A DNA stretch of 64,000 nucleotides, from contig CANEZP010000011.1 in NCBI GenBank assembly GCA_947444305.1, positions 1 to 64,000 on the forward strand. Reading direction: 5' to 3'. The notes below the pieces were generated by a model that was given only the letters and a program-made list of their open reading frames with translations, searched no databases and was not told the DNA's origin. This document shows positions 1-64,000 of this stretch, in pieces. A program made the position numbers and the translations under genes. How positions within the stretch are numbered: position 1 is the stretch's first letter; every line of letters begins with the position of its first letter. The DNA comes from Pseudobdellovibrionaceae bacterium (lineage in GTDB: Bacteria; Bdellovibrionota; Bdellovibrionia; Bdellovibrionales; UBA1609).

Positions 1-414
1 ATTCAGGAGCTGTGACTTCGGGATTGCATCCATCATCGTGGGGCAGGCCGAATTGTCGTTTACCGGCAGCAGATAAAGATACAGATCAATTTTGCGAGCC
101 GTTCCCCGGTTGACGGCGGTCATGATCAACTGACCGGCTTCCACGTAACCGGCGACTACGCCCGTGGCGGGTGAACACGCCGAAGCATTCACGCCGGTTA
201 GATCCGAGCCGGTAATATTCACGCCGTAACAGGCTTTGCGATTGGCGGGCAGATCCGCGAGCGCCCCGACTTTGCCGTAGGCGGCGGGTGTTTTTACCGA
301 CAGTTGCGCCGGACCACCGGCGGTCGGACGAGTACAAGAGGTCAGCATCGCACCGACGGAAAGAATCAACAGCGAGCCCAGCAAACGTACCATCAGCAAC
401 TTCGCTCCGTACAT
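1..414 (-). CDS. Lipoprotein of unknown function (3' end beyond window)
   Basis: Minus-strand open frame that begins at ATG 414 and runs off the window at base 1, so only the first 138 codons are seen. The N-terminus (MYGAKLLMVRLLGSLLILSV...) leads to a lipobox LTSC, so the product should be a lipid-anchored envelope protein. A second in-frame ATG at 393 gives a more usual lipoprotein signal and may be the true start. The mature part has Cys residues in KACYG and SACSP and a beta-rich look, but I recognise no domain. It lies downstream of the porin gene on the same strand, separated by a palindromic repeat. Confidence 0.75.
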   Translation of the reverse strand, partial: MYGAKLLMVRLLGSLLILSVGAMLTSCTRPTAGGPAQLSVKTPAAYGKVGALADLPANRKACYGVNITGSDLTGVNASACSPATGVVAGYVEAGQLIMTAVNRGTARKIDLYLYLLPVNDNSACPTMMDAIPKSQLLN

Positions 415-502
415 AGAAGTGATTTACCTTCTAAGTATGATGAATTTGTTCGGTTTCTTTAACGTATCTTTTCCAAACCGGACTAAAGGCGTCTCGTCCG
501 AA

Positions 503-553
503 GGCGCTCCCCACTGCCGGGAGTGGGGACCGACTTCAGGAGTGGGGAGCGCC
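503..553. repeat. Compound palindrome, REP-like
   Basis: The arms GGCGCTCCCCACT (503-515) and AGTGGGGAGCGCC (541-553) form a perfect 13-bp inverted repeat. A third arm, AGTGGGG at 522-528, can pair alternatively with CCCCACT, so two mutually exclusive hairpins are possible. It starts 2 nt after the porin stop codon. No T-tract follows on the minus strand, so it is not a classical intrinsic terminator. A related arm sequence recurs at 34737. Confidence 0.7.
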
Positions 554-554
554 T

Positions 555-1649
555 TCAGAAATAGTAGTGGGCCATGACGTAGGCGTCGTCCGTCAATTCT
601 TTCGGGGTGTGGACTTTGGACCATTGGGCGCTGAGTTCGAAGTGTGGGCGTGGGAAGAAATGCCCGCCGAAGGTATAGTGGCGGGTGATGGCGCCGGTGT
701 TTTCTAAATCGGTCTGCTGATGTTGGTACTGCACGTACGGAACGAGACCTTTATGCATCTCGTATCCTAGACGTGACATCGCGAACATACCGTCGCGTTT
801 GCTATCGCGCGAAAAATCCACCTCCGTTAAATTATAGAGCTGATGCGTGAAGCCGAGAATGGCGTTCACGCCGTAGAGCCGGCGGATGTTCGAGTCACCT
901 TCACCGTACCAACCGCTCGCACCGACTTTGAACCGCTCACCGAAATTGTAGGTGCCCTGCAAACTGATCGCGTCCTCTTGCAAAATCGCCGGCGTGTTGT
1001 TTGCCGTTTTCGATACGCCGGCGAATAAACTCCAATTCTCCGTGAGCAATGAAGTTTCGGCGGTGTCGTACTGCAGCCATGGGTGAAGCCCTAATCCTTG
1101 TTTCGTCACCAGCACGTGATCGGCAATGTTCAAACCAAATGCGGGCGCAAACCGGCCGGCGCGTAATGCCCATGCGTCGGTAAGATTCACCATGCCGTAA
1201 TATTTAGTCGCGTTGAGGTTACCCTGGACCCTTCCGCTCAAGGGCTCTTCGATTTGTCCTACCGAGATAAAAGCGGCGTATTTATCTTTTTGGTAAGCCA
1301 CGTCGAGGTTTGCTTGCATCAAGAAAAACCGGCCCGCACGCACGGAGGAATTTTTGCGATGAGTTTGCACCGACCGAACGTCACCGCCGATGAGTAGGCC
1401 CTTTTCGGATCGATCTTTCTTGAGCGCTCCGTGCAGAACCTGGCCTTCGCCCTTGTAACTCCACGTCGACAACACTTCTTCCGCCATTTGCCGGCCGTAA
1501 GCGGTAAGCACTCCCCCACCGCTCGGTGATAAGTGGCAGGCGGTGCACTGCGCGTATCCATGCCGTGTCATCTCGGGAAATGCCCGTGCTCGCGGAGTCG
1601 CGATTACAAAAATAAAAAGAAGCATCAGCGCGCGCATCGGTAACCTCAT
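555..1649 (-). CDS. Outer-membrane porin-like protein with N-terminal CxxCH motif
   Basis: A 364-aa exported protein. The signal peptide is roughly residues 1-24 (MRLPMRALMLLFIFVIATPRA). Immediately after it comes a single c-type heme motif CTACH (about residue 36) inside a segment ending GGGVLTAYGR. The rest alternates short polar/aromatic strands typical of a beta-barrel and ends in an aromatic residue (MAHYYF), the usual outer-membrane assembly signal. The ATG overlaps the YceI stop codon by 4 nt (ATGA), so the two are translationally coupled. Family assignment is by overall character only; heme attachment is inferred from the motif. It may conduct electrons or small molecules across the outer membrane with the neighbouring heme lipoprotein. 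Confidence 0.7.
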   Translation of the reverse strand: MRLPMRALMLLFIFVIATPRARAFPEMTRHGYAQCTACHLSPSGGGVLTAYGRQMAEEVLSTWSYKGEGQVLHGALKKDRSEKGLLIGGDVRSVQTHRKNSSVRAGRFFLMQANLDVAYQKDKYAAFISVGQIEEPLSGRVQGNLNATKYYGMVNLTDAWALRAGRFAPAFGLNIADHVLVTKQGLGLHPWLQYDTAETSLLTENWSLFAGVSKTANNTPAILQEDAISLQGTYNFGERFKVGASGWYGEGDSNIRRLYGVNAILGFTHQLYNLTEVDFSRDSKRDGMFAMSRLGYEMHKGLVPYVQYQHQQTDLENTGAITRHYTFGGHFFPRPHFELSAQWSKVHTPKELTDDAYVMAHYYF

Positions 1650-2203
1650 TTCACTTCTTTGAGCTCGGCCACTTTAACGTCGATCGTCACTTCGTCGGCG
1701 ACGGTGACGCCTAGGTATTTAGGAATGTCGATTTGAAAGTCCGACAGTTTAATTTTAAAGGCCGCGGTGACGTCCCGCTGCTCCCCGACGCGGAACCTGC
1801 CGCTTACCGGTTTCGTCACGCCGTGCAGGGTGAGCTCACCTTCGAACGGCGTGTCGGCAACCTTTGCCTTAGCGACGCTGAATTCTTCTTTTAGTTCGAG
1901 ATTTTTTATTTCGAGTTTCGCCGTCGGGTACTCTTTCACTTGTAGGTATTTTTCGCGCATGTGTTCGTTACGCAAATCGATGCCGGTATCGAGAGTGGCG
2001 ACGTTGAATTCAAACGTACCGGTCGCCTTTTTGCCGTCAATTTGCAATTGGCCTTTTGCCGGCTCACCTTTGCCCCTGATTTTTATGAACGAAGGTTTAC
2101 CGACCGCGAGCGTATCCACGCTGCCGCCTTGCGAACTCAATCTCGTGACGGCGGCGAAAGCAATGGCCGGAAATAAAAGCGGTCCAAGTAAAAACATTTT
2201 CAT
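1646..2203 (-). CDS. YceI-family periplasmic protein
   Basis: A 185-aa protein with signal peptide MKMFLLGPLLFPAIAFA. The body carries YceI lipocalin-like features: FEFNVATLDTGIDLRNEHM, then YPTAKLEIKNLEL, FEGELTLHGVTKPV and FKIKLSDFQIDIPKYLGV. The family is known to bind isoprenoid-type lipids in the periplasm; the ligand here cannot be told from sequence. The start at 2203 is chosen over longer in-frame options because AAAGGAG lies 7 nt upstream and a clean signal peptide follows. It sits between a c-type heme lipoprotein and a heme-porin and overlaps the latter, forming a three-gene operon. Confidence 0.88.
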   Translation of the reverse strand: MKMFLLGPLLFPAIAFAAVTRLSSQGGSVDTLAVGKPSFIKIRGKGEPAKGQLQIDGKKATGTFEFNVATLDTGIDLRNEHMREKYLQVKEYPTAKLEIKNLELKEEFSVAKAKVADTPFEGELTLHGVTKPVSGRFRVGEQRDVTAAFKIKLSDFQIDIPKYLGVTVADEVTIDVKVAELKEVK

Positions 2204-2262
2204 AGCGTTCTCCTTTGTGAATTGGTTTTTTCTAAAATCAATCATTGTCTTCAACGAGTTCA

Positions 2263-2913
2263 TTACTCCGGCGCGCCTTGGGCGATCCAATCGTTGAGTA
2301 ACGTTTTTAGTTCCGCGCTGAGCGGCGGGCCGCCCATGGGCATAATGTTCGTATCGACGGCGCGCTGAATATCGGGTAGTCGCGCGGCGACTCTCGCGTA
2401 TTCGCCGAAGCCGGAATGGCAACCGATACAGTGCGGGGTGAAGATCGCGGCCTTGACCGTCGCAAAACCAGAACGGGGCGTAGGCTCGTCGACCGGCGTT
2501 TGCGGCCCGAGGTTCTCAGCTCCCGGTAAAGGCAGTGCCGAAATTTCGGGCGCACCGGCATCAGCCCAGGCTTGCAGAACGGCAACGTCGCCCACATTGA
2601 CCCTTGGTCCACCGAGCGGCATGAATCCGCTCGCGGTTGTCGAAGCGACCGACGCCGCAGCGGGCTTTACGCTCGCGTAACTTTCTAAATTCAGTCCGCC
2701 ACGATTGCCGCGCTCGGCACTGTGGCACTCGAGGCATTTATTGCGTGCGAGTATCGTCTTCACGATCTCAAATCCAAGTTTCGCGCGAACATCAAACGGC
2801 GCTTGCCCTACGCTAGGCGGAGTTAAATTTTCGCTATAGTATCCGCATCCGCTCACCGGCAAGATTGCCGCCGCCACGAGAAATAACTTTAAACGTCCAA
2901 TCGTGATCGTCAT
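2263..2913 (-). CDS. Cytochrome c-like lipoprotein with two CxxCH motifs
   Basis: A 216-aa protein with a lipoprotein signal ending in lipobox VSGC (Cys23). It carries two heme-type motifs, CLECH near residue 60 and CIGCH near residue 165. Each is followed by a segment containing MPLGGP or MPMGGP that could supply an axial Met, so it resembles two tandem cytochrome c-like modules. Start ATG 2913 is preferred over an upstream in-frame ATG because the G-rich GGGGGG stretch just upstream can serve as Shine-Dalgarno and the lipobox is then at a normal distance. It is the first gene of the heme/YceI/porin operon and diverges from the regulator at 3024. Electron carriage at the membrane is an inference. 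Confidence 0.78.
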   Translation of the reverse strand: MTITIGRLKLFLVAAAILPVSGCGYYSENLTPPSVGQAPFDVRAKLGFEIVKTILARNKCLECHSAERGNRGGLNLESYASVKPAAASVASTTASGFMPLGGPRVNVGDVAVLQAWADAGAPEISALPLPGAENLGPQTPVDEPTPRSGFATVKAAIFTPHCIGCHSGFGEYARVAARLPDIQRAVDTNIMPMGGPPLSAELKTLLNDWIAQGAPE

Positions 2914-2985
2914 GATGAGCCCCCCCGCTCTTTTTACAAAGTAGGCGCTAACAAGATTTTTCAACAGCGGAGGAATCTAAGGAAA

Positions 2986-3021
2986 ATGAGGCGATTTGAG
3001 TTAATTGCGGTAAGACCTTAG
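2986..3021 (+). CDS. Possible 11-codon leader peptide
   Basis: ATG 2986 is preceded by GGAGGAATCTAAGGAAA, a much stronger ribosome-binding region than that of the following regulator gene. The 11-codon frame (MRRFELIAVRP) stops at TAG 3019-3021, two bases before the GTG start of the regulator. That arrangement suits translational coupling or attenuation. It is a reading of the bases only; no homology is available for so short a peptide. Confidence 0.35.
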   Translation: MRRFELIAVRP

Positions 3022-3023
3022 TC

Positions 3024-4730
3024 GTGGGTAATCGACGCGAGGATTTCGACAAAGCATTCGAGAGCGGGCAGCTGACCGAGCTTCTCGGCCTTAATTCGAG
3101 TGAGGCACGCAAGCTTCGCGTGCTTCATCTCACCATCTTGGCCAATGCTTTGTTCGGTGAATTTAGCGCGGCCCTCTGGCACTACCGTTGGGCTCAGGAT
3201 CACAAAATAAAATTCAATCCCGCCGAGGAAGCGACCGTTCACTTTGCTTTGGGCGTGGGCCACACCCGAATCTCCGAATACGGGAAAGCGCGGGAGCATT
3301 TCGCACGAAACTTTAAATTCAGGCGCGCCGAACCACGTGCCAAATTTTACTGGTACCAAGGCCTGGGCTTTTACCGATACTTCACCGGAGCCTACGCACA
3401 CTCGGTGAAGTACGCCCGGCTTGCACTCGCGCAAGCGACGCAAAATCAATTTGCTTACGGGCAACTCATTTCGGAAGAATTGCTCGCGCATGGTCTTTCC
3501 GAAGCCGGTGAAATACGTTTGGGCCAAAAACATATGCAACGTTCGCTTAAACGCGCGCGCGTGCTTGATCATAAAAGCCTACGCCAAAGCTTTCGCCTCC
3601 TGCTCCTGCTTAACGAAGCCCGCTTCGGTTTGAATTGGGATGCGATCCCTCAGCTGGAAAAAGCCTTACGTAGATTGCATCCGCAAGACACTTACTCGCG
3701 CAACGCGGTCAAACTCGAGTTAGCGAACCAGTGGGTCTTACGCGGCCAGGCCGCCCGGGGCTTCGCGGTCTTGGATGAGGCATGTGATTCCGTTTACGCG
3801 AGCCAGAACCGAAGGCAAATCGCGCAGCTCAACTTCCGGCTGGCCTTTCTTACCTGGTTGCGGGGCCGGCGCGACGAAGCGCTTCATCTTTTGAAGTCGG
3901 CCGAACTTCACCTCCATAAAGAAGTCGATGCGGCCCTGTGGCGGCGGATGCGCGCGCTAAGCGAACGGATCTCGCAAAATGAATCCGAAACGCTTCACAA
4001 GCACGCACGCAAAACAAAATTTTTCGGTGAAGATCGTTTCGCCGATCTTTACGATCAAATCGGGCAAAAAGATCCAAAGACGCTGGCCGTGATTTTAGAA
4101 AACAAACTGCATTTCTTTTTGTATCCCTACTTCAATCTTCGCTTCGATCAAAAGGCATTGATCTTCGATCTTTTACCGCGAGGAGTAATCGTTATCGATC
4201 ACGGAGACATCGTCGTGGTCGAAAGAGGTTTCTCCCGCGTGAACCGGCGCGTTCTTGAGGCGCTGTCCGTTAGCCATCGCTCCAAACAAGAATTGATTGA
4301 GAGTGTGTGGGAATATGATTATGAACCCTCGCGGCATGACGCGCTTATTTACACTTCAATCTCGAAAATTCGGCAACTTCTCGGCGCAGCGGGCGCCTGG
4401 ATCGAGGTGGACGAGAAAGGTTACCGCCTACAGTCGGGCGTACGCCTGAAAACGCGTGAAGTATTGTCTAACGAAAGAAGTGACCGGACCGCCCGCCTCA
4501 CCGCGCGTTTGCCCACAAATCCCTCACTCAACTTCCGGCAGTTGAGAATTCTGTCGGTCTTTGATAATGATGACAAGGATGTGCTCGGGGTAGATGAAGT
4601 CATGCGCGATTTCGATATCTCTCGCGCGACCGCGACCAGGGATTTGAGCGAGCTAACGGCAATGGGGTTATTGCATAGACTCGGGCGAGCAAGGGCAACG
4701 AAATACACCAGGGGTACAGGTACTTCATGA
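3024..4730 (+). CDS. TPR-like transcriptional regulator with OmpR-type winged helix and second HTH
   Basis: A 568-aa cytoplasmic protein. Residues about 1-330 are helical repeats of TPR type (YGKAREHFARNF, AYAHSVKYARLAL and similar). Residues about 385-475 look like an OmpR/PhoB-type winged helix (SKQELIESVWEYDYEP... ISKIRQLLGAAG... GYRLQ). Residues about 505-565 form a DeoR-like HTH (VMRDFDISRATATRDLSEL). It starts at GTG 3024, the only start available after the in-frame stop at 2997. It has a 4-nt ATGA overlap with the following exported-protein gene. Target genes are unknown; divergence from the heme/YceI/porin operon makes that operon a candidate. Confidence 0.75.
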   Translation: MGNRREDFDKAFESGQLTELLGLNSSEARKLRVLHLTILANALFGEFSAALWHYRWAQDHKIKFNPAEEATVHFALGVGHTRISEYGKAREHFARNFKFRRAEPRAKFYWYQGLGFYRYFTGAYAHSVKYARLALAQATQNQFAYGQLISEELLAHGLSEAGEIRLGQKHMQRSLKRARVLDHKSLRQSFRLLLLLNEARFGLNWDAIPQLEKALRRLHPQDTYSRNAVKLELANQWVLRGQAARGFAVLDEACDSVYASQNRRQIAQLNFRLAFLTWLRGRRDEALHLLKSAELHLHKEVDAALWRRMRALSERISQNESETLHKHARKTKFFGEDRFADLYDQIGQKDPKTLAVILENKLHFFLYPYFNLRFDQKALIFDLLPRGVIVIDHGDIVVVERGFSRVNRRVLEALSVSHRSKQELIESVWEYDYEPSRHDALIYTSISKIRQLLGAAGAWIEVDEKGYRLQSGVRLKTREVLSNERSDRTARLTARLPTNPSLNFRQLRILSVFDNDDKDVLGVDEVMRDFDISRATATRDLSELTAMGLLHRLGRARATKYTRGTGTS

Positions 4731-5242
4731 AAATAATGATTACGGCAGGTTTACTTCTGCTTTCTCCGCTCAGCTTTGCATCGGGTTACGGCGATGAATC
4801 CGGCGAGGGCGAAACGAAGCCGGCCGTTTACTGGGTACCGGTGGGCACGCAGCTGTCTCAATTCGCGTTGTTCAGCTTACCGAAAGTGAAAACAAAAATT
4901 TCCGACGATAAAATCAAAGTCGAGTACGAATTGCCGCGCGAGTTGACCGGCGCGATGAACGTGGTCGAGTTCGAAGGCCCGCGCCAATCCGGCGGTCCCA
5001 TTACTTTGACGGGCGATCACGGGAAAATGCAGTGCCCGAATGCCGAAGATTTTAGCGATTGCGCGGTGACATACCGTGATCTGACCTTCGATGCCGAAAC
5101 ACGTACGGCGTTGCTGTCGTCGATTTCCAATAGTGATGAAGAATTGCAGAAGCGTGAACTCGTCGCCGCCCGTTTTCAATTCGGCGGTGAACCACATGGG
5201 TTTTTGCGCGTCCTGAACGGACAACCCACTCCGAAATACTAG
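4727..5242 (+). CDS. Small exported protein of unknown function
   Basis: A 171-aa protein with a clear signal peptide (MKIMITAGLLLLSPLSFASG). The mature part is acidic at its start (GDESGEGE) and then beta-rich, with two Cys (CPNAEDFSDCAV) that could form a disulfide. I recognise no family. Its ATG overlaps the stop of the upstream TPR/winged-helix regulator by 4 nt, so expression is coupled to that regulator. That suggests a periplasmic partner or sensor for it, but this is inference only. Confidence 0.7.
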   Translation: MKIMITAGLLLLSPLSFASGYGDESGEGETKPAVYWVPVGTQLSQFALFSLPKVKTKISDDKIKVEYELPRELTGAMNVVEFEGPRQSGGPITLTGDHGKMQCPNAEDFSDCAVTYRDLTFDAETRTALLSSISNSDEELQKRELVAARFQFGGEPHGFLRVLNGQPTPKY

Positions 5243-5256
5243 AGAGTATAAAAGAT

Positions 5257-5286
5257 GTCGGGGAAGCTCTCTCCTTCTTCCCCGAC
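5257..5286 (-). terminator. Terminator hairpin ending the flagellar operon
   Basis: GTCGGGGAAG (5257-5266) and CTTCCCCGAC (5277-5286) form a perfect 10-bp stem with a 10-nt loop. Read on the minus strand, the stem is followed by ATCTTTTAT, so it best fits a terminator for transcripts coming from flgE. It also lies 15 nt past the stop of the plus-strand gene and may end that transcript too. Confidence 0.6.
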
Positions 5287-5299
5287 GGGAGTCAATCAG

Positions 5300-5359
5300 A
5301 CATGGCGGATCCCAAGCTTGGGATCCTGAATACATGGCGGATCCCGGTCAAGGGATCCT
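5300..5359. repeat. Tandem pair of BamHI-type palindromes
   Basis: Two direct copies of a 28-bp unit, 5300-5327 and 5332-5359, each ACATGGC followed by GGATCCC-N6-GGGATCC and a T. In the first copy N6 is AAGCTT, making a perfect 20-bp palindrome (GGATCCCAAGCTTGGGATCC). In the second N6 is GGTCAA, making a 7-bp-stem hairpin. The pair fills the convergent gap between the exported-protein gene and flgE. Confidence 0.75.
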
Positions 5360-5403
5360 TTAAAAATTAACTAATAGATTAAGATGAGCTCAACGAATCA
5401 AAC

Positions 5404-6690
5404 TTAGCGCTTGAGGTTGATTACTTCGCCGAGCAATTCGTCGGTCGTAGTGATCGTCTTCGCGTTGGCCTGGAAACCGCGTTGGTTCTGGATCAGATTC
5501 ACGAATTCCATCGCGAGATCGACCGTCGAACGTTCCAACGACTTCGCCATAACTTTACCGCGGCCTGCACGGCCGGGGCCGCCCAAAGCGGGAGCGCCGG
5601 AATCACGAGCCTCTTTCAATCTGTTGTTACCAACTTTGAACATGGCTTCGGGGTTTTCGAATTTTGCTAAAGCGATCTGCGCGATATCTTGCGTTTGGCC
5701 GTTCGAGTAAAGTGCGGTCAAGATACCTTCGTCGTTGAACGACAAGTTATTGATCGTACCGGCGGCGCTTCCGTCTTGCTGCCACGAGATCAGATCCGAT
5801 TCTTTACCGTACTGTTTCGAGCCGTCCATGCCCGTGCCTTTATCGGTGGTGATCGAATCACCGAAATCGATTTTCACGACTTGGTTCTGCAAAGCTCCGC
5901 CTTTGAAGTTGAAGGCGCTCATCGACTGAGTTTCGGTGTCCAATTTACCGTCGGTCGTGTAGGTCAATTGACCTTCACATACTTTCGCCATTTCGTCGGG
6001 CTTGGCGCCGGTGATTTCTTTACCGTCAACCAAACCGTGGTACGACCAAGTGCGATCGGCGGTCTTGTTGAAGAACATGTTCACCAAGTGCTTGTTACCT
6101 TGGGAATCGTACATCTCGAGACCGGTCGAGTAATCAGAAGTGTCATAGGGATTTTTGGGATCGAAGACCTTGGCCGTTTGTACGCGGCTGTCCAAGTTCA
6201 AATCCATGCGCATTTTCGTGGTGGGCTTAGCCGGAACCAACGCGCGCGGGAATTTGATGTCACCGAGTTTGTTCTGTACGGTTCCTTTATCGTCGGCCTG
6301 GAAGCCTTGAACGCGCTGATAATCGTTCGTGACGAGGTAACCTTCTTTATCGAACTTGAAAGATCCGTCACGCGTGAATGACTCACCGTCGGAACCTTTA
6401 AGCGTGAAGTATCCGTCGCCCGCGATTGCGAGATCGGTTACTTTTTCCGTTTGGTCGGTATTACCCTGAACCAAGATCGGATTTACGGCGCCGATTTTTA
6501 CCCCGCGGCCGATTTGGTTACCGCCCAGAATCCCTTTTAAGGATTTTGCGACGATATCTTGGAATTCGGCGCGTGACGCCTTAAATCCAGTGGTATTCGC
6601 GTTGGCAATGTTATCACCGATGACGCCTAATGCTTCACCTTGTGCTGCGAGACCGGATACACCGGTATAGAGAGAAGAGAGAACTCCCAT
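5404..6690 (-). CDS. flgE: Flagellar hook protein FlgE
   Basis: A 428-aa hook subunit exported through the flagellar secretion system. The N-terminus has the rod/hook signature (SSLYTGVSGLAAQGEALGVI, then DNIANANTTGFK) and the C-terminus has the matching motif (FVNLIQNQRGFQANAKTI, then TTTDELLGEVINLKR). The middle holds FlgE-type repeats around DLNLDSRV and SFNDEGILTALYSNG. It is the last gene of the flagellar block, after a 138-nt gap that may carry its own promoter. Its Shine-Dalgarno (GGAGG) lies in the loop of a small hairpin at 6693-6708. Confidence 0.97.
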   Translation of the reverse strand: MGVLSSLYTGVSGLAAQGEALGVIGDNIANANTTGFKASRAEFQDIVAKSLKGILGGNQIGRGVKIGAVNPILVQGNTDQTEKVTDLAIAGDGYFTLKGSDGESFTRDGSFKFDKEGYLVTNDYQRVQGFQADDKGTVQNKLGDIKFPRALVPAKPTTKMRMDLNLDSRVQTAKVFDPKNPYDTSDYSTGLEMYDSQGNKHLVNMFFNKTADRTWSYHGLVDGKEITGAKPDEMAKVCEGQLTYTTDGKLDTETQSMSAFNFKGGALQNQVVKIDFGDSITTDKGTGMDGSKQYGKESDLISWQQDGSAAGTINNLSFNDEGILTALYSNGQTQDIAQIALAKFENPEAMFKVGNNRLKEARDSGAPALGGPGRAGRGKVMAKSLERSTVDLAMEFVNLIQNQRGFQANAKTITTTDELLGEVINLKR

Positions 6691-6692
6691 GA

Positions 6693-6708
6693 TAGACCTC
6701 CATGTCTA
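6693..6708 (-). promoter_or_regulatory. Hairpin presenting flgE Shine-Dalgarno (CsrA-like)
   Basis: On the minus strand TAGAC and GTCTA form a 5-bp stem around the loop ATGGAG, which holds the GGA of the flgE ribosome-binding site, 2 nt before the ATG region. GGA in a hairpin loop over the Shine-Dalgarno is the geometry CsrA recognises. That reading is inference, supported by similar arrangements at both flagellin genes. Confidence 0.35.
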
Positions 6709-6715
6709 GTCGTGC

Positions 6716-6733
6716 ACGCCATCCTGGCGCCAC
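6716..6733 (-). promoter_or_regulatory. Candidate sigma-54 -24/-12 element for flgE
   Basis: The minus strand reads TGGCGCCAGGATGGC with GG and GC separated by exactly 10 nt. The -24 side matches TGGC-C well, while the -12 side is TGGC rather than TTGC. The predicted start is near 6706. The same bases contain the perfect palindrome TGGCGCCA, so the match could be coincidental. Confidence 0.3.
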
Positions 6734-6747
6734 ATTGAACATTTGAA

Positions 6748-6772
6748 GGGCCCCCTCGAAGAGGACCAGCCC
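6748..6772 (-). other. Hairpin in the gap upstream of flgE
   Basis: GGGC...GCCC closes a hairpin with an inner TCCTC/GAGGG stem and a TTC loop on the minus strand. It lies between the TIGR02530-type gene and flgE and has no T-tract after it. It may be an RNA processing or stability element that separates hook-protein mRNA from the upstream operon. Confidence 0.35.
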
Positions 6773-6828
6773 TAGTTAATTAAAAACCAAAACAAAATTC
6801 CACCGGGTCAACAACCCGCCAGGAACTA

Positions 6829-7251
6829 CTAAACTACGACCGTCGAATCGATGTTGGTAAAGACATTCTCTTTGAGATTGGCTTTGTCCATCACCGTCAC
6901 TACGGTTTTATCTTTTATGCTCACGATCATCGCGGCGCCTTCGGTCAGGAGCAAAGTATTCTTCGCGCCCTTTCCTTCGGCTTTGCTGACCGCACTTTCA
7001 ATCTTACCCAACTCTTCAGGCGTGAAGCGAACTCCCCGTGCCTGCATTCTATCGATCGCGTGATTCGAAAACTTCAAACCACTGGGCAACGTAGGTTTGG
7101 AAACCTGAGGTTGCGGCATTACATTTTGTAACGACTGCAACTTTTCTTTGAAGAGTGAATCCTGCACGCCACCTTTAGCGATCGGGTTACGGTTGCTCTC
7201 AAGAGCTCCCGGAATATTCCCAATGTTAAAGTTGTTGCTGATCTCTTTCAC
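6829..7251 (-). CDS. Flagellar operon protein, TIGR02530 type
   Basis: A 140-aa protein with the signature of the small flagellar protein found between flgD and flgE in many Gram-positive and delta-proteobacterial operons: FSNHAIDRMQARGVRFTPEE followed by AVSKAEGKGAKNTLLL and a C-terminal VVTVMDKANLKENVFTNIDS. The position here is exactly that, 12 bp after flgD. The first 50 residues are polar and variable. The family is tied to hook assembly by context, but its biochemical role is not established to my knowledge. Confidence 0.85.
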   Translation of the reverse strand: MKEISNNFNIGNIPGALESNRNPIAKGGVQDSLFKEKLQSLQNVMPQPQVSKPTLPSGLKFSNHAIDRMQARGVRFTPEELGKIESAVSKAEGKGAKNTLLLTEGAAMIVSIKDKTVVTVMDKANLKENVFTNIDSTVVV

Positions 7252-7263
7252 TCTTTTTAGCCC

Positions 7264-8379
7264 TTAACCCATTCCCGCTTTGGCGCCGGTTTTGTTCAAC
7301 GTGTTGATCAAACCCTGAGACATCGCGGCGTCGTTTAGATCACCTGTTTTCATGCTAGCAGCTTTACCGGCGTTCGGTTTATTTTCCGGCTTAACCTCGG
7401 CTTTTTTTAGACCTTCAGTCGATCCGGGCAAAGTTTGCCCGTTTGCCGAAGCGCCCTGAGGTGCTTGGCCAGCGGGTTTCCCGGGAGCGGGAGGAGTCAT
7501 CGACATGCCGGGCATTTGCTGCATCATCTGTTGCATCATCTGTGAGTTCGGCGCCTGAAGTGTATTCATGTCTTGCGCAGAACCGTCGCTGATGGATTTT
7601 ACGTCGTCCATGCTGACGACTTGTTTACCGACCATCAACTGCGGACCTTTGGGAGTGAAATTCACGCCGCTGATCGTGCCTTCGGTTTTCGTTTCGATAT
7701 GCATTTTCTTGCCGTTGCTGGCGGTGGCTTCGAACGCGATCGTGTAATCGCCCGGAGCGGCTTTCGAACCGTCGTCGGTCATACCGTTCCAGTTGAGTTC
7801 GTTCTTACCCGTTTTCAAATTCTTATATTCCAAATTGCGAATTGGATTACCGGCGGCGTCTTTGACGACCATTTTTAATTCTTGCGCGTCCGAAGGCAGC
7901 GTGAAACGGATATCGTGCGCCGATTCGGTGTCGGTGCGGCTGACTTTCGAATTATCCGTCGTGATCGTCTTGCCGATGAAGGAAAGCGCTTGGAAGTTGG
8001 TGTTCGGCTGCGCATCTTTACGCAAGCCCGAAATACCCGAATCGATGTTCGCCAATTTTTCAAGTTGCGTAAACTGCGCGAGCTGGGCGGCCATCTCGTG
8101 GGACTTCAAAGGATTGGTGGGATCTTGGTTCTTCATTTGCGTGAGCAATAAAGTCATAAACGCATCTTTTCCCAATTCGGGATCACCGACCGTGCGCATT
8201 TTTTTGCTGGCGTCGATGTGATTCGGATCGGCGACTTTATTAAGAACTTCGCCGATGTCTTCGTCGGCAAAAAACTTTTCACGATCGGCGGCGCTCACGT
8301 TATTGGTGTTGTCGGCCTTCTGCGAACTTTGTTGCGGAGCCGTCGTCCAAGTTTGTGTTCCACCTTTTACGCTCATCAT
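7264..8379 (-). CDS. flgD: Flagellar hook capping protein FlgD
   Basis: A 371-aa scaffold protein that caps the growing hook. The conserved FlgD N-domain is visible at about residues 70-115 (KDAFMTLLLTQMKNQDPTNP, then MAAQLAQFTQLEKLANID). The FlgD Ig-like domain follows (LKMVVKDAAGNPIRNLEY, NELNWNGMTDDGSKAAPGDY). It is longer than typical FlgD (about 220-250 aa) because of a leader of about 60 residues and a disordered tail rich in Met, Gln, Pro and Gly (NSQMMQQMMQQMPGMSM). ATG 8379 is followed by a second ATG; either could be used. It lies 3 nt downstream of fliK. Confidence 0.95.
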   Translation of the reverse strand: MMSVKGGTQTWTTAPQQSSQKADNTNNVSAADREKFFADEDIGEVLNKVADPNHIDASKKMRTVGDPELGKDAFMTLLLTQMKNQDPTNPLKSHEMAAQLAQFTQLEKLANIDSGISGLRKDAQPNTNFQALSFIGKTITTDNSKVSRTDTESAHDIRFTLPSDAQELKMVVKDAAGNPIRNLEYKNLKTGKNELNWNGMTDDGSKAAPGDYTIAFEATASNGKKMHIETKTEGTISGVNFTPKGPQLMVGKQVVSMDDVKSISDGSAQDMNTLQAPNSQMMQQMMQQMPGMSMTPPAPGKPAGQAPQGASANGQTLPGSTEGLKKAEVKPENKPNAGKAASMKTGDLNDAAMSQGLINTLNKTGAKAGMG

Positions 8380-8382
8380 AAA

Positions 8383-10302
8383 TTAGGCCACCAAATCTAG
8401 TCTGCGGTTAATGTTCTTGCGTTGGGCGGTCACGTTCGGCGCTTGAAGATCGCGTGGTGCGTCGCCCTGCCCTTTATAAAGTTTCGCGCTCGGAGTTTCG
8501 AATTGGCTACGGCGCCATCCCTGATTGTCCTGGCGGAATTGTTCCCAAGCGGTTTGCGTCTGCTGTCTTTGCGCGTCTTGGTACTGTTGTTCTAATTGTT
8601 TGCCGAGGTTTGAAGCGGTATCGATCTTGATCGTGTCGAGCTTCAAATCATTAGCGTGCAACGAGGACTTCAGTTCGCCGAGCTGACGTTCGATCAACTT
8701 CTTGGCTTCATCACTCTCGGTGATCATTTGGACTTGGACTTTGCCTTCGTGAACCGAAACTTTCATCGCCACTTCGCCCATGCCGTCGGGGGTCAGGGTG
8801 ACTTTCATCTCGCCGCCGCCCTCGTGAACCATGATTTGGGCTTTATCGACCAAGTCCGGAACGGAAATCGGTTCCTTCGCCATCTTGGTCATCTCGGCTT
8901 GAAATTCGGCCGAGGGTGCCGCCACGTTCTGATTCTTCGCTTCACCGGCAAGGCCCGCGCCTAAGAAAGAAGCGTCCGAAGAATACTCCCCGTCTTCTTC
9001 AGAATCTTTACCTGAAGTCAGATCTTCGAGTAAGCCTTTGACCGATCCTGCCGAAAGACTTCCCGCGGCCGCGGCTTGCATCGCCGTATCTGCGCCGACG
9101 GCCGAAGCGCCACCGGCCACCGCGGCCGCAACGGGCGCGGCCGACATCTCACCGGCTTTAAGAGTACCGGTCTTCGTTTGTGGCGAGAGGAAAGCGCGAA
9201 CCATTTCGTCGATCGTGTTTTTAGGCTCGGCTTTCTCACCAGGCACTTGCGGGAAATTTGTCGGCGGTGCCGAAACGTTCATGCCCGGGATTTCCGAAGC
9301 GGGCGCCGCGATGGTCGTCATTTCCATGTCACGGCCGGCGGGACGACCCATCGCCGCGGCGGCTTCGCCCTTGGCGCTAAGGGCCGCGACCTGGGCTTGC
9401 GTCATCATCCCGGCCGAAGCTTGGGGATTCTTCATGAAAAAGTTTTGTTGTAACTGATCAACGCCGCGGTTGATCGTCTTGCGCTGAGCTTCGCGCTGGG
9501 ACATCAACGTCAGATTGATTTGTTTTTGGGACTTACCGAGCTCTTCGCCCATCGAATTAGACTTGGTCTTGGCGATAAGATCCGAAAGATAGTTCTTTGC
9601 CGTTTGTGACTGCTCGGCGTTTAAACCTAAAGCGGTAACGACCGCGTTGATCGTCTCTTGCGGAGGCTGCGCGAGTTCTTCGTCGCTTAGTTCCGCGAAG
9701 GCCGAAAGAACGTCTTCGGCGGAGACGTCTAAATCATCCTTCATCTTGCGAAGGAAGTCGTTCCAAACAACCCGGCGGGTCAACGAATCAACGCCGTCTT
9801 CTTGTGACGATAGATTCTGAACCGCTTCGCCCTCGGTGGGCACGCCGGTATCGATCAGGCTCGGCTCGCCGACCGCCTTGCTGTTGACGAGGCGGTCGTT
9901 GATCGGTGCGGCACCGTTTACGGTGGGACCGTTTAAGGCGGGCCCGTTCGGCTGAACCGGTAAAGATTGTGCTTCGGCATTTTTCTGGCCTTCAGGATCT
10001 CGCGAGTTTTCGCGAGAAGCTGATTGGTCGCTTCCCGCTTTCGGATCGCGCAACGCCGGCTTTTGCTCGCGGGCGTCGGTCTTCGAATCACGGGCGTCGG
10101 GTTTGCCCGGCTTCGCGTAAGGTTTAGCGTCGCGGGCTTCCACCTTCTCGACCGATTCAATCTTCTTCTGCGGAGTAGTCGGCGACGGATTAGTCTTTCC
10201 CAATACTTCTTCGAAAGACTTTAAAGCCTTCTCGGAAGACGGCTTATTGGATTGCTTCTGCAATCCGCTCATGCCCATGTTGGAAAGTCCGTTCAGCTTC
10301 AC
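8383..10302 (-). CDS. fliK: Flagellar hook-length control protein FliK
   Basis: A 639-aa protein with the usual FliK plan. A long, low-complexity, charged and Ala/Pro-rich N-terminal ruler region comes first, including KPDARDSKTDAREQKPALRD-type repeats at about residues 60-110. A compact C-terminal Flg_hook domain lies at about residues 490-570 (EMKVTLTPDGMGEVAMKVSV, then QVQMITESDEAKKLIERQLG and ELKSSLHANDLKLDTIKID). It measures hook length and switches export specificity. It sits between the MotE-like gene (5-nt gap) and flgD, as in many flagellar operons. Confidence 0.93.
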   Translation of the reverse strand: MKLNGLSNMGMSGLQKQSNKPSSEKALKSFEEVLGKTNPSPTTPQKKIESVEKVEARDAKPYAKPGKPDARDSKTDAREQKPALRDPKAGSDQSASRENSRDPEGQKNAEAQSLPVQPNGPALNGPTVNGAAPINDRLVNSKAVGEPSLIDTGVPTEGEAVQNLSSQEDGVDSLTRRVVWNDFLRKMKDDLDVSAEDVLSAFAELSDEELAQPPQETINAVVTALGLNAEQSQTAKNYLSDLIAKTKSNSMGEELGKSQKQINLTLMSQREAQRKTINRGVDQLQQNFFMKNPQASAGMMTQAQVAALSAKGEAAAAMGRPAGRDMEMTTIAAPASEIPGMNVSAPPTNFPQVPGEKAEPKNTIDEMVRAFLSPQTKTGTLKAGEMSAAPVAAAVAGGASAVGADTAMQAAAAGSLSAGSVKGLLEDLTSGKDSEEDGEYSSDASFLGAGLAGEAKNQNVAAPSAEFQAEMTKMAKEPISVPDLVDKAQIMVHEGGGEMKVTLTPDGMGEVAMKVSVHEGKVQVQMITESDEAKKLIERQLGELKSSLHANDLKLDTIKIDTASNLGKQLEQQYQDAQRQQTQTAWEQFRQDNQGWRRSQFETPSAKLYKGQGDAPRDLQAPNVTAQRKNINRRLDLVA

Positions 10303-10307
10303 TGCTC

Positions 10308-11192
10308 TTAACCCTTCGGTTCTTCGTGTTTGCGGCGGTAACCGGTGTATTTTTCCGATAACGTTCGCGCTTTATCCGCCGGCAACAAATTCATGATCTC
10401 GGCGGCATTCTTCTTTTTCATCTTCGCTAAAACTTCAACCGCGAGATCCTCGTTGATCGTCCCGATAACATCCGCCGCTTGTTTCGGCTTCATGTTCGAG
10501 TACAAGTCCACGAGCTTAGCTACTTTCTCTTGGTCAATGTCGACCCGGTCTTTCAAGATTTGCGCAATTTGGTTTCGCATGTCTTCCAATTGCACGATTC
10601 TTTTATCCAGCTCGACCTTCTGCTTCTGCAATTCCTCTTCCAACTCTGAGAGTTCTTTTTCGCGCATGTCGAGCTCGTCTTTACGCTGCTTCAACTTTTC
10701 GAAATGACTCAAGTCTTCCGGAACAGCGCTCTTCGCTTCGGGCCCATGGTCGGGATTGGCGGCGCCATGGCCCGCGGCAGCTTTTTCCGTTTTTCCTGAC
10801 GGTGACTTGGATTTTTCTGCCGGTTTGGCGTCGCTCGCCGAGGCCGGGCCCATCGCGTTGATCTCGATCCGGCTCGCCAAATTTTCTACGAATTCAGGAT
10901 TTACTAAATACGTACCCAGACCGCCGAGCGTTACGGCTAGACCCGCGAGCGCCTTCCAGGGGAAGGGATTGTGCTTCTTCGGCTTTTTGAAATTCACGGC
11001 ACGGCGTAAGCGCTCTTCTTGCAACTCTTCGACGGTAAAGGTTTTGGGCGTGGGCTTCCCGCCGCCTTTAGGTGCCGAGGCCGCCGATTTAGGCGCGGAC
11101 TTCTTTGCGGTAAACTGCGGAGGACGCGACTTAAAGTTAACCGTATCCTTTTTAGCTTCAGAAGCTTTTTTAAAGAATTGTTGGTAACTCAT
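10308..11192 (-). CDS. MotE-like flagellar membrane protein
   Basis: A 294-aa protein with a basic cytoplasmic N-terminus, one membrane helix at about 78-97 (FPWKALAGLAVTLGGLGTYL), a coiled coil at about 160-220 (ELDMREKELSELEEELQKQK), and a C-terminal domain resembling the MgtE N-terminal/FliG-like fold (KLVDLYSNMKPKQAADVIGT, VEVLAKMKKKNAAEIMNLL). This is the MotE plan, a chaperone or partner of MotA/MotB or FliG-related parts. It overlaps fliJ by 4 nt and precedes fliK, so it is part of the flagellar transcript. The name is by architecture and context. Confidence 0.75.
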   Translation of the reverse strand: MSYQQFFKKASEAKKDTVNFKSRPPQFTAKKSAPKSAASAPKGGGKPTPKTFTVEELQEERLRRAVNFKKPKKHNPFPWKALAGLAVTLGGLGTYLVNPEFVENLASRIEINAMGPASASDAKPAEKSKSPSGKTEKAAAGHGAANPDHGPEAKSAVPEDLSHFEKLKQRKDELDMREKELSELEEELQKQKVELDKRIVQLEDMRNQIAQILKDRVDIDQEKVAKLVDLYSNMKPKQAADVIGTINEDLAVEVLAKMKKKNAAEIMNLLPADKARTLSEKYTGYRRKHEEPKG

Positions 11193-11638
11193 TTTTTACC
11201 CCATGCTTGTCGGGCCATCGTCATGTCGTCTTGTTCTTTCGTTTCAACTTGCCGTAAGAATTCTTGATGTTCGATTTTCTTTTTCTCTTTCAATTTCACG
11301 AGCATCTTTTTATCTCGCGCGGCGGAAACTAGCGCTTCCTGTTTTTCTTCGGCAATTTGCAGAAGCACCCGTGCCGCCTGGCGCATCGCCTCGATGCGGA
11401 TCTTATGGCCGCCCATGAAACTTTCCATTTCACGGATCTGCTCGATGCTGTGGCCTTGACCCGCGCGCTGCGCTTGCGAAACTTCGTCACGCACTTCATC
11501 AAGCCGGCGGTACATGCCTTCAATCTTACGCAAGCATTCGTCGACGTTCGCTTGCGCTTCGGCGTATTCACGTTGCGCGAGTTCCTCGAGGCGTTTGCGG
11601 TGTTTCAAAACGTTTTCGAGGTTGAACTTGAACTTCAT
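11189..11638 (-). CDS. fliJ: Flagellar export protein FliJ
   Basis: A 149-aa, nearly all-helical coiled-coil protein starting MKFKFNLENVLKHRKRLEEL, the characteristic FliJ opening. It acts as the central stalk of the export ATPase, in contact with the FliI hexamer. It lies 1 nt after fliI and overlaps the MotE-like gene by 4 nt. Identification rests on the N-terminal signature, size, coiled-coil character and position. Confidence 0.92.
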   Translation of the reverse strand: MKFKFNLENVLKHRKRLEELAQREYAEAQANVDECLRKIEGMYRRLDEVRDEVSQAQRAGQGHSIEQIREMESFMGGHKIRIEAMRQAARVLLQIAEEKQEALVSAARDKKMLVKLKEKKKIEHQEFLRQVETKEQDDMTMARQAWGKK

Positions 11639-11639
11639 A

Positions 11640-12953
11640 TTAATCGAGCCCCATCAACATGTGCTCGGCCTCTTCGAAGTTCGAATCTTCTTCTACCAAC
11701 TGCTTCATCATGCGCTGGATCGGCTCTTCCATGCGGATCGCCTGATCAATCTTAGGGTTCGAGCCGGTTTTGTAAGCGCCGATGTTGATTAAGTCTTCGG
11801 CCTCTTTGTAAACGGCCATCATTTCACGCACGCGCATCGACTGGCGGAAATGATCGTCGGAAACCACGTTTCGCATAACGCGTGAGGTGCTCTGTAAGAT
11901 ATCAACCGCGGGGAAATGCCCACGGTGCGCGAGACCGCGCGAAAGTACGATGTGACCGTCGACGATCGAGCGCACGGTGTCCCCGATGGGGTCATTCATG
12001 TCATCGCCCTCGACCAGTACGGTGTACAGGCCGGTGATGCTGCCTTTACCGTCGAACGTGCCCGCGCGCTCAAGCAACTTGGGCATTAATGCGAACGTGC
12101 TCGGCGTGTAGCCCTTCGTCGCCGGGGGCTCGCCGATGTTCAAACCGATTTCACGTTGCGCCATCGCGAAGCGCGTGACCGAATCCATAATTAATAATAC
12201 GTCTTTGCCCTCTTGGCAGAAGTATTCGGCGATCGTCGTTGCCACGAAGGCCGCGCGAGTACGCACCAAGGCGGATTGATCGCTGGTCGCGACCACGATT
12301 ACGGATTTCTTCAAACCTTCTTCGCCTAAAGTGTGCTCGATAAATTCGCGGACTTCACGGCCCCGCTCACCGACCATCGCGATCACGTTCACGTCGGCCT
12401 TGGAATTTCGCGCCATCATCCCGATGAGAACCGACTTACCGACGCCCGAGCCCGCCATGATTCCCACGCGTTGGCCTTTGCCGAGCGTGATCATCGAGTC
12501 GATGCTGCGCACGCCGAGGCCCATCGTCTCGCGGATGGGCGGCCGGTTGAGCGGATTACCCGCCTGCGCGTAGAGCGGCATTTCTTCGGATAAAAACAAA
12601 TCGCCTTTAGAATCGATCGGGTCGCCGAGTCCGTTGACCACGCGGCCGAGTAAACCGGGACCGACCGCAACGGTCGCCGTATTCCGGCGCACAAGAATCG
12701 TCGAACCTAAGCCAAGCCCGCGCATCTCGCCGAGGGGCATGAGCAAAACTTCGCGATCGCGGAAGCCGACGACTTCCGTTAAGAAACTCGGCGCGCCCGA
12801 ATTGGGAAAAATCTCACAAACGGTACCGATCGAAACTTCGGGGATAAAACCGCTGATCATCGCGCCGGTGACTTGCGTCACCTTACCGATGTCACGGGTC
12901 AGCTGCGCCGTTTCGAGTGCCCGTTCGTATTTTTGAAAGTTAATGCTTTCCAA
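11640..12953 (-). CDS. fliI: Flagellum-specific ATPase FliI
   Basis: A 437-aa F1-beta-like ATPase of the flagellar type III export apparatus. Visible motifs: Walker A AGSGVGKS (around residue 165), VGERGREVREFIEHTLGEEG, Walker B VLLIMDSVTRFAMAQREIGL, and the family-specific GEPPATKGYTPSTF. It is of full normal length. It follows fliH by 8 nt and precedes fliJ, the classical fliH-fliI-fliJ order. Confidence 0.97.
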   Translation of the reverse strand: MESINFQKYERALETAQLTRDIGKVTQVTGAMISGFIPEVSIGTVCEIFPNSGAPSFLTEVVGFRDREVLLMPLGEMRGLGLGSTILVRRNTATVAVGPGLLGRVVNGLGDPIDSKGDLFLSEEMPLYAQAGNPLNRPPIRETMGLGVRSIDSMITLGKGQRVGIMAGSGVGKSVLIGMMARNSKADVNVIAMVGERGREVREFIEHTLGEEGLKKSVIVVATSDQSALVRTRAAFVATTIAEYFCQEGKDVLLIMDSVTRFAMAQREIGLNIGEPPATKGYTPSTFALMPKLLERAGTFDGKGSITGLYTVLVEGDDMNDPIGDTVRSIVDGHIVLSRGLAHRGHFPAVDILQSTSRVMRNVVSDDHFRQSMRVREMMAVYKEAEDLINIGAYKTGSNPKIDQAIRMEEPIQRMMKQLVEEDSNFEEAEHMLMGLD

Positions 12954-12961
12954 TTTCCGGC

Positions 12962-13738
12962 CTAATCTTTTTTATCTTGGGGCTTGTGGGGCATGCGGCC
13001 CTGAAGCGCCTGCCAGGTGCGTTCGACGCGCTCTTCTAATGTTGCGTCCACGTCACCGTATTCCGTTTGGATCAAACAACCACCGGGTCTGACGTTCTCG
13101 TCGACCACGAAGTTGAGGCGTTTTAATGAATCGATCTTCTGTCCGCTCTTCTGCTGCAAATGCTCAAGGAAGCTGAGATCTTCCTGCGAGAGGCGGACAT
13201 TGATGCGTTCGTCGTTTTGGAATTCGTTGACCACGTGCTGGAGAATCTCCCAAACGGCGTCGCGGTTCTCTTCGAGGTCGCGCATCGCGATGCGCTTCGC
13301 GACTTGGTAAACCATCGTGACCAGCGCGTTTTCGTTATCGACCATCAGGTGAGTCTTTAATTCTTCGAAACGTTTAAGAATCGATTCCATCGATTGCATT
13401 TGCGCGAGCAAATTGGCCTTTTCTTCTTGGAAGGCTTTTTCGGTGCCTTCGATCAAACCGAGGTCGTAACCCTCTTTGTAGGATTTTTCCTGAACTTCCT
13501 TAAGCCGCTCGAGGACCTGCGCGTTGATCTTGTCTTGGTGCGCGTCGTCCTCTAACTGCGAGATCCCCGCCTGCTTGGCGATCAATTCCGAAATTTGGAA
13601 ATCTGAAGAGATGAAAGCATCTTCGTTCACGAAAGAGCGCGCGACGTTCGAAGTACCGGCGCTCAGCTCGCGCGGTTTGTAATCGAAGGTCGTTGCTTCG
13701 GCCGAACTGCGCTTGATTATGCTTTTCTCGAGAGCCAC
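12962..13738 (-). CDS. fliH: Flagellar assembly protein FliH
   Basis: A 258-aa regulator of the FliI ATPase. It has a helical, Glu/Lys-rich middle with small-xxx-small repeats (YKEGYDLGLIEGTEKAF) and the conserved C-terminal FliH segment VRPGGCLIQTEYGDVDATLE followed by ERVERTWQAL. The N-terminal 60 residues are variable, as is common. The position between fliG and fliI is canonical. Confidence 0.93.
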   Translation of the reverse strand: MALEKSIIKRSSAEATTFDYKPRELSAGTSNVARSFVNEDAFISSDFQISELIAKQAGISQLEDDAHQDKINAQVLERLKEVQEKSYKEGYDLGLIEGTEKAFQEEKANLLAQMQSMESILKRFEELKTHLMVDNENALVTMVYQVAKRIAMRDLEENRDAVWEILQHVVNEFQNDERINVRLSQEDLSFLEHLQQKSGQKIDSLKRLNFVVDENVRPGGCLIQTEYGDVDATLEERVERTWQALQGRMPHKPQDKKD

Positions 13739-13756
13739 TTAAATCTTTCCCTTCAA

Positions 13757-14800
13757 CTAAACGAGCGCGTCTTCCGAACCACCACGAGCGATCAAAATCT
13801 TGCCTTCTTGTTCCAAGCGGCGTGCGGCGTTGACGATTTCCACCTGCGCCGATTCGACGTCGCTCAAACGCGCCGGTCCCATGTTCCCCAGGTCGTCCAT
13901 GAGGAGCTTGGCCGCACGTTGAGAGATGTTCTTGAAGATCTTTGTACGGATCTCTTCGTTGGCGGTTTTGAGCGCCAGCAAAAGCTTGTCGTTCGGAACT
14001 TCCTTGAGCAGCGTTTGAATGCCCTTGTCGTCGATCTTGATGATGTCTTCGAAAACGAACATGAGCTTGCGAATTTCTTCCGCCAAGATCGGGTCTTTCT
14101 CTTCGATGCGGGACATGATCGCGGTTTCCGTGTTCTTGTCCATGACGTTGAGCATTTCGGCAACCGGCTGAACTCCACCGAGCGAAGCTTGCTCGACGGT
14201 ACCGAGGGTCGAAAGTTCTTGCCGCAAAACGCGATCGACTTCGGCGATGAGCTCGGGCGCAACGTGATCCAAGTTAGACAAACGCAAGACGACCTCGGCC
14301 TGCAGGGATTCGGGCAAGCGCTTCAAGACTTCGCCTTTTTTCTCGGGCTCAAGGTGCGCCAGGATAACCGCGATGGTTTGCGGATGTTCGTTGATAAGAA
14401 AGTTACTCAACGACTTCGCGTCAACCATTTCGAGTGATTCTAAATTACGTGCGGTCGGCGATGCGGCCGATAAGTGACCTAAGATTCCGCGTGCGCGCTC
14501 TTCTCCGACGGCTTCGATGACGGTATCTTTGCTGGTGCTATTTTCGCTAAAAATGTAGTCCGAAGATTCTGAGACGAGTTCGTAATATTCTTCCAAAACG
14601 CGTTTGGTCACTTCGACCGGTACGATCCGGTATTTTTGCATGACGCCCAAGAGCTTACGGATATCGCCGTCATCCACGAACTTAAAAAGTTTCTTGGCCG
14701 CTTCGGGACCGAGGTAGTTCATAAGAATGGCGGCTTTATCGAAGCCACGCAGTTCTTCGTACTTAACGTTTTCAAGTCGGTTCAGGCGAATAGCGGTCAT
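13757..14800 (-). CDS. fliG: Flagellar motor switch protein FliG
   Basis: A 347-aa rotor protein linking the MS ring to the torque-generating units. Seen are the N-terminal FliF-binding domain (AAILMNYLGPEAAKKLFKF), the middle EHPQTIAVILAHL motif (about residue 138), and the C-terminal torque helix region (FVFEDIIKIDDKGIQTLLKE and MGPARLSDVESAQVEIVNA). The start codon overlaps the fliF stop by 4 nt. Confidence 0.97.
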   Translation of the reverse strand: MTAIRLNRLENVKYEELRGFDKAAILMNYLGPEAAKKLFKFVDDGDIRKLLGVMQKYRIVPVEVTKRVLEEYYELVSESSDYIFSENSTSKDTVIEAVGEERARGILGHLSAASPTARNLESLEMVDAKSLSNFLINEHPQTIAVILAHLEPEKKGEVLKRLPESLQAEVVLRLSNLDHVAPELIAEVDRVLRQELSTLGTVEQASLGGVQPVAEMLNVMDKNTETAIMSRIEEKDPILAEEIRKLMFVFEDIIKIDDKGIQTLLKEVPNDKLLLALKTANEEIRTKIFKNISQRAAKLLMDDLGNMGPARLSDVESAQVEIVNAARRLEQEGKILIARGGSEDALV

Positions 14801-16446
14801 GCATCCTTCCTAGAGAGCCAGAGGCTAAACGCGCCGGCGGCTTTTTCGGTATCTAGCTCCATCAAATTCATGATGCGTTCTTTGAGCAACTCGCTCTCGG
14901 CCTTGTCGGGATCGAGCGATTCTTCGAGCACCGGCAACGCCCCGCTCATGCCGGGCAATGAATTGTCGACGCTCTGTAATTCTTCGAGTTCTTCGATCGT
15001 TTTCGGCAACATATCCTCCACGGTGTCTTGGAAGCTGTCGGTGATCCAACGCATGAACGGACGGATAATAACGAAGAACACCAGCCCCAGCGTGAAAGCG
15101 ATCATCAACCACTTCACGAACGAGTGGAGAATCTTTTTGCGCTCCAAAGTGGTCAGCAGTTTTTCGGCTTCGCTGAAGTCTTCTTTTTGGAACGCGATAT
15201 TTTCGACGGTCACGGTATCGCCACGGCTGGCCGAAAATCCTACGGTGCCGCGGATGATCTGCTCGATCTTCTTCATTTCTTCGGGACTGCGCGCCGTCCA
15301 CTGCTCAACCATGTTGCCGTCTTTGTCGGGCGCCATCTTGATAACGCCGTCGACGAGCACGGCCACGCTGATGCGCTCAATGCCGCCCGCGGCTTCTTTC
15401 GTATTGCGCACGGTTTTGGGAACTTCGTAATTCGAAGTCTTCAATTCTTTACGAACGTTTTGTTTAAAGCCGACCGTACCGTTGTCTTCCGCGCCGGGTA
15501 AGTTCGAACGCGCGCCCGGGATGCCGGTGGGGTTCGAGCGTGCACCGTCGAGAACTTCTTCTTCGGTCTGTTGCGACTTCAAAGCGGTTCCGTCGGCGTT
15601 CACTTCTTCTTCGGTCATGACGCTCGAACGTTGGTTCAACGAAGCATCGACGCGGGCGATCACTTTGCCGTTGCCGACGACGCGTGCGAGAACGGATTCG
15701 ACACGTTCCTCGATGCCTTCTTCGGTCTTGCGCTTAAGATCCATCAGCTCACCGGTCATGGCCGATTCGCTGGAATAGTGTTTGCTCAAAACTTTACCGC
15801 GCGAATCAACGACGTTCACGTTTTCGGCCTCGAGACCTTCAACGGCGCTCGACACCAAAAACGTGATTCCGCGCACTTGCTCGGGGCTCAAGTTTTTACC
15901 GGGATGCAATTCAACGATAACGGAAGCGGTGGTCTTACCACCCTCTTCCAAAAAGGTTTTCTTCGCGGGTAAAGCGAGAATGACCTTCGACTGCTTAACG
16001 GCCATCAACGTATTGATCCCGCGCATGAGTTCGCCCTGCAGCGCGCGCTGGTAATTGATCTTTTGCGCGTACGAAGTCGTTCCGAAGTCTTGCTTGTCGA
16101 AGAGTTCCAGGCCGATCTGAACTTTCCCGGCACCGCCGAGTTCGGTCATGATCGCCATCTGCGTGGAGTGTAATAGCTCTTTCGAGATCATGATCGTCGC
16201 GCCGTTGTCGGCGATCTTGAACGGGATCCCGCGCTTTTGCAATTGATCGACGATTTGCGGAAGTTGATCGGGCGCGATGTTCGTGAAGAGCGGAACGTGG
16301 TTAGTGCCCGTCAACATCATCGCGATCACGACCGCGCCGACGAGTCCGATGACGGCCGCGCCCATGACGCTCAAACGCTTCACGGGGGTCAAGTTCTTGT
16401 AGAACTGACGGAACTGCGCGATTAAATGGCTGAACAACTTACCCAT
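14797..16446 (-). CDS. fliF: Flagellar MS-ring protein FliF
   Basis: A 549-aa membrane protein that forms the MS ring. The N-terminal membrane helix lies at about 24-46 (LSVMGAAVIGLVGAVVIAMM). The YscJ/FliF ring-building domain follows (YQRALQGELMRGINTLMAVK and LSPEQVRGITFLVSSAVEGL). A second membrane helix is near residue 445 (WLMIAFTLGLVFFVIIRPFM) and an acidic FliG-binding tail closes the protein. It starts 5 nt after fliE and overlaps fliG. Confidence 0.97.
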   Translation of the reverse strand: MGKLFSHLIAQFRQFYKNLTPVKRLSVMGAAVIGLVGAVVIAMMLTGTNHVPLFTNIAPDQLPQIVDQLQKRGIPFKIADNGATIMISKELLHSTQMAIMTELGGAGKVQIGLELFDKQDFGTTSYAQKINYQRALQGELMRGINTLMAVKQSKVILALPAKKTFLEEGGKTTASVIVELHPGKNLSPEQVRGITFLVSSAVEGLEAENVNVVDSRGKVLSKHYSSESAMTGELMDLKRKTEEGIEERVESVLARVVGNGKVIARVDASLNQRSSVMTEEEVNADGTALKSQQTEEEVLDGARSNPTGIPGARSNLPGAEDNGTVGFKQNVRKELKTSNYEVPKTVRNTKEAAGGIERISVAVLVDGVIKMAPDKDGNMVEQWTARSPEEMKKIEQIIRGTVGFSASRGDTVTVENIAFQKEDFSEAEKLLTTLERKKILHSFVKWLMIAFTLGLVFFVIIRPFMRWITDSFQDTVEDMLPKTIEELEELQSVDNSLPGMSGALPVLEESLDPDKAESELLKERIMNLMELDTEKAAGAFSLWLSRKDA

Positions 16447-16451
16447 TTACG

Positions 16452-16796
16452 TTACACCTGCATCTTCATGATTTCTTCGTACGCATTGATGATCTTGTTA
16501 CGTACGGTGGTCATAAGCTTCATCGAGATATCCGCTTTTTCGGTCGCGATCATAACGCCCGCGATATCGTCGGTCTTACCCGTCGATAACTGCTGCATCT
16601 TTACGTCCGCGTCTTTTTGCAAGGAGTTCGTGCTCTGCACGGCTTCTTTGAGAGTGTCGGCAAAACTTTTTTCGCCGTTCGCGCCCTTAGCTTCGGCCGC
16701 GGGGGAGGCGATCGACAGTTTGCTGTCGCGAAGATCCTTAAGGGTTTGGCCTTTTTCGAGAAGCGCATTCGAATTTGATATCGTTAGCCCGTCCAT
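16452..16796 (-). CDS. fliE: Flagellar hook-basal body protein FliE
   Basis: A 114-aa MS-ring/rod junction protein. The conserved segment is NGEKSFADTLKEAVQSTN, followed by DVKMQQLSTGKTDDIAGVMI and the terminal KADISMKLMTTVRNKIINAY with EEIMKMQV, the standard FliE ending. It is the first gene after a 153-nt gap downstream of flgC, so it may have its own promoter. Confidence 0.95.
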   Translation of the reverse strand: MDGLTISNSNALLEKGQTLKDLRDSKLSIASPAAEAKGANGEKSFADTLKEAVQSTNSLQKDADVKMQQLSTGKTDDIAGVMIATEKADISMKLMTTVRNKIINAYEEIMKMQV

Positions 16797-16891
16797 GGAT
16801 CCCCTGCTTCCGTAACGATGGCATCCTGCCTTCGTCGTCTTCGTAGTCGTATATATTGTGCGTCTACATTAAAAGTTTATCAGAACTAATT

Positions 16892-16920
16892 TGCCTAGCG
16901 TGAGCTAAAAAATGCCTAGC
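16892..16920. promoter_or_regulatory. Direct-repeat operator candidate upstream of fliE
   Basis: Two exact copies of TGCCTAGC, at 16892-16899 and 16913-16920, are spaced 21 bp start to start (two helical turns). They lie about 95-125 bp upstream of the fliE start in the only sizeable gap of the basal-body gene run. Paired sites at this distance would suit an enhancer-binding activator, but no clear -24/-12 element lies between them and fliE. Confidence 0.4.
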
Positions 16921-16949
16921 CGAAATATCCGGCCCTAGATGTGCCGCTC

Positions 16950-17390
16950 CTAGCGGCCTATCTCGAGCGCGCCCATCGCCATGTCTTTGGAGGCCTGAAT
17001 CGCCGAGACGTTGGCCTCGTAACCGCGGGTGGCTTGGATCATATTCGCCATCTCCTCCATTAGGTTAATTTTTGGGTACGCGACGTAACCTTCTGGATTT
17101 GCATCCGGGTGGTCGGGCTCGTAGCGCATGTCGACGGCATCACGCTCAACGTGAATGTCCGTCACTTGTACTCTCTGCAAATTGTCGTCCGGAGGCATAG
17201 TAACGAGTTCGCCGAAATTACGCGCCTCGGGCATCGCTTCGAAAACGACGTCCTTGCGGCGATAGGGTCCGCCTTCGGGAGTTTTAGTCGTGTTGATGTT
17301 CGCGATATTGCTCGAGATCGTGTTCATGCGTTGGCGCTGGGCGCTCAAACCGCTAGACGAAATTCGTAGTCCAGTCGAGAAATCAGCCAT
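16950..17390 (-). CDS. flgC: Flagellar basal-body rod protein FlgC
   Basis: A 146-aa proximal rod protein. The N-terminal rod motif is GLRISSSGLSAQRQRMNTIS followed by SNIANINTTKTPEG. The C-terminal motif is EEMANMIQATRGYEANVSAI followed by QASKDMAMGALEI. Its ATG overlaps the flgB stop by 1 nt (TAATG). Confidence 0.97.
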   Translation of the reverse strand: MADFSTGLRISSSGLSAQRQRMNTISSNIANINTTKTPEGGPYRRKDVVFEAMPEARNFGELVTMPPDDNLQRVQVTDIHVERDAVDMRYEPDHPDANPEGYVAYPKINLMEEMANMIQATRGYEANVSAIQASKDMAMGALEIGR

Positions 17391-17803
17391 TAGCGGCCTC
17401 CGTCGGTAACTGCGTAGCGGAGCGCGCCCAATTTTTTATTCATCAGCTGCAACGCCGCTTTGTACAAGATCGAGTTTTCTTGAAGGTTCGCCATCTCACG
17501 TTCGAGATCGACCGAGTTCTGGTCGTTCGTCGTATTTCCCTCAGGGTTATCGTAAACATCGGCCTTCGCGCGCGAAATCGAACCGGTGCCCATCGCGAAG
17601 TGCTCGGGCGAATTTGCCATTTCACCACCGACGCCCTCGAGATCGATCGCGCGTGAAAGCGCATCTTCGAAATCGACTTTTTTCGCTTTGTAGCCGGGAG
17701 TTTCGGCGTTCGCGATGTTCGACGAAGTAACATTGTGACGAAGTGAGCGTAACGCGAGCGAAGCGCCCAACCCATTGGTGGTTTTATCGAAGATTTGACT
17801 CAA
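17390..17803 (-). CDS. flgB: Flagellar basal-body rod protein FlgB
   Basis: A 137-aa proximal rod protein: LALRSLRHNVTSSNIANAET with PGYKAKKVDFEDAL near the start, and VDLEREMANLQENSILYKAA at the C-terminus. It starts at TTG 17803, the only start in the right place. GGGGGC lies about 9 nt upstream. The start lies inside the upstream activator gene, a 20-nt overlap, so initiation probably depends on coupling. Confidence 0.94.
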   Translation of the reverse strand: MSQIFDKTTNGLGASLALRSLRHNVTSSNIANAETPGYKAKKVDFEDALSRAIDLEGVGGEMANSPEHFAMGTGSISRAKADVYDNPEGNTTNDQNSVDLEREMANLQENSILYKAALQLMNKKLGALRYAVTDGGR

Positions 17804-18731
17804 GCTCGCCCCCTTTGTACTCGTTCAATTTATTACGCAAAGTGCGGATACTGATGCCGAGCAATTCGGCCGCACGAGTACGATTTTGACTGGTGAATTC
17901 TAAAGTCTTCATGATGAGCAAGCGTTCCGCTTCACCGACCGTCATGCCCGGCGAGAAGGAATGCTCGGGCGTCTGATCGCCGGCGGCCGTCTCGGGAAGC
18001 AAGATGTGATCTTCACCGATGACTTGCGTAGCGTTCAGCAAGATCGAGCGCTCGATAACGTTTTGCAATTCACGAACGTTGCCCGGCCAACGGTAGGCTT
18101 TTAGTTTGCGCATGGCTAAATCGGTCAACGACTTCAAAGGCAATCCGTTTTCAACGCACGATGCGGCTACGAAGTGACCGGCCAACATTTCGATATCGCT
18201 GGGGCGAACGCGCAACGCAGGAATTTGCAGCGGGATTACGTTCAAGCGGTAGTACAAATCTTCGCGGAACGAACCCTCTTTGACCATTTTCTCGAGTGAG
18301 CGGTTCGTCGTAGCGATGATGCGAACGTTCACCTTTACCGGGGCCGAACCACCGAGTCTTTCGACTTCGCCTTCTTGCAAAACGCGCAAGAGTTTGGCTT
18401 GCAACAGCAAAGGGAGTTCGCTGACTTCATCAAGTAAGAAAGTGCTCTCGTGCGCGGCTTCGAACTTGCCCGCTTTGCGCTGGTCCGCGCCGGTAAAAGC
18501 GCCTTTTTCGAAACCGAACAATTCGCTCTCGAGCAAACCTTCGGGAACGGCGGCGCAGTTCAGCGCAACGAAACGTTTCGCATTGCGCGGGCTTTTGCCG
18601 TGAATGAATCGCGCGAGCAATTCTTTGCCCGTGCCGCTCTCGCCGGTGATCAGTACCGAAGCGCGGCTAACCGCTACGCTCTCGGCCATCTCGTAGACTT
18701 TTATCATCTTTTGGTCGGCGATCTGGATCAC
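17784..18731 (-). CDS. Receiver-less sigma-54 activator embedded in flagellar operon
   Basis: A 315-aa NtrC-class AAA+ activator without an N-terminal receiver domain. Visible are Walker A ITGESGTGKELLARFIHG (about residue 28), the sigma-54 contact loop GAFTGA, Walker B TFLLDEVSELPLLLQAKLLR, the sensor segment LYYRLNVIPLQIPALRVRPS, WPGNVRELQNVIERSI, and a Fis-type C-terminal helix-turn-helix (RTRAAELLGISIRTLRNKLN). It starts with GTG overlapping the upstream TPR-gene stop by 4 nt (GTGA). By context it should drive sigma-54-dependent flagellar promoters, possibly including its own. How its activity is controlled without a receiver is not visible here. Confidence 0.92.
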   Translation of the reverse strand: MIQIADQKMIKVYEMAESVAVSRASVLITGESGTGKELLARFIHGKSPRNAKRFVALNCAAVPEGLLESELFGFEKGAFTGADQRKAGKFEAAHESTFLLDEVSELPLLLQAKLLRVLQEGEVERLGGSAPVKVNVRIIATTNRSLEKMVKEGSFREDLYYRLNVIPLQIPALRVRPSDIEMLAGHFVAASCVENGLPLKSLTDLAMRKLKAYRWPGNVRELQNVIERSILLNATQVIGEDHILLPETAAGDQTPEHSFSPGMTVGEAERLLIMKTLEFTSQNRTRAAELLGISIRTLRNKLNEYKGGELESNLR

Positions 18732-21514
18732 GGGTTGCTCTCCTTCTTAGTGCTCTGCTCTTTAGAAACCATCGCGGGGATACGGTTCGTGTATTTGGTG
18801 TAGTCGCCCTGCCATTGGGCGTCGGCTAGTTTTTCTTTGCCGACTTTCCACAAAAATTCATTGGGCGTACCTTCGAGTTTTTGCCAAACGTCGGAAGCCC
18901 CTTTGAAATCGCCGCGATCGAATAAGATTTGGCCGACGCGGTAACGAACATTAGCTAACGGTTGTTTGCCTTCGAAACGTTCAAGCATACCCTGGTACGC
19001 TTCGACCGCGGCCAACGCTTTCTTCTGCGCGAACAAGGCATCACCTTTTACGTTCATTGCGCTGGCGATCACTTTCTCAGAGATCGCAGATTCGCTCGGT
19101 ACGTTCTGCGCTTGCAGCACTTTCTCGGCGTAGGCTTCGGCCTGTTTGACATCGCCGGCCTTCAAATAATTTTGCGCTAATTGTAAATTCACGGGCGCGA
19201 GAAGCGCGGGGTCGCCGTGCCATTTTTTTGCGAGGTCCGTCAGGGCCTGGCGGGCCAGGGCGTGGTCATTGCGTTGTTCGGCGATCGTGGCGCTGAGTTG
19301 TACGCGTTCAACGGTTTCCGCGGGTGAAAGGTCCGCGCCGGCGCCGATCGCTTTCAAGTGTTGGTAAGCATCGATGTAGTTACGGTCTTGATTGTAGGTC
19401 GAAGCCAAACGCAGATTAAGCGTTGCCACCGACGGTAAATGCTCTTGCACTTTTCGTTCACGCTCTTCGGGTGAACCGACGATGTGTTGGCGGGCCGCTA
19501 AAGCTTGCTGATAAATATTCTTCGCTTCCGAGTAAGCGCCGGCATCTTCGTAAGCGCCACCGACAAAGAATGGGATATCGATGCGGTCACTGCCCTTGAG
19601 CCAGTTTCCCGAATATTTCGAATAGAAAGCCAGTGCCTTCATGAACTCGCCTTTATCGACTTCGTCTTTAAGCTCGTTCGAGATATTGCGAAGGATGCGA
19701 CCCTTGAAGATTTCTTGGTTGCCCGGATTCTTTTGGTAATAGGAAATTAAATTTTCAAGCGCGTGCGTGTATTCACCGCGGTTGCTGAGACCTTCGGCGA
19801 CCATCAGGGTCGTGAATTCTTGAATGCCTTCGAGCGGCAGTTTCTTACCCGTCTCCTCGATTTCGGCCAACGCTTTCTTTAATTCTTTATCTTTCATGCC
19901 GCGCATTTGTTGGCTCAACATACGGATGCGCGCTACTTTTGCTCCGGGATGATTCGGGAAACGGAAGTAGCTTTCTAAGAACGCGCCCATTACGCGGCGC
20001 TGATCGGCCCCGAGGACACTCAAGAGCTCACCGATGCGGGTCAAAGCGTAACCGCCGTACCCGTCACGGGGAAATAAGTTTACGAACTGCACGTAATTGT
20101 TCAAAGATTTCTTATAATCTTTTTGCCAGAAGCGAGCCTCGGCCATGTTGAAGTTGGCGTTCGGGTATACCTTCTCTTGATTCGGTAAATCTTTGATGGC
20201 GGCTTCGTACGCGCGGATGGCTTGCGAGTAATCCCCTTTAGCGAATTGCACGTCGCCCATGCGGTACTTAGCTTCTTGAGCGTGATCCGATTTGGGAGAG
20301 TCTTTAATGATCGCCGCGTATTCCTCAGAGGCTTCGTCGTATTTACGCAAGATCATGTAAGCTTCGGCCAGTGCTTTGCGAACTTGCGGCACTTCGGCCG
20401 ATTTCGGATATTCGTTTAGATAGCCCTGGAAGGTTTGCAGGGTATTCAACGCATCACCGCGTTCCATCTGCGCGAAACCTAAAATCAAATAATTATATTC
20501 GCGGAGCGGGCTGTTCGGAAATTTCTGCACGAGTTCCGAATAAAGAGCGCGTGCGGTATCGAAATCCGACGCTTTGCCTGATTCACGCCAGCGCTTGAGG
20601 TGAACGTGTGCGTACACGTTCTTGAGGATTTCCGTGTATTCAGATTCCGGATATTTCTCGACGAAGTAGTCGTAGGTCTTCAAAAAAACGGCATCGCGCT
20701 TACGTTTGAAAAGCGTAAGCAGCAAACGCGCCTCTTTATTCTCGCGCGTGTCTTTAGCGTTGATCACGTACTCGGGCTGCTGCTCCATCAGTTTGTCGAG
20801 TTGACTCACCTTCATCTTCAGCATCGGGAACGGAAGATAGGTATTATGACGAGCCGAGATGATCGCGTCTTCGCGGATTTCGTAATCTTTAATACGGAAC
20901 CGATCATAGTTTTCGTCGCCACCGTCAAAGACGCCGAATCTCAAGTCGACGTTGCCGCCTTCTTCCGTTGCCACTTCGATGAACTCATCGCCCGCCGGTT
21001 TGCGCGAGCCGTCCTTAACTTGTTTGTAGTCTCCGACTTTGCCTAGACTAGCCTTTGGTTTAGCGGGTGCGTCGGATTTTGCCGGCTTAATCGCGGGCTC
21101 AGCGGCGGCCGCTTTTACGGTCGACCCGGCGGCGGGTGCTTTGCGGTAGAAGTCGACGATCAAGCGTGAAGGTTCGTCGGTCAGGTAATCGAAAGTTTCG
21201 ACGTCGCTGTTTGCCAGGTTAAATTGAACGGTGTACGCACCGTCGGCGCCGTTCTTCTCGACTTTGATGGATTCGACTAGGCTGTCTTTAAAACCATGAA
21301 GGCGCGCGATGCTAGGGGCGTCAATCGGCGGAATGCTCACGGAGATCGTACGGTCGCCGGTCTTTTGAACTTCGTAGCGCCAGTTTTTCAAGCCTTTGAG
21401 CTCGAGGTGCGCGGTGTCGGCCTGGCGGGAGATTTCGGCCTGGACCAATGGCTTTACCATCTGCGCCTGGAGAGGCACGGCGCTTAATATTAACCCGACG
21501 ATGGTCCCGAGCAT
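18728..21514 (-). CDS. AMIN-like/TPR exported protein at head of flagellar operon
   Basis: A 928-aa protein. After a signal peptide (MLGTIVGLILSAVPLQAQ), residues about 20-125 resemble an AMIN-type beta domain ending FDYLTDEPSRLIVDFYRK. A Pro/Ala/Lys linker follows, and from about residue 220 to the end there are many TPR-like repeats (YDEASEEYAAIIKDSPKSDH, GDYSQAIRAYEAAIKDLP). AMIN domains usually target proteins to murein or secretin machinery, so a periplasmic scaffold for flagellar assembly is plausible. The start at 21514 is chosen because AGGA lies about 9 nt upstream and the longer 21577 start would fall within a sigma-54-like promoter. It is the first gene of the operon and overlaps the activator gene. 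Confidence 0.8.
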   Translation of the reverse strand: MLGTIVGLILSAVPLQAQMVKPLVQAEISRQADTAHLELKGLKNWRYEVQKTGDRTISVSIPPIDAPSIARLHGFKDSLVESIKVEKNGADGAYTVQFNLANSDVETFDYLTDEPSRLIVDFYRKAPAAGSTVKAAAAEPAIKPAKSDAPAKPKASLGKVGDYKQVKDGSRKPAGDEFIEVATEEGGNVDLRFGVFDGGDENYDRFRIKDYEIREDAIISARHNTYLPFPMLKMKVSQLDKLMEQQPEYVINAKDTRENKEARLLLTLFKRKRDAVFLKTYDYFVEKYPESEYTEILKNVYAHVHLKRWRESGKASDFDTARALYSELVQKFPNSPLREYNYLILGFAQMERGDALNTLQTFQGYLNEYPKSAEVPQVRKALAEAYMILRKYDEASEEYAAIIKDSPKSDHAQEAKYRMGDVQFAKGDYSQAIRAYEAAIKDLPNQEKVYPNANFNMAEARFWQKDYKKSLNNYVQFVNLFPRDGYGGYALTRIGELLSVLGADQRRVMGAFLESYFRFPNHPGAKVARIRMLSQQMRGMKDKELKKALAEIEETGKKLPLEGIQEFTTLMVAEGLSNRGEYTHALENLISYYQKNPGNQEIFKGRILRNISNELKDEVDKGEFMKALAFYSKYSGNWLKGSDRIDIPFFVGGAYEDAGAYSEAKNIYQQALAARQHIVGSPEERERKVQEHLPSVATLNLRLASTYNQDRNYIDAYQHLKAIGAGADLSPAETVERVQLSATIAEQRNDHALARQALTDLAKKWHGDPALLAPVNLQLAQNYLKAGDVKQAEAYAEKVLQAQNVPSESAISEKVIASAMNVKGDALFAQKKALAAVEAYQGMLERFEGKQPLANVRYRVGQILFDRGDFKGASDVWQKLEGTPNEFLWKVGKEKLADAQWQGDYTKYTNRIPAMVSKEQSTKKESNP

Positions 21515-21569
21515 TCGACGTCCTGTCAAAAGATCTCCCAAAAATTGATGGTGTTCCAACAAGATATTA

Positions 21570-21586
21570 AGCAGCATTGATGCCAG
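21570..21586 (-). promoter_or_regulatory. Candidate sigma-54 promoter of flagellar operon
   Basis: The minus strand reads TGGCATCAATGCTGCT, with GG and GC exactly 10 nt apart, the -24/-12 hallmark. It matches TGGCA and TGC(T) of the consensus. The predicted start is near 21559, giving a leader of about 45 nt to the ATG at 21514 with a Shine-Dalgarno in it. The operon encodes its own sigma-54 activator two genes down. Confidence 0.6.
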
Positions 21587-21790
21587 CTAGACTTCACTCC
21601 TGCTTTCGACTATTTACGTTAAGGATCTCTTCTTTCGTCGAGTGATTTCTCGTCGGAGTTCGTCAGAGTTTCAATGGCTTCGACAAAAAGCTGACGCGAC
21701 CTCCAGGCGTTGTGCGAGAATTCCGAAAAAGAAGAGTAAGCCGAAGGGCTTAGCGGTAACATCAGCATCATCGACTTCAGAGACGGCAAC

Positions 21791-22291
21791 ATGACAAGAA
21801 TGATTTTATATTTCGTAGCGATTTTATTTTTCTCAACCACCGCGTGCGTAAGCGTAAAGCTTAGTACGGCGGAAGGTACCAGCAAGCGTGCGGTCGGTGT
21901 GCAATACGCCTCGCCCGCGGCGCCCTTCGCGAAAAACGAAAATCCCGATGTCGATGCCTCCTGGCAGAATTCAAAAAACGGCAACGTCATTTCTTTTTTA
22001 TCGGATTGCAAAGATCCTAGCGACCCACCGATCGACAATATCGTCGCGGGCGTCGTCGCCGGGGTCAGCGATCTAAAGTTTGAGTCGCGTGAAGAGGTCG
22101 ATGTCCAAGGCCGCGGGGGCCGCCGCGTCGTCGCGACGGGTAAGGTTGACGGCGTCGCCACCGGCATTGAGATGCTCGTCTTCAAACGAAATTACTGCAT
22201 ATACATTCTGACCTACGCGGGCGTGGAAAAAACTTTTGCCGCTAACCGTCCCGAGTTCGCGAAGTTCGTCCAAGGGTTCCGCGCACCATGA
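21791..22291 (+). CDS. Lipoprotein preceding the Mla operon
   Basis: A 166-aa protein with a lipoprotein signal (MTRMILYFVAILFFSTTAC, lipobox TTAC). The mature part has KNENPDVDASWQNSKNGNVI, a Cys in LSDCKDPSDPPIDNI, then a beta-rich half with RNYCIYILTYAG. It ends overlapping mlaE by 4 nt, so it is translationally coupled to the phospholipid transporter. That suggests an accessory envelope component such as an outer-membrane partner. I do not recognise the family. Confidence 0.78.
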   Translation: MTRMILYFVAILFFSTTACVSVKLSTAEGTSKRAVGVQYASPAAPFAKNENPDVDASWQNSKNGNVISFLSDCKDPSDPPIDNIVAGVVAGVSDLKFESREEVDVQGRGGRRVVATGKVDGVATGIEMLVFKRNYCIYILTYAGVEKTFAANRPEFAKFVQGFRAP

Positions 22292-23055
22292 AGTCTTCGC
22301 GCACCGAATTTTTGAAAACATTCGGCGGCTTCGCGATCTTGACCAAACAAGTCGCCGTTGAAATGATGCGTCCGCCGCTCTATCCCCGTCTCGTGATCGA
22401 TCAAATGTACCAAGTCGGGCTGCAATCGCTGCCTTTGGTGTTCGTGACCGCCGGGGCGACCGGTATGGTTATGGCTTTGCAATTCGGGTTAGGTCTCGAA
22501 AAATTCGGCGGCAAACTCTACATTCCGAAGATTGTTTCGCTCTCGATCGTTCGTGAAATGGCACCCGTATTTTGTAGCTTGATGCTGGCCGCCCGGGTCG
22601 GCGCGGGGATCACTTCCGAAATCGGCTCGATGACGGTTACGCAGCAAATTGATGCCATCCGCGCACTCGGCACTTCGCCGATTAAAAAAATCGTAATCCC
22701 GCGCGTTCTCGCGTGCGTGATCGCCATCCCGCTTTTGACGACCGCCGCGAATTTTGTCGGTATCTTGGGCGGCTTGCTCGTCGGCAAAAATGATTTAGGT
22801 TTAGATCCCGTCTTTTACGTGCAAAAGGTTTTACAAACCGTCACCATCGCCGATTTTTTATCCGGTTTCGCGAAGACGCCTGTCTTCGCCTTCGTGATTG
22901 CGATTAACGCTTGTTACTTCGGCCTTACCGCCAAGGGCGGCACGCAGGGCGTGGGCAACGCGACGACGAAGTCGGTCGTTACCTCCAGCATCACGATCTT
23001 GGTGGGCGATTATTTCCTCTCTAAATTCTTTTGGATATTTGAACAGTGGCTATAA
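22288..23055 (+). CDS. mlaE: MlaE-family phospholipid ABC transporter permease
   Basis: A 255-aa inner-membrane permease with several hydrophobic helices. MlaE signatures are visible: LVFVTAGATGMVMALQFGLG, LMLAARVGAGITSEIGSMTV followed by QQIDAIRALGTSP, and ACYFGLTAKGGTQGVGNATT. With MlaF and MlaD it forms the complex that moves glycerophospholipids between inner membrane and periplasm. It overlaps mlaF by 10 nt. Confidence 0.94.
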   Translation: MKSSRTEFLKTFGGFAILTKQVAVEMMRPPLYPRLVIDQMYQVGLQSLPLVFVTAGATGMVMALQFGLGLEKFGGKLYIPKIVSLSIVREMAPVFCSLMLAARVGAGITSEIGSMTVTQQIDAIRALGTSPIKKIVIPRVLACVIAIPLLTTAANFVGILGGLLVGKNDLGLDPVFYVQKVLQTVTIADFLSGFAKTPVFAFVIAINACYFGLTAKGGTQGVGNATTKSVVTSSITILVGDYFLSKFFWIFEQWL

Positions 23056-23780
23056 TCGACGTTCGTCATTTTGCTAAATCTTTCTCGGGCAAGGCGATCC
23101 ATAAGGACGTCACGTTCACCGTTGAGGAAGGCGAATGCGTCGGCCTCGTCGGCGGCTCGGGAATCGGTAAATCGGTCGTCTTACGCAGCCTCATCGGTTT
23201 AGAGAAATCCGACTCGGGCGAAATTTGGATCGACGGCCAAGAGATTTCTAAACTCAGCGAGCGTGACCTCGTCGAAGTGCGAAAAAAGGTGGCCTACGTT
23301 TTTCAAAACGGCGCGCTGTTCGACTCGATGTCGGTTTACGACAACCTCGCCTATCCGCTGCGCGAACATACGCCTTTAAAAGAAGCGCAAATTCGTGAAC
23401 GCATTCGCGAGCAACTCGATGAATTCGGTTTGATCGAAGCCATCGATAAATTGCCTGCGCAACTTTCGGGCGGCATGCAAAAACGCGTCGGCCTCGCGCG
23501 CGCGATGATGATCGGTCCTAAGGTCATCTTATACGATGAGCCGACCGCCGGGCTCGATCCTTACAACACGATTAAGATTCAAGAACTCGTTTTACGCTTA
23601 AAGAAAAAAGGCGTGACGTCGGTCTTCGTGACCCACGACATGCCCACCGCCCTCAACGTTTGCGACCGTTTCTGTTTATTGGCTAACGGCCGCGTAATGG
23701 ATGAAGCCACGGTCGAAGAAGTGAAGTTGAATAAAGGCGGCAAAATCGAGCAATTTATCGCCGGAGAGGTCGGGGGCTAA
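23046..23780 (+). CDS. mlaF: MlaF-family ABC transporter ATP-binding protein
   Basis: A 244-aa ATPase. Walker A GGSGIGKSVVLRSLIG, Q-loop VAYVFQNGALFDSMSV (the FQ.GALFDS form is typical of MlaF), signature LSGGMQKRVGLARAM, Walker B VILYDEPTAGLDP, and switch His in VFVTHDM. It starts at GTG 23046 inside the end of mlaE. It powers the Mla lipid transporter. Confidence 0.94.
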   Translation: MAIIDVRHFAKSFSGKAIHKDVTFTVEEGECVGLVGGSGIGKSVVLRSLIGLEKSDSGEIWIDGQEISKLSERDLVEVRKKVAYVFQNGALFDSMSVYDNLAYPLREHTPLKEAQIRERIREQLDEFGLIEAIDKLPAQLSGGMQKRVGLARAMMIGPKVILYDEPTAGLDPYNTIKIQELVLRLKKKGVTSVFVTHDMPTALNVCDRFCLLANGRVMDEATVEEVKLNKGGKIEQFIAGEVGG

Positions 23781-23781
23781 T

Positions 23782-24573
23782 ATGGATAGTTCATTTTCAA
23801 AAGACGTTAAAGTGGGAATCTTCGCGCTAGTCGGGGTGATTCTTTTTTGCGTATCGATCGTCATCCTCGGCGGCAACCGGGTTTTTACAAGCTCCTACGA
23901 TTTAAAGGTTCGCTTTCCGCAAGTTCAGGGCTTGGCCATCGGTAGCGTCGTAAGTCTTACCGGTGTGCAAATCGGCAATATCAAGTCGATCGCGTTTCTC
24001 AAAGATTCGACCGACGTTGAAGTCACCCTCAGCGTGAACGATAGCGTGCGCCACCGGATCACCGAGGGCTCAAAGGCTTCCGTAAAAACCCAAGGTGCCT
24101 TGGGCGACAAATTTATTTACGTCGAACCCGGTCCGGCCGACGCCAAGCCGATCGCCGACAACGGTGTACTCGAAACCGACCGCACGCCCGACTTTCTCGA
24201 CTTGATTGCATCTAAGGGTGCCGAGATGGGCGAGATCGTGAACGTGATCAAAGAAGTCCGCCAACTCTTTGAGAACATCAACAAAGACGGCCGCAGTGCC
24301 CAGCTCGTAAAGAACATGGTCGTTGCTTCGGATGAATTCAGTCAGACGATGAAAGAAGCGCGCGAGACCTTCCGCGTGATGCGCACCGAAAGCTTCGCGC
24401 CCATGGCGAGCATCATGAAGAAGATCGACCGCGGCGACGGCACGATGGGCGCGTTGATCAACGATCCCTCGCTGCACAATCGCATCAGCAATTTCTTCGG
24501 TGAGCAGCCACGCAATAAATTCTTGAAACCGATGATCCGCGACTCGATCCAAACGAACGAGCAGAAAAAGTAA
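23782..24573 (+). CDS. mlaD: MlaD/MCE-family substrate-binding protein
   Basis: A 263-aa protein with an N-terminal membrane anchor (VGIFALVGVILFCVSIVILG) and one MCE domain (YDLKVRFPQVQGLAIGSVVS, LTGVQIGNIKSIAF, and GALGDKFIYVEPG). A helical C-terminus follows. It forms the periplasmic hexameric ring of the Mla complex. A G-rich ribosome-binding stretch lies in the end of mlaF. It is the last gene of the operon and converges on the DciA-like gene. Confidence 0.93.
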   Translation: MDSSFSKDVKVGIFALVGVILFCVSIVILGGNRVFTSSYDLKVRFPQVQGLAIGSVVSLTGVQIGNIKSIAFLKDSTDVEVTLSVNDSVRHRITEGSKASVKTQGALGDKFIYVEPGPADAKPIADNGVLETDRTPDFLDLIASKGAEMGEIVNVIKEVRQLFENINKDGRSAQLVKNMVVASDEFSQTMKEARETFRVMRTESFAPMASIMKKIDRGDGTMGALINDPSLHNRISNFFGEQPRNKFLKPMIRDSIQTNEQKK

Positions 24574-24576
24574 TTC

Positions 24577-24978
24577 TTAAGTCCCGTCGTTCTCCGGCGG
24601 GGTTTCTTGCTCAAGCATCTTTTTAAATTCGGTTGAGACTTCCGACGTCGTGGGCACGCCGTGGCGGTCTAGCGTGAAGCGCACGTACTTCACCCACGGG
24701 CGACCGACGTATTCGTTCACTTTATCTTTGAGCGTATCTTCGAAAAAGCGGATCTCTTGCATGCGGGCCGAGGACTTTACCCACATGAATAATTTGCCTC
24801 GCTCGTACCCCACCGGCTCGCAGTGCTTGGCCAGCGTCGGACCTACGATCTGGGGCCAAAAACGCCAAATCTTCCAGCGCAAAAAACCGTCGGATAGCGC
24901 CGACTTGCCATTCCCCAGGAGCCCTTGTAGAACTCTCGACGCAGACAGTAATTCTGTTTTCTTTTTCTTATCGCTCAT
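24577..24978 (-). CDS. DciA-like DUF721 protein
   Basis: A 133-aa protein with the DUF721 layout: WKIWRFWPQIVGPTLAKHCE, then GKLFMWVKSSARMQEIRFFE and DTLKDKVNEYVG. Members of this family (DciA) load or recruit the replicative helicase in bacteria lacking DnaC/DnaI. The start at 24978 is chosen by the family alignment and a TCCTTATG-type context; longer frames add only an Arg-rich stretch antisense to trmFO. It lies divergent to trmFO with 14 nt between starts. Confidence 0.78.
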   Translation of the reverse strand: MSDKKKKTELLSASRVLQGLLGNGKSALSDGFLRWKIWRFWPQIVGPTLAKHCEPVGYERGKLFMWVKSSARMQEIRFFEDTLKDKVNEYVGRPWVKYVRFTLDRHGVPTTSEVSTEFKKMLEQETPPENDGT

Positions 24979-24992
24979 AAGGAGTCCGTACC

Positions 24993-26447
24993 ATGTCCTT
25001 GTTGCACACTCAAATATCAGTGGTCGGCGGCGGACTCGCCGGCAGCGAATGCGCCTACCAACTCGCCGAAATGGGCCACAAAGTCGTTCTGTTCGAGATG
25101 CGCGGCGGCCCCAACGGTGCCACAACGCCCGCGCACAAAACCGATAAACTCTCAGAACTTGTCTGCTCGAACTCCTTCGGCTCGGCCACCGATTATTCTG
25201 CTCCCGGTCAACTCAAGTGGGAAGCTTCGCAGATGGGATCTTTGATCCTAGCCATGGCGAAAGAGGCCGCCGTCCCCGCGGGCATGGCACTGGGAATCGA
25301 CCGGGAATTATTCGCTTCGTTAGTCACCGCGAAGGTAGCGGCTCACCCCAACATCGAGATCCGCCGCGAGGTGGTGGCTTCATTAGACTCCGTCCCCCGC
25401 CCCGCCGTGATTTGTAGCGGGCCGTTAACTCAAGATTCTTTGGCCGCATCCATGCGCGAACATTTCGACGGTGAGTTTTTGTATTTTTTCGACGCCATCG
25501 CGCCCATCATCGACGCCGAATCGATCAACGAAACCGTCGCCTTCAAAGCCGCGCGCTGGGACAAGGGCGGCAAAGATTACTGGAACTGCCCGATGTCGAA
25601 AGAGCAGTACTATACCCTGATCAACGAAATCAAAAAATCGCGCAAGATCGAGCCCAAAGATTTTGAAAAAGACACGCCCTACTTCGAAGGCTGCATGCCG
25701 GTCGAAGCGATCGTCGAACGCGGTGATGAAACTTTGCGCTTCGGCCCGATGTCACCGAAGGGCTTGTTCGACAACCGCGTCGCCGACCGGATGGAGAATA
25801 ATCCCGAATTACTCAGCGGCCGCAAACCCTACGCGGTCGTGCAGTTGCGCCAAGACAACAAAGAAGGCACGGCCTTCAACATGGTCGGCTTCCAAACTAA
25901 AATGGCATACGGCGAACAACAGCGCGTGTTCCGCATGATTCCCGGCTTAGAGAAGGCCGAGTTTCTAAAGTTGGGCTCTATCCACCGGAATTTGTACATT
26001 CAAACACCGAAAAAACTCTCGCCCGTTTTGTCTTCTAAAAAAGACGAGTGGCTATTCTTCGCCGGCCAGATCACGGGCGTCGAGGGTTACTTCGATTCAA
26101 CGTGCATGGGACTGTTGGTCGCGCATTTCTTGAATGATAAATTGAACGGTCGCGAGATCTCAATGCCTCCGCGCGAAAGTGCACTCGGTTCGCTCTTAAA
26201 CGGAATCACCGAAGACAACGAGTACTTCCAACCGACGAACATCAATTTCGGTTTGTTCCCGAACATCGTCCAGACCGGCAAGAAGCGCGAATGGAAAGAA
26301 AAGAAACGCGAGCTGCAAATCGAACGCGCAAAAACCGCGTTGCGCGGCTGGCTCGAGACGAAGGGCATCGCGCCGGTAACGACGCCGGCGTGGGTTCCGC
26401 CGCAAGCGCCTGATCTTTCACCCACTTCGGTTTCGACGACTCGATAG
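24993..26447 (+). CDS. trmFO: tRNA (uracil-54-C5)-methyltransferase, folate/FAD-dependent TrmFO
   Basis: A 484-aa flavoprotein that methylates U54 in tRNA with methylenetetrahydrofolate. FAD-binding motif VVGGGLAGSECAYQLAEMGH at about residues 9-28, the family strings MRGGPNGATTPAHKTDKLSE, LVCSNSFGS, GLFDNRVADRMENN, YAVVQLRQDNKEGTAFNMVG, and FAGQITGVEGYFDST are all present. The C-terminus is extended with a Pro-rich tail. ATG 24993 has AAGGAG about 10 nt upstream. Confidence 0.97.
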   Translation: MSLLHTQISVVGGGLAGSECAYQLAEMGHKVVLFEMRGGPNGATTPAHKTDKLSELVCSNSFGSATDYSAPGQLKWEASQMGSLILAMAKEAAVPAGMALGIDRELFASLVTAKVAAHPNIEIRREVVASLDSVPRPAVICSGPLTQDSLAASMREHFDGEFLYFFDAIAPIIDAESINETVAFKAARWDKGGKDYWNCPMSKEQYYTLINEIKKSRKIEPKDFEKDTPYFEGCMPVEAIVERGDETLRFGPMSPKGLFDNRVADRMENNPELLSGRKPYAVVQLRQDNKEGTAFNMVGFQTKMAYGEQQRVFRMIPGLEKAEFLKLGSIHRNLYIQTPKKLSPVLSSKKDEWLFFAGQITGVEGYFDSTCMGLLVAHFLNDKLNGREISMPPRESALGSLLNGITEDNEYFQPTNINFGLFPNIVQTGKKREWKEKKRELQIERAKTALRGWLETKGIAPVTTPAWVPPQAPDLSPTSVSTTR

Positions 26448-26453
26448 GGCTTA

Positions 26454-26981
26454 CTAGCCGTCAAATATCGCGCGCATGTCTTTCAAGTTTTTGATGTGCT
26501 TGCGCGAGATGTGACCCTCGGCTTCCCACTGGTTCAGCGTGATGTATTCTTTAACGATCTCGAACGCTTTCTTCCACCCGCGTACGATGCGGGTGTGCGG
26601 GCGGAAGAGCCATAGCTTTTGTTCGTCCATTAAATGCCGCAACGCCAATGCCATACGCCCCGTCAATTCCCGAATAAACGCCGCCCAACGCCCCACCCGC
26701 GGAATTTTTATCACGAGATGAATATGATTGCCGACGTTCGCGTGCTTGTAGATGCGCACGCCGTGCTTCTTCGCGACTTCTTGAATAAGCTTTTCCACGA
26801 TCCCGAATGTTTTTGGTGTTCTTAGAATACTTTTTGAGGCGCGCAGCGTGAGGTGGATCGGTAGTCTTGAATCGAGTGGCCTCGCGGTTTTGGGATTGCT
26901 CTTGAGCTCGCCGCCGAAGGAATCTTGCGGACGTTGAAAGCCTTCGCCCTTGAACTCTTGTTGTGCTGTTCGCTTTCCCAT
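26454..26981 (-). CDS. REP-associated Y1 transposase-like protein (RAYT type), copy 1
   Basis: A 175-aa single-domain HUH/Y1 protein. The metal-binding pair is His86 and His88 (GNHIHLVIKI); the likely catalytic tyrosine is Tyr146 in EIVKEYITLN. No flanking left/right IS200 ends or partner tnpB were seen, so it fits domesticated REP-type transposases rather than an active insertion sequence. N-terminal FGGEL...RPLDSRLPIHLTLRAS closely parallels the second copy at 52633, so both belong to one family. It converges on trmFO with 6 nt between the stops. No Shine-Dalgarno is present; the promoter predicts a leaderless mRNA. Confidence 0.82.
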   Translation of the reverse strand: MGKRTAQQEFKGEGFQRPQDSFGGELKSNPKTARPLDSRLPIHLTLRASKSILRTPKTFGIVEKLIQEVAKKHGVRIYKHANVGNHIHLVIKIPRVGRWAAFIRELTGRMALALRHLMDEQKLWLFRPHTRIVRGWKKAFEIVKEYITLNQWEAEGHISRKHIKNLKDMRAIFDG

Positions 26982-26987
26982 TTAGTG

Positions 26988-27017
26988 CTTATACAAACCT
27001 TCGCTACATGTAGTCAA
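26988..27017 (-). promoter_or_regulatory. Sigma-70-like promoter of transposase copy 1
   Basis: On the minus strand TTGACT (27017-27012) and TATAAG (26993-26988) are separated by 18 nt; each matches the consensus at 5 of 6 positions. The expected start is at or next to the A of ATG 26981, so the mRNA would be leaderless. Confidence 0.55.
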
Positions 27018-27103
27018 TTGTTTTTGTTTAGTATTGACGCGCGTCTTACGGCTCCGAGGGCCCCATCGCGGTTTTGCATCGTCTGAGCGTCCTGGCAGTG
27101 GCC

Positions 27104-27129
27104 TTCCTACGCCGTCCGCGGCGTAGGAA
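27104..27129. repeat. Perfect 11-bp palindrome near transposase copy 1
   Basis: TTCCTACGCCG and CGGCGTAGGAA flank the loop TCCG. No T-tract follows in either direction. It lies in the 270-bp gap between the transposase gene and the glmS stop, about 120 bp from the transposase start, a typical place for a REP-type target hairpin. The rest of the gap is purine-rich and without a gene. Confidence 0.6.
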
Positions 27130-27250
27130 ATTGAATGATTGGGAGGTTTTGTTTTTTGGGGGAGGAGAAAGAGGAAAATTGGGCGTAGAAGAGCTACTAC
27201 GATGGCTCTATGGTTCTTAGATGAGGCAGCGGTAATCGATCCGCAGCTAT

Positions 27251-29080
27251 TTATTCGACCGTTACGGACTTCGCTAGATTTCTAGGTTGGTCGACGTCGT
27301 GGCCGAGTGAAACGGCTACGTGGTATGCCAACAATTGGACCGGGACCACCTCGAGTAGCGGCATCGTGAACCAGCCGGCTTCGGGTAAGGCTAAATAGAA
27401 ATTAGAGATTTCTTCTAGGCGTTTGTTGTGGCCGGTGGAGATCGAAAGGATCTGGCCGCCGCGGGCTTTGGCTTCTTCCATGTTGGAGATGGATTTTTCG
27501 AAGAGTTCATCGTGCGGAGCCAGCATCACGACCGCCATGTCGTCGTCGATCAACGCGAGAGGCCCGTGTTTCATTTCGCCGGCGGCGTAACCCTCGGCGT
27601 GCATGTAGGCGAGCTCTTTCAGTTTGAGTGCCCCTTCCATCGCGATCGGGTAATGGACGCCGCGGCCGAGGTACAAGAAGCCGCGGAAGTTTTTAAGTTG
27701 GTCGGCGCCCTCTTTGAACCACTTGTCTAAATTTAAGACCGTTTCGATCTGCGCGGGGGCGGCTTGGATTTGGCGAACGTAATCTTGCTCTTCGGCCAAC
27801 GTGAGTTTGCCTTTAGCTTTCGCCATCGCGATCGAGAAAAGATTAAGCAATGAGAGCGTTGCCGAAAACGCTTTGGTCGACGCCACGCCGACTTCGGTGC
27901 CCGCGTTCATGTACAGGTGCCCGTCGGCTTCGCGGTCGATGCTCGAACGGCGCACGTTACAGATCGACAAAACTTTTACGCCGGCGGCCTTTGCCAAACG
28001 AACCGCGGCGAGGGTGTCGGCCGTCTCCCCGCTTTGCGAGATCGAGATGAACAAAGAATTTTTAGGCAACACCGGGTGGCGGTAACGGAACTCGGAGGCG
28101 ATGTCGCACTCGACGGGTACCCGCGCCAAACGTTCGATCATGTATTCGCCGACGAGGCCCGTGTAGTACGAGCTGCCGCACGCGACGATGAAGATACGTT
28201 CGATCTCGCTTAATGCTTTTTGATCGAGGCCGAGCTCAAACATCTCAACCGTCGTCGAAGCCAAATTAATGTGCGGCTGAATCGCCTGGGCGACCGCGCG
28301 CGGTTGCTCGAAGATCTCTTTGACCATGAAGTGCGGGAAGCCGCCTTTGGAGGCAACGTCGGCGGTCCAATTGATTTCGACTACGGGTTTGTCGGTGGGC
28401 TTACCCTTGGCCGAGAAAACTTTGTAGCCGGTGCCCTTCACTTCGACGACTTCACCGTCTTCGAGGTAAACGACGTTTTTGGTGTAGCTAACGATCGCTT
28501 GCACGTCGCTTGCGATGTACATGGCGTCGGACCCCACGCCGAGGATCAACGGCGGGCCGTTTTTAAACGCGACCATCGTTTCGGGTTGCTTTACGTTCAC
28601 GCAAACGATTGCGTAAGCGCCTACTAAACGCGGCAAGATAGCGAGCACCGCGGGTAAGAGGTCCGGTGTTTTTTTGAGTTGGCGGTTAAGTAGATGCGCG
28701 ACCAATTCGGAATCGGTGTCGCTCTCGATCACCGCGCCGTCTTTGATGAGCTCTTCGCGCAGCTCCATGTAATTTTCAATGATGCCGTTGTGAACGAGTG
28801 AGACATCGCCCACCGTGTGCGGGTGCGCGTTGCGCTCGGAAGGTTTGCCGTGCGTGGCCCAGCGGGTGTGCCCGATACCGAGGTGCCCGTTGAAATCTTC
28901 GGCCGTTAATTTTTCGCTTAAATTCGAAAGCTTGCCTTCGGCGCGTACGCGCTTGAACACGCCTTTGTCTAAGATCGCGACGCCCGCGCTGTCGTAGCCC
29001 CGGTACTCGAGCGCTTTCAATCCCGTCATGATGACTTCTTTAGGATTTTTAGGACCGTAGTAGCCGACGATGCCGCACAT
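27251..29080 (-). CDS. glmS: Glutamine-fructose-6-phosphate aminotransferase GlmS
   Basis: A 609-aa enzyme making glucosamine-6-phosphate, the first step to UDP-GlcNAc. The start at 29080 gives MCGIVGYYG with the catalytic Cys as residue 2 after Met removal. Then follow the glutaminase domain (LGIGHTRWATHGKPSERNAH) and two SIS isomerase domains (CGSSYYTGLVGEYMIERLAR, SISQSGETADTLAAVRLAK), ending in PRNLAKSVTVE. It is 1 nt after glmU, so the two form one operon for murein/LPS precursor supply. I saw no glmS ribozyme. Confidence 0.97.
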   Translation of the reverse strand: MCGIVGYYGPKNPKEVIMTGLKALEYRGYDSAGVAILDKGVFKRVRAEGKLSNLSEKLTAEDFNGHLGIGHTRWATHGKPSERNAHPHTVGDVSLVHNGIIENYMELREELIKDGAVIESDTDSELVAHLLNRQLKKTPDLLPAVLAILPRLVGAYAIVCVNVKQPETMVAFKNGPPLILGVGSDAMYIASDVQAIVSYTKNVVYLEDGEVVEVKGTGYKVFSAKGKPTDKPVVEINWTADVASKGGFPHFMVKEIFEQPRAVAQAIQPHINLASTTVEMFELGLDQKALSEIERIFIVACGSSYYTGLVGEYMIERLARVPVECDIASEFRYRHPVLPKNSLFISISQSGETADTLAAVRLAKAAGVKVLSICNVRRSSIDREADGHLYMNAGTEVGVASTKAFSATLSLLNLFSIAMAKAKGKLTLAEEQDYVRQIQAAPAQIETVLNLDKWFKEGADQLKNFRGFLYLGRGVHYPIAMEGALKLKELAYMHAEGYAAGEMKHGPLALIDDDMAVVMLAPHDELFEKSISNMEEAKARGGQILSISTGHNKRLEEISNFYLALPEAGWFTMPLLEVVPVQLLAYHVAVSLGHDVDQPRNLAKSVTVE

Positions 29081-29081
29081 G

Positions 29082-30500
29082 TTATTTCTTCTCCGGATAT
29101 TTATCGCCCGCTTTAGTGGGCGGTGTTTTCGCGGGCGCGGGGGTCGCGCGCGGAACGTAGTCTTCGCGGATAATTTGTTTCGCGCGACTGACGGCCAATG
29201 CCCCGGGCGGGACATCTTTCGTGATGGTCGAACCCGAGCCGACGTAAGCCCCGTCGCCGACGGTAACCGGTGCGATGAATTGCGAATCGCTGCCGACGAA
29301 AACATCTTTGCCGATTTTGGTAACGTATTTTTTGCGGTCGGCGGCGTAGTTACAAGTGATGACGCCGCAGCCGATGTTGGTGTTCTCGCCTACCTCGGCG
29401 TCGCCTAGGTACGTGAGGTGCGACGCCTTCGCACCTTTGCCGAACTTCACTTTTTTCATTTCGACGAAGTTACCGACTTTGCATTCTTCACCGATTTCGG
29501 TGCCGGGACGCAGGTGCGCGTACGGCCCGACTTCGGCGTTGGCGTCGACCGAAGATTTGTCGATGTAGCAGCCGGCCTTAATGTGGACGTTCCCTGCGAT
29601 CTTTGCGTCGGTTAACATTGAACCGCTTTCGATCACCGAGTAACCGCCGATGGTGGTTTCGCCGCGGAGGAAGACGTTGGGGTAAAGCAAAGCCGCGGGC
29701 TCGATCTTTACGGTATCTTCGATGAAGACCGCCGAAGGATCGATCATCATCACGCCCGACGCCAACAGTTGGCGCGCCTTGCGTTTGAAAGCCAAACGCG
29801 TAGCCGAAGCGAGCTCAAGCTGGTCGTTCACGCCGAGGGCCACGCGCCGGTTGGCGAGGATACCCTCGACCGGAACGCCGCCGTCGATGGCCAGCGATAC
29901 GAGATCGGTAAGATAAAACTCACCCTGCGCATTGTCGGCGGTGATCTGCGGCAAAATTTCGTTCAACAACTTTGCTTTAACTAAATAAATGCCCGTGTTC
30001 ACTTCTTTGATTTTTTGCGTGTCGGGGCCGGCATCTTTAAACTCAACGATGGCGCGAACTTTTCCGTTTTGACGAACGATGCGGCCGAACTTCGCCGGGT
30101 CGGGCAATTCGCAAGTGACCACCGCGAGCTGCGCTTTGGTCTCGCGAAACTGACGGCGAAAGCCGGCGATGTCGGCGGCTTCGAGCAAAGGATGATCGCC
30201 GTTAAGAATGAGGACATCACCTTTGAGTGATTCGGTTTGCGCGGCGCGAACAGCGTCGGCGGTGCCGAGCTGACGTTCTTGCTTGTAACAAACTCCGCCT
30301 AGGGGTTCCGCGATTTGGCGAACGAGTTCTTCACCGAACCCGACGATGACCCGGATCTCTCCGGCGCCGGCGTCTTTTACCGCGCGCATCACGCGCTCGA
30401 TCATGGGCCTGCCCGCGACGGGGTGAACAACTTTTGGCAAAGGGGTGTTCATACGAGTCCCTTTTCCGGCGGCTAAAATAATCGCTGATAGTTCTGACAT
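29082..30500 (-). CDS. glmU: Bifunctional GlmU (UDP-GlcNAc synthesis)
   Basis: A 472-aa enzyme with an N-terminal uridyltransferase (LAAGKGTRMNTPLPKVVHPV; LNGDHPLLE; FYLTDLVSLAIDGG) and a C-terminal left-handed beta-helix acetyltransferase (GPYAHLRPGTEIGEECKVGN; NIGCGVITCNYA; GDGAYVGSGSTITKDVPPGA). The tail is short and Pro/Lys-rich. It acetylates GlcN-1-P and then makes UDP-GlcNAc. It heads the glmU-glmS operon and is divergent from the M14 peptidase gene. Confidence 0.96.
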   Translation of the reverse strand: MSELSAIILAAGKGTRMNTPLPKVVHPVAGRPMIERVMRAVKDAGAGEIRVIVGFGEELVRQIAEPLGGVCYKQERQLGTADAVRAAQTESLKGDVLILNGDHPLLEAADIAGFRRQFRETKAQLAVVTCELPDPAKFGRIVRQNGKVRAIVEFKDAGPDTQKIKEVNTGIYLVKAKLLNEILPQITADNAQGEFYLTDLVSLAIDGGVPVEGILANRRVALGVNDQLELASATRLAFKRKARQLLASGVMMIDPSAVFIEDTVKIEPAALLYPNVFLRGETTIGGYSVIESGSMLTDAKIAGNVHIKAGCYIDKSSVDANAEVGPYAHLRPGTEIGEECKVGNFVEMKKVKFGKGAKASHLTYLGDAEVGENTNIGCGVITCNYAADRKKYVTKIGKDVFVGSDSQFIAPVTVGDGAYVGSGSTITKDVPPGALAVSRAKQIIREDYVPRATPAPAKTPPTKAGDKYPEKK

Positions 30501-30555
30501 GGACCAAAATTATCCCGACTTGTCCGCATAACGCAAGTGAGCTTATCCTCTATCT

Positions 30556-31239
30556 ATGATCCATATCCGCAGCTGGACTCACACAGATTTAGGCACGCCC
30601 ATCGGGCTTTTTGCGTCACACCCGCTTGAGCAAATGAAGGACAAAAAACCTCTCTTACTGATGGGTGGAGTACACGGTGACGAACCGCTCGGCGTGTTGT
30701 TAGCCGAACGGACACTCGCGATGCTCAAAGAACTAGAAGCCGCCGGTACGCCGGTGGTTCCGTGGATCTTAATCCCGTGCCTGAACGTCGACGGTTACAA
30801 AAACGAAACGCGCGTGAACGGGCGCGGCGTAGATTTAAATCGTAACTACCCGGCGAAATCGTGGAGCACCGAACACGAGAAAGAGCGCTACTTCCCCGGA
30901 CCTGGTCCCGGCTCGGAAGCCGAAATCAAAGGCGTCGTCTCCCTCTTGCAAGACTACAAACCCCGCGTCGTCATTCATTGTCACTCGTGGAAGCCGATGA
31001 TTCTCTGTGCCGGTGAACCTGGACTCCGCGATGCCGAACGTTTAAATAAATCAAGCGGCTACGAAGTCAAACCCGAGATCGGTTATCCCACGCCCGGCTC
31101 CCTAAGCCAGTACGGTTGGTGGGACAACAAAATCCCAGTCATTTGTATTGAAGAGGCCGATGACGAAAAGCCCGCGACGGTCTGGCCTCGCTTCGAACAA
31201 GGGATGAAAGAAATATTCCTGGACGCCTCGCCGCGCTGA
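30556..31239 (+). CDS. M14-family zinc carboxypeptidase (murein peptidase type)
   Basis: A 227-aa metallopeptidase without a signal peptide. Zinc ligands appear as His40 and Glu43 in VHGDE and the His pair in VVIHCHS (141/143). Other family motifs are PCLNVDGY, GRGVDLNRNYP and the catalytic Glu of VICIEEAD. The size and motifs match MpaA-type enzymes that trim murein tripeptides; the substrate is inferred. It lies 21 nt upstream of the histidine kinase gene. Confidence 0.85.
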   Translation: MIHIRSWTHTDLGTPIGLFASHPLEQMKDKKPLLLMGGVHGDEPLGVLLAERTLAMLKELEAAGTPVVPWILIPCLNVDGYKNETRVNGRGVDLNRNYPAKSWSTEHEKERYFPGPGPGSEAEIKGVVSLLQDYKPRVVIHCHSWKPMILCAGEPGLRDAERLNKSSGYEVKPEIGYPTPGSLSQYGWWDNKIPVICIEEADDEKPATVWPRFEQGMKEIFLDASPR

Positions 31240-31260
31240 TTCTTCGCTACAATCTATTCC

Positions 31261-33132
31261 ATGTCACAAACCTCCGGCGTTTTGATCGTGGGCTCAAGCC
31301 ACAACAAACTTTTCGATTTCGGCGCCGATTACGTTAAAGGCTTCACCGAAGCCCGCACCTACCTCGCGCTGAAGAAACCGTCGGTCGTCGTTTTCGGCCG
31401 TGGCGAAAAAGCGGGCGAAAAATTTGAAGAGTTTTGCAACTTCGCGCTCGAACATTCACCGCAAACGTTATGGGTTTTTTCGGGCGAAGGTTTGAAACCT
31501 TCCGAAATGATTCACTGGACTAACTACGGCCGGCTGCACGACATCATCGAAAACTTTGAAGATCCCGCTTTAGAAAAAATCCTACAACGCGCGCTCGAGT
31601 CCGGCGGCGAAGAAGCGCAGGTCGCCAAGCTCCGCGAATTGTTCGAGGATCAATCGGCGCAGCTCAAACGTTTAACGAACGAGCTCGAGGAGCGCGTCGC
31701 GCGACGCCACAAAGCTTTGCGCAAATCATTAAAAACGCTCGAGCAAACTAAGGGCCGCCTCGAATCCTTACACAAAGCTTTACTGGGCATTCACCGCGCG
31801 GCCACGATCATTCAGATGGAACAATCGCTGAACGACGTCTTGAGCGTCACGATGAACGTGCTCGGCGTGAAGGTGCGCTTCGCCAGCCAAAGCTCGATGC
31901 AAGACAGCCCCGGCGTTTTAGTGATCGAGATCCCACCGGGAAAATCCGGCATCAAGGGACACGTGCTCTTCGCCAAGGGTGGCGGTAAGAAATTTTCACC
32001 GCCCGAAGTCGACTTCTTACAAGAGTTAACCGAGGCCCTCGCGCTTGCGCTACAGCGTTTGCACAAGCTCGAAGAAGCAAAAACATTTAAAGCGCAATGG
32101 CAAGCGACGTTCGACGCCATCCCCCACCCGCTTTGCATTACGAACGGTGATTTCGAAATTTGGAAGATGAACATGGCTTTTCAGCAAGCCTGTCACACGA
32201 GTAGTTTTCGCGGCCTAATCGGTAAGAATTGTTTTGAAGCGTTTTTCGGTGAGGAATTTCATCCGCCTACGCAAATGGAAAGTCCTTTTAGTTTCCGGAA
32301 CGCGCGAACGGGTTTGCGGGTCACCGAACATTACGAAGTCGTTAGCCAGCGCATGGGCCTAACCCACGACGCCGAGCAAGTCCAATTGGTCCTGCTTCGA
32401 TCGATCACCGACGAAGTTCGATTTGAACGGCGAATCTTCGAAGGTTCGAAACTTGCCGAACTCGGAACGATCGGTTCGAGCATCGCGCACGAGTTGAACA
32501 ACCCGCTCGGCGGTATGCTCTCGTTCTTGCAATTGATCCTCATGGACGTGAAGCCGGGCGACGATCTCTTTCCCGAGATTAAGGGTATGGAGCAAGGCGT
32601 ACTACGCTGCCGGGATATTGTTCTGAACTTATTGAGCTTCGCGCGCAAGCATGACCTTAGCGACATCAGCGAAATCAATCTCTTCGACGTGATTGAACGT
32701 TCAGTTAAATTAATCGAACTGCAGTCGAGGTCGAAAGGCATCACCATCGAAATGCCCATGCGCGAACCGGTCATCATTCGCGGAAGCCTAAACGCCCTTT
32801 CGCAAGCCCTTTGCAACCTCCTGCAGAACTCAATCGACGCCATCGCGGAAAGGTTAAAAGACGAGCCGTTATTTCCCGGAAAAATTTCGATACAGCTCAC
32901 TTTAACCGGAGAGAAGTATCAACTTCGCCTCGCCGATAATGGCACGGGCATCAAGCCCGAGTACCAATCGCAGATTTTCAATCCGCTGTTCACCACGCGG
33001 GATCCCGCCCAATTTAGCGGGATGGGTTTGACCACGGCGTTCACGATCGTGTCGGAACATCAGGGGAATTTGGAAATACTCTCACAAACCGGATCGGGCA
33101 CGGCCGCGATCATTTCGTTACCGCCTGCCTAA
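31261..33132 (+). CDS. Sensor histidine kinase, NtrB-like
   Basis: A 623-aa soluble kinase. Residues 1-110 have a receiver-like alternating pattern without clear phospho-acceptor residues. Then come a coiled coil (about 120-175), a GAF-like segment, a PAS-like domain (about 275-370, TFDAIPHPLCITNGDFEIWK), the H-box IGSSIAHELNNPLGGMLSF (His near 409), and an HATPase domain (CNLLQNSIDAIAERL, LADNGTGI, GMGLTTAF). No membrane helix is seen, so it senses a cytoplasmic signal. It precedes an NtrC-type regulator, its probable partner. Confidence 0.92.
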   Translation: MSQTSGVLIVGSSHNKLFDFGADYVKGFTEARTYLALKKPSVVVFGRGEKAGEKFEEFCNFALEHSPQTLWVFSGEGLKPSEMIHWTNYGRLHDIIENFEDPALEKILQRALESGGEEAQVAKLRELFEDQSAQLKRLTNELEERVARRHKALRKSLKTLEQTKGRLESLHKALLGIHRAATIIQMEQSLNDVLSVTMNVLGVKVRFASQSSMQDSPGVLVIEIPPGKSGIKGHVLFAKGGGKKFSPPEVDFLQELTEALALALQRLHKLEEAKTFKAQWQATFDAIPHPLCITNGDFEIWKMNMAFQQACHTSSFRGLIGKNCFEAFFGEEFHPPTQMESPFSFRNARTGLRVTEHYEVVSQRMGLTHDAEQVQLVLLRSITDEVRFERRIFEGSKLAELGTIGSSIAHELNNPLGGMLSFLQLILMDVKPGDDLFPEIKGMEQGVLRCRDIVLNLLSFARKHDLSDISEINLFDVIERSVKLIELQSRSKGITIEMPMREPVIIRGSLNALSQALCNLLQNSIDAIAERLKDEPLFPGKISIQLTLTGEKYQLRLADNGTGIKPEYQSQIFNPLFTTRDPAQFSGMGLTTAFTIVSEHQGNLEILSQTGSGTAAIISLPPA

Positions 33133-33216
33133 CTGATCTACAGTACCTATCTCTAGAAAGTCAGTTTTTTGGCGCGCAAACTTTGACGCCGCCAAAATAG
33201 AATCTACACTTAAAGT

Positions 33217-33336
33217 ATGACATTACAGGATTCTCACGAATCCTTAGTCGCGCCCGAGGAAATTTCTCATTGCTTTACCCTCGAGTACTCATCCGGAGCC
33301 AAGGAAGGAGCCGAATGCAGGGACCAAGAATCTTGA
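33217..33336 (+). CDS. Possible 39-codon upstream ORF
   Basis: ATG 33217 opens a frame (MTLQDSHESLVAPEEISHCF...) that runs across the ribosome-binding site and the first 22 nt of the response-regulator gene. It has no Shine-Dalgarno, and its codons 4-9 lie in an AGGATTC/GAATCCT inverted repeat (33227-33244). It may be a coupling leader or chance; confidence is low. Confidence 0.25.
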   Translation: MTLQDSHESLVAPEEISHCFTLEYSSGAKEGAECRDQES

Positions 33337-34712
33337 TCGTTGACGACGAGGCCTCATTAAGAACCGCGTTGTTCCGTGCACTAGACCGAAAAGGTTATCA
33401 AGTCATAACCTCCGCCACCGCCAAAGAAGCCGAAACCATCTCGACCAGTGATAAAGCGATTGATCTCGCGATCGTCGATCTGCGTTTACCCGACGGTGAC
33501 GGTATCGAGTTGATGGCCAAGTTGAGGCTCATTCACCCGAATATCCAGGTCATTATCCTGACGGGTCACGCCTCGATCGAAACGGCCGTGGACGCCACCC
33601 GCAAAGGCGCCTTCCACTTCGTGACGAAGCCTTGCAACCTCGACGAGATTCTTACCTTAGTTGACCGTGCGTTATCGCATTCGCAATTAAAGAACGAAAA
33701 TCAGCATCTCCGCACCGCGCTCCATTCTAAATATCAGTTCGACAACATCATCGGTCAGAGCGACGCGATCATGGAAGTTCTGTCGATGATCGAAAAAGTT
33801 GCGAAGAGTGACTCGACCGTTTTGATCATGGGCGAAAGCGGTACAGGTAAAGAGCTTGTGGCGAAAGCCCTGCACTTCAACTCAACCCGCGAGAGTGAAG
33901 CGTTCATCCCGATCAATTGCGGCGCCATTCCCGCGGAGTTGCTGGAGAGCGAACTCTTCGGTCACATCAAAGGCGCATTTACCGGTGCCGTCGCAAATCG
34001 CGCGGGCCGTTTCGAACTCGCCGACGACGGCACTTTATTCTTAGACGAAATCGGCGATATGAATCCTTCGTTGCAGGTCAAACTCTTGCGCGTATTGCAA
34101 GAGCGTTGCTTCGAACCCGTCGGCTCAGCGAAGACGGTTGCTTCGAACGTGCGCGTGATCGCGGCGACGAACGTGGATCTTGAAGACGCCGTCGAAGAAG
34201 GCCGCTTCCGTGAAGATCTATTCTACCGTTTGAATGTTATCCCAATACGGATCCCCGCCTTGCGTGAACGTAAAAGCGATATCCCGTTGTTGCTCCAGCA
34301 TTTTATCCAAAGCTTCAACCGCTCGCGCAACCGTCAATTGGCGGGCATCAGCGCCGACGCGTTGAACATGCTTTGCAACTACCCTTGGCCCGGCAATATC
34401 CGCGAACTCGAAAATTTAGTCGAACGTTTGGCGATTCTTAAAGGCAACGGCGTCATCGACGTCATGGATTTGCCGGAGAAATACCGCCGCTCGGCCCACG
34501 CCGAGAGCGACCCGTCAAAACTCGACATCCCCGACAACGGCGTCGACTTCAACACGGCGGTCGACAATTACGAAAACGCGTTGATCATGCGCGCGCTAGA
34601 AAAGACCGGCTGGAACCGCAACCAAGCCGCCTTACTCCTCAAACTCAACCGCACCACCCTCGTCGAAAAAATAAAGAAAAAAGGCCTCCGCCCTCCCGAA
34701 CAAAACATGTAG
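33315..34712 (+). CDS. NtrC-family sigma-54 response regulator
   Basis: A 465-aa protein with a receiver domain at 1-115 (ILIVDDEASLRTALFRALD, phospho-acceptor Asp in IVDLRLPDGDG), a AAA+ domain (GESGTGKELVAKALHF, GAFTGAVANRAGRFELADDG, TLFLDEIGDMNPSLQVKLLR) and a Fis-type HTH (RNQAALLLKLNRTTLVEKIK). GAFTGA is intact, so it should activate sigma-54 promoters. The start at 33315 is supported by AAGGAAGGAG just upstream. It follows the histidine kinase by 182 nt. Confidence 0.95.
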   Translation: MQGPRILIVDDEASLRTALFRALDRKGYQVITSATAKEAETISTSDKAIDLAIVDLRLPDGDGIELMAKLRLIHPNIQVIILTGHASIETAVDATRKGAFHFVTKPCNLDEILTLVDRALSHSQLKNENQHLRTALHSKYQFDNIIGQSDAIMEVLSMIEKVAKSDSTVLIMGESGTGKELVAKALHFNSTRESEAFIPINCGAIPAELLESELFGHIKGAFTGAVANRAGRFELADDGTLFLDEIGDMNPSLQVKLLRVLQERCFEPVGSAKTVASNVRVIAATNVDLEDAVEEGRFREDLFYRLNVIPIRIPALRERKSDIPLLLQHFIQSFNRSRNRQLAGISADALNMLCNYPWPGNIRELENLVERLAILKGNGVIDVMDLPEKYRRSAHAESDPSKLDIPDNGVDFNTAVDNYENALIMRALEKTGWNRNQAALLLKLNRTTLVEKIKKKGLRPPEQNM

Positions 34713-34736
34713 CGAGCGGGCCCGCCCGCGGCTGGG

Positions 34737-34790
34737 GGCGCTCCCCACTCCCAGAAGTACCCCCCACTCCCAGGAGCGGAGGGTTTTTTT
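34737..34790. repeat. REP-like palindrome, related to 503-553, with T-tract
   Basis: GGCGCTCCCCACT at 34737 is identical to the left arm at 503. It is followed by a second CCCCACTCC-type arm and GGAGCGGAGGG with seven T residues (34784-34790). It may serve as terminator for the sigma-54 regulator gene. Just before it, GCGGGCCCGCCCGC forms another GC hairpin. Confidence 0.55.
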
Positions 34791-34799
34791 AAAGAGGAT

Positions 34800-36539
34800 A
34801 TGATGCTCATTTGGCTTACGGCTTTATCTGTGGGCGTGGCGCATGCGGCTACCGCATGTCCAACCCTCACCGCGAAGCAAATTAATTTTAAAAGTCTGAC
34901 CAACGCAATTAAAAATCCTGCGTGTAATATCCGATCCGTATCGGACGCTATCAAGTTCCTCCCCGCGGAAGCGCGGAGGACTTACTCCTTATTTTACCGA
35001 AGCCGCAGCTTACAGGGGCCGTCAAAGACTGACTTTAAGAGCCCGCGCGCGGTTCTGAAGATTAACGATGACTTCATGCTGACGTTTAACAAAGATCCAA
35101 AACATCAGGGCAGCTTGTCTTTCGAGACGGTAGAGATAAATACCAAAGGCAATAAGCGTGACCTTGATGTGCTGAAGTATCGCGAAATCAAATTTCCATT
35201 TACCGATGCCGAGGCCGCCGGAAAGAGCTGGAAGGAAGTGCGCCAGAAAATGCATTTCTCGGGTGCTAACCCAAAGAAATGCGTAGCTTGCCACGGCAAG
35301 CCTCCTCGTCCCATATATCCCGGCTACCCGGACTGGGATGGATCATTTGGTTCTCAACACTTTGAGCGCCCTCTGCCCGAAGAAGACGTTCGCGGAATGC
35401 GTGAATACGGGGCTGCGCTTGAGATCGAGCCTAATTCCAGATATTCACTCCTCGAACCGGTCGCAGGAATAAAAGAGGGCGCGCAAGAAGCTTACGATCA
35501 TTTCGACGGCGCCAACGATAGGATTAATGCGCGATTAGGAGAGGCGAACGCCGTTCGTGTCGCGCGTCTTATCGCACAAACTCCCGATTATAAAAAATTT
35601 CGTTACGCATTTTTGGCCGCGCTGCTCAGATGTGATAATTACCCGGACTACTTCCCCCAAGAGGTCGGGAATGGTCTCCTTGAAAATATAGATCGAAGGT
35701 TTGGCTTAAGAAATAAATGGCCCGAAAAGCGGGAAACTAATTTTCTAAAAGAGATCTTCAATACCGAACGCCAGTTTTTATTATCCGAACATACGGACGG
35801 AGTCTTTGACGGTCAGAAGATGACTAAAAAACCTTTTCCCGAATTCAAGAATAGCATAGATATGGCGCTTGGTAAGAACCCCGACTTCCGTAAACTTCAG
35901 CTTGATACTTTTTCACTTCAAAATATAACCCGGGCTGACCCGTTAGGCGCAAACTTACGCATGATCATGGAGGGGCGGGGCCTGAAAATCGACTCATGGT
36001 TTTTAGACCTTACCCAACCCACTTACCGCTATCACAATGGCGCCAACGCTACGGAAGCGACGATACTTGAACTGAATAAGATTGATCCAATATTGAACAA
36101 GGAACTAGCGGAGAGCTTAAAACCAACTTCGGTCGGCTTCATTGAAAAAGATAAACCCTGTGCAATTCTAAAAAAATTATCGAACGCAAGTTTGAAAGAT
36201 CAGCGAGTAAAATCAGTGCCTATCAAAGCTTCGGTTGATTCCGGTACCGAGGCTGGCAATTGCTGCGGCCCCGACAAAAAGAAGACCGCGGCGCACGCTG
36301 CTTACCCGGATACTTTTAAACACACTTGCACGCAGTGCCACGATGATAAAATTCATTTGATTGGTCCACCGATCCCGTTCACGTCACCCGAAAAAATGTC
36401 AATGTGGTTGGCAACCGGTGACAATCGAAATTTGATGAGAAACAAGATTCAGGCCTCCGACGAAGAGGGACGTATGCCCCCGACCCGGCGACTAGAAGAA
36501 GAAGAAAAGTCAGCCATCATCGAATTTTTAAAACCCTAA
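34800..36539 (+). CDS. Exported protein with two CxxCH motifs
   Basis: A 579-aa protein with signal peptide MMLIWLTALSVGVAHAA. Two heme-type motifs are far apart: CVACHGKPPRP near residue 160 and CTQCHDDKIH near residue 508, the latter followed by MPPTRRLEEEEKSAIIEFL, the usual end of a c-type cytochrome domain with an axial Met. Between them is a large alpha/beta region I do not recognise. AAAGAGG lies just upstream. Periplasmic location and heme binding follow from the signal and motifs; the role is unknown. Confidence 0.7.
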   Translation: MMLIWLTALSVGVAHAATACPTLTAKQINFKSLTNAIKNPACNIRSVSDAIKFLPAEARRTYSLFYRSRSLQGPSKTDFKSPRAVLKINDDFMLTFNKDPKHQGSLSFETVEINTKGNKRDLDVLKYREIKFPFTDAEAAGKSWKEVRQKMHFSGANPKKCVACHGKPPRPIYPGYPDWDGSFGSQHFERPLPEEDVRGMREYGAALEIEPNSRYSLLEPVAGIKEGAQEAYDHFDGANDRINARLGEANAVRVARLIAQTPDYKKFRYAFLAALLRCDNYPDYFPQEVGNGLLENIDRRFGLRNKWPEKRETNFLKEIFNTERQFLLSEHTDGVFDGQKMTKKPFPEFKNSIDMALGKNPDFRKLQLDTFSLQNITRADPLGANLRMIMEGRGLKIDSWFLDLTQPTYRYHNGANATEATILELNKIDPILNKELAESLKPTSVGFIEKDKPCAILKKLSNASLKDQRVKSVPIKASVDSGTEAGNCCGPDKKKTAAHAAYPDTFKHTCTQCHDDKIHLIGPPIPFTSPEKMSMWLATGDNRNLMRNKIQASDEEGRMPPTRRLEEEEKSAIIEFLKP

Positions 36540-36543
36540 CGCG

Positions 36544-37197
36544 TTAATTTAATAAATCCTCAAAGAACGCGCCAAACGCGCGCGTCGGGTGGCGGATTTG
36601 TATTTCTAGAATCCAGCGGTTGGCGGCCGGAGAAGATTCTAAACCTTGAATCGAGCCGCGTTTGCGGGCGGCGTGGGGAAAGTCCGCGACGCGGTGGCCC
36701 CTCGCACCATGGGTGGTCAAAATCCAACCACGTTTCGCGGCGCAATCTTCCGCGTAATTGTAGAGCGCTTCGCCCGTGGCGCCCGTCGCGCGCCAATGAT
36801 CGCGCACCTCCAAGAAAATCACTTCGGTGTCCGCCGCGCACTTGATCATCTCCGCATCGTGACCGACGGTGTACGAGCGGCCCACGTCGCCCTCGTGACC
36901 TTCGAACAGAGGGCCGAGATCGAAGAAGAAAATATCTTCCTCGCGCAACACGCCGTTACCGCTGCCCGTTTTTCCGAAGGGTTGCAAAGTATTCTCGCCG
37001 AAACGAATTTGTGGTGGGTGCCAGAATTGCGGACAGCCGTGCTCGGCCTGTAATTTTTTAATTAACGCTTTGGCTTCGCGTTCGGTCACCCCGGGCCTGG
37101 TTCGCTCCGCCGCCGCTTCGATGACCGCGAGGGTTTTATCACGTGCCGCGAGCAGCAATTCATCCTTAAATATTTCGCCAACGCTTTCGCTAACCAT
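36544..37197 (-). CDS. M24-family metallopeptidase (short, aminopeptidase P-like)
   Basis: A 217-aa pita-bread-fold protein. Likely metal ligands are the Asp of FFFDLGPLFEGHEGDVGRSY (two Asp), the His of VADFPH, and the Glu of WILEIQI and FFEDLL. It has only the catalytic half and no N-terminal creatinase domain. The insertion-poor C-terminus suggests a divergent member. ATG 37197 is chosen over an upstream TTG at 37215. It is divergent from the helicase gene with 50 nt between starts, so they share a promoter region. Confidence 0.75.
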   Translation of the reverse strand: MVSESVGEIFKDELLLAARDKTLAVIEAAAERTRPGVTEREAKALIKKLQAEHGCPQFWHPPQIRFGENTLQPFGKTGSGNGVLREEDIFFFDLGPLFEGHEGDVGRSYTVGHDAEMIKCAADTEVIFLEVRDHWRATGATGEALYNYAEDCAAKRGWILTTHGARGHRVADFPHAARKRGSIQGLESSPAANRWILEIQIRHPTRAFGAFFEDLLN

Positions 37198-37247
37198 TGA
37201 TATTAGGTAACGCAAAATCGAGGATCGCGCTAGTATGCGCTCATACC

Positions 37248-39263
37248 ATGAGTTATTGGCTACAGAACCTCAATCCCGAACAGCGTGAAGCCGTTTTGCA
37301 CGACCATGGCCCCCTGCTTATTTTAGCGGGCGCGGGCTCGGGCAAAACGACCGTTCTCGTATCACGCACCGGCCGCCTGATCGCCGAAGGCCTCACTACG
37401 CCCGAGCGCGTGTGTGTACTCACTTTCACGAACAAAGCCGCGACTGAATTAAAACACCGCGTGGCCAAAAAATTGGGCGCTAAGGCCGAGAAAGTTTGGG
37501 CCGGCACCTTTCACGGTTTTGGCCTGCAATTTTTAAAAGAACACTGGCGCGAAGCCGATCTGCCCAAACGCTTCGGCATCATCGACGGCGGCGACGCGCT
37601 CGGCGTACTTAAAGATTTACTCAAAGACCACAAGGCTTACGAAAAAGAACGCTTCGACCTCGAAAACTTGATGAACCGGATCGGCGACATCCGCGCGAAG
37701 AAGAAAAATTCGCACGACGAAACGATCGAAGCCGCGATGGCCGAGATCTTAGCGCCGAAGTTCGTTAAACGCCTGAGGCAACTCGGCGTCGTGGATTTTG
37801 AAGAGCTTCTGCTGAAGCCGCTCAAGATGATGAACGAAAGCGAAGCCATCGCCAAGAAGATGCAAGAGCGCTACGACTTCATCATGGTCGATGAGTTCCA
37901 AGACACGAACCACACGCAAATGCACTTGGTCGACAAGTTGACCGCCGGTCACGGCAACATCGCCGTCGTCGGTGACGATGACCAATCGATTTACGGCTGG
38001 CGCGGCGCCGAGATCCGCAACATCTTAGATTTTCCAAAACGCTATAAGCAATGCAACGTCGTCAAGCTTGAGCGCAATTACCGTTCGAGCGGCCGGATCT
38101 TAGATCTCGCCAACGCGATTATCGGCACGAACAAAGACCGCCACACAAAGATTTTACGCTCTGGTTTAGATCAGGCCGGCGAACTGCCCGAACTCTTCAC
38201 GTTTGAAAACGAAGAGATCGAAGTCGATCAAGTCGTCACCGATTTGCAGAACTTCAAACGCAAAGGTTATCTCTGGCGCGACATCGCGATCCTCTACCGT
38301 TCAAACTCCCAAGGTGGTTTGATGGAGGGTGGCCTGCGCCGCCAAGAAATTCCGTACAAGCTGACCGGTGGGACCGCGCTGTTCGACCGCAAAGAAGCGA
38401 AGGACTGCCTAGCCTACATCCGCTGCGCGATCTTCCCGACCGAAGTGTCGTTTCGCCGCGTGATAAATTTGCCCCCGCGCGGGATCGGCGACGTCACGCT
38501 CGACGCGATCGAAGCCGTCGAAGGCAAATACGATTTTTACCAAAAGACCCGCCTGTGGGCGAAAAACAATCCGGAAGAAAAAGCTTCCGAAGCCATTACC
38601 ACGTTCTTAGGTTTCCTCGAAGATTTCAAACAGCAGCTGATTCACTCGCCACGCACGCCCGAAGAAGTGCTCGAAGACGAACTTCGCAAACTGGGCTACC
38701 GCGATTACGTAAATCAAAATTACCGCGACCCGAAGGCGGCCGATCGTCGCTGGCTCAGCATCACGATCCTGGGCCGAATTTTAACGGGCATGTTCGAAAA
38801 ACAGGGCCGCAACCTCATGACGCTCGAGAAATTTATCGACCTCATGGAGCTGCGCGACCTGAGCACCGATGACGACGGCGACAAAGACCAAGTACAAATG
38901 ATGACCTTGCACGCCTGCAAAGGTTTGGAGTTTCCTCTCGTGTATCTGCTGGGCCTCGAAGAAGATCTATTACCGCACGCGAAACTCGGCGGCGACGTCG
39001 ACGAAGAGCGCCGGCTTTTCTACGTGGGCGTAACCCGCGCGAAAAAACATTTGATCCTCACCCGCGTGAAAGAACGCAAACGTTACGGCCGATTAAAGCC
39101 CGTCGCGCCTTCACGCTTTTTACTCGAGATCGATCGCAAGTTAGTTAAAGAGATGACCGGCGGCCGCCCACTCGAAGTGGGCCAGCGTGAATCTTTGATG
39201 GCCGAATTAATGAAGAAGCTCGATAAAAAAATCGCCGACCGCGATTCGAGCGGCGCGGTTTAA
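37248..39263 (+). CDS. UvrD/Rep-family DNA helicase
   Basis: A 671-aa superfamily 1A helicase. Motifs in order: Q-motif LNPEQREAVLH, Walker A AGAGSGKTT, TFTNKAATELKHRV, DEFQDTN, GDDDQSIYGWRGAEI, LERNYRSSGRIL, and LHACKGLEFPLVYLLGLEED with VGVTRAKKHLILT. The start at 37248 fits the family N-terminus better than the longer TTG-side frame. It is closest in layout to UvrD/PcrA; which paralogue cannot be decided. Its stop overlaps that of the opposing esterase gene. Confidence 0.94.
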   Translation: MSYWLQNLNPEQREAVLHDHGPLLILAGAGSGKTTVLVSRTGRLIAEGLTTPERVCVLTFTNKAATELKHRVAKKLGAKAEKVWAGTFHGFGLQFLKEHWREADLPKRFGIIDGGDALGVLKDLLKDHKAYEKERFDLENLMNRIGDIRAKKKNSHDETIEAAMAEILAPKFVKRLRQLGVVDFEELLLKPLKMMNESEAIAKKMQERYDFIMVDEFQDTNHTQMHLVDKLTAGHGNIAVVGDDDQSIYGWRGAEIRNILDFPKRYKQCNVVKLERNYRSSGRILDLANAIIGTNKDRHTKILRSGLDQAGELPELFTFENEEIEVDQVVTDLQNFKRKGYLWRDIAILYRSNSQGGLMEGGLRRQEIPYKLTGGTALFDRKEAKDCLAYIRCAIFPTEVSFRRVINLPPRGIGDVTLDAIEAVEGKYDFYQKTRLWAKNNPEEKASEAITTFLGFLEDFKQQLIHSPRTPEEVLEDELRKLGYRDYVNQNYRDPKAADRRWLSITILGRILTGMFEKQGRNLMTLEKFIDLMELRDLSTDDDGDKDQVQMMTLHACKGLEFPLVYLLGLEEDLLPHAKLGGDVDEERRLFYVGVTRAKKHLILTRVKERKRYGRLKPVAPSRFLLEIDRKLVKEMTGGRPLEVGQRESLMAELMKKLDKKIADRDSSGAV

Positions 39264-40267
39264 TTACCGTTTCCGCCCAAAGTTTTGAAGGCTTGGAAGT
39301 AGCGCCCGCCTAATTCAATCTGTGACTGCGCCGAAAAGTGAATGGTGTCGGTGCTACCGACGCCCGCTTCCGAAGTCGCAACTAAACCCGTCGTATCGAC
39401 GACCTGGGCCGGCGATGCGATAAGCGGTAAACTCGCGATGCCCACTTCAATTTCGGTTTTGCGGTCCATGGCTCCGGGCCGGCCGCCGCCGTCCCAGCCG
39501 GGAACCAATTTTCCGGCAATTGCAGGAACTTTGTAAGGCACCTGACTCCGTATGTAATCGAGGATCGACTTGATTCGCAAAGCGTAGGCGGTACCCGTCG
39601 GGGTTTTGCCGTTACACCAGATTCCGACTTCTAAACAATCCACGTCGGATTCGCCTTGGTGCCAGAGCAATCCTTTAAAGCGGTTCGTGCCGCCGGGCTG
39701 CTCAAGCGCGATCTTCAAGCGGCGGACGAGATCATCGGTCAGCATTAATCCGTCTTGAAAATTCGGCTCGGCCGGGATGACGTCGACCTCGCGGTCCCAA
39801 TGTAAACTCGAAGTGCCGCCGTAACCCGCGGGCACGATCAAAACTTTGCGCTCGGGCTTCATTGATTCTTTCACGTAAAGCCGTGCGAAGGCCGCGCCCA
39901 TGCCGATGCCGGCGGTAGGATTACCGTTGGCATCTTGCGAGACCCAGTGTTCGAGCCGGTCCGTCGCGGGGATCACTTTGCCGTCGTTCGCGCCGTAGCG
40001 TCCGATCTGGAAAATCTTAGCGTCTCGCTCAGGCGTGGCGTTGCCGTCGAGGTAAGTGCCTCCACCGTAGCCGACCGAATTGCTTTGTCCCGCGATCACG
40101 AAAATATCGTAACCAGGGTCGGGCAATTCTTGTTCGAGGGTCGGTATCGACGAAGTCTCTTCCGTTTTCCGGCCCAAGCTCGAAAGGCTTTCGAAGCCGG
40201 CGCAGTTTTGAAATGCGAGCGTTATAAAAGTGATCGCAACGATGGCGGGCAAAGTTCGGGACTTCAT
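39260..40267 (-). CDS. SGNH/SASA-type carbohydrate esterase lipoprotein
   Basis: A 335-aa protein with signal MKSRTLPAIVAITFITLAFQ followed by Asn-Cys, a non-canonical lipobox (FQNC). The esterase motif FVIAGQSNSVGYGG carries the nucleophile Ser, and LLWHQGESDVD is the conserved block of sialate O-acetylesterase-like enzymes. The catalytic Asp/His may lie in the C-terminal DTIHFSAQSQIELG. It likely removes acetyl groups from surface or prey/host glycans, an inference. ATG 40267 begins the signal; the upstream in-frame start adds a few residues. Confidence 0.82.
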   Translation of the reverse strand: MKSRTLPAIVAITFITLAFQNCAGFESLSSLGRKTEETSSIPTLEQELPDPGYDIFVIAGQSNSVGYGGGTYLDGNATPERDAKIFQIGRYGANDGKVIPATDRLEHWVSQDANGNPTAGIGMGAAFARLYVKESMKPERKVLIVPAGYGGTSSLHWDREVDVIPAEPNFQDGLMLTDDLVRRLKIALEQPGGTNRFKGLLWHQGESDVDCLEVGIWCNGKTPTGTAYALRIKSILDYIRSQVPYKVPAIAGKLVPGWDGGGRPGAMDRKTEIEVGIASLPLIASPAQVVDTTGLVATSEAGVGSTDTIHFSAQSQIELGGRYFQAFKTLGGNGN

Positions 40268-40345
40268 TGACTTTAAGTCTACCCGGCTCACCCCGTTCCC
40301 GCGAGCGTGCGTCTCAAGATGTTACGATAAATCTAAGGAGGTTAA

Positions 40346-41593
40346 CTACTTTGCGCCGATATCCTTGCGCATTTGGATCCCGCGCCACGTGGCGTGCTTG
40401 GCTTGCGCGTAAGCTTCACGTAAAGCCTCGGCCCGCGACGAGCCCATCCCGATCGCGTTCAAAACGCGGCCGCCGCTCGTGACCCAGTGCCCGTCTACCT
40501 TCGCGGTTCCTGCGTGGAGGAAATAAGACGAGGCCCCTTCGTAACCAAGATCACCTTCGATCGGTGCACCTTTAACCGGATCATCCGGGTAGCCCTGCGC
40601 CGCCAAGACGATGCATGCCATCTGCAAGTTCTTCCATTTCATGGGCGACATTTCACCGTGCGCGAGGCGTGAGAAAACATAACCCCAATCGCCGTCGAGC
40701 AAAGGCATGATGACTTGGGCTTCGGGATCGCCGAAGCGCACGTTGTATTCTAAAACCGTCGGGCCTTTGGGAGTGACCATCACGCCGATGTACAAAACAC
40801 CGCGGTAGAGTAAACCTGAACCCGAAAGATTACGGACGGAAGGACGAACGATCAAGGCATCGATTTGTTCGCGCAACTCGGCATCGACGATCATCGGGCC
40901 GACGACGCCCATGCCGCCCGTATTGGGGCCGGCATCGCCTTCGCCCAAACGTTTATGATCTTGCGCGAGCGGCAAGGCTTCGAAGTCGGTTCCGTTCGTA
41001 AGTACGAGATAAGAAATTTCGTAACCGTCTTGATGTTGCTCGAGAAGCGCGCGGTGACCCGCGACGCCCAAAATCTTCTGTTCGAAAAGAGCTTCGGCCG
41101 CAGTTTTCAGCTCCGGCAGGCTCGCGCAAATAAAAACGCCTTTACCCGCGGCCAAGCCGTCGGCTTTCAAAACGTAAGGCGGCGTAAACTTTTGCGCGGC
41201 CCGCAACGTGTCGGCTACGTTGTCGACGATCTCGAAAGCGGCCGTGGGTACGCCCGCCCTGACCATGAACTCTTTCGAAAAAATTTTGCTGCCTTCCAAT
41301 TGCGCGGCGATTTGCGAGGGGCCGACGACTTCGACGCCGAGCTCCCTTAAGTGATCGGCAATTCCGGCGACGAGATAAGTTTCGGGGCCAACAACAACAC
41401 AGTCGAACTGGTATTTTTTAACGAAGACTTCGACCGCTTTCGCATCGCTAAGATCCACCTTGTGGCAAATCGCTTCCTGGGAAATGCCGTCGCTGCCGGG
41501 GCAAGCGTGGACTTCGGAAACGGAGGGCGAGAATTTGAGAGCACGGATTAAGGCATGTTCGCGGCCGCCTTGGCCTAATACTAAAAATCGCAT
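40346..41593 (-). CDS. purD: Phosphoribosylamine-glycine ligase PurD
   Basis: A 415-aa ATP-grasp enzyme of purine synthesis. MRFLVLGQGGREHALIRAL opens it; VVGPETYLVAGIADHLRELG, ADGLAAGKGVFI, the family string NTGGMGVVGP, and ATP-grasp metal site EYNVRFGDPEAQVIMPLLDG follow. The length is normal. It is divergent from the SDR gene. Confidence 0.97.
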   Translation of the reverse strand: MRFLVLGQGGREHALIRALKFSPSVSEVHACPGSDGISQEAICHKVDLSDAKAVEVFVKKYQFDCVVVGPETYLVAGIADHLRELGVEVVGPSQIAAQLEGSKIFSKEFMVRAGVPTAAFEIVDNVADTLRAAQKFTPPYVLKADGLAAGKGVFICASLPELKTAAEALFEQKILGVAGHRALLEQHQDGYEISYLVLTNGTDFEALPLAQDHKRLGEGDAGPNTGGMGVVGPMIVDAELREQIDALIVRPSVRNLSGSGLLYRGVLYIGVMVTPKGPTVLEYNVRFGDPEAQVIMPLLDGDWGYVFSRLAHGEMSPMKWKNLQMACIVLAAQGYPDDPVKGAPIEGDLGYEGASSYFLHAGTAKVDGHWVTSGGRVLNAIGMGSSRAEALREAYAQAKHATWRGIQMRKDIGAK

Positions 41594-41667
41594 CGCATGG
41601 TCTTAAGTCAGATGAAACGGCCAGTCAATTGACGGACTCCCCTCTTCCGCATTAACTAATTGGACAC

Positions 41668-42426
41668 ATGAAAGACACCGCGCTTCGGCTTCAAGACAAA
41701 ACTATTCTCCTCGTCGGCCCTTTTAACGGCGTAACTCAATCTTGCGTGCGTCAGTTGACCGAGTTCGGCTGCGACGTCGCCTACGTCAGCCACGACAATC
41801 CCAACGCCAACCGCTACATCGAGGGATTGAACGAAGCGCGCGAAGTCCACGCGCACTACGGCCGCGCGGTTCACTATCACATGCCGCTCAAAACGCCCGA
41901 AGACGTGCAGGAGGCCCTCGGCGCGGTTACGCAGTCGCTCGGGCGGATCGACGCGTTGATCGACGCCTCGCCACTCGCGTGGGACGGCAAGACCGAAGCG
42001 AAGCACGCGGTCGAAGTGTGCATGGCGCTGGCCGAAAAATGCATTCCGTTTTTCTTGGCTAAACAAAAAGGCCGCTTAGTTTTTCTTTTCGAAGATGCCT
42101 GCTTGACCGAAATCGCGCCCACGATCAACACCGCGGCCTTTCGTGAAATGCTGACCAAGAATATCGAAGAGCTTGCAAAGAATTACATCGGGAAAAACGT
42201 GACCGCCAACGGCATCGCCATCGGCGTGACGGACGATTTCCTACTGAAGACCAATCCGAAAAGCCCTTCGCTCAAAAAATCGCTCGAGGCGCTGCAGGTC
42301 GATCACCCGAAACTGCGCTTGGTTGAATACCAGGACGTGGCGCTCGGCGTTTCGTACTTGGTTAGCGCACTTAGCGCGAGCGTCACGGGTCAGGTCTTAA
42401 GACTTACGCAGGGTTTTCATCTTTAA
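41668..42426 (+). CDS. Degenerate short-chain dehydrogenase/enoyl-reductase-like protein
   Basis: A 252-aa Rossmann-fold protein resembling FabI-type SDRs (LQDKTILLVGPFNGVTQSCV; C-terminal ALSASVTGQVLRLTQGFHL). The glycine-rich loop is altered to VGPFNGVTQ, and no Tyr-x(3)-Lys or Tyr-x(6)-Lys pair is visible where expected; NTAAFREMLTKNIEEL holds that place. It may bind a nucleotide without catalysing reduction. Four bases overlap with the convergent DCC gene. Role unknown. Confidence 0.72.
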   Translation: MKDTALRLQDKTILLVGPFNGVTQSCVRQLTEFGCDVAYVSHDNPNANRYIEGLNEAREVHAHYGRAVHYHMPLKTPEDVQEALGAVTQSLGRIDALIDASPLAWDGKTEAKHAVEVCMALAEKCIPFFLAKQKGRLVFLFEDACLTEIAPTINTAAFREMLTKNIEELAKNYIGKNVTANGIAIGVTDDFLLKTNPKSPSLKKSLEALQVDHPKLRLVEYQDVALGVSYLVSALSASVTGQVLRLTQGFHL

Positions 42427-42812
42427 GTCAAAAACTGCGCGCGTTCTTCGGGCGTAGCTACGCGGCAGGTTTCCCGCTTGCCGAACCAAAGGTAGCGGTG
42501 ACCCGCGAACCAGTTGTAAAAACCGTCGCGCAAGAAGCGTGGAACAAGTTTGAATATCGAAACCGCCGAGTAGATACCGCCGAGCGCGGCGACCGCGTTG
42601 ATCGCGCCGGTTGAGCGGTCGGTGATTTTGCCTTCGTCTTCAAAGACCATCGTGTCGACGTCTTGCGAGTAGCGGGCGTCGAGACGTTTTTGCGCGGTTG
42701 CGCTCTGGAGTGAAGCGAACTTTAAAACTCGCTTTTTATCACGCAATATCAAAAAGTTTACGAACGTGTTGCAGACATTGCAGTAGCCGTCGAAGTAGAC
42801 GACCTTCATCAA
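42423..42812 (-). CDS. DCC-family (DUF393) thiol-disulfide oxidoreductase-like protein
   Basis: A 129-aa protein opening MMKVVYFDGYCNVCNTFVNF, the DUF393 DxxCxxC signature (Cys11 and Cys14, with Tyr and Asn replacing the usual residues). LILRDKKRVLKFASLQSATA and GHRYLWFGKRETCRV fit the family. It starts within the last bases of the HD hydrolase gene (4-nt overlap), so the two form an operon. Function of the family is poorly defined. Confidence 0.83.
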   Translation of the reverse strand: MMKVVYFDGYCNVCNTFVNFLILRDKKRVLKFASLQSATAQKRLDARYSQDVDTMVFEDEGKITDRSTGAINAVAALGGIYSAVSIFKLVPRFLRDGFYNWFAGHRYLWFGKRETCRVATPEERAQFLT

Positions 42813-44104
42813 ATCCTCTTCTCGATCATGATTTTTTCGGCGCGGTCGAATTGCTCCGGTGGCACGTACAGGCGATCGATGCGGCGAATGTTTTCGTATT
42901 TTGAAAAGATCTCGGTCGTTTCTTCTATCGGGATCGGGACGGCTTTGTAGTCGTATTTATCCACCACGAAAATTTGCACCGCTTTATCCACCGCCGAGCC
43001 GCCGTGATATTTGCTCAAGCGTGCTTGCGACGAAGAGTGAATGACAGGGATACCCTCGGCCTCGAGCGCGGTTGAAATCAACGCGGGCCTGGGCGTTTCG
43101 CCGTTCGTGTGCAGTTCGAACAACATGCGGAACGGCCGGCGCTCGACCATGCGGCGGGCCCACTCGTTATCGACTTTGCTCAGGTGTCTCCACAGGGCGT
43201 AGTCGGTGCAGTGAATGTATTCCTCGATATCAGAGGGCACGGTGAACGAGCGATCCGGCGAGGTGAAATAGCGATAGAGCAGTTCTTCGTAAATTAAACT
43301 TTTGTGATGGAAGTAAACCATCAAGTGCATGTGGTGCCGTGCCAAGAGAAAATCATCGAAGGTATAAAGCGCGCGGCGGTTAAGCGCTAAGTGTAGGCGA
43401 TTCTCTTTGGTGTGATACGTGAGGTTGGCCAACAACCAATTCAGTTCGACCTTGCCGTAATTCGTTCCGCAAAAGTAAGCGTCACGCTCGAGGTAATCCA
43501 TTCGGTCGACGTCCATCTCGCTTGATACGATTTGGCTAAGGATGGGCCGGAAGTCGAAACCGCCTTCCATAAAAAAATCGTCATCTAGCTTTAGGGTCTT
43601 GTCGATCAAGCACGCGATATGGAACGGGTCGATGTCGCTGAAGTTTTTCTTGAGCGTTTCCGTCAACGAAGAGTCGGTCACGAATTTGATCGTGTAGTCT
43701 TCGTGATTCGCCTGCGCGTTGGCGGCGGGTGGCGTGTCGCGCTTAGCGTAAACGCCCACGTGTAAAGTTTTAAGGTGCGGCATCACTTCTTCGGAAGCGT
43801 GCGAGAGCGGACCGTGACCGATGTCGTGTAGCAAAGCCCCTAAGCGCAAAGCTTGGCGCAAGCGCGCGCGTACGGCCTCGCTCGAAAAATGAAAGTTCGC
43901 GAAGATATTGTCGAAAGCTAAGCCCGCCAAGTGACAGACGCCCAGCGAATGCAGGAACCGGTTGTGAGTCGCGCCGGGAAAGCTGAACTCCGAAAATCCA
44001 AGTTGCTTAATCTGCCGCAAACGTTGGTAGGCTTTTGAATCGAGCACGTTCACTTCGGCATTAGCCAAAGCGATGTTGCCATGTATTGGGTCGCGCACAT
44101 CCAT
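42809..44104 (-). CDS. HD-domain phosphohydrolase
   Basis: A 431-aa HD-superfamily protein with opening DPIHGNIALANAEVNVLDSK and HNRFLHSLGVCHLA, and the metal site LLHDIGHGPLSHASE (His93/Asp94). Further down, DVDRMDYLERDAYFCG is typical of the SAMHD1/YdhJ-like branch acting on nucleoside phosphates. Specific substrate is unknown. It is transcribed with the DCC gene and divergent from the response regulator at 44293. Confidence 0.87.
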   Translation of the reverse strand: MDVRDPIHGNIALANAEVNVLDSKAYQRLRQIKQLGFSEFSFPGATHNRFLHSLGVCHLAGLAFDNIFANFHFSSEAVRARLRQALRLGALLHDIGHGPLSHASEEVMPHLKTLHVGVYAKRDTPPAANAQANHEDYTIKFVTDSSLTETLKKNFSDIDPFHIACLIDKTLKLDDDFFMEGGFDFRPILSQIVSSEMDVDRMDYLERDAYFCGTNYGKVELNWLLANLTYHTKENRLHLALNRRALYTFDDFLLARHHMHLMVYFHHKSLIYEELLYRYFTSPDRSFTVPSDIEEYIHCTDYALWRHLSKVDNEWARRMVERRPFRMLFELHTNGETPRPALISTALEAEGIPVIHSSSQARLSKYHGGSAVDKAVQIFVVDKYDYKAVPIPIEETTEIFSKYENIRRIDRLYVPPEQFDRAEKIMIEKRI

Positions 44105-44292
44105 ATCTTGGAGTAGCTTTGAATAGCCCCCGCGGTCAATTGCCTCATTCTAGGCCTCAACCCCATCTCAGCCCGGGACTCTTCAAGAAATCCTCATCAA
44201 GGTTAAGGTAAGCGGTCTTAAGGTCCTGAAAAGACTCTCCGAAGAGTTTATTGAGCCGTAGAAATGTGCGGAACCTGAACCCGAGGTCCTAA

Positions 44293-44700
44293 ATGAGCGC
44301 CCTACCACAAAAGCCGCATATCTTGATCGTGGACGATGACGAATCGATGCGCTTCATGCTGCAGACGAAGTTGTTCCAGTCCGGCTACAACGTGACCTTA
44401 GCGGCGAGCGGTTCGCACGCCATCCAGATCTTGCAAACGGCCAAGAAATTTAGCCTTATTTTATGCGATTTGAAGATGCCGCTCAAAGGCGGGATCGAAG
44501 TGCTTCGTTACATGAAAGAGAACAATATCGTGATCCCGACCGTGCTGCTTACGGGGTTTCCTGAACGCGATAAAATTATCGCGGCCGCCCAGCTCGGCAT
44601 TCAGGACGTCATGGTTAAGCCCGTGCGCCACAACGATTTAATGAATATGATTCGCAGCAAATTGGGCGAAGCGGACGAAGCCCAAGAGTCGGCTTCTTAA
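44293..44700 (+). CDS. Single-domain response regulator
   Basis: A 135-aa stand-alone receiver. HILIVDDDESMRFMLQTKLF gives the acidic pocket, Asp59 in LILCDLKMPLKGG the phospho-acceptor, LLTGF the Thr switch and VMVKPVRH the Lys. There is no output domain. GAGGTCC precedes the ATG. The kinase that feeds it is not adjacent. The 188-nt gap upstream holds only a weak ACTCT/AGAGT hairpin. Confidence 0.92.
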   Translation: MSALPQKPHILIVDDDESMRFMLQTKLFQSGYNVTLAASGSHAIQILQTAKKFSLILCDLKMPLKGGIEVLRYMKENNIVIPTVLLTGFPERDKIIAAAQLGIQDVMVKPVRHNDLMNMIRSKLGEADEAQESAS

Positions 44701-44759
44701 GCTCGGCGCGGGTCGTCTAGTCTTTCCATACGCCTTGCTTTTGCGATATTGTCGCGGGC

Positions 44760-45554
44760 ATGCAGCAATACCTCGATTTAGTCCGTCACGTGCTCGAAAC
44801 CGGCGCCGATAAAGAAGACCGTACCGGAACCGGTACCCTCTCCGTTTTCGGCCACCAAATGCGCTTCGATCTGAACGAAGGCTTCCCTTTAGTCACGACC
44901 AAAAAAGTGCACCTGCGCGCGATCATTCACGAGCTGTTGTGGTTCCTCAAAGGCGACACCAACATCAAGTATTTGACCGACAACAAAGTGAGCATATGGA
45001 ACGAGTGGGCCGATGCTAACGGTGACTTGGGCCGCGTTTACGGCGCGCAGTGGAGACACTGGCGCAAACCCGACGGCAGCGAAGTCGATCAAATCGCGAA
45101 CCTCGTGACGTCCTTAAAAACTAATCCCGATTCACGCCGTCACTTAGTCGTCGCCTACAATCCGGGCGAGGTTGAAGGCATGGCGCTGCCGCCGTGCCAC
45201 TCGTTCTTCCAATTTTACGTCGCGAAAAATAAATTGTCGTGTCAGTTGTACCAGCGGAGCGCCGATATCTTTTTGGGCGTCCCGTTCAACATCGCTTCGT
45301 ACGCGCTGCTTACGCAAATGATGGCCCAAGTTTGCGGTTACGGCCTCGGTGATTTTGTGCACACGATGGGCGACGCGCATTTGTACCGCAACCACTTGGA
45401 CCAAGCGCGCCTGCAGTTGACCCGCGAATCGCGTAAGTTACCGGTGATGAAGCTGAACCCTGCGGTGAAAGACATTTTCGAATTCAAATTTGAAGACTTC
45501 ACTCTAGAAGGCTACGACCCCCACCCCGCGATTAAGGGTGAGGTCGCCGTATAG
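44760..45554 (+). CDS. thyA: Thymidylate synthase ThyA
   Basis: A 264-aa folate-dependent enzyme turning dUMP into dTMP. Opening [31 protein letters not shown], the catalytic Cys146 in [32 protein letters not shown] and HLYRNHLDQ are all standard; C-terminus [10 protein letters not shown] is intact. The folA gene for the recycling enzyme lies 600 bp downstream on the same strand. Confidence 0.98.
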
Positions 45555-45567
45555 CTCATTGGCTTTG

Positions 45568-46011
45568 TTAGCTTACGCAGTTAGGCTTTTTGCGCGCGAC
45601 CGGTTTTAATTCGATCGTTTTTGACAAGCTTGTTTTACTTTGGCAGTGAATCGTTCCGTACACGATGCGAGCGTCAACGACATCCGCTTGGCATTCGACT
45701 CTTTCCTGATCGAAGTTATTAATCATCAGTTTGAGGCCGGCCAAATCCGCATTGAATTGAAAAGTAATGACGTTCAAAGTGGATTCTCGTTCAACCGCGT
45801 AGGCTCCAACGCAAAATTCCGAACGGGGAATGACTGCCTTTCGTTGTGATACGGGGTAAGCCAGAGTCACCGCGTAACCTAGCTCGGACATTTCTTTCTC
45901 TAGGCGATCCACGGATTTCGCGTAATCAGGGACTTCGGTGCCGAGAATGACTTCGGCTTGAGCGAAGCTTGCGCCAACCAAAAGCGCGACAACTAAATAA
46001 ATTTTACCCAT
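45568..46011 (-). CDS. Small exported protein of unknown function
   Basis: A 147-aa protein with signal peptide MGKIYLVVALLVGASFAQA. The mature part is beta-rich with Cys residues in EFCVGAY, RVECQAD, GTIHCQSK and at PNCVS, suggesting disulfides. The start at 46011 has AAGGTGG 7 nt upstream; the longer frame upstream is antisense to the folA promoter region. It sits between thyA and folA on the opposite strand. No family recognised. Confidence 0.7.
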   Translation of the reverse strand: MGKIYLVVALLVGASFAQAEVILGTEVPDYAKSVDRLEKEMSELGYAVTLAYPVSQRKAVIPRSEFCVGAYAVERESTLNVITFQFNADLAGLKLMINNFDQERVECQADVVDARIVYGTIHCQSKTSLSKTIELKPVARKKPNCVS

Positions 46012-46156
46012 GGAACCACCTTCTTTTTGTTCATCATTGTTTTTATGGTGGATAGAGCATGGATCGTACCACGACGAACGGTTGACCTCACGGACCGGTT
46101 TCGGGGATAAAGGAACCAGAATTTTAGACTCCGAATTTTTAAAGTTAGGCAGGCGT

Positions 46157-46654
46157 ATGAGTCTTTCCCACATCGTGGCCGCGAGTGAAAATGACGTGAT
46201 CGGCGTGAACAATGATTTGCCCTGGGAAATTCCGGAGGACATGAAGTTCTTCCGCGATAAAACCAAAGGTCGCGCGATGATCATGGGGCGCAAAACCTAC
46301 GAATCGGTCGGCCATCCGCTGCCCCACCGATTGAGCATCGTGATTACGCGCCAAAAAGATTATAAAATCGATTCCCCGCTCGCGGTCGTGCAACCCGATT
46401 TAAAATCGGCGATCGCTTACGCACAAACTCAAGTTTCCAAATGGGGCGACGAAATTTTCATCATCGGCGGCGGCGAGATCTTTAAAGAGTCGATGGATTT
46501 AGTCGATGTGATTTATCTTACGCGTATCCACAAGAATTTCGACGGCGACATTAAGTATCCGAAAGTCGACACCAAGAAGTTCACCTTAGTGGAAGAACGC
46601 GCGCGCACCGAACCGGTACCGTTCACGTTCCTAACCTACGCTCGTAAAGTTTAA
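46157..46654 (+). CDS. folA: Dihydrofolate reductase FolA
   Basis: A 165-aa enzyme regenerating tetrahydrofolate for thyA. SLSHIVAASENDVIGVNNDL, PWEIPEDMKFFRDKTKGRAM, MGRKTYESVGHPLPHRLSIV and the IIGGGEIFKESMDLVDVIYL block are classical. ATG 46157 is preferred over the longer frame beginning at 46010 because it places the conserved beta-strand at residue 4. Its stop overlaps that of the opposing 81-aa gene by 4 nt. Confidence 0.96.
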   Translation: MSLSHIVAASENDVIGVNNDLPWEIPEDMKFFRDKTKGRAMIMGRKTYESVGHPLPHRLSIVITRQKDYKIDSPLAVVQPDLKSAIAYAQTQVSKWGDEIFIIGGGEIFKESMDLVDVIYLTRIHKNFDGDIKYPKVDTKKFTLVEERARTEPVPFTFLTYARKV

Positions 46655-46896
46655 GCGGCGTCGCGCTCTTCATACCACGCGCGCGCATTGTTTTGCGGCA
46701 AGCGGCCGAACACCCAGAACTGAACGTGATCGCGACGAGATTTGCGCGGGATTTGCGTGAACGCCTCGTAGTTTTCTTGTAGATCGCGGATCGGGATCCA
46801 AACTTCGTGAAACGCGAGATATAGAAAGATGGCCACCGCCGGAACGTAGATCGCCGCTTTCAAAAGCACCGGGAACAAAACTTCGAATGTATTCAT
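46651..46896 (-). CDS. Small membrane protein, unknown
   Basis: An 81-aa protein with one membrane helix (LFPVLLKAAIYVPAVAIFLY) and a charged cytoplasmic tail (KSRRDHVQFWVFGRLPQNNA). Convergent 4-nt overlap with folA supports a real gene in a compact genome. No family recognised. Confidence 0.55.
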   Translation of the reverse strand: MNTFEVLFPVLLKAAIYVPAVAIFLYLAFHEVWIPIRDLQENYEAFTQIPRKSRRDHVQFWVFGRLPQNNARAWYEERDAA

Positions 46897-47021
46897 ACGA
46901 GAAGATTATCAGATGGAGACACGTGTTCGAAGTCCAGCTCACAAAATCTTGGTCGAGAAGATGGTCGAGTTTATGATTATACGCTCCTGCTGGACAAAAT
47001 TTCATCCGTTAAACTTATACT

Positions 47022-48185
47022 ATGATTACAATCATCTTGAGTTTACTTCTATCCGCGCAGGCTTACGCTTTTGAGACCTGCACTCCCGAAAACGATTACC
47101 TCGAAGCGGCTTTGCCCCCGGCGGAATCCGCCGCCGCCGTCGCCGAGCTTCCTCAAATATGTATTGAGACCGCGCACCTGAGCATGCCGACGTTCGGCTA
47201 TTACGGCTATTGCCCCCAAAGTTCCGGTAAGCCCGCACGCACGATGAAGCGCGCCTGCGTTTCGGAAAAATACGTCAGCGCGATTCACAGCGCGTTGGTC
47301 GACGTGACGGATTGTTTGGGCTGGGACTCTCGTCTAGCTTTCGCCACCGTCATGCTTGAGTCCGGCGCGCACATGAACGCCGTGGGCGCCGCGACCGACG
47401 TCGGGATCGGCCAATTAACGAAAGCCGCGATCGACGAAGTGAATCTAAATGCTTTCGACCGCGCGTTCCGCATCGCCAAAGCGAGCGGTAAGGTTTCTTG
47501 CAATAAAATCTTAGCGGGCATGACCAAACACGCATCGTCGATCGATGAACGCTGTGGCTTTATGAACGTGCCGGAAAATCCCGTGCGCAATTTAGTTTAC
47601 TCCGTGCTGCTGCTTAAACAAAACCGCCGCATCATCGACAATCTCTGGACCCGCTTGCAGATCGAACTGCCGCCCGCGGTGGATACCGAACGCGTTAAAA
47701 CTTTGCTCGCGATGCTCGCTTACAATTCGGGTCCCGCCGGCATCACCGGTGTCTTAAAATCCTACTCAACGCAGATGGGCGCTTCGCTCACTAATCAGCA
47801 TTTCGACTTCGAAGGCCCGGACGAAGGTGGGTTCGTGCGCTACGTGAACACGAATTTTCCGTCGAACGACCCTACCGTTCGCAAACGCGTTTCGAAGTAC
47901 ATCGGTTACCTGATGGCCTCGACCCGGCGAATGGACAAAGCCGCCGGCGGCCGCCAGGAATGTATTCACACCCGGTTTTTGAACCCGCCCGTACGTGTGA
48001 GAAATCTGAGCGCCGTGGCGAATCGTAGCGAAGCCCGTGGCTTGATCAGCGAGGTTTCCGAGACGATCGCGCGTGAACTGAAGACTTGTCATGATTTTGA
48101 ATTCGCGTTTCTTGGCCGCGGAGTTCGTGCGCAAGATCTGAATCCCCGCTTGCGGGCCATTCACCATGAATTGTGCCGGAAATAG
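47022..48185 (+). CDS. Exported lytic transglycosylase-like protein
   Basis: A 387-aa protein with signal peptide MITIILSLLLSAQAYA. A lysozyme/SLT-like core is visible: AFATVMLESGAHMNAVGAAT with likely catalytic Glu113, DVGIGQLTKAAIDEV, and later LLAMLAYNSGPAGI, the AYN-G-P motif of transglycosylases. Flanking regions are Cys-rich (CTPEND, CIETAH, YCPQSS, RACVSE, DCLGWD). It probably cleaves murein glycan strands; family level is inferred from motifs. Confidence 0.8.
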   Translation: MITIILSLLLSAQAYAFETCTPENDYLEAALPPAESAAAVAELPQICIETAHLSMPTFGYYGYCPQSSGKPARTMKRACVSEKYVSAIHSALVDVTDCLGWDSRLAFATVMLESGAHMNAVGAATDVGIGQLTKAAIDEVNLNAFDRAFRIAKASGKVSCNKILAGMTKHASSIDERCGFMNVPENPVRNLVYSVLLLKQNRRIIDNLWTRLQIELPPAVDTERVKTLLAMLAYNSGPAGITGVLKSYSTQMGASLTNQHFDFEGPDEGGFVRYVNTNFPSNDPTVRKRVSKYIGYLMASTRRMDKAAGGRQECIHTRFLNPPVRVRNLSAVANRSEARGLISEVSETIARELKTCHDFEFAFLGRGVRAQDLNPRLRAIHHELCRK

Positions 48186-48200
48186 ATCGTTAGCCGGGAC

Positions 48201-49001
48201 TCATTGACTGGCTTGATACAACTTCTGAAGCGAATCATCGAAGCTCGCTTTGTCGATCGGTTTCCAGCGGAACCGATCGTCCTTGATCCACCGACTTGAA
48301 TTCGCGAGTTGATATTGTAGCGGTGGGTCTTGCGTGATCGGCATCGGAACTAACACAAAATTAAAAAACTTCTGAACATGGTCTTCGCGGTAAAGCTCAA
48401 GATCAAAATAAAAGTGGTCACCCGAGCGGCTGTAATAACCGCAGGTTCCTCCTTGCGAAATGATAAAGGGCGATCCACCGTCGAGGCGTCCCGCAACGAC
48501 GTAGTTTGTGCATTCGGGCCGGCGCCCAGACTTCTGTTCATGGTCAGAGGGCTCAATACTTAGATACAGTGCTAAAACCAACGTTTCGGAATCTGAGCTC
48601 GTGCTGATCTGCCCTTCGTAATAACCGGACAAATTCCTTGCCCGACGTAGCGCGTGATCCATCCAGGTCTGCAGTTTCCTCGCCGCATCTTCATCATTTG
48701 AATAGTTTGATACGACGTGCGCATGAAGATTCTGCGCTCTGAAATCCGATTCCGTTTTTCTACAATAATTTAGAAGTTCCGGGGTCGTCATGTTGGCCAC
48801 AGCTTGATGCAACAAAGGCGCGGGTGCAGCCACTTCAGACCGACCCGAAAATTGAATCGCCGCCGGCGATCGGTCCGAGACAACGCTCGTTCTGATTTTT
48901 GAATTGCTAGAATTCGTGGGAGAAATGCTCGCCTCGGTTGAAGCGTTACCGGGTAATGTAGACCGGGCGATCAACATCCCGATGCCCACGCCCAAAGCCA
49001 A
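48201..49001 (-). CDS. Envelope protein of unknown function with uncertain start
   Basis: A 266-codon frame counted from TTG 49001. The N-terminus ALALGVGIGMLIARSTL is a membrane-anchor-like stretch, and the frame stays open further upstream (KRPAPTGLFFFALALG) to 49082 without ATG, GTG or CTG. The T-tract coding FFF is also the tail of the upstream gene's terminator. The exported part is polar; C-terminal motifs include SQGGTCGYYSRSGDHFYFDL. The start is not resolvable: TTG 49001 or a rare ATT near 49082. No family recognised. Confidence 0.6.
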   Translation of the reverse strand: MALGVGIGMLIARSTLPGNASTEASISPTNSSNSKIRTSVVSDRSPAAIQFSGRSEVAAPAPLLHQAVANMTTPELLNYCRKTESDFRAQNLHAHVVSNYSNDEDAARKLQTWMDHALRRARNLSGYYEGQISTSSDSETLVLALYLSIEPSDHEQKSGRRPECTNYVVAGRLDGGSPFIISQGGTCGYYSRSGDHFYFDLELYREDHVQKFFNFVLVPMPITQDPPLQYQLANSSRWIKDDRFRWKPIDKASFDDSLQKLYQASQ

Positions 49002-49005
49002 CGCG

Positions 49006-49038
49006 AAAAAAAAGAGGCCGGTGGGGGCCGGCCTCTTT
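49006..49038 (-). terminator. Intrinsic terminator after small exported-protein gene
   Basis: On the minus strand AAAGAGGCCGG and CCGGCCTCTTT form a perfect 11-bp stem around CCCCCA, followed by five further T residues. It ends the gene at 49078-49323, yet its T-tract lies within the likely coding N-terminus of the next gene. Confidence 0.85.
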
Positions 49039-49040
49039 AA

Positions 49041-49077
49041 GGGGTATGGGTACTTGGGGTTATGGGGTCTTTTGGGG
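49041..49077 (+). other. Potential G-quadruplex tract
   Basis: The plus strand has five G-runs (GGGG, GGG, GGGG, GGGG, GGGG) at 49041, 49048, 49056, 49064 and 49074, with loops of 3-6 nt. The complementary minus strand, which is the mRNA sense strand here, is correspondingly C-rich. It fills the gap between the stop codon at 49078 and the terminator stem. Confidence 0.65.
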
Positions 49078-49323
49078 TTAATTCAATTCTTCCTGGGCAA
49101 GGCTCGATTCGAGGTCGTTGCTCAAAGAAGCCAAAGCGTTTAGGTCCGCTTCGGTTTTAGGTTCGAAGAATGAGCGCGCGCTAAATTCGAAAGTCGCGAC
49201 TTCATACTGCGGAACTTCACTATATAAAGGAGCTTCCGTTACCGTCGCCACCGCGCGGTCTTCGGCAAACACATGGCCTGTCGTCATCACCGTTGCTACT
49301 AAGATAATCATCAAGTGTTTCAT
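49078..49323 (-). CDS. Small exported protein, unknown
   Basis: An 81-aa protein with signal peptide MKHLMIILVATVMTTGHVFA. The rest is acidic (TEAPLYSEVPQYEVATFEFS and EADLNALASLSNDLESSLAQ). The start at 49323 has GGGGAGC just upstream; the longer frame to 49401 has no signal. A sigma-54-like element lies 28-41 nt upstream. No family recognised. Confidence 0.65.
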   Translation of the reverse strand: MKHLMIILVATVMTTGHVFAEDRAVATVTEAPLYSEVPQYEVATFEFSARSFFEPKTEADLNALASLSNDLESSLAQEELN

Positions 49324-49349
49324 GTAAGCTCCCCGTTGCCTTTTACTAG

Positions 49350-49365
49350 AGCAAGCACGGGACCA
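49350..49365 (-). promoter_or_regulatory. Candidate sigma-54 promoter of small exported-protein gene
   Basis: The minus strand reads TGGTCCCGTGCTTGCT: perfect -12 half TTGCT, TGG at -24, GG-N10-GC spacing exact. The predicted start at about 49339 leaves a 16-nt leader holding the Shine-Dalgarno GGGGAGC. The CA of the -24 box is replaced by TC. Confidence 0.45.
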
Positions 49366-49441
49366 CGCCGGCGGGCCATTAAACGGCGCCGACTTGATCA
49401 AACTCTGGCCACGAAATACTCACACTTCAACACTGTCGAAA

Positions 49442-49530
49442 ATCCGGACAGGATCCGGACAGGCGCTCCGTACCCTAGGAAGCGCTCCGTACCCCGTAGG
49501 GTACGGCGCGCCCTGTAGGGTACGGCTCGC
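49442..49530. repeat. Tandem 11-mers followed by a compound palindrome
   Basis: ATCCGGACAGG occurs twice head to tail at 49442-49463. Then GCGCTCCGTACCC occurs at 49463 and 49482, and the inverted arm GGGTACGGC occurs at 49499 and 49518. Both pairs have a 19-bp period. The array can fold into one long or two overlapping hairpins. It separates the small exported-protein gene from the flagellin promoter region; GGCGCTCC is shared with the repeats at 503 and 34737. Confidence 0.7.
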
Positions 49531-49541
49531 CTTACCGCCTT

Positions 49542-49594
49542 ACGTCTAGATTATCCCAAAAAGAGACACGTAGGCTCATGAATCAAAATGAGAC
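49542..49594 (+). promoter_or_regulatory. Shared boxes upstream of first flagellin gene
   Basis: ACGTCTAGA (49542-49550) recurs upstream of the second flagellin (53215). CAAAATGAGAC (49584-49594) recurs there in inverted orientation (53247-53257). I could not place a convincing sigma-28 or sigma-54 element among them. Confidence 0.4.
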
Positions 49595-49642
49595 GCCCGA
49601 AGAGTTATGTAGGAACCCTCGGGGTGGAATAAGCCGCCCTGT

Positions 49643-49678
49643 GAACATCAAGGATGATGTTCGAATCTCAAGGAGGAG
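49643..49678 (+). promoter_or_regulatory. CsrA-like leader hairpin of first flagellin gene
   Basis: GAACATC and GATGTTC form a 7-bp stem with loop AAGGAT, and AAGGAGGAG (49670-49678) is the Shine-Dalgarno. The two GGA motifs are 20 nt apart, one in a loop and one on the ribosome-binding site, as in CsrA-regulated flagellin leaders. Confidence 0.5.
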
Positions 49679-49681
49679 AAT

Positions 49682-50527
49682 ATGGGACTACGAATTAATA
49701 CGAACACAGCTTCGTTGAACGCTCAGAGAAATTTGATGGGCACGAAGATGGGTTTGGACAAGAGCTTGGAACGTTTGAGTTCAGGCTATAGAATCAATCG
49801 TGCGGGCGACGATGCCGCTGGACTCGCGATCAGCGAGAACTTGCGCGCTCAGATCCGCGGTCTTAAACAAGCTTCGCGCAACGCTCAAGATGGCGTCTCG
49901 CTCGTGCAGGTTGCTGAAGGCAGCTTAAACGAGATCTCGACCATCCTGATCCGACTTCGCGAATTGAGCGTACAAGCCGCTTCTGATACGATCGGCCCTG
50001 TAGAACGCCAATTCTTGAACGTGGAATATGACCAGATGGTTTCAGAGATTGACCGTATCGCCGACGGTACGGAATTCAACGGCACTCAACTGCTCTCCGG
50101 TACGGGTTCGATCTTGGATTTCCAAGTCGGAACACGTAACGATCCGAATATCGATAGATTGTCCTTCGACGCTTCGAAAGCCGACGCCAACTCGGCGGCC
50201 TTAGGCGTGAACCTGACCAGCGTTGCCGATAAAGCTTCTGCACAGAACACTTTGTCTGCACTCGATCAGGCGATCGTTTCGGTCTCCGCGATGCGCGCCG
50301 ATTTCGGTGCCATACAAAACCGTCTCACCTCCACGATCAGCAACTTAGCTGTCAGCGTAGAGAATATGTCTTCCGCTAACTCGCGTATCCGCGACGTAGA
50401 TGTGGCCGAAGAGACCGCTGAGATGACCCGCAACAACATCTTGTTGCAAGCCGGTACCTCAGTCTTGGCGCAAGCCAATAGTAGCGCACAAACTGCACTG
50501 AGCCTGTTGAACAAAACTTTCAGCTAA
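49682..50527 (+). CDS. fliC: Flagellin, copy 1
   Basis: A 281-aa filament protein made only of the conserved D0/D1 parts: MGLRINTNTASLNAQRNLMG, LERLSSGYRINRAGDDAAGL, AISENLRAQIRGLKQASRNA at the N-side and DVAEETAEMTRNNILLQAGT with QTALSLLNKTFS at the C-side. The variable D2/D3 domains are absent. It closely resembles the copy at 53490, so the filament may be composite. A strong ribosome-binding site and a hairpin leader precede it. Tandem hairpins follow the stop. Confidence 0.97.
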   Translation: MGLRINTNTASLNAQRNLMGTKMGLDKSLERLSSGYRINRAGDDAAGLAISENLRAQIRGLKQASRNAQDGVSLVQVAEGSLNEISTILIRLRELSVQAASDTIGPVERQFLNVEYDQMVSEIDRIADGTEFNGTQLLSGTGSILDFQVGTRNDPNIDRLSFDASKADANSAALGVNLTSVADKASAQNTLSALDQAIVSVSAMRADFGAIQNRLTSTISNLAVSVENMSSANSRIRDVDVAEETAEMTRNNILLQAGTSVLAQANSSAQTALSLLNKTFS

Positions 50528-50535
50528 GTCAGGGG

Positions 50536-50594
50536 TTAAGTGATCTCACTTTTGAGATCACTTAATATGGGTAATCTCACGCTTGAGATCACCC
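50536..50594 (+). terminator. Two tandem hairpins after first flagellin gene
   Basis: TTAAGTGATCTCA and TGAGATCACTTAA form a perfect 13-bp stem (50536-50565). A second hairpin, GGGTAATCTCA with TGAGATCACCC (one mismatch), follows at 50569-50594. Neither has a T-tract, so they may be 3' mRNA stabilisers rather than true terminators. Both share ATCTCA...TGAGAT arms. Confidence 0.55.
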
Positions 50595-50608
50595 GCCTCC
50601 ACTAGTCT

Positions 50609-50793
50609 GAAACGTCTTTGGTCAATAGTGCTCTAGCTCACTGAAAGGTTAATCTCCTGAACCGGGATTAACTCTACCCGATCTACACGAGGCCCCGCCA
50701 TGGATGGTGGGCGCCTAACCGAGTAAACTCGGTCCCTTGATTCGATCTTTTGTTTCCTGCGAAAAACGGGGGAGGTTATCCTCCCCTCTTTTT
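50609..50793 (+). ncRNA. Candidate structured RNA ending in an intrinsic terminator
   Basis: About 185 nt between the flagellin hairpins and the peroxiredoxin gene. Hairpins: 50648-50672 (GTTAATC/GATTAAC), 50691-50715 (GGC-CCCGCCA paired with TGGTGGG and GCC, one bulge), 50718-50733 (ACCGAG/CTCGGT, TAAA loop). Long-range pairs GAAAC/GTTTC and GGTCAA/TTGATT could close a multibranch fold. A perfect terminator (GGGGAGG, TTAT, CCTCCCC, then TCTTTTT) ends it at 50769-50793. It may be a free small RNA or an attenuator leader for the bcp-type gene 121 nt downstream. It shows no signature of c-di-GMP, TPP, SRP, tmRNA or RNase P RNA; 6S RNA has similar length but I see no conserved match. Confidence 0.45.
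50769..50793 (+). terminator. Intrinsic terminator
   Basis: GGGGAGG and CCTCCCC (perfect 7 bp, loop TTAT) followed by TCTTTTT. It lies within a non-coding stretch, 121 nt before the peroxiredoxin start, so it must end an RNA begun upstream. Confidence 0.85.
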
Positions 50794-50914
50794 ATTCGTC
50801 CGCCCGGGGCTATCCCCCACCAATCCTTCACATCCCCGATATCTGTTTAGTGCACCGGCCCTTGCCATAAGCCGCGACACGCATGATTTTAGGCCCCACA
50901 CAGGAGGCACTAAA

Positions 50915-51376
50915 ATGCTAAAAACGGGCGATAAACTTCCGGCTTTCCATCTCGAAGATCAAGACGGTAAATCGAAATCAATGGCCGATTACGCGGGCAA
51001 ATGGGTCGTGCTTTACGTCTACCCAAAAGACGACACCCCCGGCTGCACCATTCAGGGTAAATCGTTTACCGAGAAAAAAGCCGCGTTCGAAAAACTTGGC
51101 GTAAGCATTCTGGGCCTGAGCGCCGATGACGTCGCTTCGCACCGGGACTTTTGCGACAAGTTTTCCTTCACCATCGATTTACTAGCCGACCCGCAAGCCC
51201 AGTACCTCAATGCTTTAGGTATTAAGCAGAGCGAATACAAAGGCACGATGTACTGGGACCGCACGACTTTCGTGATCGACCCCAAGGGCGTTGTCCGTAA
51301 GGTTTACGAAAAAGTGAATCCGCAAGGCCACGAAGACGTGCTCTTGCGCGACATCACCGAAATGAAAGGCACTTAG
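50915..51376 (+). CDS. bcp: BCP/PrxQ-type peroxiredoxin
   Basis: A 153-aa thiol peroxidase. VVLYVYPKDDTPGCTIQGKS gives the peroxidatic Cys44 in the TPGCT motif. The usual resolving Cys five residues on is replaced (Lys49); another Cys sits in HRDFCDKF near residue 88, so the mechanism may be 1-Cys or atypical 2-Cys. AGGAGG lies 8 nt before the ATG. An intrinsic terminator 121 nt upstream suggests possible attenuation. It overlaps the opposing gene by 4 nt. Confidence 0.92.
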   Translation: MLKTGDKLPAFHLEDQDGKSKSMADYAGKWVVLYVYPKDDTPGCTIQGKSFTEKKAAFEKLGVSILGLSADDVASHRDFCDKFSFTIDLLADPQAQYLNALGIKQSEYKGTMYWDRTTFVIDPKGVVRKVYEKVNPQGHEDVLLRDITEMKGT

Positions 51377-52221
51377 TCTCTTCTTCGCCAGCGCCGGTTG
51401 TGGGGGCAAGCCACGCAACCGGGCTCACTGTGGCAGCACACGGCTACATCTGGCCCGCGATTCAGCGCGAGGCTAAGCCGGTGGTACATCTCAAAACTTA
51501 GTCCGTAGGCCTGTGCCCGTTCATCCCAGAATTTAGAAAATTCCGCCCGGTTGAATTTGGAGTCCCCGTTTTGCTCCCGCAACCCGGCGCCCCGGTCCTG
51601 CCACTCGGTCACGAACGAAGCGATCTTTTGCCACGGCAACATCATCCAAGCCCGCTGTTTGAAATGCGCCCGCGCGGCCTCGGGCGTAAGATCCCGGTCC
51701 ACTAATCGCCACGGCGAAAAATACTGCGCGAGCAACCGGGTCAACGTCGCCTCGGTCGTGCGGTCCATCACCGGTCCCACTTGCGTGCGCACTTCCTGCA
51801 CGGTCCACAATTCGGTCACGCGGACGTAGAGCGTATTGACGGCGTTCGCGTAAAACTGCCGCAGCTCTTTCTCCGACATTTCGCTGATCTTATATTGGCG
51901 ATTCCGCGCCCCGGTCAGCCGCTCCCGCAAATCCGCGGGCACGTTCCACTCGGCGTCTTTCAGTTGGAGGTAAAGTTGCTCAAGGGGCACAATCTGTTCG
52001 GGAGAGTCGACCAAGTCTAAATCAAATGCCTGCTTCAGCAAAACCCTGTACGTGCTACCGCCAAGAAGATTCGCGCAGGTGGCTTGGGTCTCGGCGTGCG
52101 TTCGGACTGAACCCGGCTTTATCGCGGAGGCCTCGCCCCCATCGGTACCCAGCGTATGGCCATTCCAACCAAAGGTCAGAGCAACCCCAACGAACAATAT
52201 TCGAATGATCGTGTTTTTCAC
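51373..52221 (-). CDS. Exported protein with C-terminal Cys cluster, unknown
   Basis: A 282-aa protein from GTG 52221, which places a signal peptide (VKNTIIRILFVGVALTFGWN) at the start. The middle is helical (LLAQYFSPWRLVDRDLTPEA and HFKQRAWMMLPWQKIASFVT). The C-terminus CCHSEPGCVACPHNRRWRRR has four Cys and two His in a metal-site-like spacing. A TTG at 52257 is an alternative start. No family recognised. Confidence 0.65.
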   Translation of the reverse strand: MKNTIIRILFVGVALTFGWNGHTLGTDGGEASAIKPGSVRTHAETQATCANLLGGSTYRVLLKQAFDLDLVDSPEQIVPLEQLYLQLKDAEWNVPADLRERLTGARNRQYKISEMSEKELRQFYANAVNTLYVRVTELWTVQEVRTQVGPVMDRTTEATLTRLLAQYFSPWRLVDRDLTPEAARAHFKQRAWMMLPWQKIASFVTEWQDRGAGLREQNGDSKFNRAEFSKFWDERAQAYGLSFEMYHRLSLALNRGPDVAVCCHSEPGCVACPHNRRWRRRD

Positions 52222-52331
52222 CGCCAAACAATGACGTAAACCAAAGCCCACGGTCAATCATCCCACCGTACCACCACCGAATTGAAAACTTCCTGCAACC
52301 CAAAAACAAAAACCCTCCCCAATTTTCAATT

Positions 52332-52354
52332 CTCCTCGCCGGGATGGCGAGGAG
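52332..52354. repeat. Perfect 9-bp palindrome near transposase copy 2
   Basis: CTCCTCGCC and GGCGAGGAG with loop GGGAT, 280 bp upstream of the second Y1 transposase. It lies in the 52222-52632 gap, which has no convincing gene. Confidence 0.55.
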
Positions 52355-52434
52355 ACCGCCCTCACAAGGACGGAGGATTTGTGCACCGCCACGATGGGCG
52401 CCTCGCAGAGAATTTTCTGAACCAATACTTGACG

Positions 52435-52455
52435 CATTTTCGACACTCGAAAATG
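52435..52455. promoter_or_regulatory. Operator-like inverted repeat
   Basis: CATTTTCGA and TCGAAAATG are perfect 9-bp arms with a CAC centre. TTGACG abuts the left arm at 52429. It could be a repressor site over a promoter pointing to the transposase gene, but no good -10 is seen. Confidence 0.4.
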
Positions 52456-52632
52456 AACCGTGACCCTAATTCAATAAACATAAGTATCCCCTCTCACGTA
52501 AATCATTAACCATGCGGGGCGAAGCCTTAGGCAACGCGTATTAGGCAGCCATGGCTCTTAAATTTTTACCGTGATCAATAAGAGTTGCTCGCAAAATACC
52601 GTTTTAAAAAGCTATGTTAATCTGCATTTCGA

Positions 52633-53130
52633 ATGAAACAGCAGAAATTGTTTAGTGAGAAAATTAAGAACGAATTTGGCGGCAGCTTGCCAAAAGGAAA
52701 ACGCAAAGAGCGTCGACCGCTACACTCGAAATTACCTGCGCACTTAGTTCTGAAGGCGACGAATACATTCGTTCTTGTGTTCAATAAGACCGAGGTTGAA
52801 AGTTTGCTGCAAAGGTACGCGAAACGTTTCGGCGTGCGCATATACGATACGGGCATTCACGCCGACCACATTCACTTGTCGGCTTTGTTCAGCTGCCGCG
52901 AGTCCTACGTGAAATGGATTCGCGCCGTCACGTCAGTGTTGGTACAAAAGTTCCGGGGTTTGAGATGGAAGCTTCGCCCCTACACGCGTATTTCGAAATG
53001 GGGAAAAGCGTTCGCGCGGCTCAGACTATATATAGGTAAGAATAAAGACGAGGGTGAGATGATTGTACGGGCGCACGATTACGTTGATCGGTTTCGTAGG
53101 AAAGCATTCGAGCGTTACGTAGTTACGTAA
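52633..53130 (+). CDS. REP-associated Y1 transposase-like protein (RAYT type), copy 2
   Basis: A 165-aa HUH/Y1 protein. Metal pair His79 and His81 (HADHIHLSAL), likely catalytic Tyr133 (FARLRLYIGKN). Same N-terminal plan as the copy at 26454 (FGGSL...RRPLHSKLPAHLVLKA). No Shine-Dalgarno and no insertion-sequence ends seen. A second, lower-homology copy implies an old, vertically kept family. It stands alone between an unknown gene and the second flagellin leader. Confidence 0.8.
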   Translation: MKQQKLFSEKIKNEFGGSLPKGKRKERRPLHSKLPAHLVLKATNTFVLVFNKTEVESLLQRYAKRFGVRIYDTGIHADHIHLSALFSCRESYVKWIRAVTSVLVQKFRGLRWKLRPYTRISKWGKAFARLRLYIGKNKDEGEMIVRAHDYVDRFRRKAFERYVVT

Positions 53131-53214
53131 GAGAATTGGAAGGTCACCAGAGAGAAGGAGATAATTGGATCATCCGTTGGCCCGCGACCGACACGCCACC
53201 CGAAACCACGACAC

Positions 53215-53257
53215 ACGTCTAGAAATTCTCAAATCGACACTAGACTGTCTCATTTTG
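53215..53257 (+). promoter_or_regulatory. Shared boxes upstream of second flagellin gene
   Basis: ACGTCTAGA at 53215-53223 and GTCTCATTTTG at 53247-53257, the latter being the exact reverse complement of the 49584 box. Spacing between boxes is 32 bp here against 42 bp at the first flagellin, a difference of about one helical turn. Confidence 0.4.
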
Positions 53258-53293
53258 TAGGCACAAATTGCCGATCTATAGTTAAGAGAGAAA

Positions 53294-53354
53294 AGGAAAG
53301 ACGGATCTTTCCTCCCGAGCTGAATCGTTCAATGGATTTGAACCGAACTAGCTC
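53294..53354 (+). other. Structured segment in the long leader of the second flagellin
   Basis: AGGAAAGA/TCTTTCCT (53294-53313) forms an 8-bp hairpin; GAGCT...AGCTC (53317-53354) encloses GTTCAA/TTGAAC. Neither has a T-tract. They lie in the 359-nt gap before the second flagellin, which holds no convincing gene. Confidence 0.4.
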
Positions 53355-53451
53355 GTGAGCGATCGACTTTACAACTCCGCCCGACCCAATCTCATAACTA
53401 CAAATAAACATCGACACACGGACTTCGCGTCGATTAGCCAAATGGAGGGCG

Positions 53452-53482
53452 TTCATCAAGGAAGATGAGTAAACAAGGAAGG
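53452..53482 (+). promoter_or_regulatory. CsrA-like leader hairpin of second flagellin gene
   Basis: TCATC and GATGA form a stem with loop AAGGAA, and AAGGAAGG (53475-53482) is the Shine-Dalgarno. The two GGA motifs are 17 nt apart. Same layout as the first flagellin although the surrounding sequence differs. Confidence 0.5.
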
Positions 53483-53489
53483 TTACCAC

Positions 53490-54323
53490 ATGGGTTTACG
53501 GATAAGCACCAACGTGGCGTCGCTGAATGCACAGAAATCATTGCGTTCAACACACATGGGAATGGATCGCTCGCTCGCACGTCTTAGCTCGGGTTACAGA
53601 ATTAACCAAGCTGCCGACGATGCCGCCGGCCTCGCAATCAGTGAGAATCTGAAAGCGACCATTCGCGGTCAAAAACAGGCCTCGAGAAACGCCGAAGACG
53701 GTGTCTCGCTCGTCCAAGTCGCCGAAGGCGGATTGAACGAAGTTTCCAGCATGTTGATCCGCTTACGCGAACTAGGCGTACAAGCGGCATCGGACACCAT
53801 TGGCGACACGGAACGTAAGTTCCTCGACGTCGAATATCAGCAATTGAAGTCTGAGATCCAAAGGATTTCAGAAGTTACGGTTTTTAACGGTCGCGATCTT
53901 TTGAACGGCACAGGTGGGATTATCGACATTCAAGTCGGTACGAACAACGATCCTTTCAAGGACCGCATTAGCTTCAACTCGTCGGCGGCCAACGCCTCGC
54001 TCGAATCTCTTTCGCTCACGGCGGAAGGTTTGGCGACTAAGGAATTGGCGCAACAAGGTTTGACGGTAGTAGATACGGCTTTGACTTCGGTGAACGCGAT
54101 GCGCGCGAACTTCGGAGCCATGCAGAATCGCCTGAACTCTACGATCGCCAACTTGTCCGTCGCTCACGAGAATTTGTCTGCCGCCAACTCGCGTATTCGC
54201 GACACGGATGTAGCCGAAGAGACGGCCGAGATGACACGTAACAATATTCTTATGCAAGCCGGCGTGTCTGTTCTAGGACAGGCGAACCAGGCTCAGCAAG
54301 TCGCGCTCAAGTTATTGAGCTAG
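53490..54323 (+). CDS. fliC: Flagellin, copy 2
   Basis: A 277-aa short flagellin lacking D2/D3: MGLRISTNVASLNAQKSLRS, LARLSSGYRINQAADDAAGL, and DVAEETAEMTRNNILMQAGV. It differs from copy 1 mainly in the central third (TAEGLATKELAQQGLTVVDT). Different leaders and terminators suggest separate timing or amounts. Two intrinsic terminators follow. Confidence 0.97.
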   Translation: MGLRISTNVASLNAQKSLRSTHMGMDRSLARLSSGYRINQAADDAAGLAISENLKATIRGQKQASRNAEDGVSLVQVAEGGLNEVSSMLIRLRELGVQAASDTIGDTERKFLDVEYQQLKSEIQRISEVTVFNGRDLLNGTGGIIDIQVGTNNDPFKDRISFNSSAANASLESLSLTAEGLATKELAQQGLTVVDTALTSVNAMRANFGAMQNRLNSTIANLSVAHENLSAANSRIRDTDVAEETAEMTRNNILMQAGVSVLGQANQAQQVALKLLS

Positions 54324-54330
54324 ATATTGG

Positions 54331-54357
54331 GCGGTCTTACGCTTAAGACCGCTTTTA
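54331..54357 (+). terminator. Terminator of second flagellin gene
   Basis: GCGGTCTTA and TAAGACCGC (perfect 9 bp, loop CGCT) followed by TTTTAT, 7 nt after the flagellin stop. Confidence 0.85.
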
Positions 54358-54370
54358 TAAAAGTTTTGGT

Positions 54371-54397
54371 AACCCCAGGTCGAAAGGCCCGGGGTTT
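54371..54397 (+). terminator. Second terminator after flagellin copy 2
   Basis: AACCCC...GGGGTT stem with inner GG/CC pairs followed by TTAT. It backs up the terminator at 54331. Confidence 0.6.
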
Positions 54398-54519
54398 TAT
54401 AGTTTTAAGAACGTTTGGGTCTGCCCCAGAACGAGACGACGATCTTCTGCACACCATTCCCCGCCCGTAACACGTGTCCACGTTTGATCCAACCAAAGCC
54501 AATTTGCGGCCCGTAATCG

Positions 54520-54535
54520 TGGAACGAGCATTGCT
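54520..54535 (+). promoter_or_regulatory. Strong sigma-54 -24/-12 match upstream of 3D-domain gene
   Basis: TGGAACGAGCATTGCT matches TGGCACG-N4-TTGCW at all but one position, with GG-N10-GC exact. The predicted start near 54546 is 2 nt before ATG 54548, so the transcript would be essentially leaderless; no Shine-Dalgarno is present. Confidence 0.6.
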
Positions 54536-54547
54536 CAGTCACTTGGT

Positions 54548-55276
54548 ATGGTGAAACTCAATTTATTCTTAACCGTACTCATAGGTTTCGTCCTTATCGT
54601 CCCGTCGGCCGAGGCGAAGCGCAAACGCTCGGGAAAGTCCGGGAAGAAGAAATATTCCGAAGTTAATCTATGCGGCAATAAGACGGCCACCACCACGGTT
54701 TACAATCTCCCCAAGGAAGATAAGAAGGAGACTTGGAAGGGATTCAAGACCTTTCAAGACTCAGTTAAGATGCAGGGCTCCGGTCGGCGCACGAACGGAA
54801 ATATCGCTAGATACAAAGGACCCGATGTAAAGACGAGGTCTTCATGCAATACGACGACGACTTCCGCTTCTGGTAAATGCCTGATGTCCTATTTCTCGGT
54901 TGCGGCCGATCCGAAATACTACAAGATGGGCGATATCATCTATATGCGCAGTCTCGACAAAGATATCAAATTACCCAACGGCCGCACCGTGCGCCACCCG
55001 GGCTTCCTCATCGTCCAGGATGTCGGCGGAGCGATCAAAGGTCCTAACCGCTTCGATTTCTTCGTCGGTCCCATTGATGCTACGGCTAGCTCGTTCAAAG
55101 ACCCGAAGATTGCCGACAAGAAGAGTTGCGAAAATAAAGGTTTTGAAAAACTTGAACGAGGAAGCGGTAAATACAATGACGCCCTCGCGCAGATCCATAA
55201 CAATCAAGACTCAGACACCAGCGTCGGCAACCAGCCGGGCGGCGGCGGCGCAACCCAAGCCGTGGCTAGTAAATAG
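54548..55276 (+). CDS. Exported 3D-domain (MltA C-terminal-like) protein
   Basis: A 242-aa protein with signal peptide MVKLNLFLTVLIGFVLIVPS. The mature N-terminus is very basic (KRKRSGKSGKKKY). Residues about 110-185 carry a 3D/double-psi barrel: MSYFSVAADPKYYKMGDIIY, then GRTVRHPGFLIVQDVGGAIK and GPNRFDFFVGP, as in MltA and Gram-positive 3D proteins that act on murein. There is no MltA N-domain. The C-terminus is Gly/Asn/Gln-rich and disordered. The next gene begins 9 nt on, so they form an operon under a likely sigma-54 promoter. Confidence 0.82.
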   Translation: MVKLNLFLTVLIGFVLIVPSAEAKRKRSGKSGKKKYSEVNLCGNKTATTTVYNLPKEDKKETWKGFKTFQDSVKMQGSGRRTNGNIARYKGPDVKTRSSCNTTTTSASGKCLMSYFSVAADPKYYKMGDIIYMRSLDKDIKLPNGRTVRHPGFLIVQDVGGAIKGPNRFDFFVGPIDATASSFKDPKIADKKSCENKGFEKLERGSGKYNDALAQIHNNQDSDTSVGNQPGGGGATQAVASK

Positions 55277-55285
55277 GAGTTATCT

Positions 55286-55690
55286 ATGAAGTTTGCTTTA
55301 CGACTCGTTCTAGTTATTGCTTCAGCGCTCCCCGTTTCTGCTTTTAGCGAGACGATCCTCGTTATGGATACGATCGAGTTTAGCAATATCGACCACGAGC
55401 AAGGAAAATGGCGCTACGTAAATCAACTTACCGACGTGCTTAAAAAGATGCGACTCAAAGCCGGTGAGTTCGACGCCATGAATTCAGATAAGAACGAAGT
55501 TTACGAATTGATTCAGCGCACTTCACGCTGGACCGAAATTTCGGCGGCCATCGATAAAGCTTGTAAGAAAGCTGAGCAGAAGAAGAACTGCGCGAATCTT
55601 GCCAACATCCGCATCGATATCTTTGATTACATCAAAGACAACCCGGAAGGCGTTGTGGAATCAGGAAGCGAACCCGCGGCTCACCGCTAA
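55286..55690 (+). CDS. Small exported protein of unknown function
   Basis: A 134-aa protein with signal peptide MKFALRLVLVIASALPVSAF. The mature part is helical and charged (WRYVNQLTDVLKKMRLKAGE, IDKACKKAEQKKNCANLANI) with two Cys. TAGGAG is 7 nt upstream. It is co-transcribed with the 3D-domain gene and probably works with it; no family recognised. Confidence 0.7.
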   Translation: MKFALRLVLVIASALPVSAFSETILVMDTIEFSNIDHEQGKWRYVNQLTDVLKKMRLKAGEFDAMNSDKNEVYELIQRTSRWTEISAAIDKACKKAEQKKNCANLANIRIDIFDYIKDNPEGVVESGSEPAAHR

Positions 55691-56121
55691 CCGTTTTTTT
55701 GTAGTTCATTGTACCAACGGGCGCCGTGTCTTTGCCAGGCGCTCACCATTCGGTCTTTTAAAGTCGAAACATCAAACGGTTTGATCATGTAGTGGCTGAT
55801 GCCGAGCTTGCCGGCTTCAACGATCATTTCTTTTTCGTGCGCGGTGGTTAATATGATCACGGGTAAATTTTTGCTGTGTTCTTGAGTACGGATCCAGCGC
55901 AGTAGATCGAGTCCCGACATCTCGGGCATATGAATATCGCAAATAATCAGATGAACCGGCTGCTTGGCTTGCTCGTCTTCGAGCAACATGGCCTTCGCGG
56001 CGGCCCCGGAAGTCGCTTCCATAATTTTCCAGAAGCGAAGATCGCGTAAAGCACCCTTCAAGACGGTGCGCGAAAAATTCGAGTCATCAATGATGAGTAT
56101 TTTAGAGTCGACAGGAAACAT
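55687..56121 (-). CDS. CheY-like single-domain response regulator
   Basis: A 144-aa receiver: KILIIDDSNFSRTVLKGALR, phospho-acceptor Asp62 in IICDIHMPEMSGLDLLRWIR, VIILTTAHEKEMIVEAGKLG and the Lys of YMIKPFDVSTLKDRM. The start at 56121 has GAGGT 8 nt upstream. No output domain. It converges with the small exported-protein gene (4-nt overlap). It may act on the motor or a diguanylate pathway; no evidence which. Confidence 0.92.
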   Translation of the reverse strand: MFPVDSKILIIDDSNFSRTVLKGALRDLRFWKIMEATSGAAAKAMLLEDEQAKQPVHLIICDIHMPEMSGLDLLRWIRTQEHSKNLPVIILTTAHEKEMIVEAGKLGISHYMIKPFDVSTLKDRMVSAWQRHGARWYNELQKNG

Positions 56122-56205
56122 ACGTACCTCGGCTGTCAGCATTTCTATATATTTAGAAATATTAACCGGAACGAGACCGGTCCCGCTAGTACTACGAGGA
56201 CCAGT

Positions 56206-57756
56206 TTAAGGGCGTATCAACAAACCCAGTATGGTTGCCGAAATAACCATACCCCAGAACAAAACCCACGAGGATCGGTCTATCGCGCGGCGCACCGCTT
56301 TCAAATCCGAAGACTTAATCTGAACGGCAAAGTCAGGATCGTTCAAACGTCTTAGAACTTGCTTAAGTTGCCGTGGAAGAAAGGCGACCAGCGAGTTCAC
56401 GTCACGCGCGAGCACCGAAGCGTCGCTGAACATGCGCTTGGGATCCATTTTGACCAGCACGATCTCTTTAGCGAACTCGAGTGAGTACGCTAAAAAGTCG
56501 AAGTCTTTCAGAATCATGCGCCCCATGCCCTCGAGCGCGACGATGGACTTGAAGAACATCACCAATTCGCTCGGTAGCACGAGACCGTATTTAGCCGCGA
56601 CCGATGTTGAATCCATCAGTAAACGTCCGAGATTCACGTTCTTCATCGTTAGCCCAAAGTAGGGCGCGATCAGATCGCGGATATCGCGCGCGAACTGATC
56701 GACATCAACGCGCTCGGTAAAAGGCGCGAGATCGACGTACATGTACGCGAGCCGGTCGTAATCTTCCTCGGCCAGAGCTAAGAACATGTTGGCGATGGCC
56801 GTCTGAGTTTTACGATTTAAGCGGCCCACGATCCCGAAATCGATAAGACCCAGACGAGAGTCGGGCATCAACAGTACGTTCCCCGCGTGCAGATCACCAT
56901 GGAACAAGCCGTCGGAGTAAACCATCTTCATGTAGGCTTTCATCCCGCGCTTGAGCACCGCCTCGCGATCGAGGCCCTCCTGCTTCAGCGCGTTCGAATG
57001 ACTCATGGGAATGCCGTCAAGCGCCTCGAGCACGAGCACGCGGCGACCGGTGTAATCGCCGTAAACCTCGGGAATTTTAATGTCGGGATCATTGCGAAAG
57101 TTCGCCTGAAAACGTCGGACGTTATTGGCTTCGATCACGAAGTTCGTTTCGAACTCCATCGACCGGCCGAATTCGGTGACGATACCGACCGGATTGTAAA
57201 CGCGGATCTCGGGGATGTATCGATTGGCGAGTTCGGCCAACATCTTCAAAATGTGAAGATCATCTTTCATTACGCGTTCGATGCCCGGGCGCTGTACCTT
57301 TACGACGACGCTTGAGCCGTCTTTCAGACGCGCGCGATGCACCTGCGCGATCGACGCCGCGGCCATCGGCACTTGATCGAACGAAGCAAAGACTTCGCTT
57401 AACGGCGCGCCGAAGTGAGCGGTCAAAATCTTTTCGATATCCGCAAACGGTACGCCCGCGACTTGGTCGTGCAGTTTTTTAAATTCTTCGGAGAATTCAA
57501 GCGGGATCAGATCCGGGCGCGTTGCGAGCAATTGGCCTAGTTTAACGAACGTGGGCCCGAGCTCTTCGAAACTCATCCGCACCCGCTCGGGAACGGAGAG
57601 ATGTTCGACGTCTTTCGAAGTGAAGCGGTTGATGACGAACCGCCCGAGTTTCGCGCGGACCGCAAGGCCATGAAAACCGTGGCTGGCAAAAACTCCGAGG
57701 ATCGTTTTCAGACGACCGACGTTACGAAATCCCCTACCCGGCTTCTTTAGCCACAT
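56206..57756 (-). CDS. ABC1/UbiB-family protein kinase-like
   Basis: A 516-aa protein with the UbiB signature: RVRMSFEELGPTFVKLGQLL followed by ATRPDLIPLEFSEEFKKLHD, the Ala-rich loop MAAASIAQVHRARL, VVVKVQRPGIERVMKDDLHI and GDLHAGNVLLMP with DFGIVGRLN. Two hydrophobic segments close the C-terminus (WVLFWGMVISATILGLLI). Family members support ubiquinone metabolism or lipid homeostasis. It starts 5 nt after the rnr stop, so the two are co-transcribed. Confidence 0.93.
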   Translation of the reverse strand: MWLKKPGRGFRNVGRLKTILGVFASHGFHGLAVRAKLGRFVINRFTSKDVEHLSVPERVRMSFEELGPTFVKLGQLLATRPDLIPLEFSEEFKKLHDQVAGVPFADIEKILTAHFGAPLSEVFASFDQVPMAAASIAQVHRARLKDGSSVVVKVQRPGIERVMKDDLHILKMLAELANRYIPEIRVYNPVGIVTEFGRSMEFETNFVIEANNVRRFQANFRNDPDIKIPEVYGDYTGRRVLVLEALDGIPMSHSNALKQEGLDREAVLKRGMKAYMKMVYSDGLFHGDLHAGNVLLMPDSRLGLIDFGIVGRLNRKTQTAIANMFLALAEEDYDRLAYMYVDLAPFTERVDVDQFARDIRDLIAPYFGLTMKNVNLGRLLMDSTSVAAKYGLVLPSELVMFFKSIVALEGMGRMILKDFDFLAYSLEFAKEIVLVKMDPKRMFSDASVLARDVNSLVAFLPRQLKQVLRRLNDPDFAVQIKSSDLKAVRRAIDRSSWVLFWGMVISATILGLLIRP

Positions 57757-57761
57757 GCCGA

Positions 57762-60050
57762 TTACCTAGGCCTGCGCGGGCGGGATTTATTTTTACCACC
57801 CCCGCCGCCACCGGCACCACCGCCGCCAGCACCATCCTTCTCGGGACCTCGGCTTTTGCCGGGCCGTTGGCCTTTGCCGGAACCCTGATCTTTGCCTTTG
57901 TTCTTCGCTTTGGCTTCATCGAGGCGTTGCAGCAAGGTCTTTCGCCCGCCCTTCGCGGCCTCGCCGGATTCGGAAGCCTTGGGCCGTTGCGGCTCACGCG
58001 AGCGCTGCGGCTCACGCGCGCGTTGCGGTTCGCGTGAACGTTGCGGTTCGCGTGAGCGCTGATTTTCGCGCGAGCGTGGTTCGCGGGTACGTTTTGAAGA
58101 ATCACGGCCGGGTTTTGCGAGCGCGGCCAGCGAACTCTCGGCCAGGACGAAATCGATCTGCCCGACTTCGACATCGGCCTTAGCGACTTGGATACGGATT
58201 GGATCGCCGATCTCGAACGTGTGATTGCGGCCGACGAGGCAAAGTTTTTCCTCGTCGAATTCGTAGCGGTCGCCACCGAGTTCTTCGACGCGGATCAAGC
58301 CGTCGACGTCGAACTGGCGCAACAACACGAACAACCCGAACTTGGTGACGGAGCTGATCAAGCCGTCGAACTCTTCACCGATGTGGGCCTGCATGAGGCG
58401 AGCTTTTTTAATCGATTTAATCTGACGCTCGGCTTTGACCGAGCGTTGCTCGCACGCGCTGAGCATCGTGCCCGCGGTCTCCAAATCCTCCTGGGACATG
58501 GTGCGATAACCTTTGCGGGAGTAGAGCTTCGATTTAACCAAGCGGTGCACGATTAAATCGGGATAGCGGCGAATGGGCGAGGTGAAGTGCGTGTAGTCGG
58601 CAAAACCTAAACCAAAGTGACCGATGTTGTCCGGCGAATATTTTGCCTGCATCAGCGACCGCAACGCCAACATCGATAAGATGTGCGACTTCGGGTGATC
58701 CCGAAATTCTTCGAGCGCTTTGCTGATCTTAGCTTGCAAGTGCCCGCCGCTCAGCTTTTGTTTGAAGCCGAAGGCCTTAAGGAAGTTCGCAAAATTTTGC
58801 ATCGACTCAGCTCGCGGCTCTTCGTGCACGCGGTAGATGGCGGGCATGTCGTGTTCTTTAAAAAACTTTGCGACGGCGACGTTCGCCATCAGCATCATTT
58901 CTTCGATCAAGCGGTGGGCGAACAAACGTTCGCTTTGCAAAACGTCGACGGCGTTGCCGGTATCGTCGACCAAAATTTCGGTTTCGGGCAACTCGAGATC
59001 GAGCGCACCTTCGCGGAAACGTTTGGCCATTAAGATTTTAGCAAAGTCAGCGCTGAGCTTAATGTTTTCTTCGACGTGCTTAAACTCAGGAAGGTTTTTA
59101 CCTTCGATCACTTCTTGCGCTTCGCCGTAGGTCACACGCGCCGCACTTTGGATGACGCCTTCGTAAAATTCGCTCTCGGTCAGGTTGCCTTGAAAATCGA
59201 ACTGCATGTCGGCCACAAGGGCTAGCCGCGGAACTTTGGGCTTTAACGAACAAAGTTCGTTCGACAAAGCTTCGGGCAACATGGGCGCAACGAAGTTAGG
59301 AAAATAGGTGCTGGTGCCGCGCTCGTAAGCGTCTTTGTCGATCGCCGAGCCTTCTTTAACGTAGTGACTAACGTCGGCGATGGCGACGATCAGGTGAAAA
59401 CCGCGTGCGTTTTTTTCGGTGAAAATAGCGTCGTCGAAATCTTTGGCCGTTTTACCGTCGATCGTAATGATCGGAATTTTACGCAAGTCTTTGCGACCGG
59501 CCCAGTCTTTTTCGGTCACTTCGGTAGGCAAGCTCGCCGCTTCGTTCAAAGCTTCCTTAGAAAACACGTGCGGAATGCTGTGCGTGTGCAACATGCGCAC
59601 GGAATCGTTCAGCGGATCGGCGGCGTCGCCGATAACCTGAATCACGCGGCCCGTGAAACCACGGGGTGAACCCGGATACTCTTCGATTTGTACGACGACG
59701 ATTTCACCGCGCTTGATTTTCATATCGGGCGGCACCGTCACGCGGAGGTCTTCACCCCAGCCGGTGTTTTTATCGAAGATGATCCCGCGCCCGGGTGCAC
59801 TTTCAACGTAAGAGCCGATCACGCGCGCGACGGCTCGCTTTAGCACTTCGAGGATTTCACCCCGGAAGCGGTCTCCACCACGCTCGGGCTCGACGCTCAC
59901 GCGAACGCGATCGTTCGCCATGATGCCCTTCATGCTTTCGCGGGGGATGTAAACATCTGGATTTTCGGAATTGTCGGGGATGAAAAACCCAAACCCATCG
60001 GGGTGGCGTTTTACGATTCCTTCGGCTTCTTTTGCTGCGGATTTTCTCAT
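57762..60050 (-). CDS. rnr: Ribonuclease R
   Basis: A 762-aa 3'-5' exoribonuclease. Cold-shock-like domains near the N-terminus (GFGFFIPDNSENPDVYIPRE), the RNB catalytic core (IITIDGKTAKDFDDAIFTEK, with the Asp cluster; FTSPIRRYPDLIVHRLV) and an S1 domain (GLFVLLRQFDVDGLIRVEEL). The C-tail has REPQR-type repeats from an 18-bp period and a Gly-rich end. ATG 60050 is preferred to the TTG at 60056. It degrades structured RNA; the basic tail may bind RNA or ribosomes. Confidence 0.95.
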   Translation of the reverse strand: MRKSAAKEAEGIVKRHPDGFGFFIPDNSENPDVYIPRESMKGIMANDRVRVSVEPERGGDRFRGEILEVLKRAVARVIGSYVESAPGRGIIFDKNTGWGEDLRVTVPPDMKIKRGEIVVVQIEEYPGSPRGFTGRVIQVIGDAADPLNDSVRMLHTHSIPHVFSKEALNEAASLPTEVTEKDWAGRKDLRKIPIITIDGKTAKDFDDAIFTEKNARGFHLIVAIADVSHYVKEGSAIDKDAYERGTSTYFPNFVAPMLPEALSNELCSLKPKVPRLALVADMQFDFQGNLTESEFYEGVIQSAARVTYGEAQEVIEGKNLPEFKHVEENIKLSADFAKILMAKRFREGALDLELPETEILVDDTGNAVDVLQSERLFAHRLIEEMMLMANVAVAKFFKEHDMPAIYRVHEEPRAESMQNFANFLKAFGFKQKLSGGHLQAKISKALEEFRDHPKSHILSMLALRSLMQAKYSPDNIGHFGLGFADYTHFTSPIRRYPDLIVHRLVKSKLYSRKGYRTMSQEDLETAGTMLSACEQRSVKAERQIKSIKKARLMQAHIGEEFDGLISSVTKFGLFVLLRQFDVDGLIRVEELGGDRYEFDEEKLCLVGRNHTFEIGDPIRIQVAKADVEVGQIDFVLAESSLAALAKPGRDSSKRTREPRSRENQRSREPQRSREPQRAREPQRSREPQRPKASESGEAAKGGRKTLLQRLDEAKAKNKGKDQGSGKGQRPGKSRGPEKDGAGGGGAGGGGGGKNKSRPRRPR
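57988..58078. repeat. 18-bp imperfect tandem repeat in rnr tail
   Basis: About five copies of a GC-rich 18-bp unit encode successive SREPQR/AREPQR hexapeptides. Copies differ mostly in third positions, so the array is under coding selection but may vary in number. Confidence 0.75.
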
Positions 60051-60078
60051 ATGCAAATCTTCATTTTATGCACCACAT

Positions 60079-60867
60079 CTACTTCATCTTGAGAGCGTTA
60101 TCCATGTATTTGTCCAATTCGTAGGACGAAAAGAGTTCTCTAAATTGTGCTTCCTCTACCTTCGCGTTGTTAATCCGGTAGGTCACATTGACGGGTGCGC
60201 TACGGCGTAATGCCCAATCGATCGATCCGCTCGAGACCCAGCGGTTTCCTTGCAGATTGATGATCACGTTACCTGCGCCCTCGTCGTTGGTGTTGCGGTG
60301 GCTGACCGTGATCCCGCCTTCGATGCGACCGTAGTCGGTGGTTTGAAATGCCGTAAATTTAACCGTGCCGAAAACGCGAAAGCCACCCGCGTCGGGGAGA
60401 ACGGCGTAAGAACCCTCCATCGAGCGCACCGCCATCGGCGAAAATTGCTTACGGTAATCTTCGTTTTTGATTTCGAGGGTGTCCGCAACGACCATCACCT
60501 TTGTGGCGAGCGTCCACCCGCGACGGCGGAACCAGTAAATGGGACAGCCCGTGCCGGCCAGCGTTTCTTGATGAATCTGACCGTTCAAATCGTTGACGGG
60601 AATGTCGCCGGTCATCACGCAGGTGGGCGTCGAAATTTTCTCACCCATGGCTTTAGATTTTTCATTGATCGCCGTGATCGTGACCCCGCCGTGGGAGTAT
60701 TCCCGCGCGTCAATGTTGTCCTGCTGCAAACGATTTAGGCTGAGGAGCCGGTCGGCATCCGTCTTCGTTAGTTTACCGGTGGTGTTCTGGCCCCTGACGT
60801 TATCGCCACCGCCGCAGCCGGCCGCAAGCACAAACAAAAGTAGGAGAGAAAAAGCTGATTTATGCAT
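60079..60867 (-). CDS. Lipoprotein of unknown function
   Basis: A 262-aa protein with signal MHKSAFSLLLLFVLAAGCGG (lipobox AAGC). The mature part is beta-rich (EYSHGGVTITAINEKSKAMG, EGSYAVLPDAGGFRVFGTVK, VTYRINNAKVEEAQFRELFS) with Cys residues in PTCVMTG and GTGCPIYWF. No family recognised. It lies 29 nt upstream of rnr on the same strand. Confidence 0.75.
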   Translation of the reverse strand: MHKSAFSLLLLFVLAAGCGGGDNVRGQNTTGKLTKTDADRLLSLNRLQQDNIDAREYSHGGVTITAINEKSKAMGEKISTPTCVMTGDIPVNDLNGQIHQETLAGTGCPIYWFRRRGWTLATKVMVVADTLEIKNEDYRKQFSPMAVRSMEGSYAVLPDAGGFRVFGTVKFTAFQTTDYGRIEGGITVSHRNTNDEGAGNVIINLQGNRWVSSGSIDWALRRSAPVNVTYRINNAKVEEAQFRELFSSYELDKYMDNALKMK

Positions 60868-60977
60868 CCGTGCACTCCGCCTGATTCCGGGGTTTTAATG
60901 TCTACGACAGGATACGCACCCGTTTGGTGACTTGACAAATAATTAAGCAGATATACAAATCCGGTTCAGGGGGAAAT

Positions 60978-61916
60978 ATGCAAAAAGTGCCTGAGCTTTC
61001 TTTAAAGAGTTACACCCACGGCTCGGGCGAGGCCCGTATGGCCTTCGTCCACCAACTCTTCGCGGGCCTAAAGGAATACGGTTTCGTTATCCTAAAGGAT
61101 CACCCCGTCCAGGTGGACTTGCTGCGCAAAGCCTACCTATTAAGCGAGCAATTGTTCTCGCTTCCACGCGACGTTAAAGAGGGTTACGTCTCGCAAGCCG
61201 GCGGCGGCCAGCGTGGCTACACCGCCTTCGGTAAGGAACACGCAAAGAATTCGAGCTTGCCCGACCTCAAAGAATTTTGGCATGTCGGTCGTGACTTACC
61301 CAAAGACCACGCGCTCAAAAAATTCTTCCCCGACAACATTTGGCCGGCGGAACTTGAAAGTTTTGAACCCGTGTTTAAACAAATCTTCCAAGCGCTCGAC
61401 GACACGGGCCGGATCATGCTCGAAGCGCTGACGATCCCGCTCGAAGTCGACCGCGAATATTTCAAGCGCATGACGGACACGGGTTCTTCGGTTTTACGCA
61501 TGCTCCACTACCCGCCCATCGCGGAGGGCACCACCCCCGGCGCATTGCGTGCCGCCGCCCACGAAGATATCAACCTAATTACTTTACTGGTTTCGGCTTC
61601 GAGTTCGGGCCTGGAATTACTCACCCGTGACGGCAAATGGCTGCCGATCGACGCTTCACCCGACACGATCATCGTTGATTCGGGCGACATGCTCGCGCGC
61701 ATCACCAACGAAGTTTTGCCCGCCACTACCCACCGCGTGGTGAACCCGAACGGACCGAACGTTTCGCGCTATTCAATGCCGTACTTCCTGCACCCGAATC
61801 CCGACGCCGTACTTTCTTGCATCCCCTCGTGCCGGGGCGCGGGTGAAAAATATCCCCCGATTTTGGCCAACGAATTTTTGATGCAACGATTACGCGAGAT
61901 CGGTTTAACGAAGTGA
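60978..61916 (+). CDS. 2OG-Fe(II)/isopenicillin N synthase-like oxygenase
   Basis: A 312-aa enzyme-like protein. The iron triad is His195 and Asp197 (AAAHEDINLITLL) with His252 (PATTHRVVNPNG), and Arg264/Ser266 (VSRYSMPYFL) the co-substrate RxS motif. N-terminal GLKEYGFVILKDHPVQVDLL is the family's DIOX-N region. Substrate unknown. GGGGGA is just upstream of the ATG, and a perfect TTGACA at 60932 lies 45 nt upstream. Confidence 0.85.
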   Translation: MQKVPELSLKSYTHGSGEARMAFVHQLFAGLKEYGFVILKDHPVQVDLLRKAYLLSEQLFSLPRDVKEGYVSQAGGGQRGYTAFGKEHAKNSSLPDLKEFWHVGRDLPKDHALKKFFPDNIWPAELESFEPVFKQIFQALDDTGRIMLEALTIPLEVDREYFKRMTDTGSSVLRMLHYPPIAEGTTPGALRAAAHEDINLITLLVSASSSGLELLTRDGKWLPIDASPDTIIVDSGDMLARITNEVLPATTHRVVNPNGPNVSRYSMPYFLHPNPDAVLSCIPSCRGAGEKYPPILANEFLMQRLREIGLTK

Positions 61917-61920
61917 CGGC

Positions 61921-62205
61921 TCAGGGAGCGCGGCCGCCGGGAATGCATTTCTTGTGTACGTATTCGCCCGTCCACTCGCCGTCGTGGCAAACCAACACGC
62001 CTAGCTGACAACTTTTGCCGACGGGTTCGTATTCGTTAAGAAAACCTTCGGCCTTGTCGCCGTCGGCTAGTGGCCCGAGTGGCGTCTCGCAATCTTTTTT
62101 CTCGACGGGAATATTGGGAAGCTTGGCATTGTGCCGGCCGGGCGCGGTGTTGGTCATGCAGGCGGCAAGCATCGCCGCCCAAACAATAATAAAGATTCGA
62201 ATCAT
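61921..62205 (-). CDS. Small lipoprotein, unknown
   Basis: A 94-aa protein with lipoprotein signal MIRIFIIVWAAMLAAC. The mature part is Cys-rich (KKDCETPLG, GKSCQLGVLVCHDGEWTGEY, KKCIPGG) with a compact four-Cys, probably disulfide-knotted, domain. It converges with the oxygenase gene. Confidence 0.7.
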   Translation of the reverse strand: MIRIFIIVWAAMLAACMTNTAPGRHNAKLPNIPVEKKDCETPLGPLADGDKAEGFLNEYEPVGKSCQLGVLVCHDGEWTGEYVHKKCIPGGRAP

Positions 62206-62349
62206 CTCTTCTGACTACAATCTAAAGCCATTTTTGTAACGGGATAACGCATTACCGACGAGCGGAGGCCTAAGGAAAAATTCACTCGTTCGTGGCCGGG
62301 GCGGACAAATACCTTGCCGGGCGCGGGGTGCATTGTGCAAACCAGTCCT

Positions 62350-63297
62350 ATGAAAAATAATTGGTTTGTCTCTCTTGCTCTTGTGACCCTTGCGCCTTTC
62401 GTTCATGCCGGCTCGGCCGTCTGCCCCGAAATTACCGGCGTGTACGCCTGCACCGATAACTTGAACCAAACCTACGTGACCGAACTTCAGCTCGAATCCA
62501 ACAATGAAGGTGAAACAAAGCTTACTCAATTCCGGTACGGCATCCGGCCCACTTCCGAATCCACGATGATGACGACTTCGGTGCAAGATACCGTCAATCA
62601 CCTGCTCTTTGCCGGCGTGACGATCGATAACAAAGCGCAAGATCTCGCCAACCTTTTCGGAATGGGCGACCACGTTGGCTACTCCATCGGCGCTTGCTTA
62701 AACGATGTTTTGTCCTTCAACGTCGTTCTCGCCGGCAAAACGGAGCAAGTCAGGATCTCGCGCAATGCGGACGGCTTGGACATGGTTTACCGCAGCGTCG
62801 ATCAAGCCACCGGCGAAGCGCGGGATATGTCGGCCGCGTGTAAACCGAAGGCGGAGGCGCCAGTTTCACCCGTAATGCCCTCCGGCGGCGTAAAGGCCGA
62901 TAGCGAAGCGAATTTGGATTTACCTTCGACCGTGCAGATGGAAATTCCGGCGGTCACGAAAAACGGTGATGCCTTGAACGTGATTTTTAAAACGCAAGAC
63001 GGTCGCAATTACCGCACCGCTAGCTTCTGCTACGACTCCGCTTTCTGGGGTGAGAGCGACGCTTGGGATTTCGGTAACGACAACGTGAGCATCCTGACCC
63101 GCACCAACTTTTTCTACTCGCTTTGCGTGGATTTACGAAAAATGAAAGTCTTCAGCGGCAGCAAATCCGGCGCCGCGCTCAGCGACAGCGTGGTCGGCTC
63201 GGTCATTAACAAAAACGGCCGCTACCAAATTCAATTGCACATCGAAAATGAGCTGAGCACCGACGGCGGCACGCTGTTCGTCGACGAAGCGCGGTAG
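62350..63297 (+). CDS. Exported protein of unknown function
   Basis: A 315-aa protein with signal peptide MKNNWFVSLALVTLAPFVHA. Mature sequence begins GSAVCPEITGVYACTDNLNQ, a two-Cys beta-type start, then a linker (KPKAEAPVSPVMPSGGVKAD) and a second beta-rich half (FCYDSAFWGESDAWDFGNDN). No family recognised. ATG 62350 is chosen to open the signal peptide; the ribosome-binding site is weak. Confidence 0.7.
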   Translation: MKNNWFVSLALVTLAPFVHAGSAVCPEITGVYACTDNLNQTYVTELQLESNNEGETKLTQFRYGIRPTSESTMMTTSVQDTVNHLLFAGVTIDNKAQDLANLFGMGDHVGYSIGACLNDVLSFNVVLAGKTEQVRISRNADGLDMVYRSVDQATGEARDMSAACKPKAEAPVSPVMPSGGVKADSEANLDLPSTVQMEIPAVTKNGDALNVIFKTQDGRNYRTASFCYDSAFWGESDAWDFGNDNVSILTRTNFFYSLCVDLRKMKVFSGSKSGAALSDSVVGSVINKNGRYQIQLHIENELSTDGGTLFVDEAR

Positions 63298-63345
63298 TTT
63301 GCCTTCTTGTGAGACCGCGCCGGGTCAGCGAGCCAGTCCAAGTCC

Positions 63346-63387
63346 CCTCGCACTACTGTATCATTCTATGATGACAGTAGTGCGAGG
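63346..63387. repeat. 42-bp near-perfect palindrome between convergent genes
   Basis: CCTCGCACTACTGT and ACAGTAGTGCGAGG are perfect 14-bp arms, and ATCAT/ATGAT extends the stem to 19 bp with one bulged G and a TCT loop. It is 11 nt beyond the valS stop and has no T-tract. It may end both transcripts by RNA structure or be a mobile palindrome. Confidence 0.65.
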
Positions 63388-63397
63388 ACCTTTGAAC

Positions 63398-64000
63398 CTA
63401 CATCAAGCGCGCGAGCGCGCCTTCAAGCGTGTTGATCTGCTTGCGGGATTCGTCGAGTTGGGCTTTGCCCGCGGTGACGATTTCTTCCGGCGCGTTAGCG
63501 ACGAAATTTTTATCGCTTAGCCGCTGGGTAAGACCCGCGACGTCACGTTGCAACTTTTCGATCGTTTTGCGGATACGATTCACTTCTTCGCCGATGTCTA
63601 CCAAGCCTTCGAGCGGTACGATCACGTCGACCGTCATGCCGCCGACCATCACCGGCTGAACCGCGCACTTGGCTAAGCTTTCGGCCGGGCCGACTTCGCA
63701 GGTTTCCAAACGCGCCATCGTCATGATCGAGCCTTTGTTCGCGCCCAAAATCTTTTGCTCTTTGGCTTCTTTGGGTGCCAGACGCGCGTTAATTTTGACG
63801 CCGGGCTTGATGCGATTTTCACCGCGGATATTTCGTAAAGCCGTGATCACTTCGCGCACGAGATCAAGTTCCAGCGCGACCTCTTCACTACCCAACGCCA
63901 AGAAAGCCTTATCGAGCTTGGGCGTCGGATAAGCATCGATGATCAAGGCTTCGCCGCGAATCGGAAGTTTTTGGTAGATCTCCTCGGTGATGAACGGTGC
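63398..64000 (-). CDS. valS: Valyl-tRNA synthetase ValS, C-terminal part (5' end beyond window)
   Basis: The last 200 codons of valS. APFITEEIYQKLPIRGEAL is the family's anticodon-domain end; RNIRGENRIKPGVKINARLA and the terminal coiled coil (EEVNRIRKTIEKLQRDVAGL, LSDKNFVANAPEEIVTAGKA) are standard. The gene continues past base 64000. Confidence 0.95.
   Translation of the reverse strand, partial: APFITEEIYQKLPIRGEALIIDAYPTPKLDKAFLALGSEEVALELDLVREVITALRNIRGENRIKPGVKINARLAPKEAKEQKILGANKGSIMTMARLETCEVGPAESLAKCAVQPVMVGGMTVDVIVPLEGLVDIGEEVNRIRKTIEKLQRDVAGLTQRLSDKNFVANAPEEIVTAGKAQLDESRKQINTLEGALARLM

Follow-up and report, generated by a model that had tools for sequence, protein, structure and literature searches.

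Which transcript ends at the terminator between the flagellin and peroxiredoxin (bcp) genes of a Pseudobdellovibrionaceae bacterium, and what might the RNA upstream of that terminator do? The region in question, positions 50609-50793 of a 64,000-nt stretch of genomic DNA (the window), begins 82 nt 3′ of the stop codon of the flagellin, and beyond the terminator comes the peroxiredoxin gene. A sequence-only reading of the window had described it as a non-coding 185-nt stretch with three hairpins and had proposed a regulatory RNA that matched no known class, either free-standing or a ligand-responsive leader of the peroxiredoxin gene. We found that the stretch is indeed non-coding and that the intrinsic terminator lies at 50768-50793 (plus strand), where, judged from its sequence, it would end the flagellin transcript.

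The element is the 3′ UTR of a FliC3-type flagellin mRNA

The gene upstream of the element (49682-50527, plus strand) encodes a protein with the Pfam domains Flagellin_N and Flagellin_C. It is an orthologue of Bdellovibrio FliC3, and its best matches in 29 other genomes are 75 to 96% identical. Among the flagellins, FliC3 was described as the only one without which no filament is formed, and the authors of that work proposed it as a possible developmental checkpoint (PMC2791853). The orthologue in strain HD100 ends at 385,626, with the UTR element directly after it. A DNA similarity search in 97 relatives returned the window itself as the sole match; reading the loci revealed a diverged copy of the element at L003, the syntenic locus of a same-genus relative, starting shortly after the flagellin stop codon. 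TTTCCTG lies directly 5′ of a terminator-like hairpin in 28 of 30 flagellin loci (the window and 29 genomes). Across 61 named orthologues in the Bdellovibrionales, GUUUCCUG is found behind this flagellin, just 5′ of the terminator, in 58; the three without it are L111, L114, and L104, whose contig ends there. L056 and L057 are exceptions that lack motif 2, the conserved motif described below, and it was not found in 12 more distant flagellin loci that we read.

We also considered whether motif 2 is a general feature of flagellin genes and rejected the idea: GUUUCCUGC occurred in 0 of 18 paralogue 3′ flanks from six genomes, one of which, L154, has the variant UUCCUGCGA. Six other flagellin paralogues (L144, L146, L147, L152, L153, and L160) share a different 3′ UTR structure, GGUACC..ACCUACCC-hairpin-GGGUACU, which is possibly a second conserved flagellin 3′ UTR RNA.

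Among the loci read, bcp adjoins the element only in the window and at L003, and elsewhere the neighbor is some other gene or another flagellin. We conclude that 50609-50793 is the 3′ UTR of the upstream flagellin mRNA and not a bcp leader, from which the terminator separates it. A stand-alone RNA gene had been the other proposal. With its position 3′ of the flagellin stop codon, and with no sigma-70-type promoter recognized at 50400-51000, the element is more likely an mRNA 3′ UTR, possibly processed. Two features of the surroundings were seen in passing: a long, near-perfect inverted repeat in the same-genus relative, where it separates the element from bcp (L003:2040-2110), and a Y1_Tnp-type protein encoded in the window at 52633-53127.

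Hairpins in the 3′ UTR come and go while unpaired motifs stay

Folding of 50595-50800 gave a minimum free energy of −66.8, compared with a shuffle mean of −53.5 (standard deviation, 4; z = −3.3), and none of 200 shuffles was as low. All three hairpins described earlier are present, at 50647-50672, 50690-50716 (P2), and 50718-50733 (P3), all on the plus strand. The first, however, is private to the window's genome and has no counterpart at L003; the other two, P2 and P3, do show covariation. A proposed long-range closure by GAAAC and GUUUC is not conserved, and GUUUC belongs instead to a motif predicted to pair in trans with another RNA.

RNAalifold predicted zero pairs on the raw alignment, and we tested the named P2/P3 structure in its place. 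In a covariance count over 20 UTRs, P2 and P3 together scored 0.316, against 0.169 (standard deviation, 0.021) for shuffles, with 0 of 500 as high, and slid registers of the same test reached at most 0.130. Both sides vary at all six pairs of P2. An Rfam scan placed the element in no family at the gathering threshold, and permissive thresholds added nothing; sub-threshold matches fell mainly on the terminator, and the suggested likeness to 6S RNA, based on length, found no backing there. Together with the compensatory changes, this supports the proposal of a regulatory RNA outside the catalogued classes.

In the window's clade, the P2 hairpin (CANGGANG in the window) presents the hexaloop AUGGAU on stems of unrelated sequence. 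An ANGGA hairpin loop is a recognized form of the CsrA site, as given by the consensus in PMC7652899. Over 63 UTR cores, 10 of 21 ANGGA occurrences had at least five of six flanking pairs, compared with 0 to 4 for control patterns, and an ANGGAN hexaloop hairpin of at least 5 bp was present in 14 of the 63 (shuffles: mean, 0.96; maximum, 5). The P2 hairpin may thus add a putative CsrA site of its own, the third on this mRNA, in the window's clade. Overall, hairpins come and go among the UTRs, and the unpaired motifs stay.

Two perfect hairpins that share GATCTCAC-type arms (50538-50594) lie between the flagellin stop codon and the element and are absent in the same-genus relative. They are unlikely to be terminators, since they have no T-run.

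A single-copy sRNA behind flgI resembles CsrB-type RNAs

We searched 140 genomes of the order with R1, a covariance model built from the UTR. The flagellin 3′ UTR was its only match in the window's own genome. Of 22 matches at E < 1e-5, 17 lay at flagellins of the 75 to 96% match set, and the other five (in G036, G035, G030, G037, and G029) are the sequences of the 3′ UTRs L084, L067, L065, L099, and L109. Among 20 weak but recurrent matches that we read, 13 lay antisense to another RNA locus, two were flagellin 3′ UTRs, and the remainder appear to be chance matches.

The other locus encodes an unannotated sRNA behind flgI (Pfam FlgI), with a closing stem, several ANGGA/AGGA hairpins whose stems covary, and a U-tract terminator. 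A model built from the sRNA alone (R2) found exactly one copy per genome in 102 of the 140 genomes, including the window's own, where the match is on the minus strand (G000:C19:62694-62870). When two lists covering 45 genomes were compared by hand, the sRNA was present in 32 of the 36 that had a flagellin match and in none of the other 9.

The best sub-threshold Rfam matches on the sRNA strand were CsrB at 19.7 bits (gathering score, 71) and RsmY at 21.3 bits (gathering score, 57), and the HD100 locus had no Rfam match at gathering. We therefore do not file the sRNA under either family. Several GGA motifs do lie in its hairpin loops, and in HD100 it is expressed as a free-standing transcript (below). 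In its architecture the RNA looks built to sequester CsrA in the manner of the CsrB/Rsm type, CsrA binding being predicted from the motifs.

In HD100 the sRNA is APsRNA1

In HD100, the RNA found by R2 coincides with APsRNA1 (499,375-499,581, plus strand), extending from before the 5′ hairpin into the T-tract. As a check of the coordinate frame, the stretch that Table 2 of PMC3627812 gives for merRNA does contain a c-di-GMP-I riboswitch, and its strand is the expected one. The same table lists APsRNA1 as a 207-nt RNA with 50,451 RPKM in attack phase versus 3,181 in growth phase; the paper assigns it no function and describes it as lacking significant homologues beyond B. bacteriovorus (PMC3627812).

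The flagellin 3′ UTR and the sRNA covary

Two sites in the UTR, motif 1 and CUGA...GUUUCCUGC, are complementary to two GGA hairpins of the sRNA, H2 and H3. Motif 1, like motif 2, is found repeatedly behind this flagellin in the Bdellovibrionales. In the window, motif 1 (region B; 50617-50642, plus strand) reads UGGUC, AUAG, and CUCUAGCUCACU, and by eye it could form 21 pairs with the 5′ arm and the H2 GGA hairpin of the genome's own sRNA. Motif 2 (region A1, GUUUCCUGCGA; 50752-50762, plus strand) is complementary to UCGCAGGAGAC of that sRNA over 11 pairs, one of them G-U. More generally, GUUUCCUGCGA is complementary to sRNA UCGCAGGAAAC, and the CUGA upstream of it in the UTR to a downstream UCAG in the sRNA, in collinear order. 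In the window's genome both RNAs depart from this CUGA/UCAG consensus, with CUUGAUUCG (region A2; 50736-50744, plus strand) matched by CGAAUUCAAG. The sRNA carries the partner sites of motifs 1 and 2 in the order in which the motifs themselves occur in the UTR; one continuous antiparallel duplex over both sites is therefore impossible.

We assembled both RNAs from 41 genomes and tested 40, leaving out G050, which has no motif 2. Mean duplex energies of own pairs versus swapped pairs were −39.5 versus −31.3 for region A and −49.9 versus −41.8 for region B, and they were −17.5 versus −12.9 for A2, a test from which the seed had been removed; in each case 0 of 20,000 permutations did as well, a figure that overstates independence, since these are related genomes, among them several nearly identical Bdellovibrio pairs. 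No permutation reached the own pairs within the window's family (21 genomes) either. Motif 2 hardly varies at its core, so the covariation comes from A2, region B, and the flanks of the motif. The base after CCUGC, which lies outside the pattern used to anchor the sRNAs, pairs in 39 of the 40 genomes (GC, 26; CG, 2; AU, 4; UA, 7; mismatch, 1). Variant UTRs are matched by variant sRNAs, the latter found by the sRNA-only model R2: CCUGUAA by UUACAGG in G028, GUGUGAGCCCA by UGGGUUCACAC in G061, and CUAAAUAU by AUAUUUAG in G024.

When all 40 sRNAs were ranked against each UTR, the own sRNA had median ranks of 2.5 and 5 of 40, and in the window's genome it ranked 8th for region A and 2nd for region B. 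Five genomes ranked it 14th or lower, with G051, G052, and G057 at 22nd to 25th in region A. A test of the flanks of motif 1 in the 25 of 41 genomes that could be anchored was weak, with 23 of 5,000 shuffles as good. Taken together, these comparisons strongly support pairing of the flagellin 3′ UTR with the CsrB-like sRNA, as predicted from their sequences.

A local hairpin (P1, GGUY..RRYC) had been a candidate explanation for motif 1, and in three of the four pairs of this hairpin just one partner varies; pairing with the sRNA accounts for the motif better. We also rejected motif 2 as an anti-Shine-Dalgarno sequence for the gene's own leader, where the complement is not conserved. Exact matches to GCAGGAAAC occur at 22 sites in the window's genome, none of them in the sRNA, whose version is GCAGGAGAC. 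L056, the locus of G050, shows by eye a different pairing, UACCUGCUC with GAGCAGGGUA, and lies outside the statistics, and the more distant flagellins L123, L127, and L154 have CUGAUGUG..UUCCUGCGA before the terminator, likewise complementary to the sRNA, at CGCAGGAA.

The flagellin 5′ leader has two CsrA-type sites

The leader of the same mRNA has a hairpin with an AAGGAU loop at 49643-49662 and a Shine-Dalgarno region containing AAGGA at 49667-49678 (both plus strand), candidates for an upstream and a second CsrA site. Among 65 distinct orthologous leaders, ANGGA is present at the Shine-Dalgarno position in all 65, and 52 combine it with an ANGGA hairpin whose stem has 4 bp or more, about 38 nt 5′ of the start codon; shuffles gave the leader hairpin in a mean of 2.1 and a maximum of 7. 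The leader thus appears to bear a conserved two-site signature for CsrA, whose binding is predicted by motif.

The genes csrA and fliW are both present and adjoin in the window's genome, about 5 kb from the sRNA. FliW is encoded in 117 of the 140 genomes of the order, and a comparison by hand with the sRNA list showed the two together in 94. Genus g33 (G053, G077, G085, and G123 to G133) has FliW, R2 did not find the sRNA there, and the flagellin 3′ flanks read in G053 are without GUUUCCUGC; the sRNA may have been lost or have diverged in this genus.

A proposed antisense tail on the flagellin mRNA

On the evidence above, the tail of the flagellin mRNA probably base-pairs with a CsrA-sequestering sRNA and so tunes CsrA control of flagellin. 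The direction of this regulation we infer as follows. CsrA would repress flagellin translation at the leader, and the sRNA would titrate CsrA. By binding the sRNA over its H2 and H3 GGA hairpins, the flagellin 3′ UTR would mask both or trigger joint decay, so that abundant flagellin mRNA would free CsrA from the sRNA. The outcome would be negative feedback beside FliW. The full form of this proposal, in which an mRNA 3′ UTR acts as an antisense antagonist of a CsrB-like sRNA and feeds back onto its own CsrA-controlled leader in bacteria that have both FliW and a Csr-type sRNA, is one that we advance tentatively, at somewhat under an even chance.

The pairing evidence is equally compatible with positive control, in which the 3′ UTR recruits the sponge sRNA to its own mRNA and the sponge takes CsrA from the leader in cis, or in which the mRNA is stabilized by the duplex. 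The sRNA of HD100 is expressed in attack phase, the motile phase, as such a role would suggest, but pairing that covers two of its GGA hairpins should lower rather than raise its capacity for CsrA, and we regard positive control as possible though on the unlikely side. The UTR could also be solely a CsrA decoy, acting through its ANGGAN hairpin, with the sRNA complementarity a by-product; these hexaloop hairpins are enriched, and the C. jejuni flaA mRNA is described as titrating CsrA (PMC4894983). Only 14 of 63 UTR cores, however, carry such a hairpin with 5 bp or more, whereas motif 2 is found almost throughout and shows covariation with the sRNA, which makes this improbable.

The fixed position of motif 2, just 5′ of the terminator, would also suit a role, at the level of DNA or RNA, in assisting termination or 3′-end processing, the match to the sRNA then being coincidental, but base changes at the edges of the motif track the sRNA of the same genome, and we give this very little weight. 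Least probable of all is a stand-alone structured RNA or ligand-responsive bcp leader: a fold more stable than its shuffles and the covarying P2 and P3 would be expected of one, yet synteny ties the element to flagellin and not to bcp, and it is the unpaired motifs that persist as hairpins are gained and lost.

Relation to known systems

Some mRNA segments act as sponges of sRNAs by base-pairing with them, as in SroC/GcvB and chbBC/ChiX. In those pairs the sponged RNA works by base pairing, whereas here it would be one that sequesters a protein. By analogy, the flagellin mRNA would act as an sRNA sponge of this mRNA-derived kind, coupled to the CsrA-FliW switch. The sRNA is like CsrB, CsrC, RsmY, and RsmZ of the Gammaproteobacteria in its closing stem, ANGGA hairpins, and U-tract terminator. 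It differs from them in scoring below the gathering thresholds, in occurring in the Bdellovibrionales, in coexisting with FliW, in its position behind flgI, and in its predicted pairing with a flagellin mRNA.

The switch formed by CsrA, FliW, and flagellin, as described for Hag of B. subtilis and for the flaA mRNA of C. jejuni, which is both target and sponge (PMC4894983, PMC7652899), shares the two-site GGA leader, CsrA, and FliW with the case presented here, to which the Bdellovibrionales would add an antagonist sRNA and an antisense 3′ UTR. FliX, an sRNA from the E. coli fliC 3′ UTR, is likewise a regulatory region in a flagellin 3′ UTR and lowers flagellin, as we propose for our element, which, too, lies in such a UTR and includes the terminator. 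The pairing partners of FliX are the fliC coding sequence and mRNAs of the S10 operon, whereas the predicted partner of the window's UTR is a CsrB-like sRNA; CsrA does not occur in the main text of the FliX paper (PMC10578931). Neither the element nor its pairing with the sRNA was found in the open-access papers searched.

If the proposal is true, it adds a layer of RNA control that has not been described for the Csr system in that open-access literature, and it may be a first example of a CsrA sponge that is regulated by base pairing with the tail of an mRNA. FliW and Csr-like sRNA systems would then meet on one flagellin mRNA. APsRNA1, an attack-phase RNA without a function in the paper that reported it, gains a candidate role with exact base pairs, and the covariation of a flagellin 3′ UTR with a CsrA-sponge-like RNA points to an unrecognized RNA-to-RNA control of motility.
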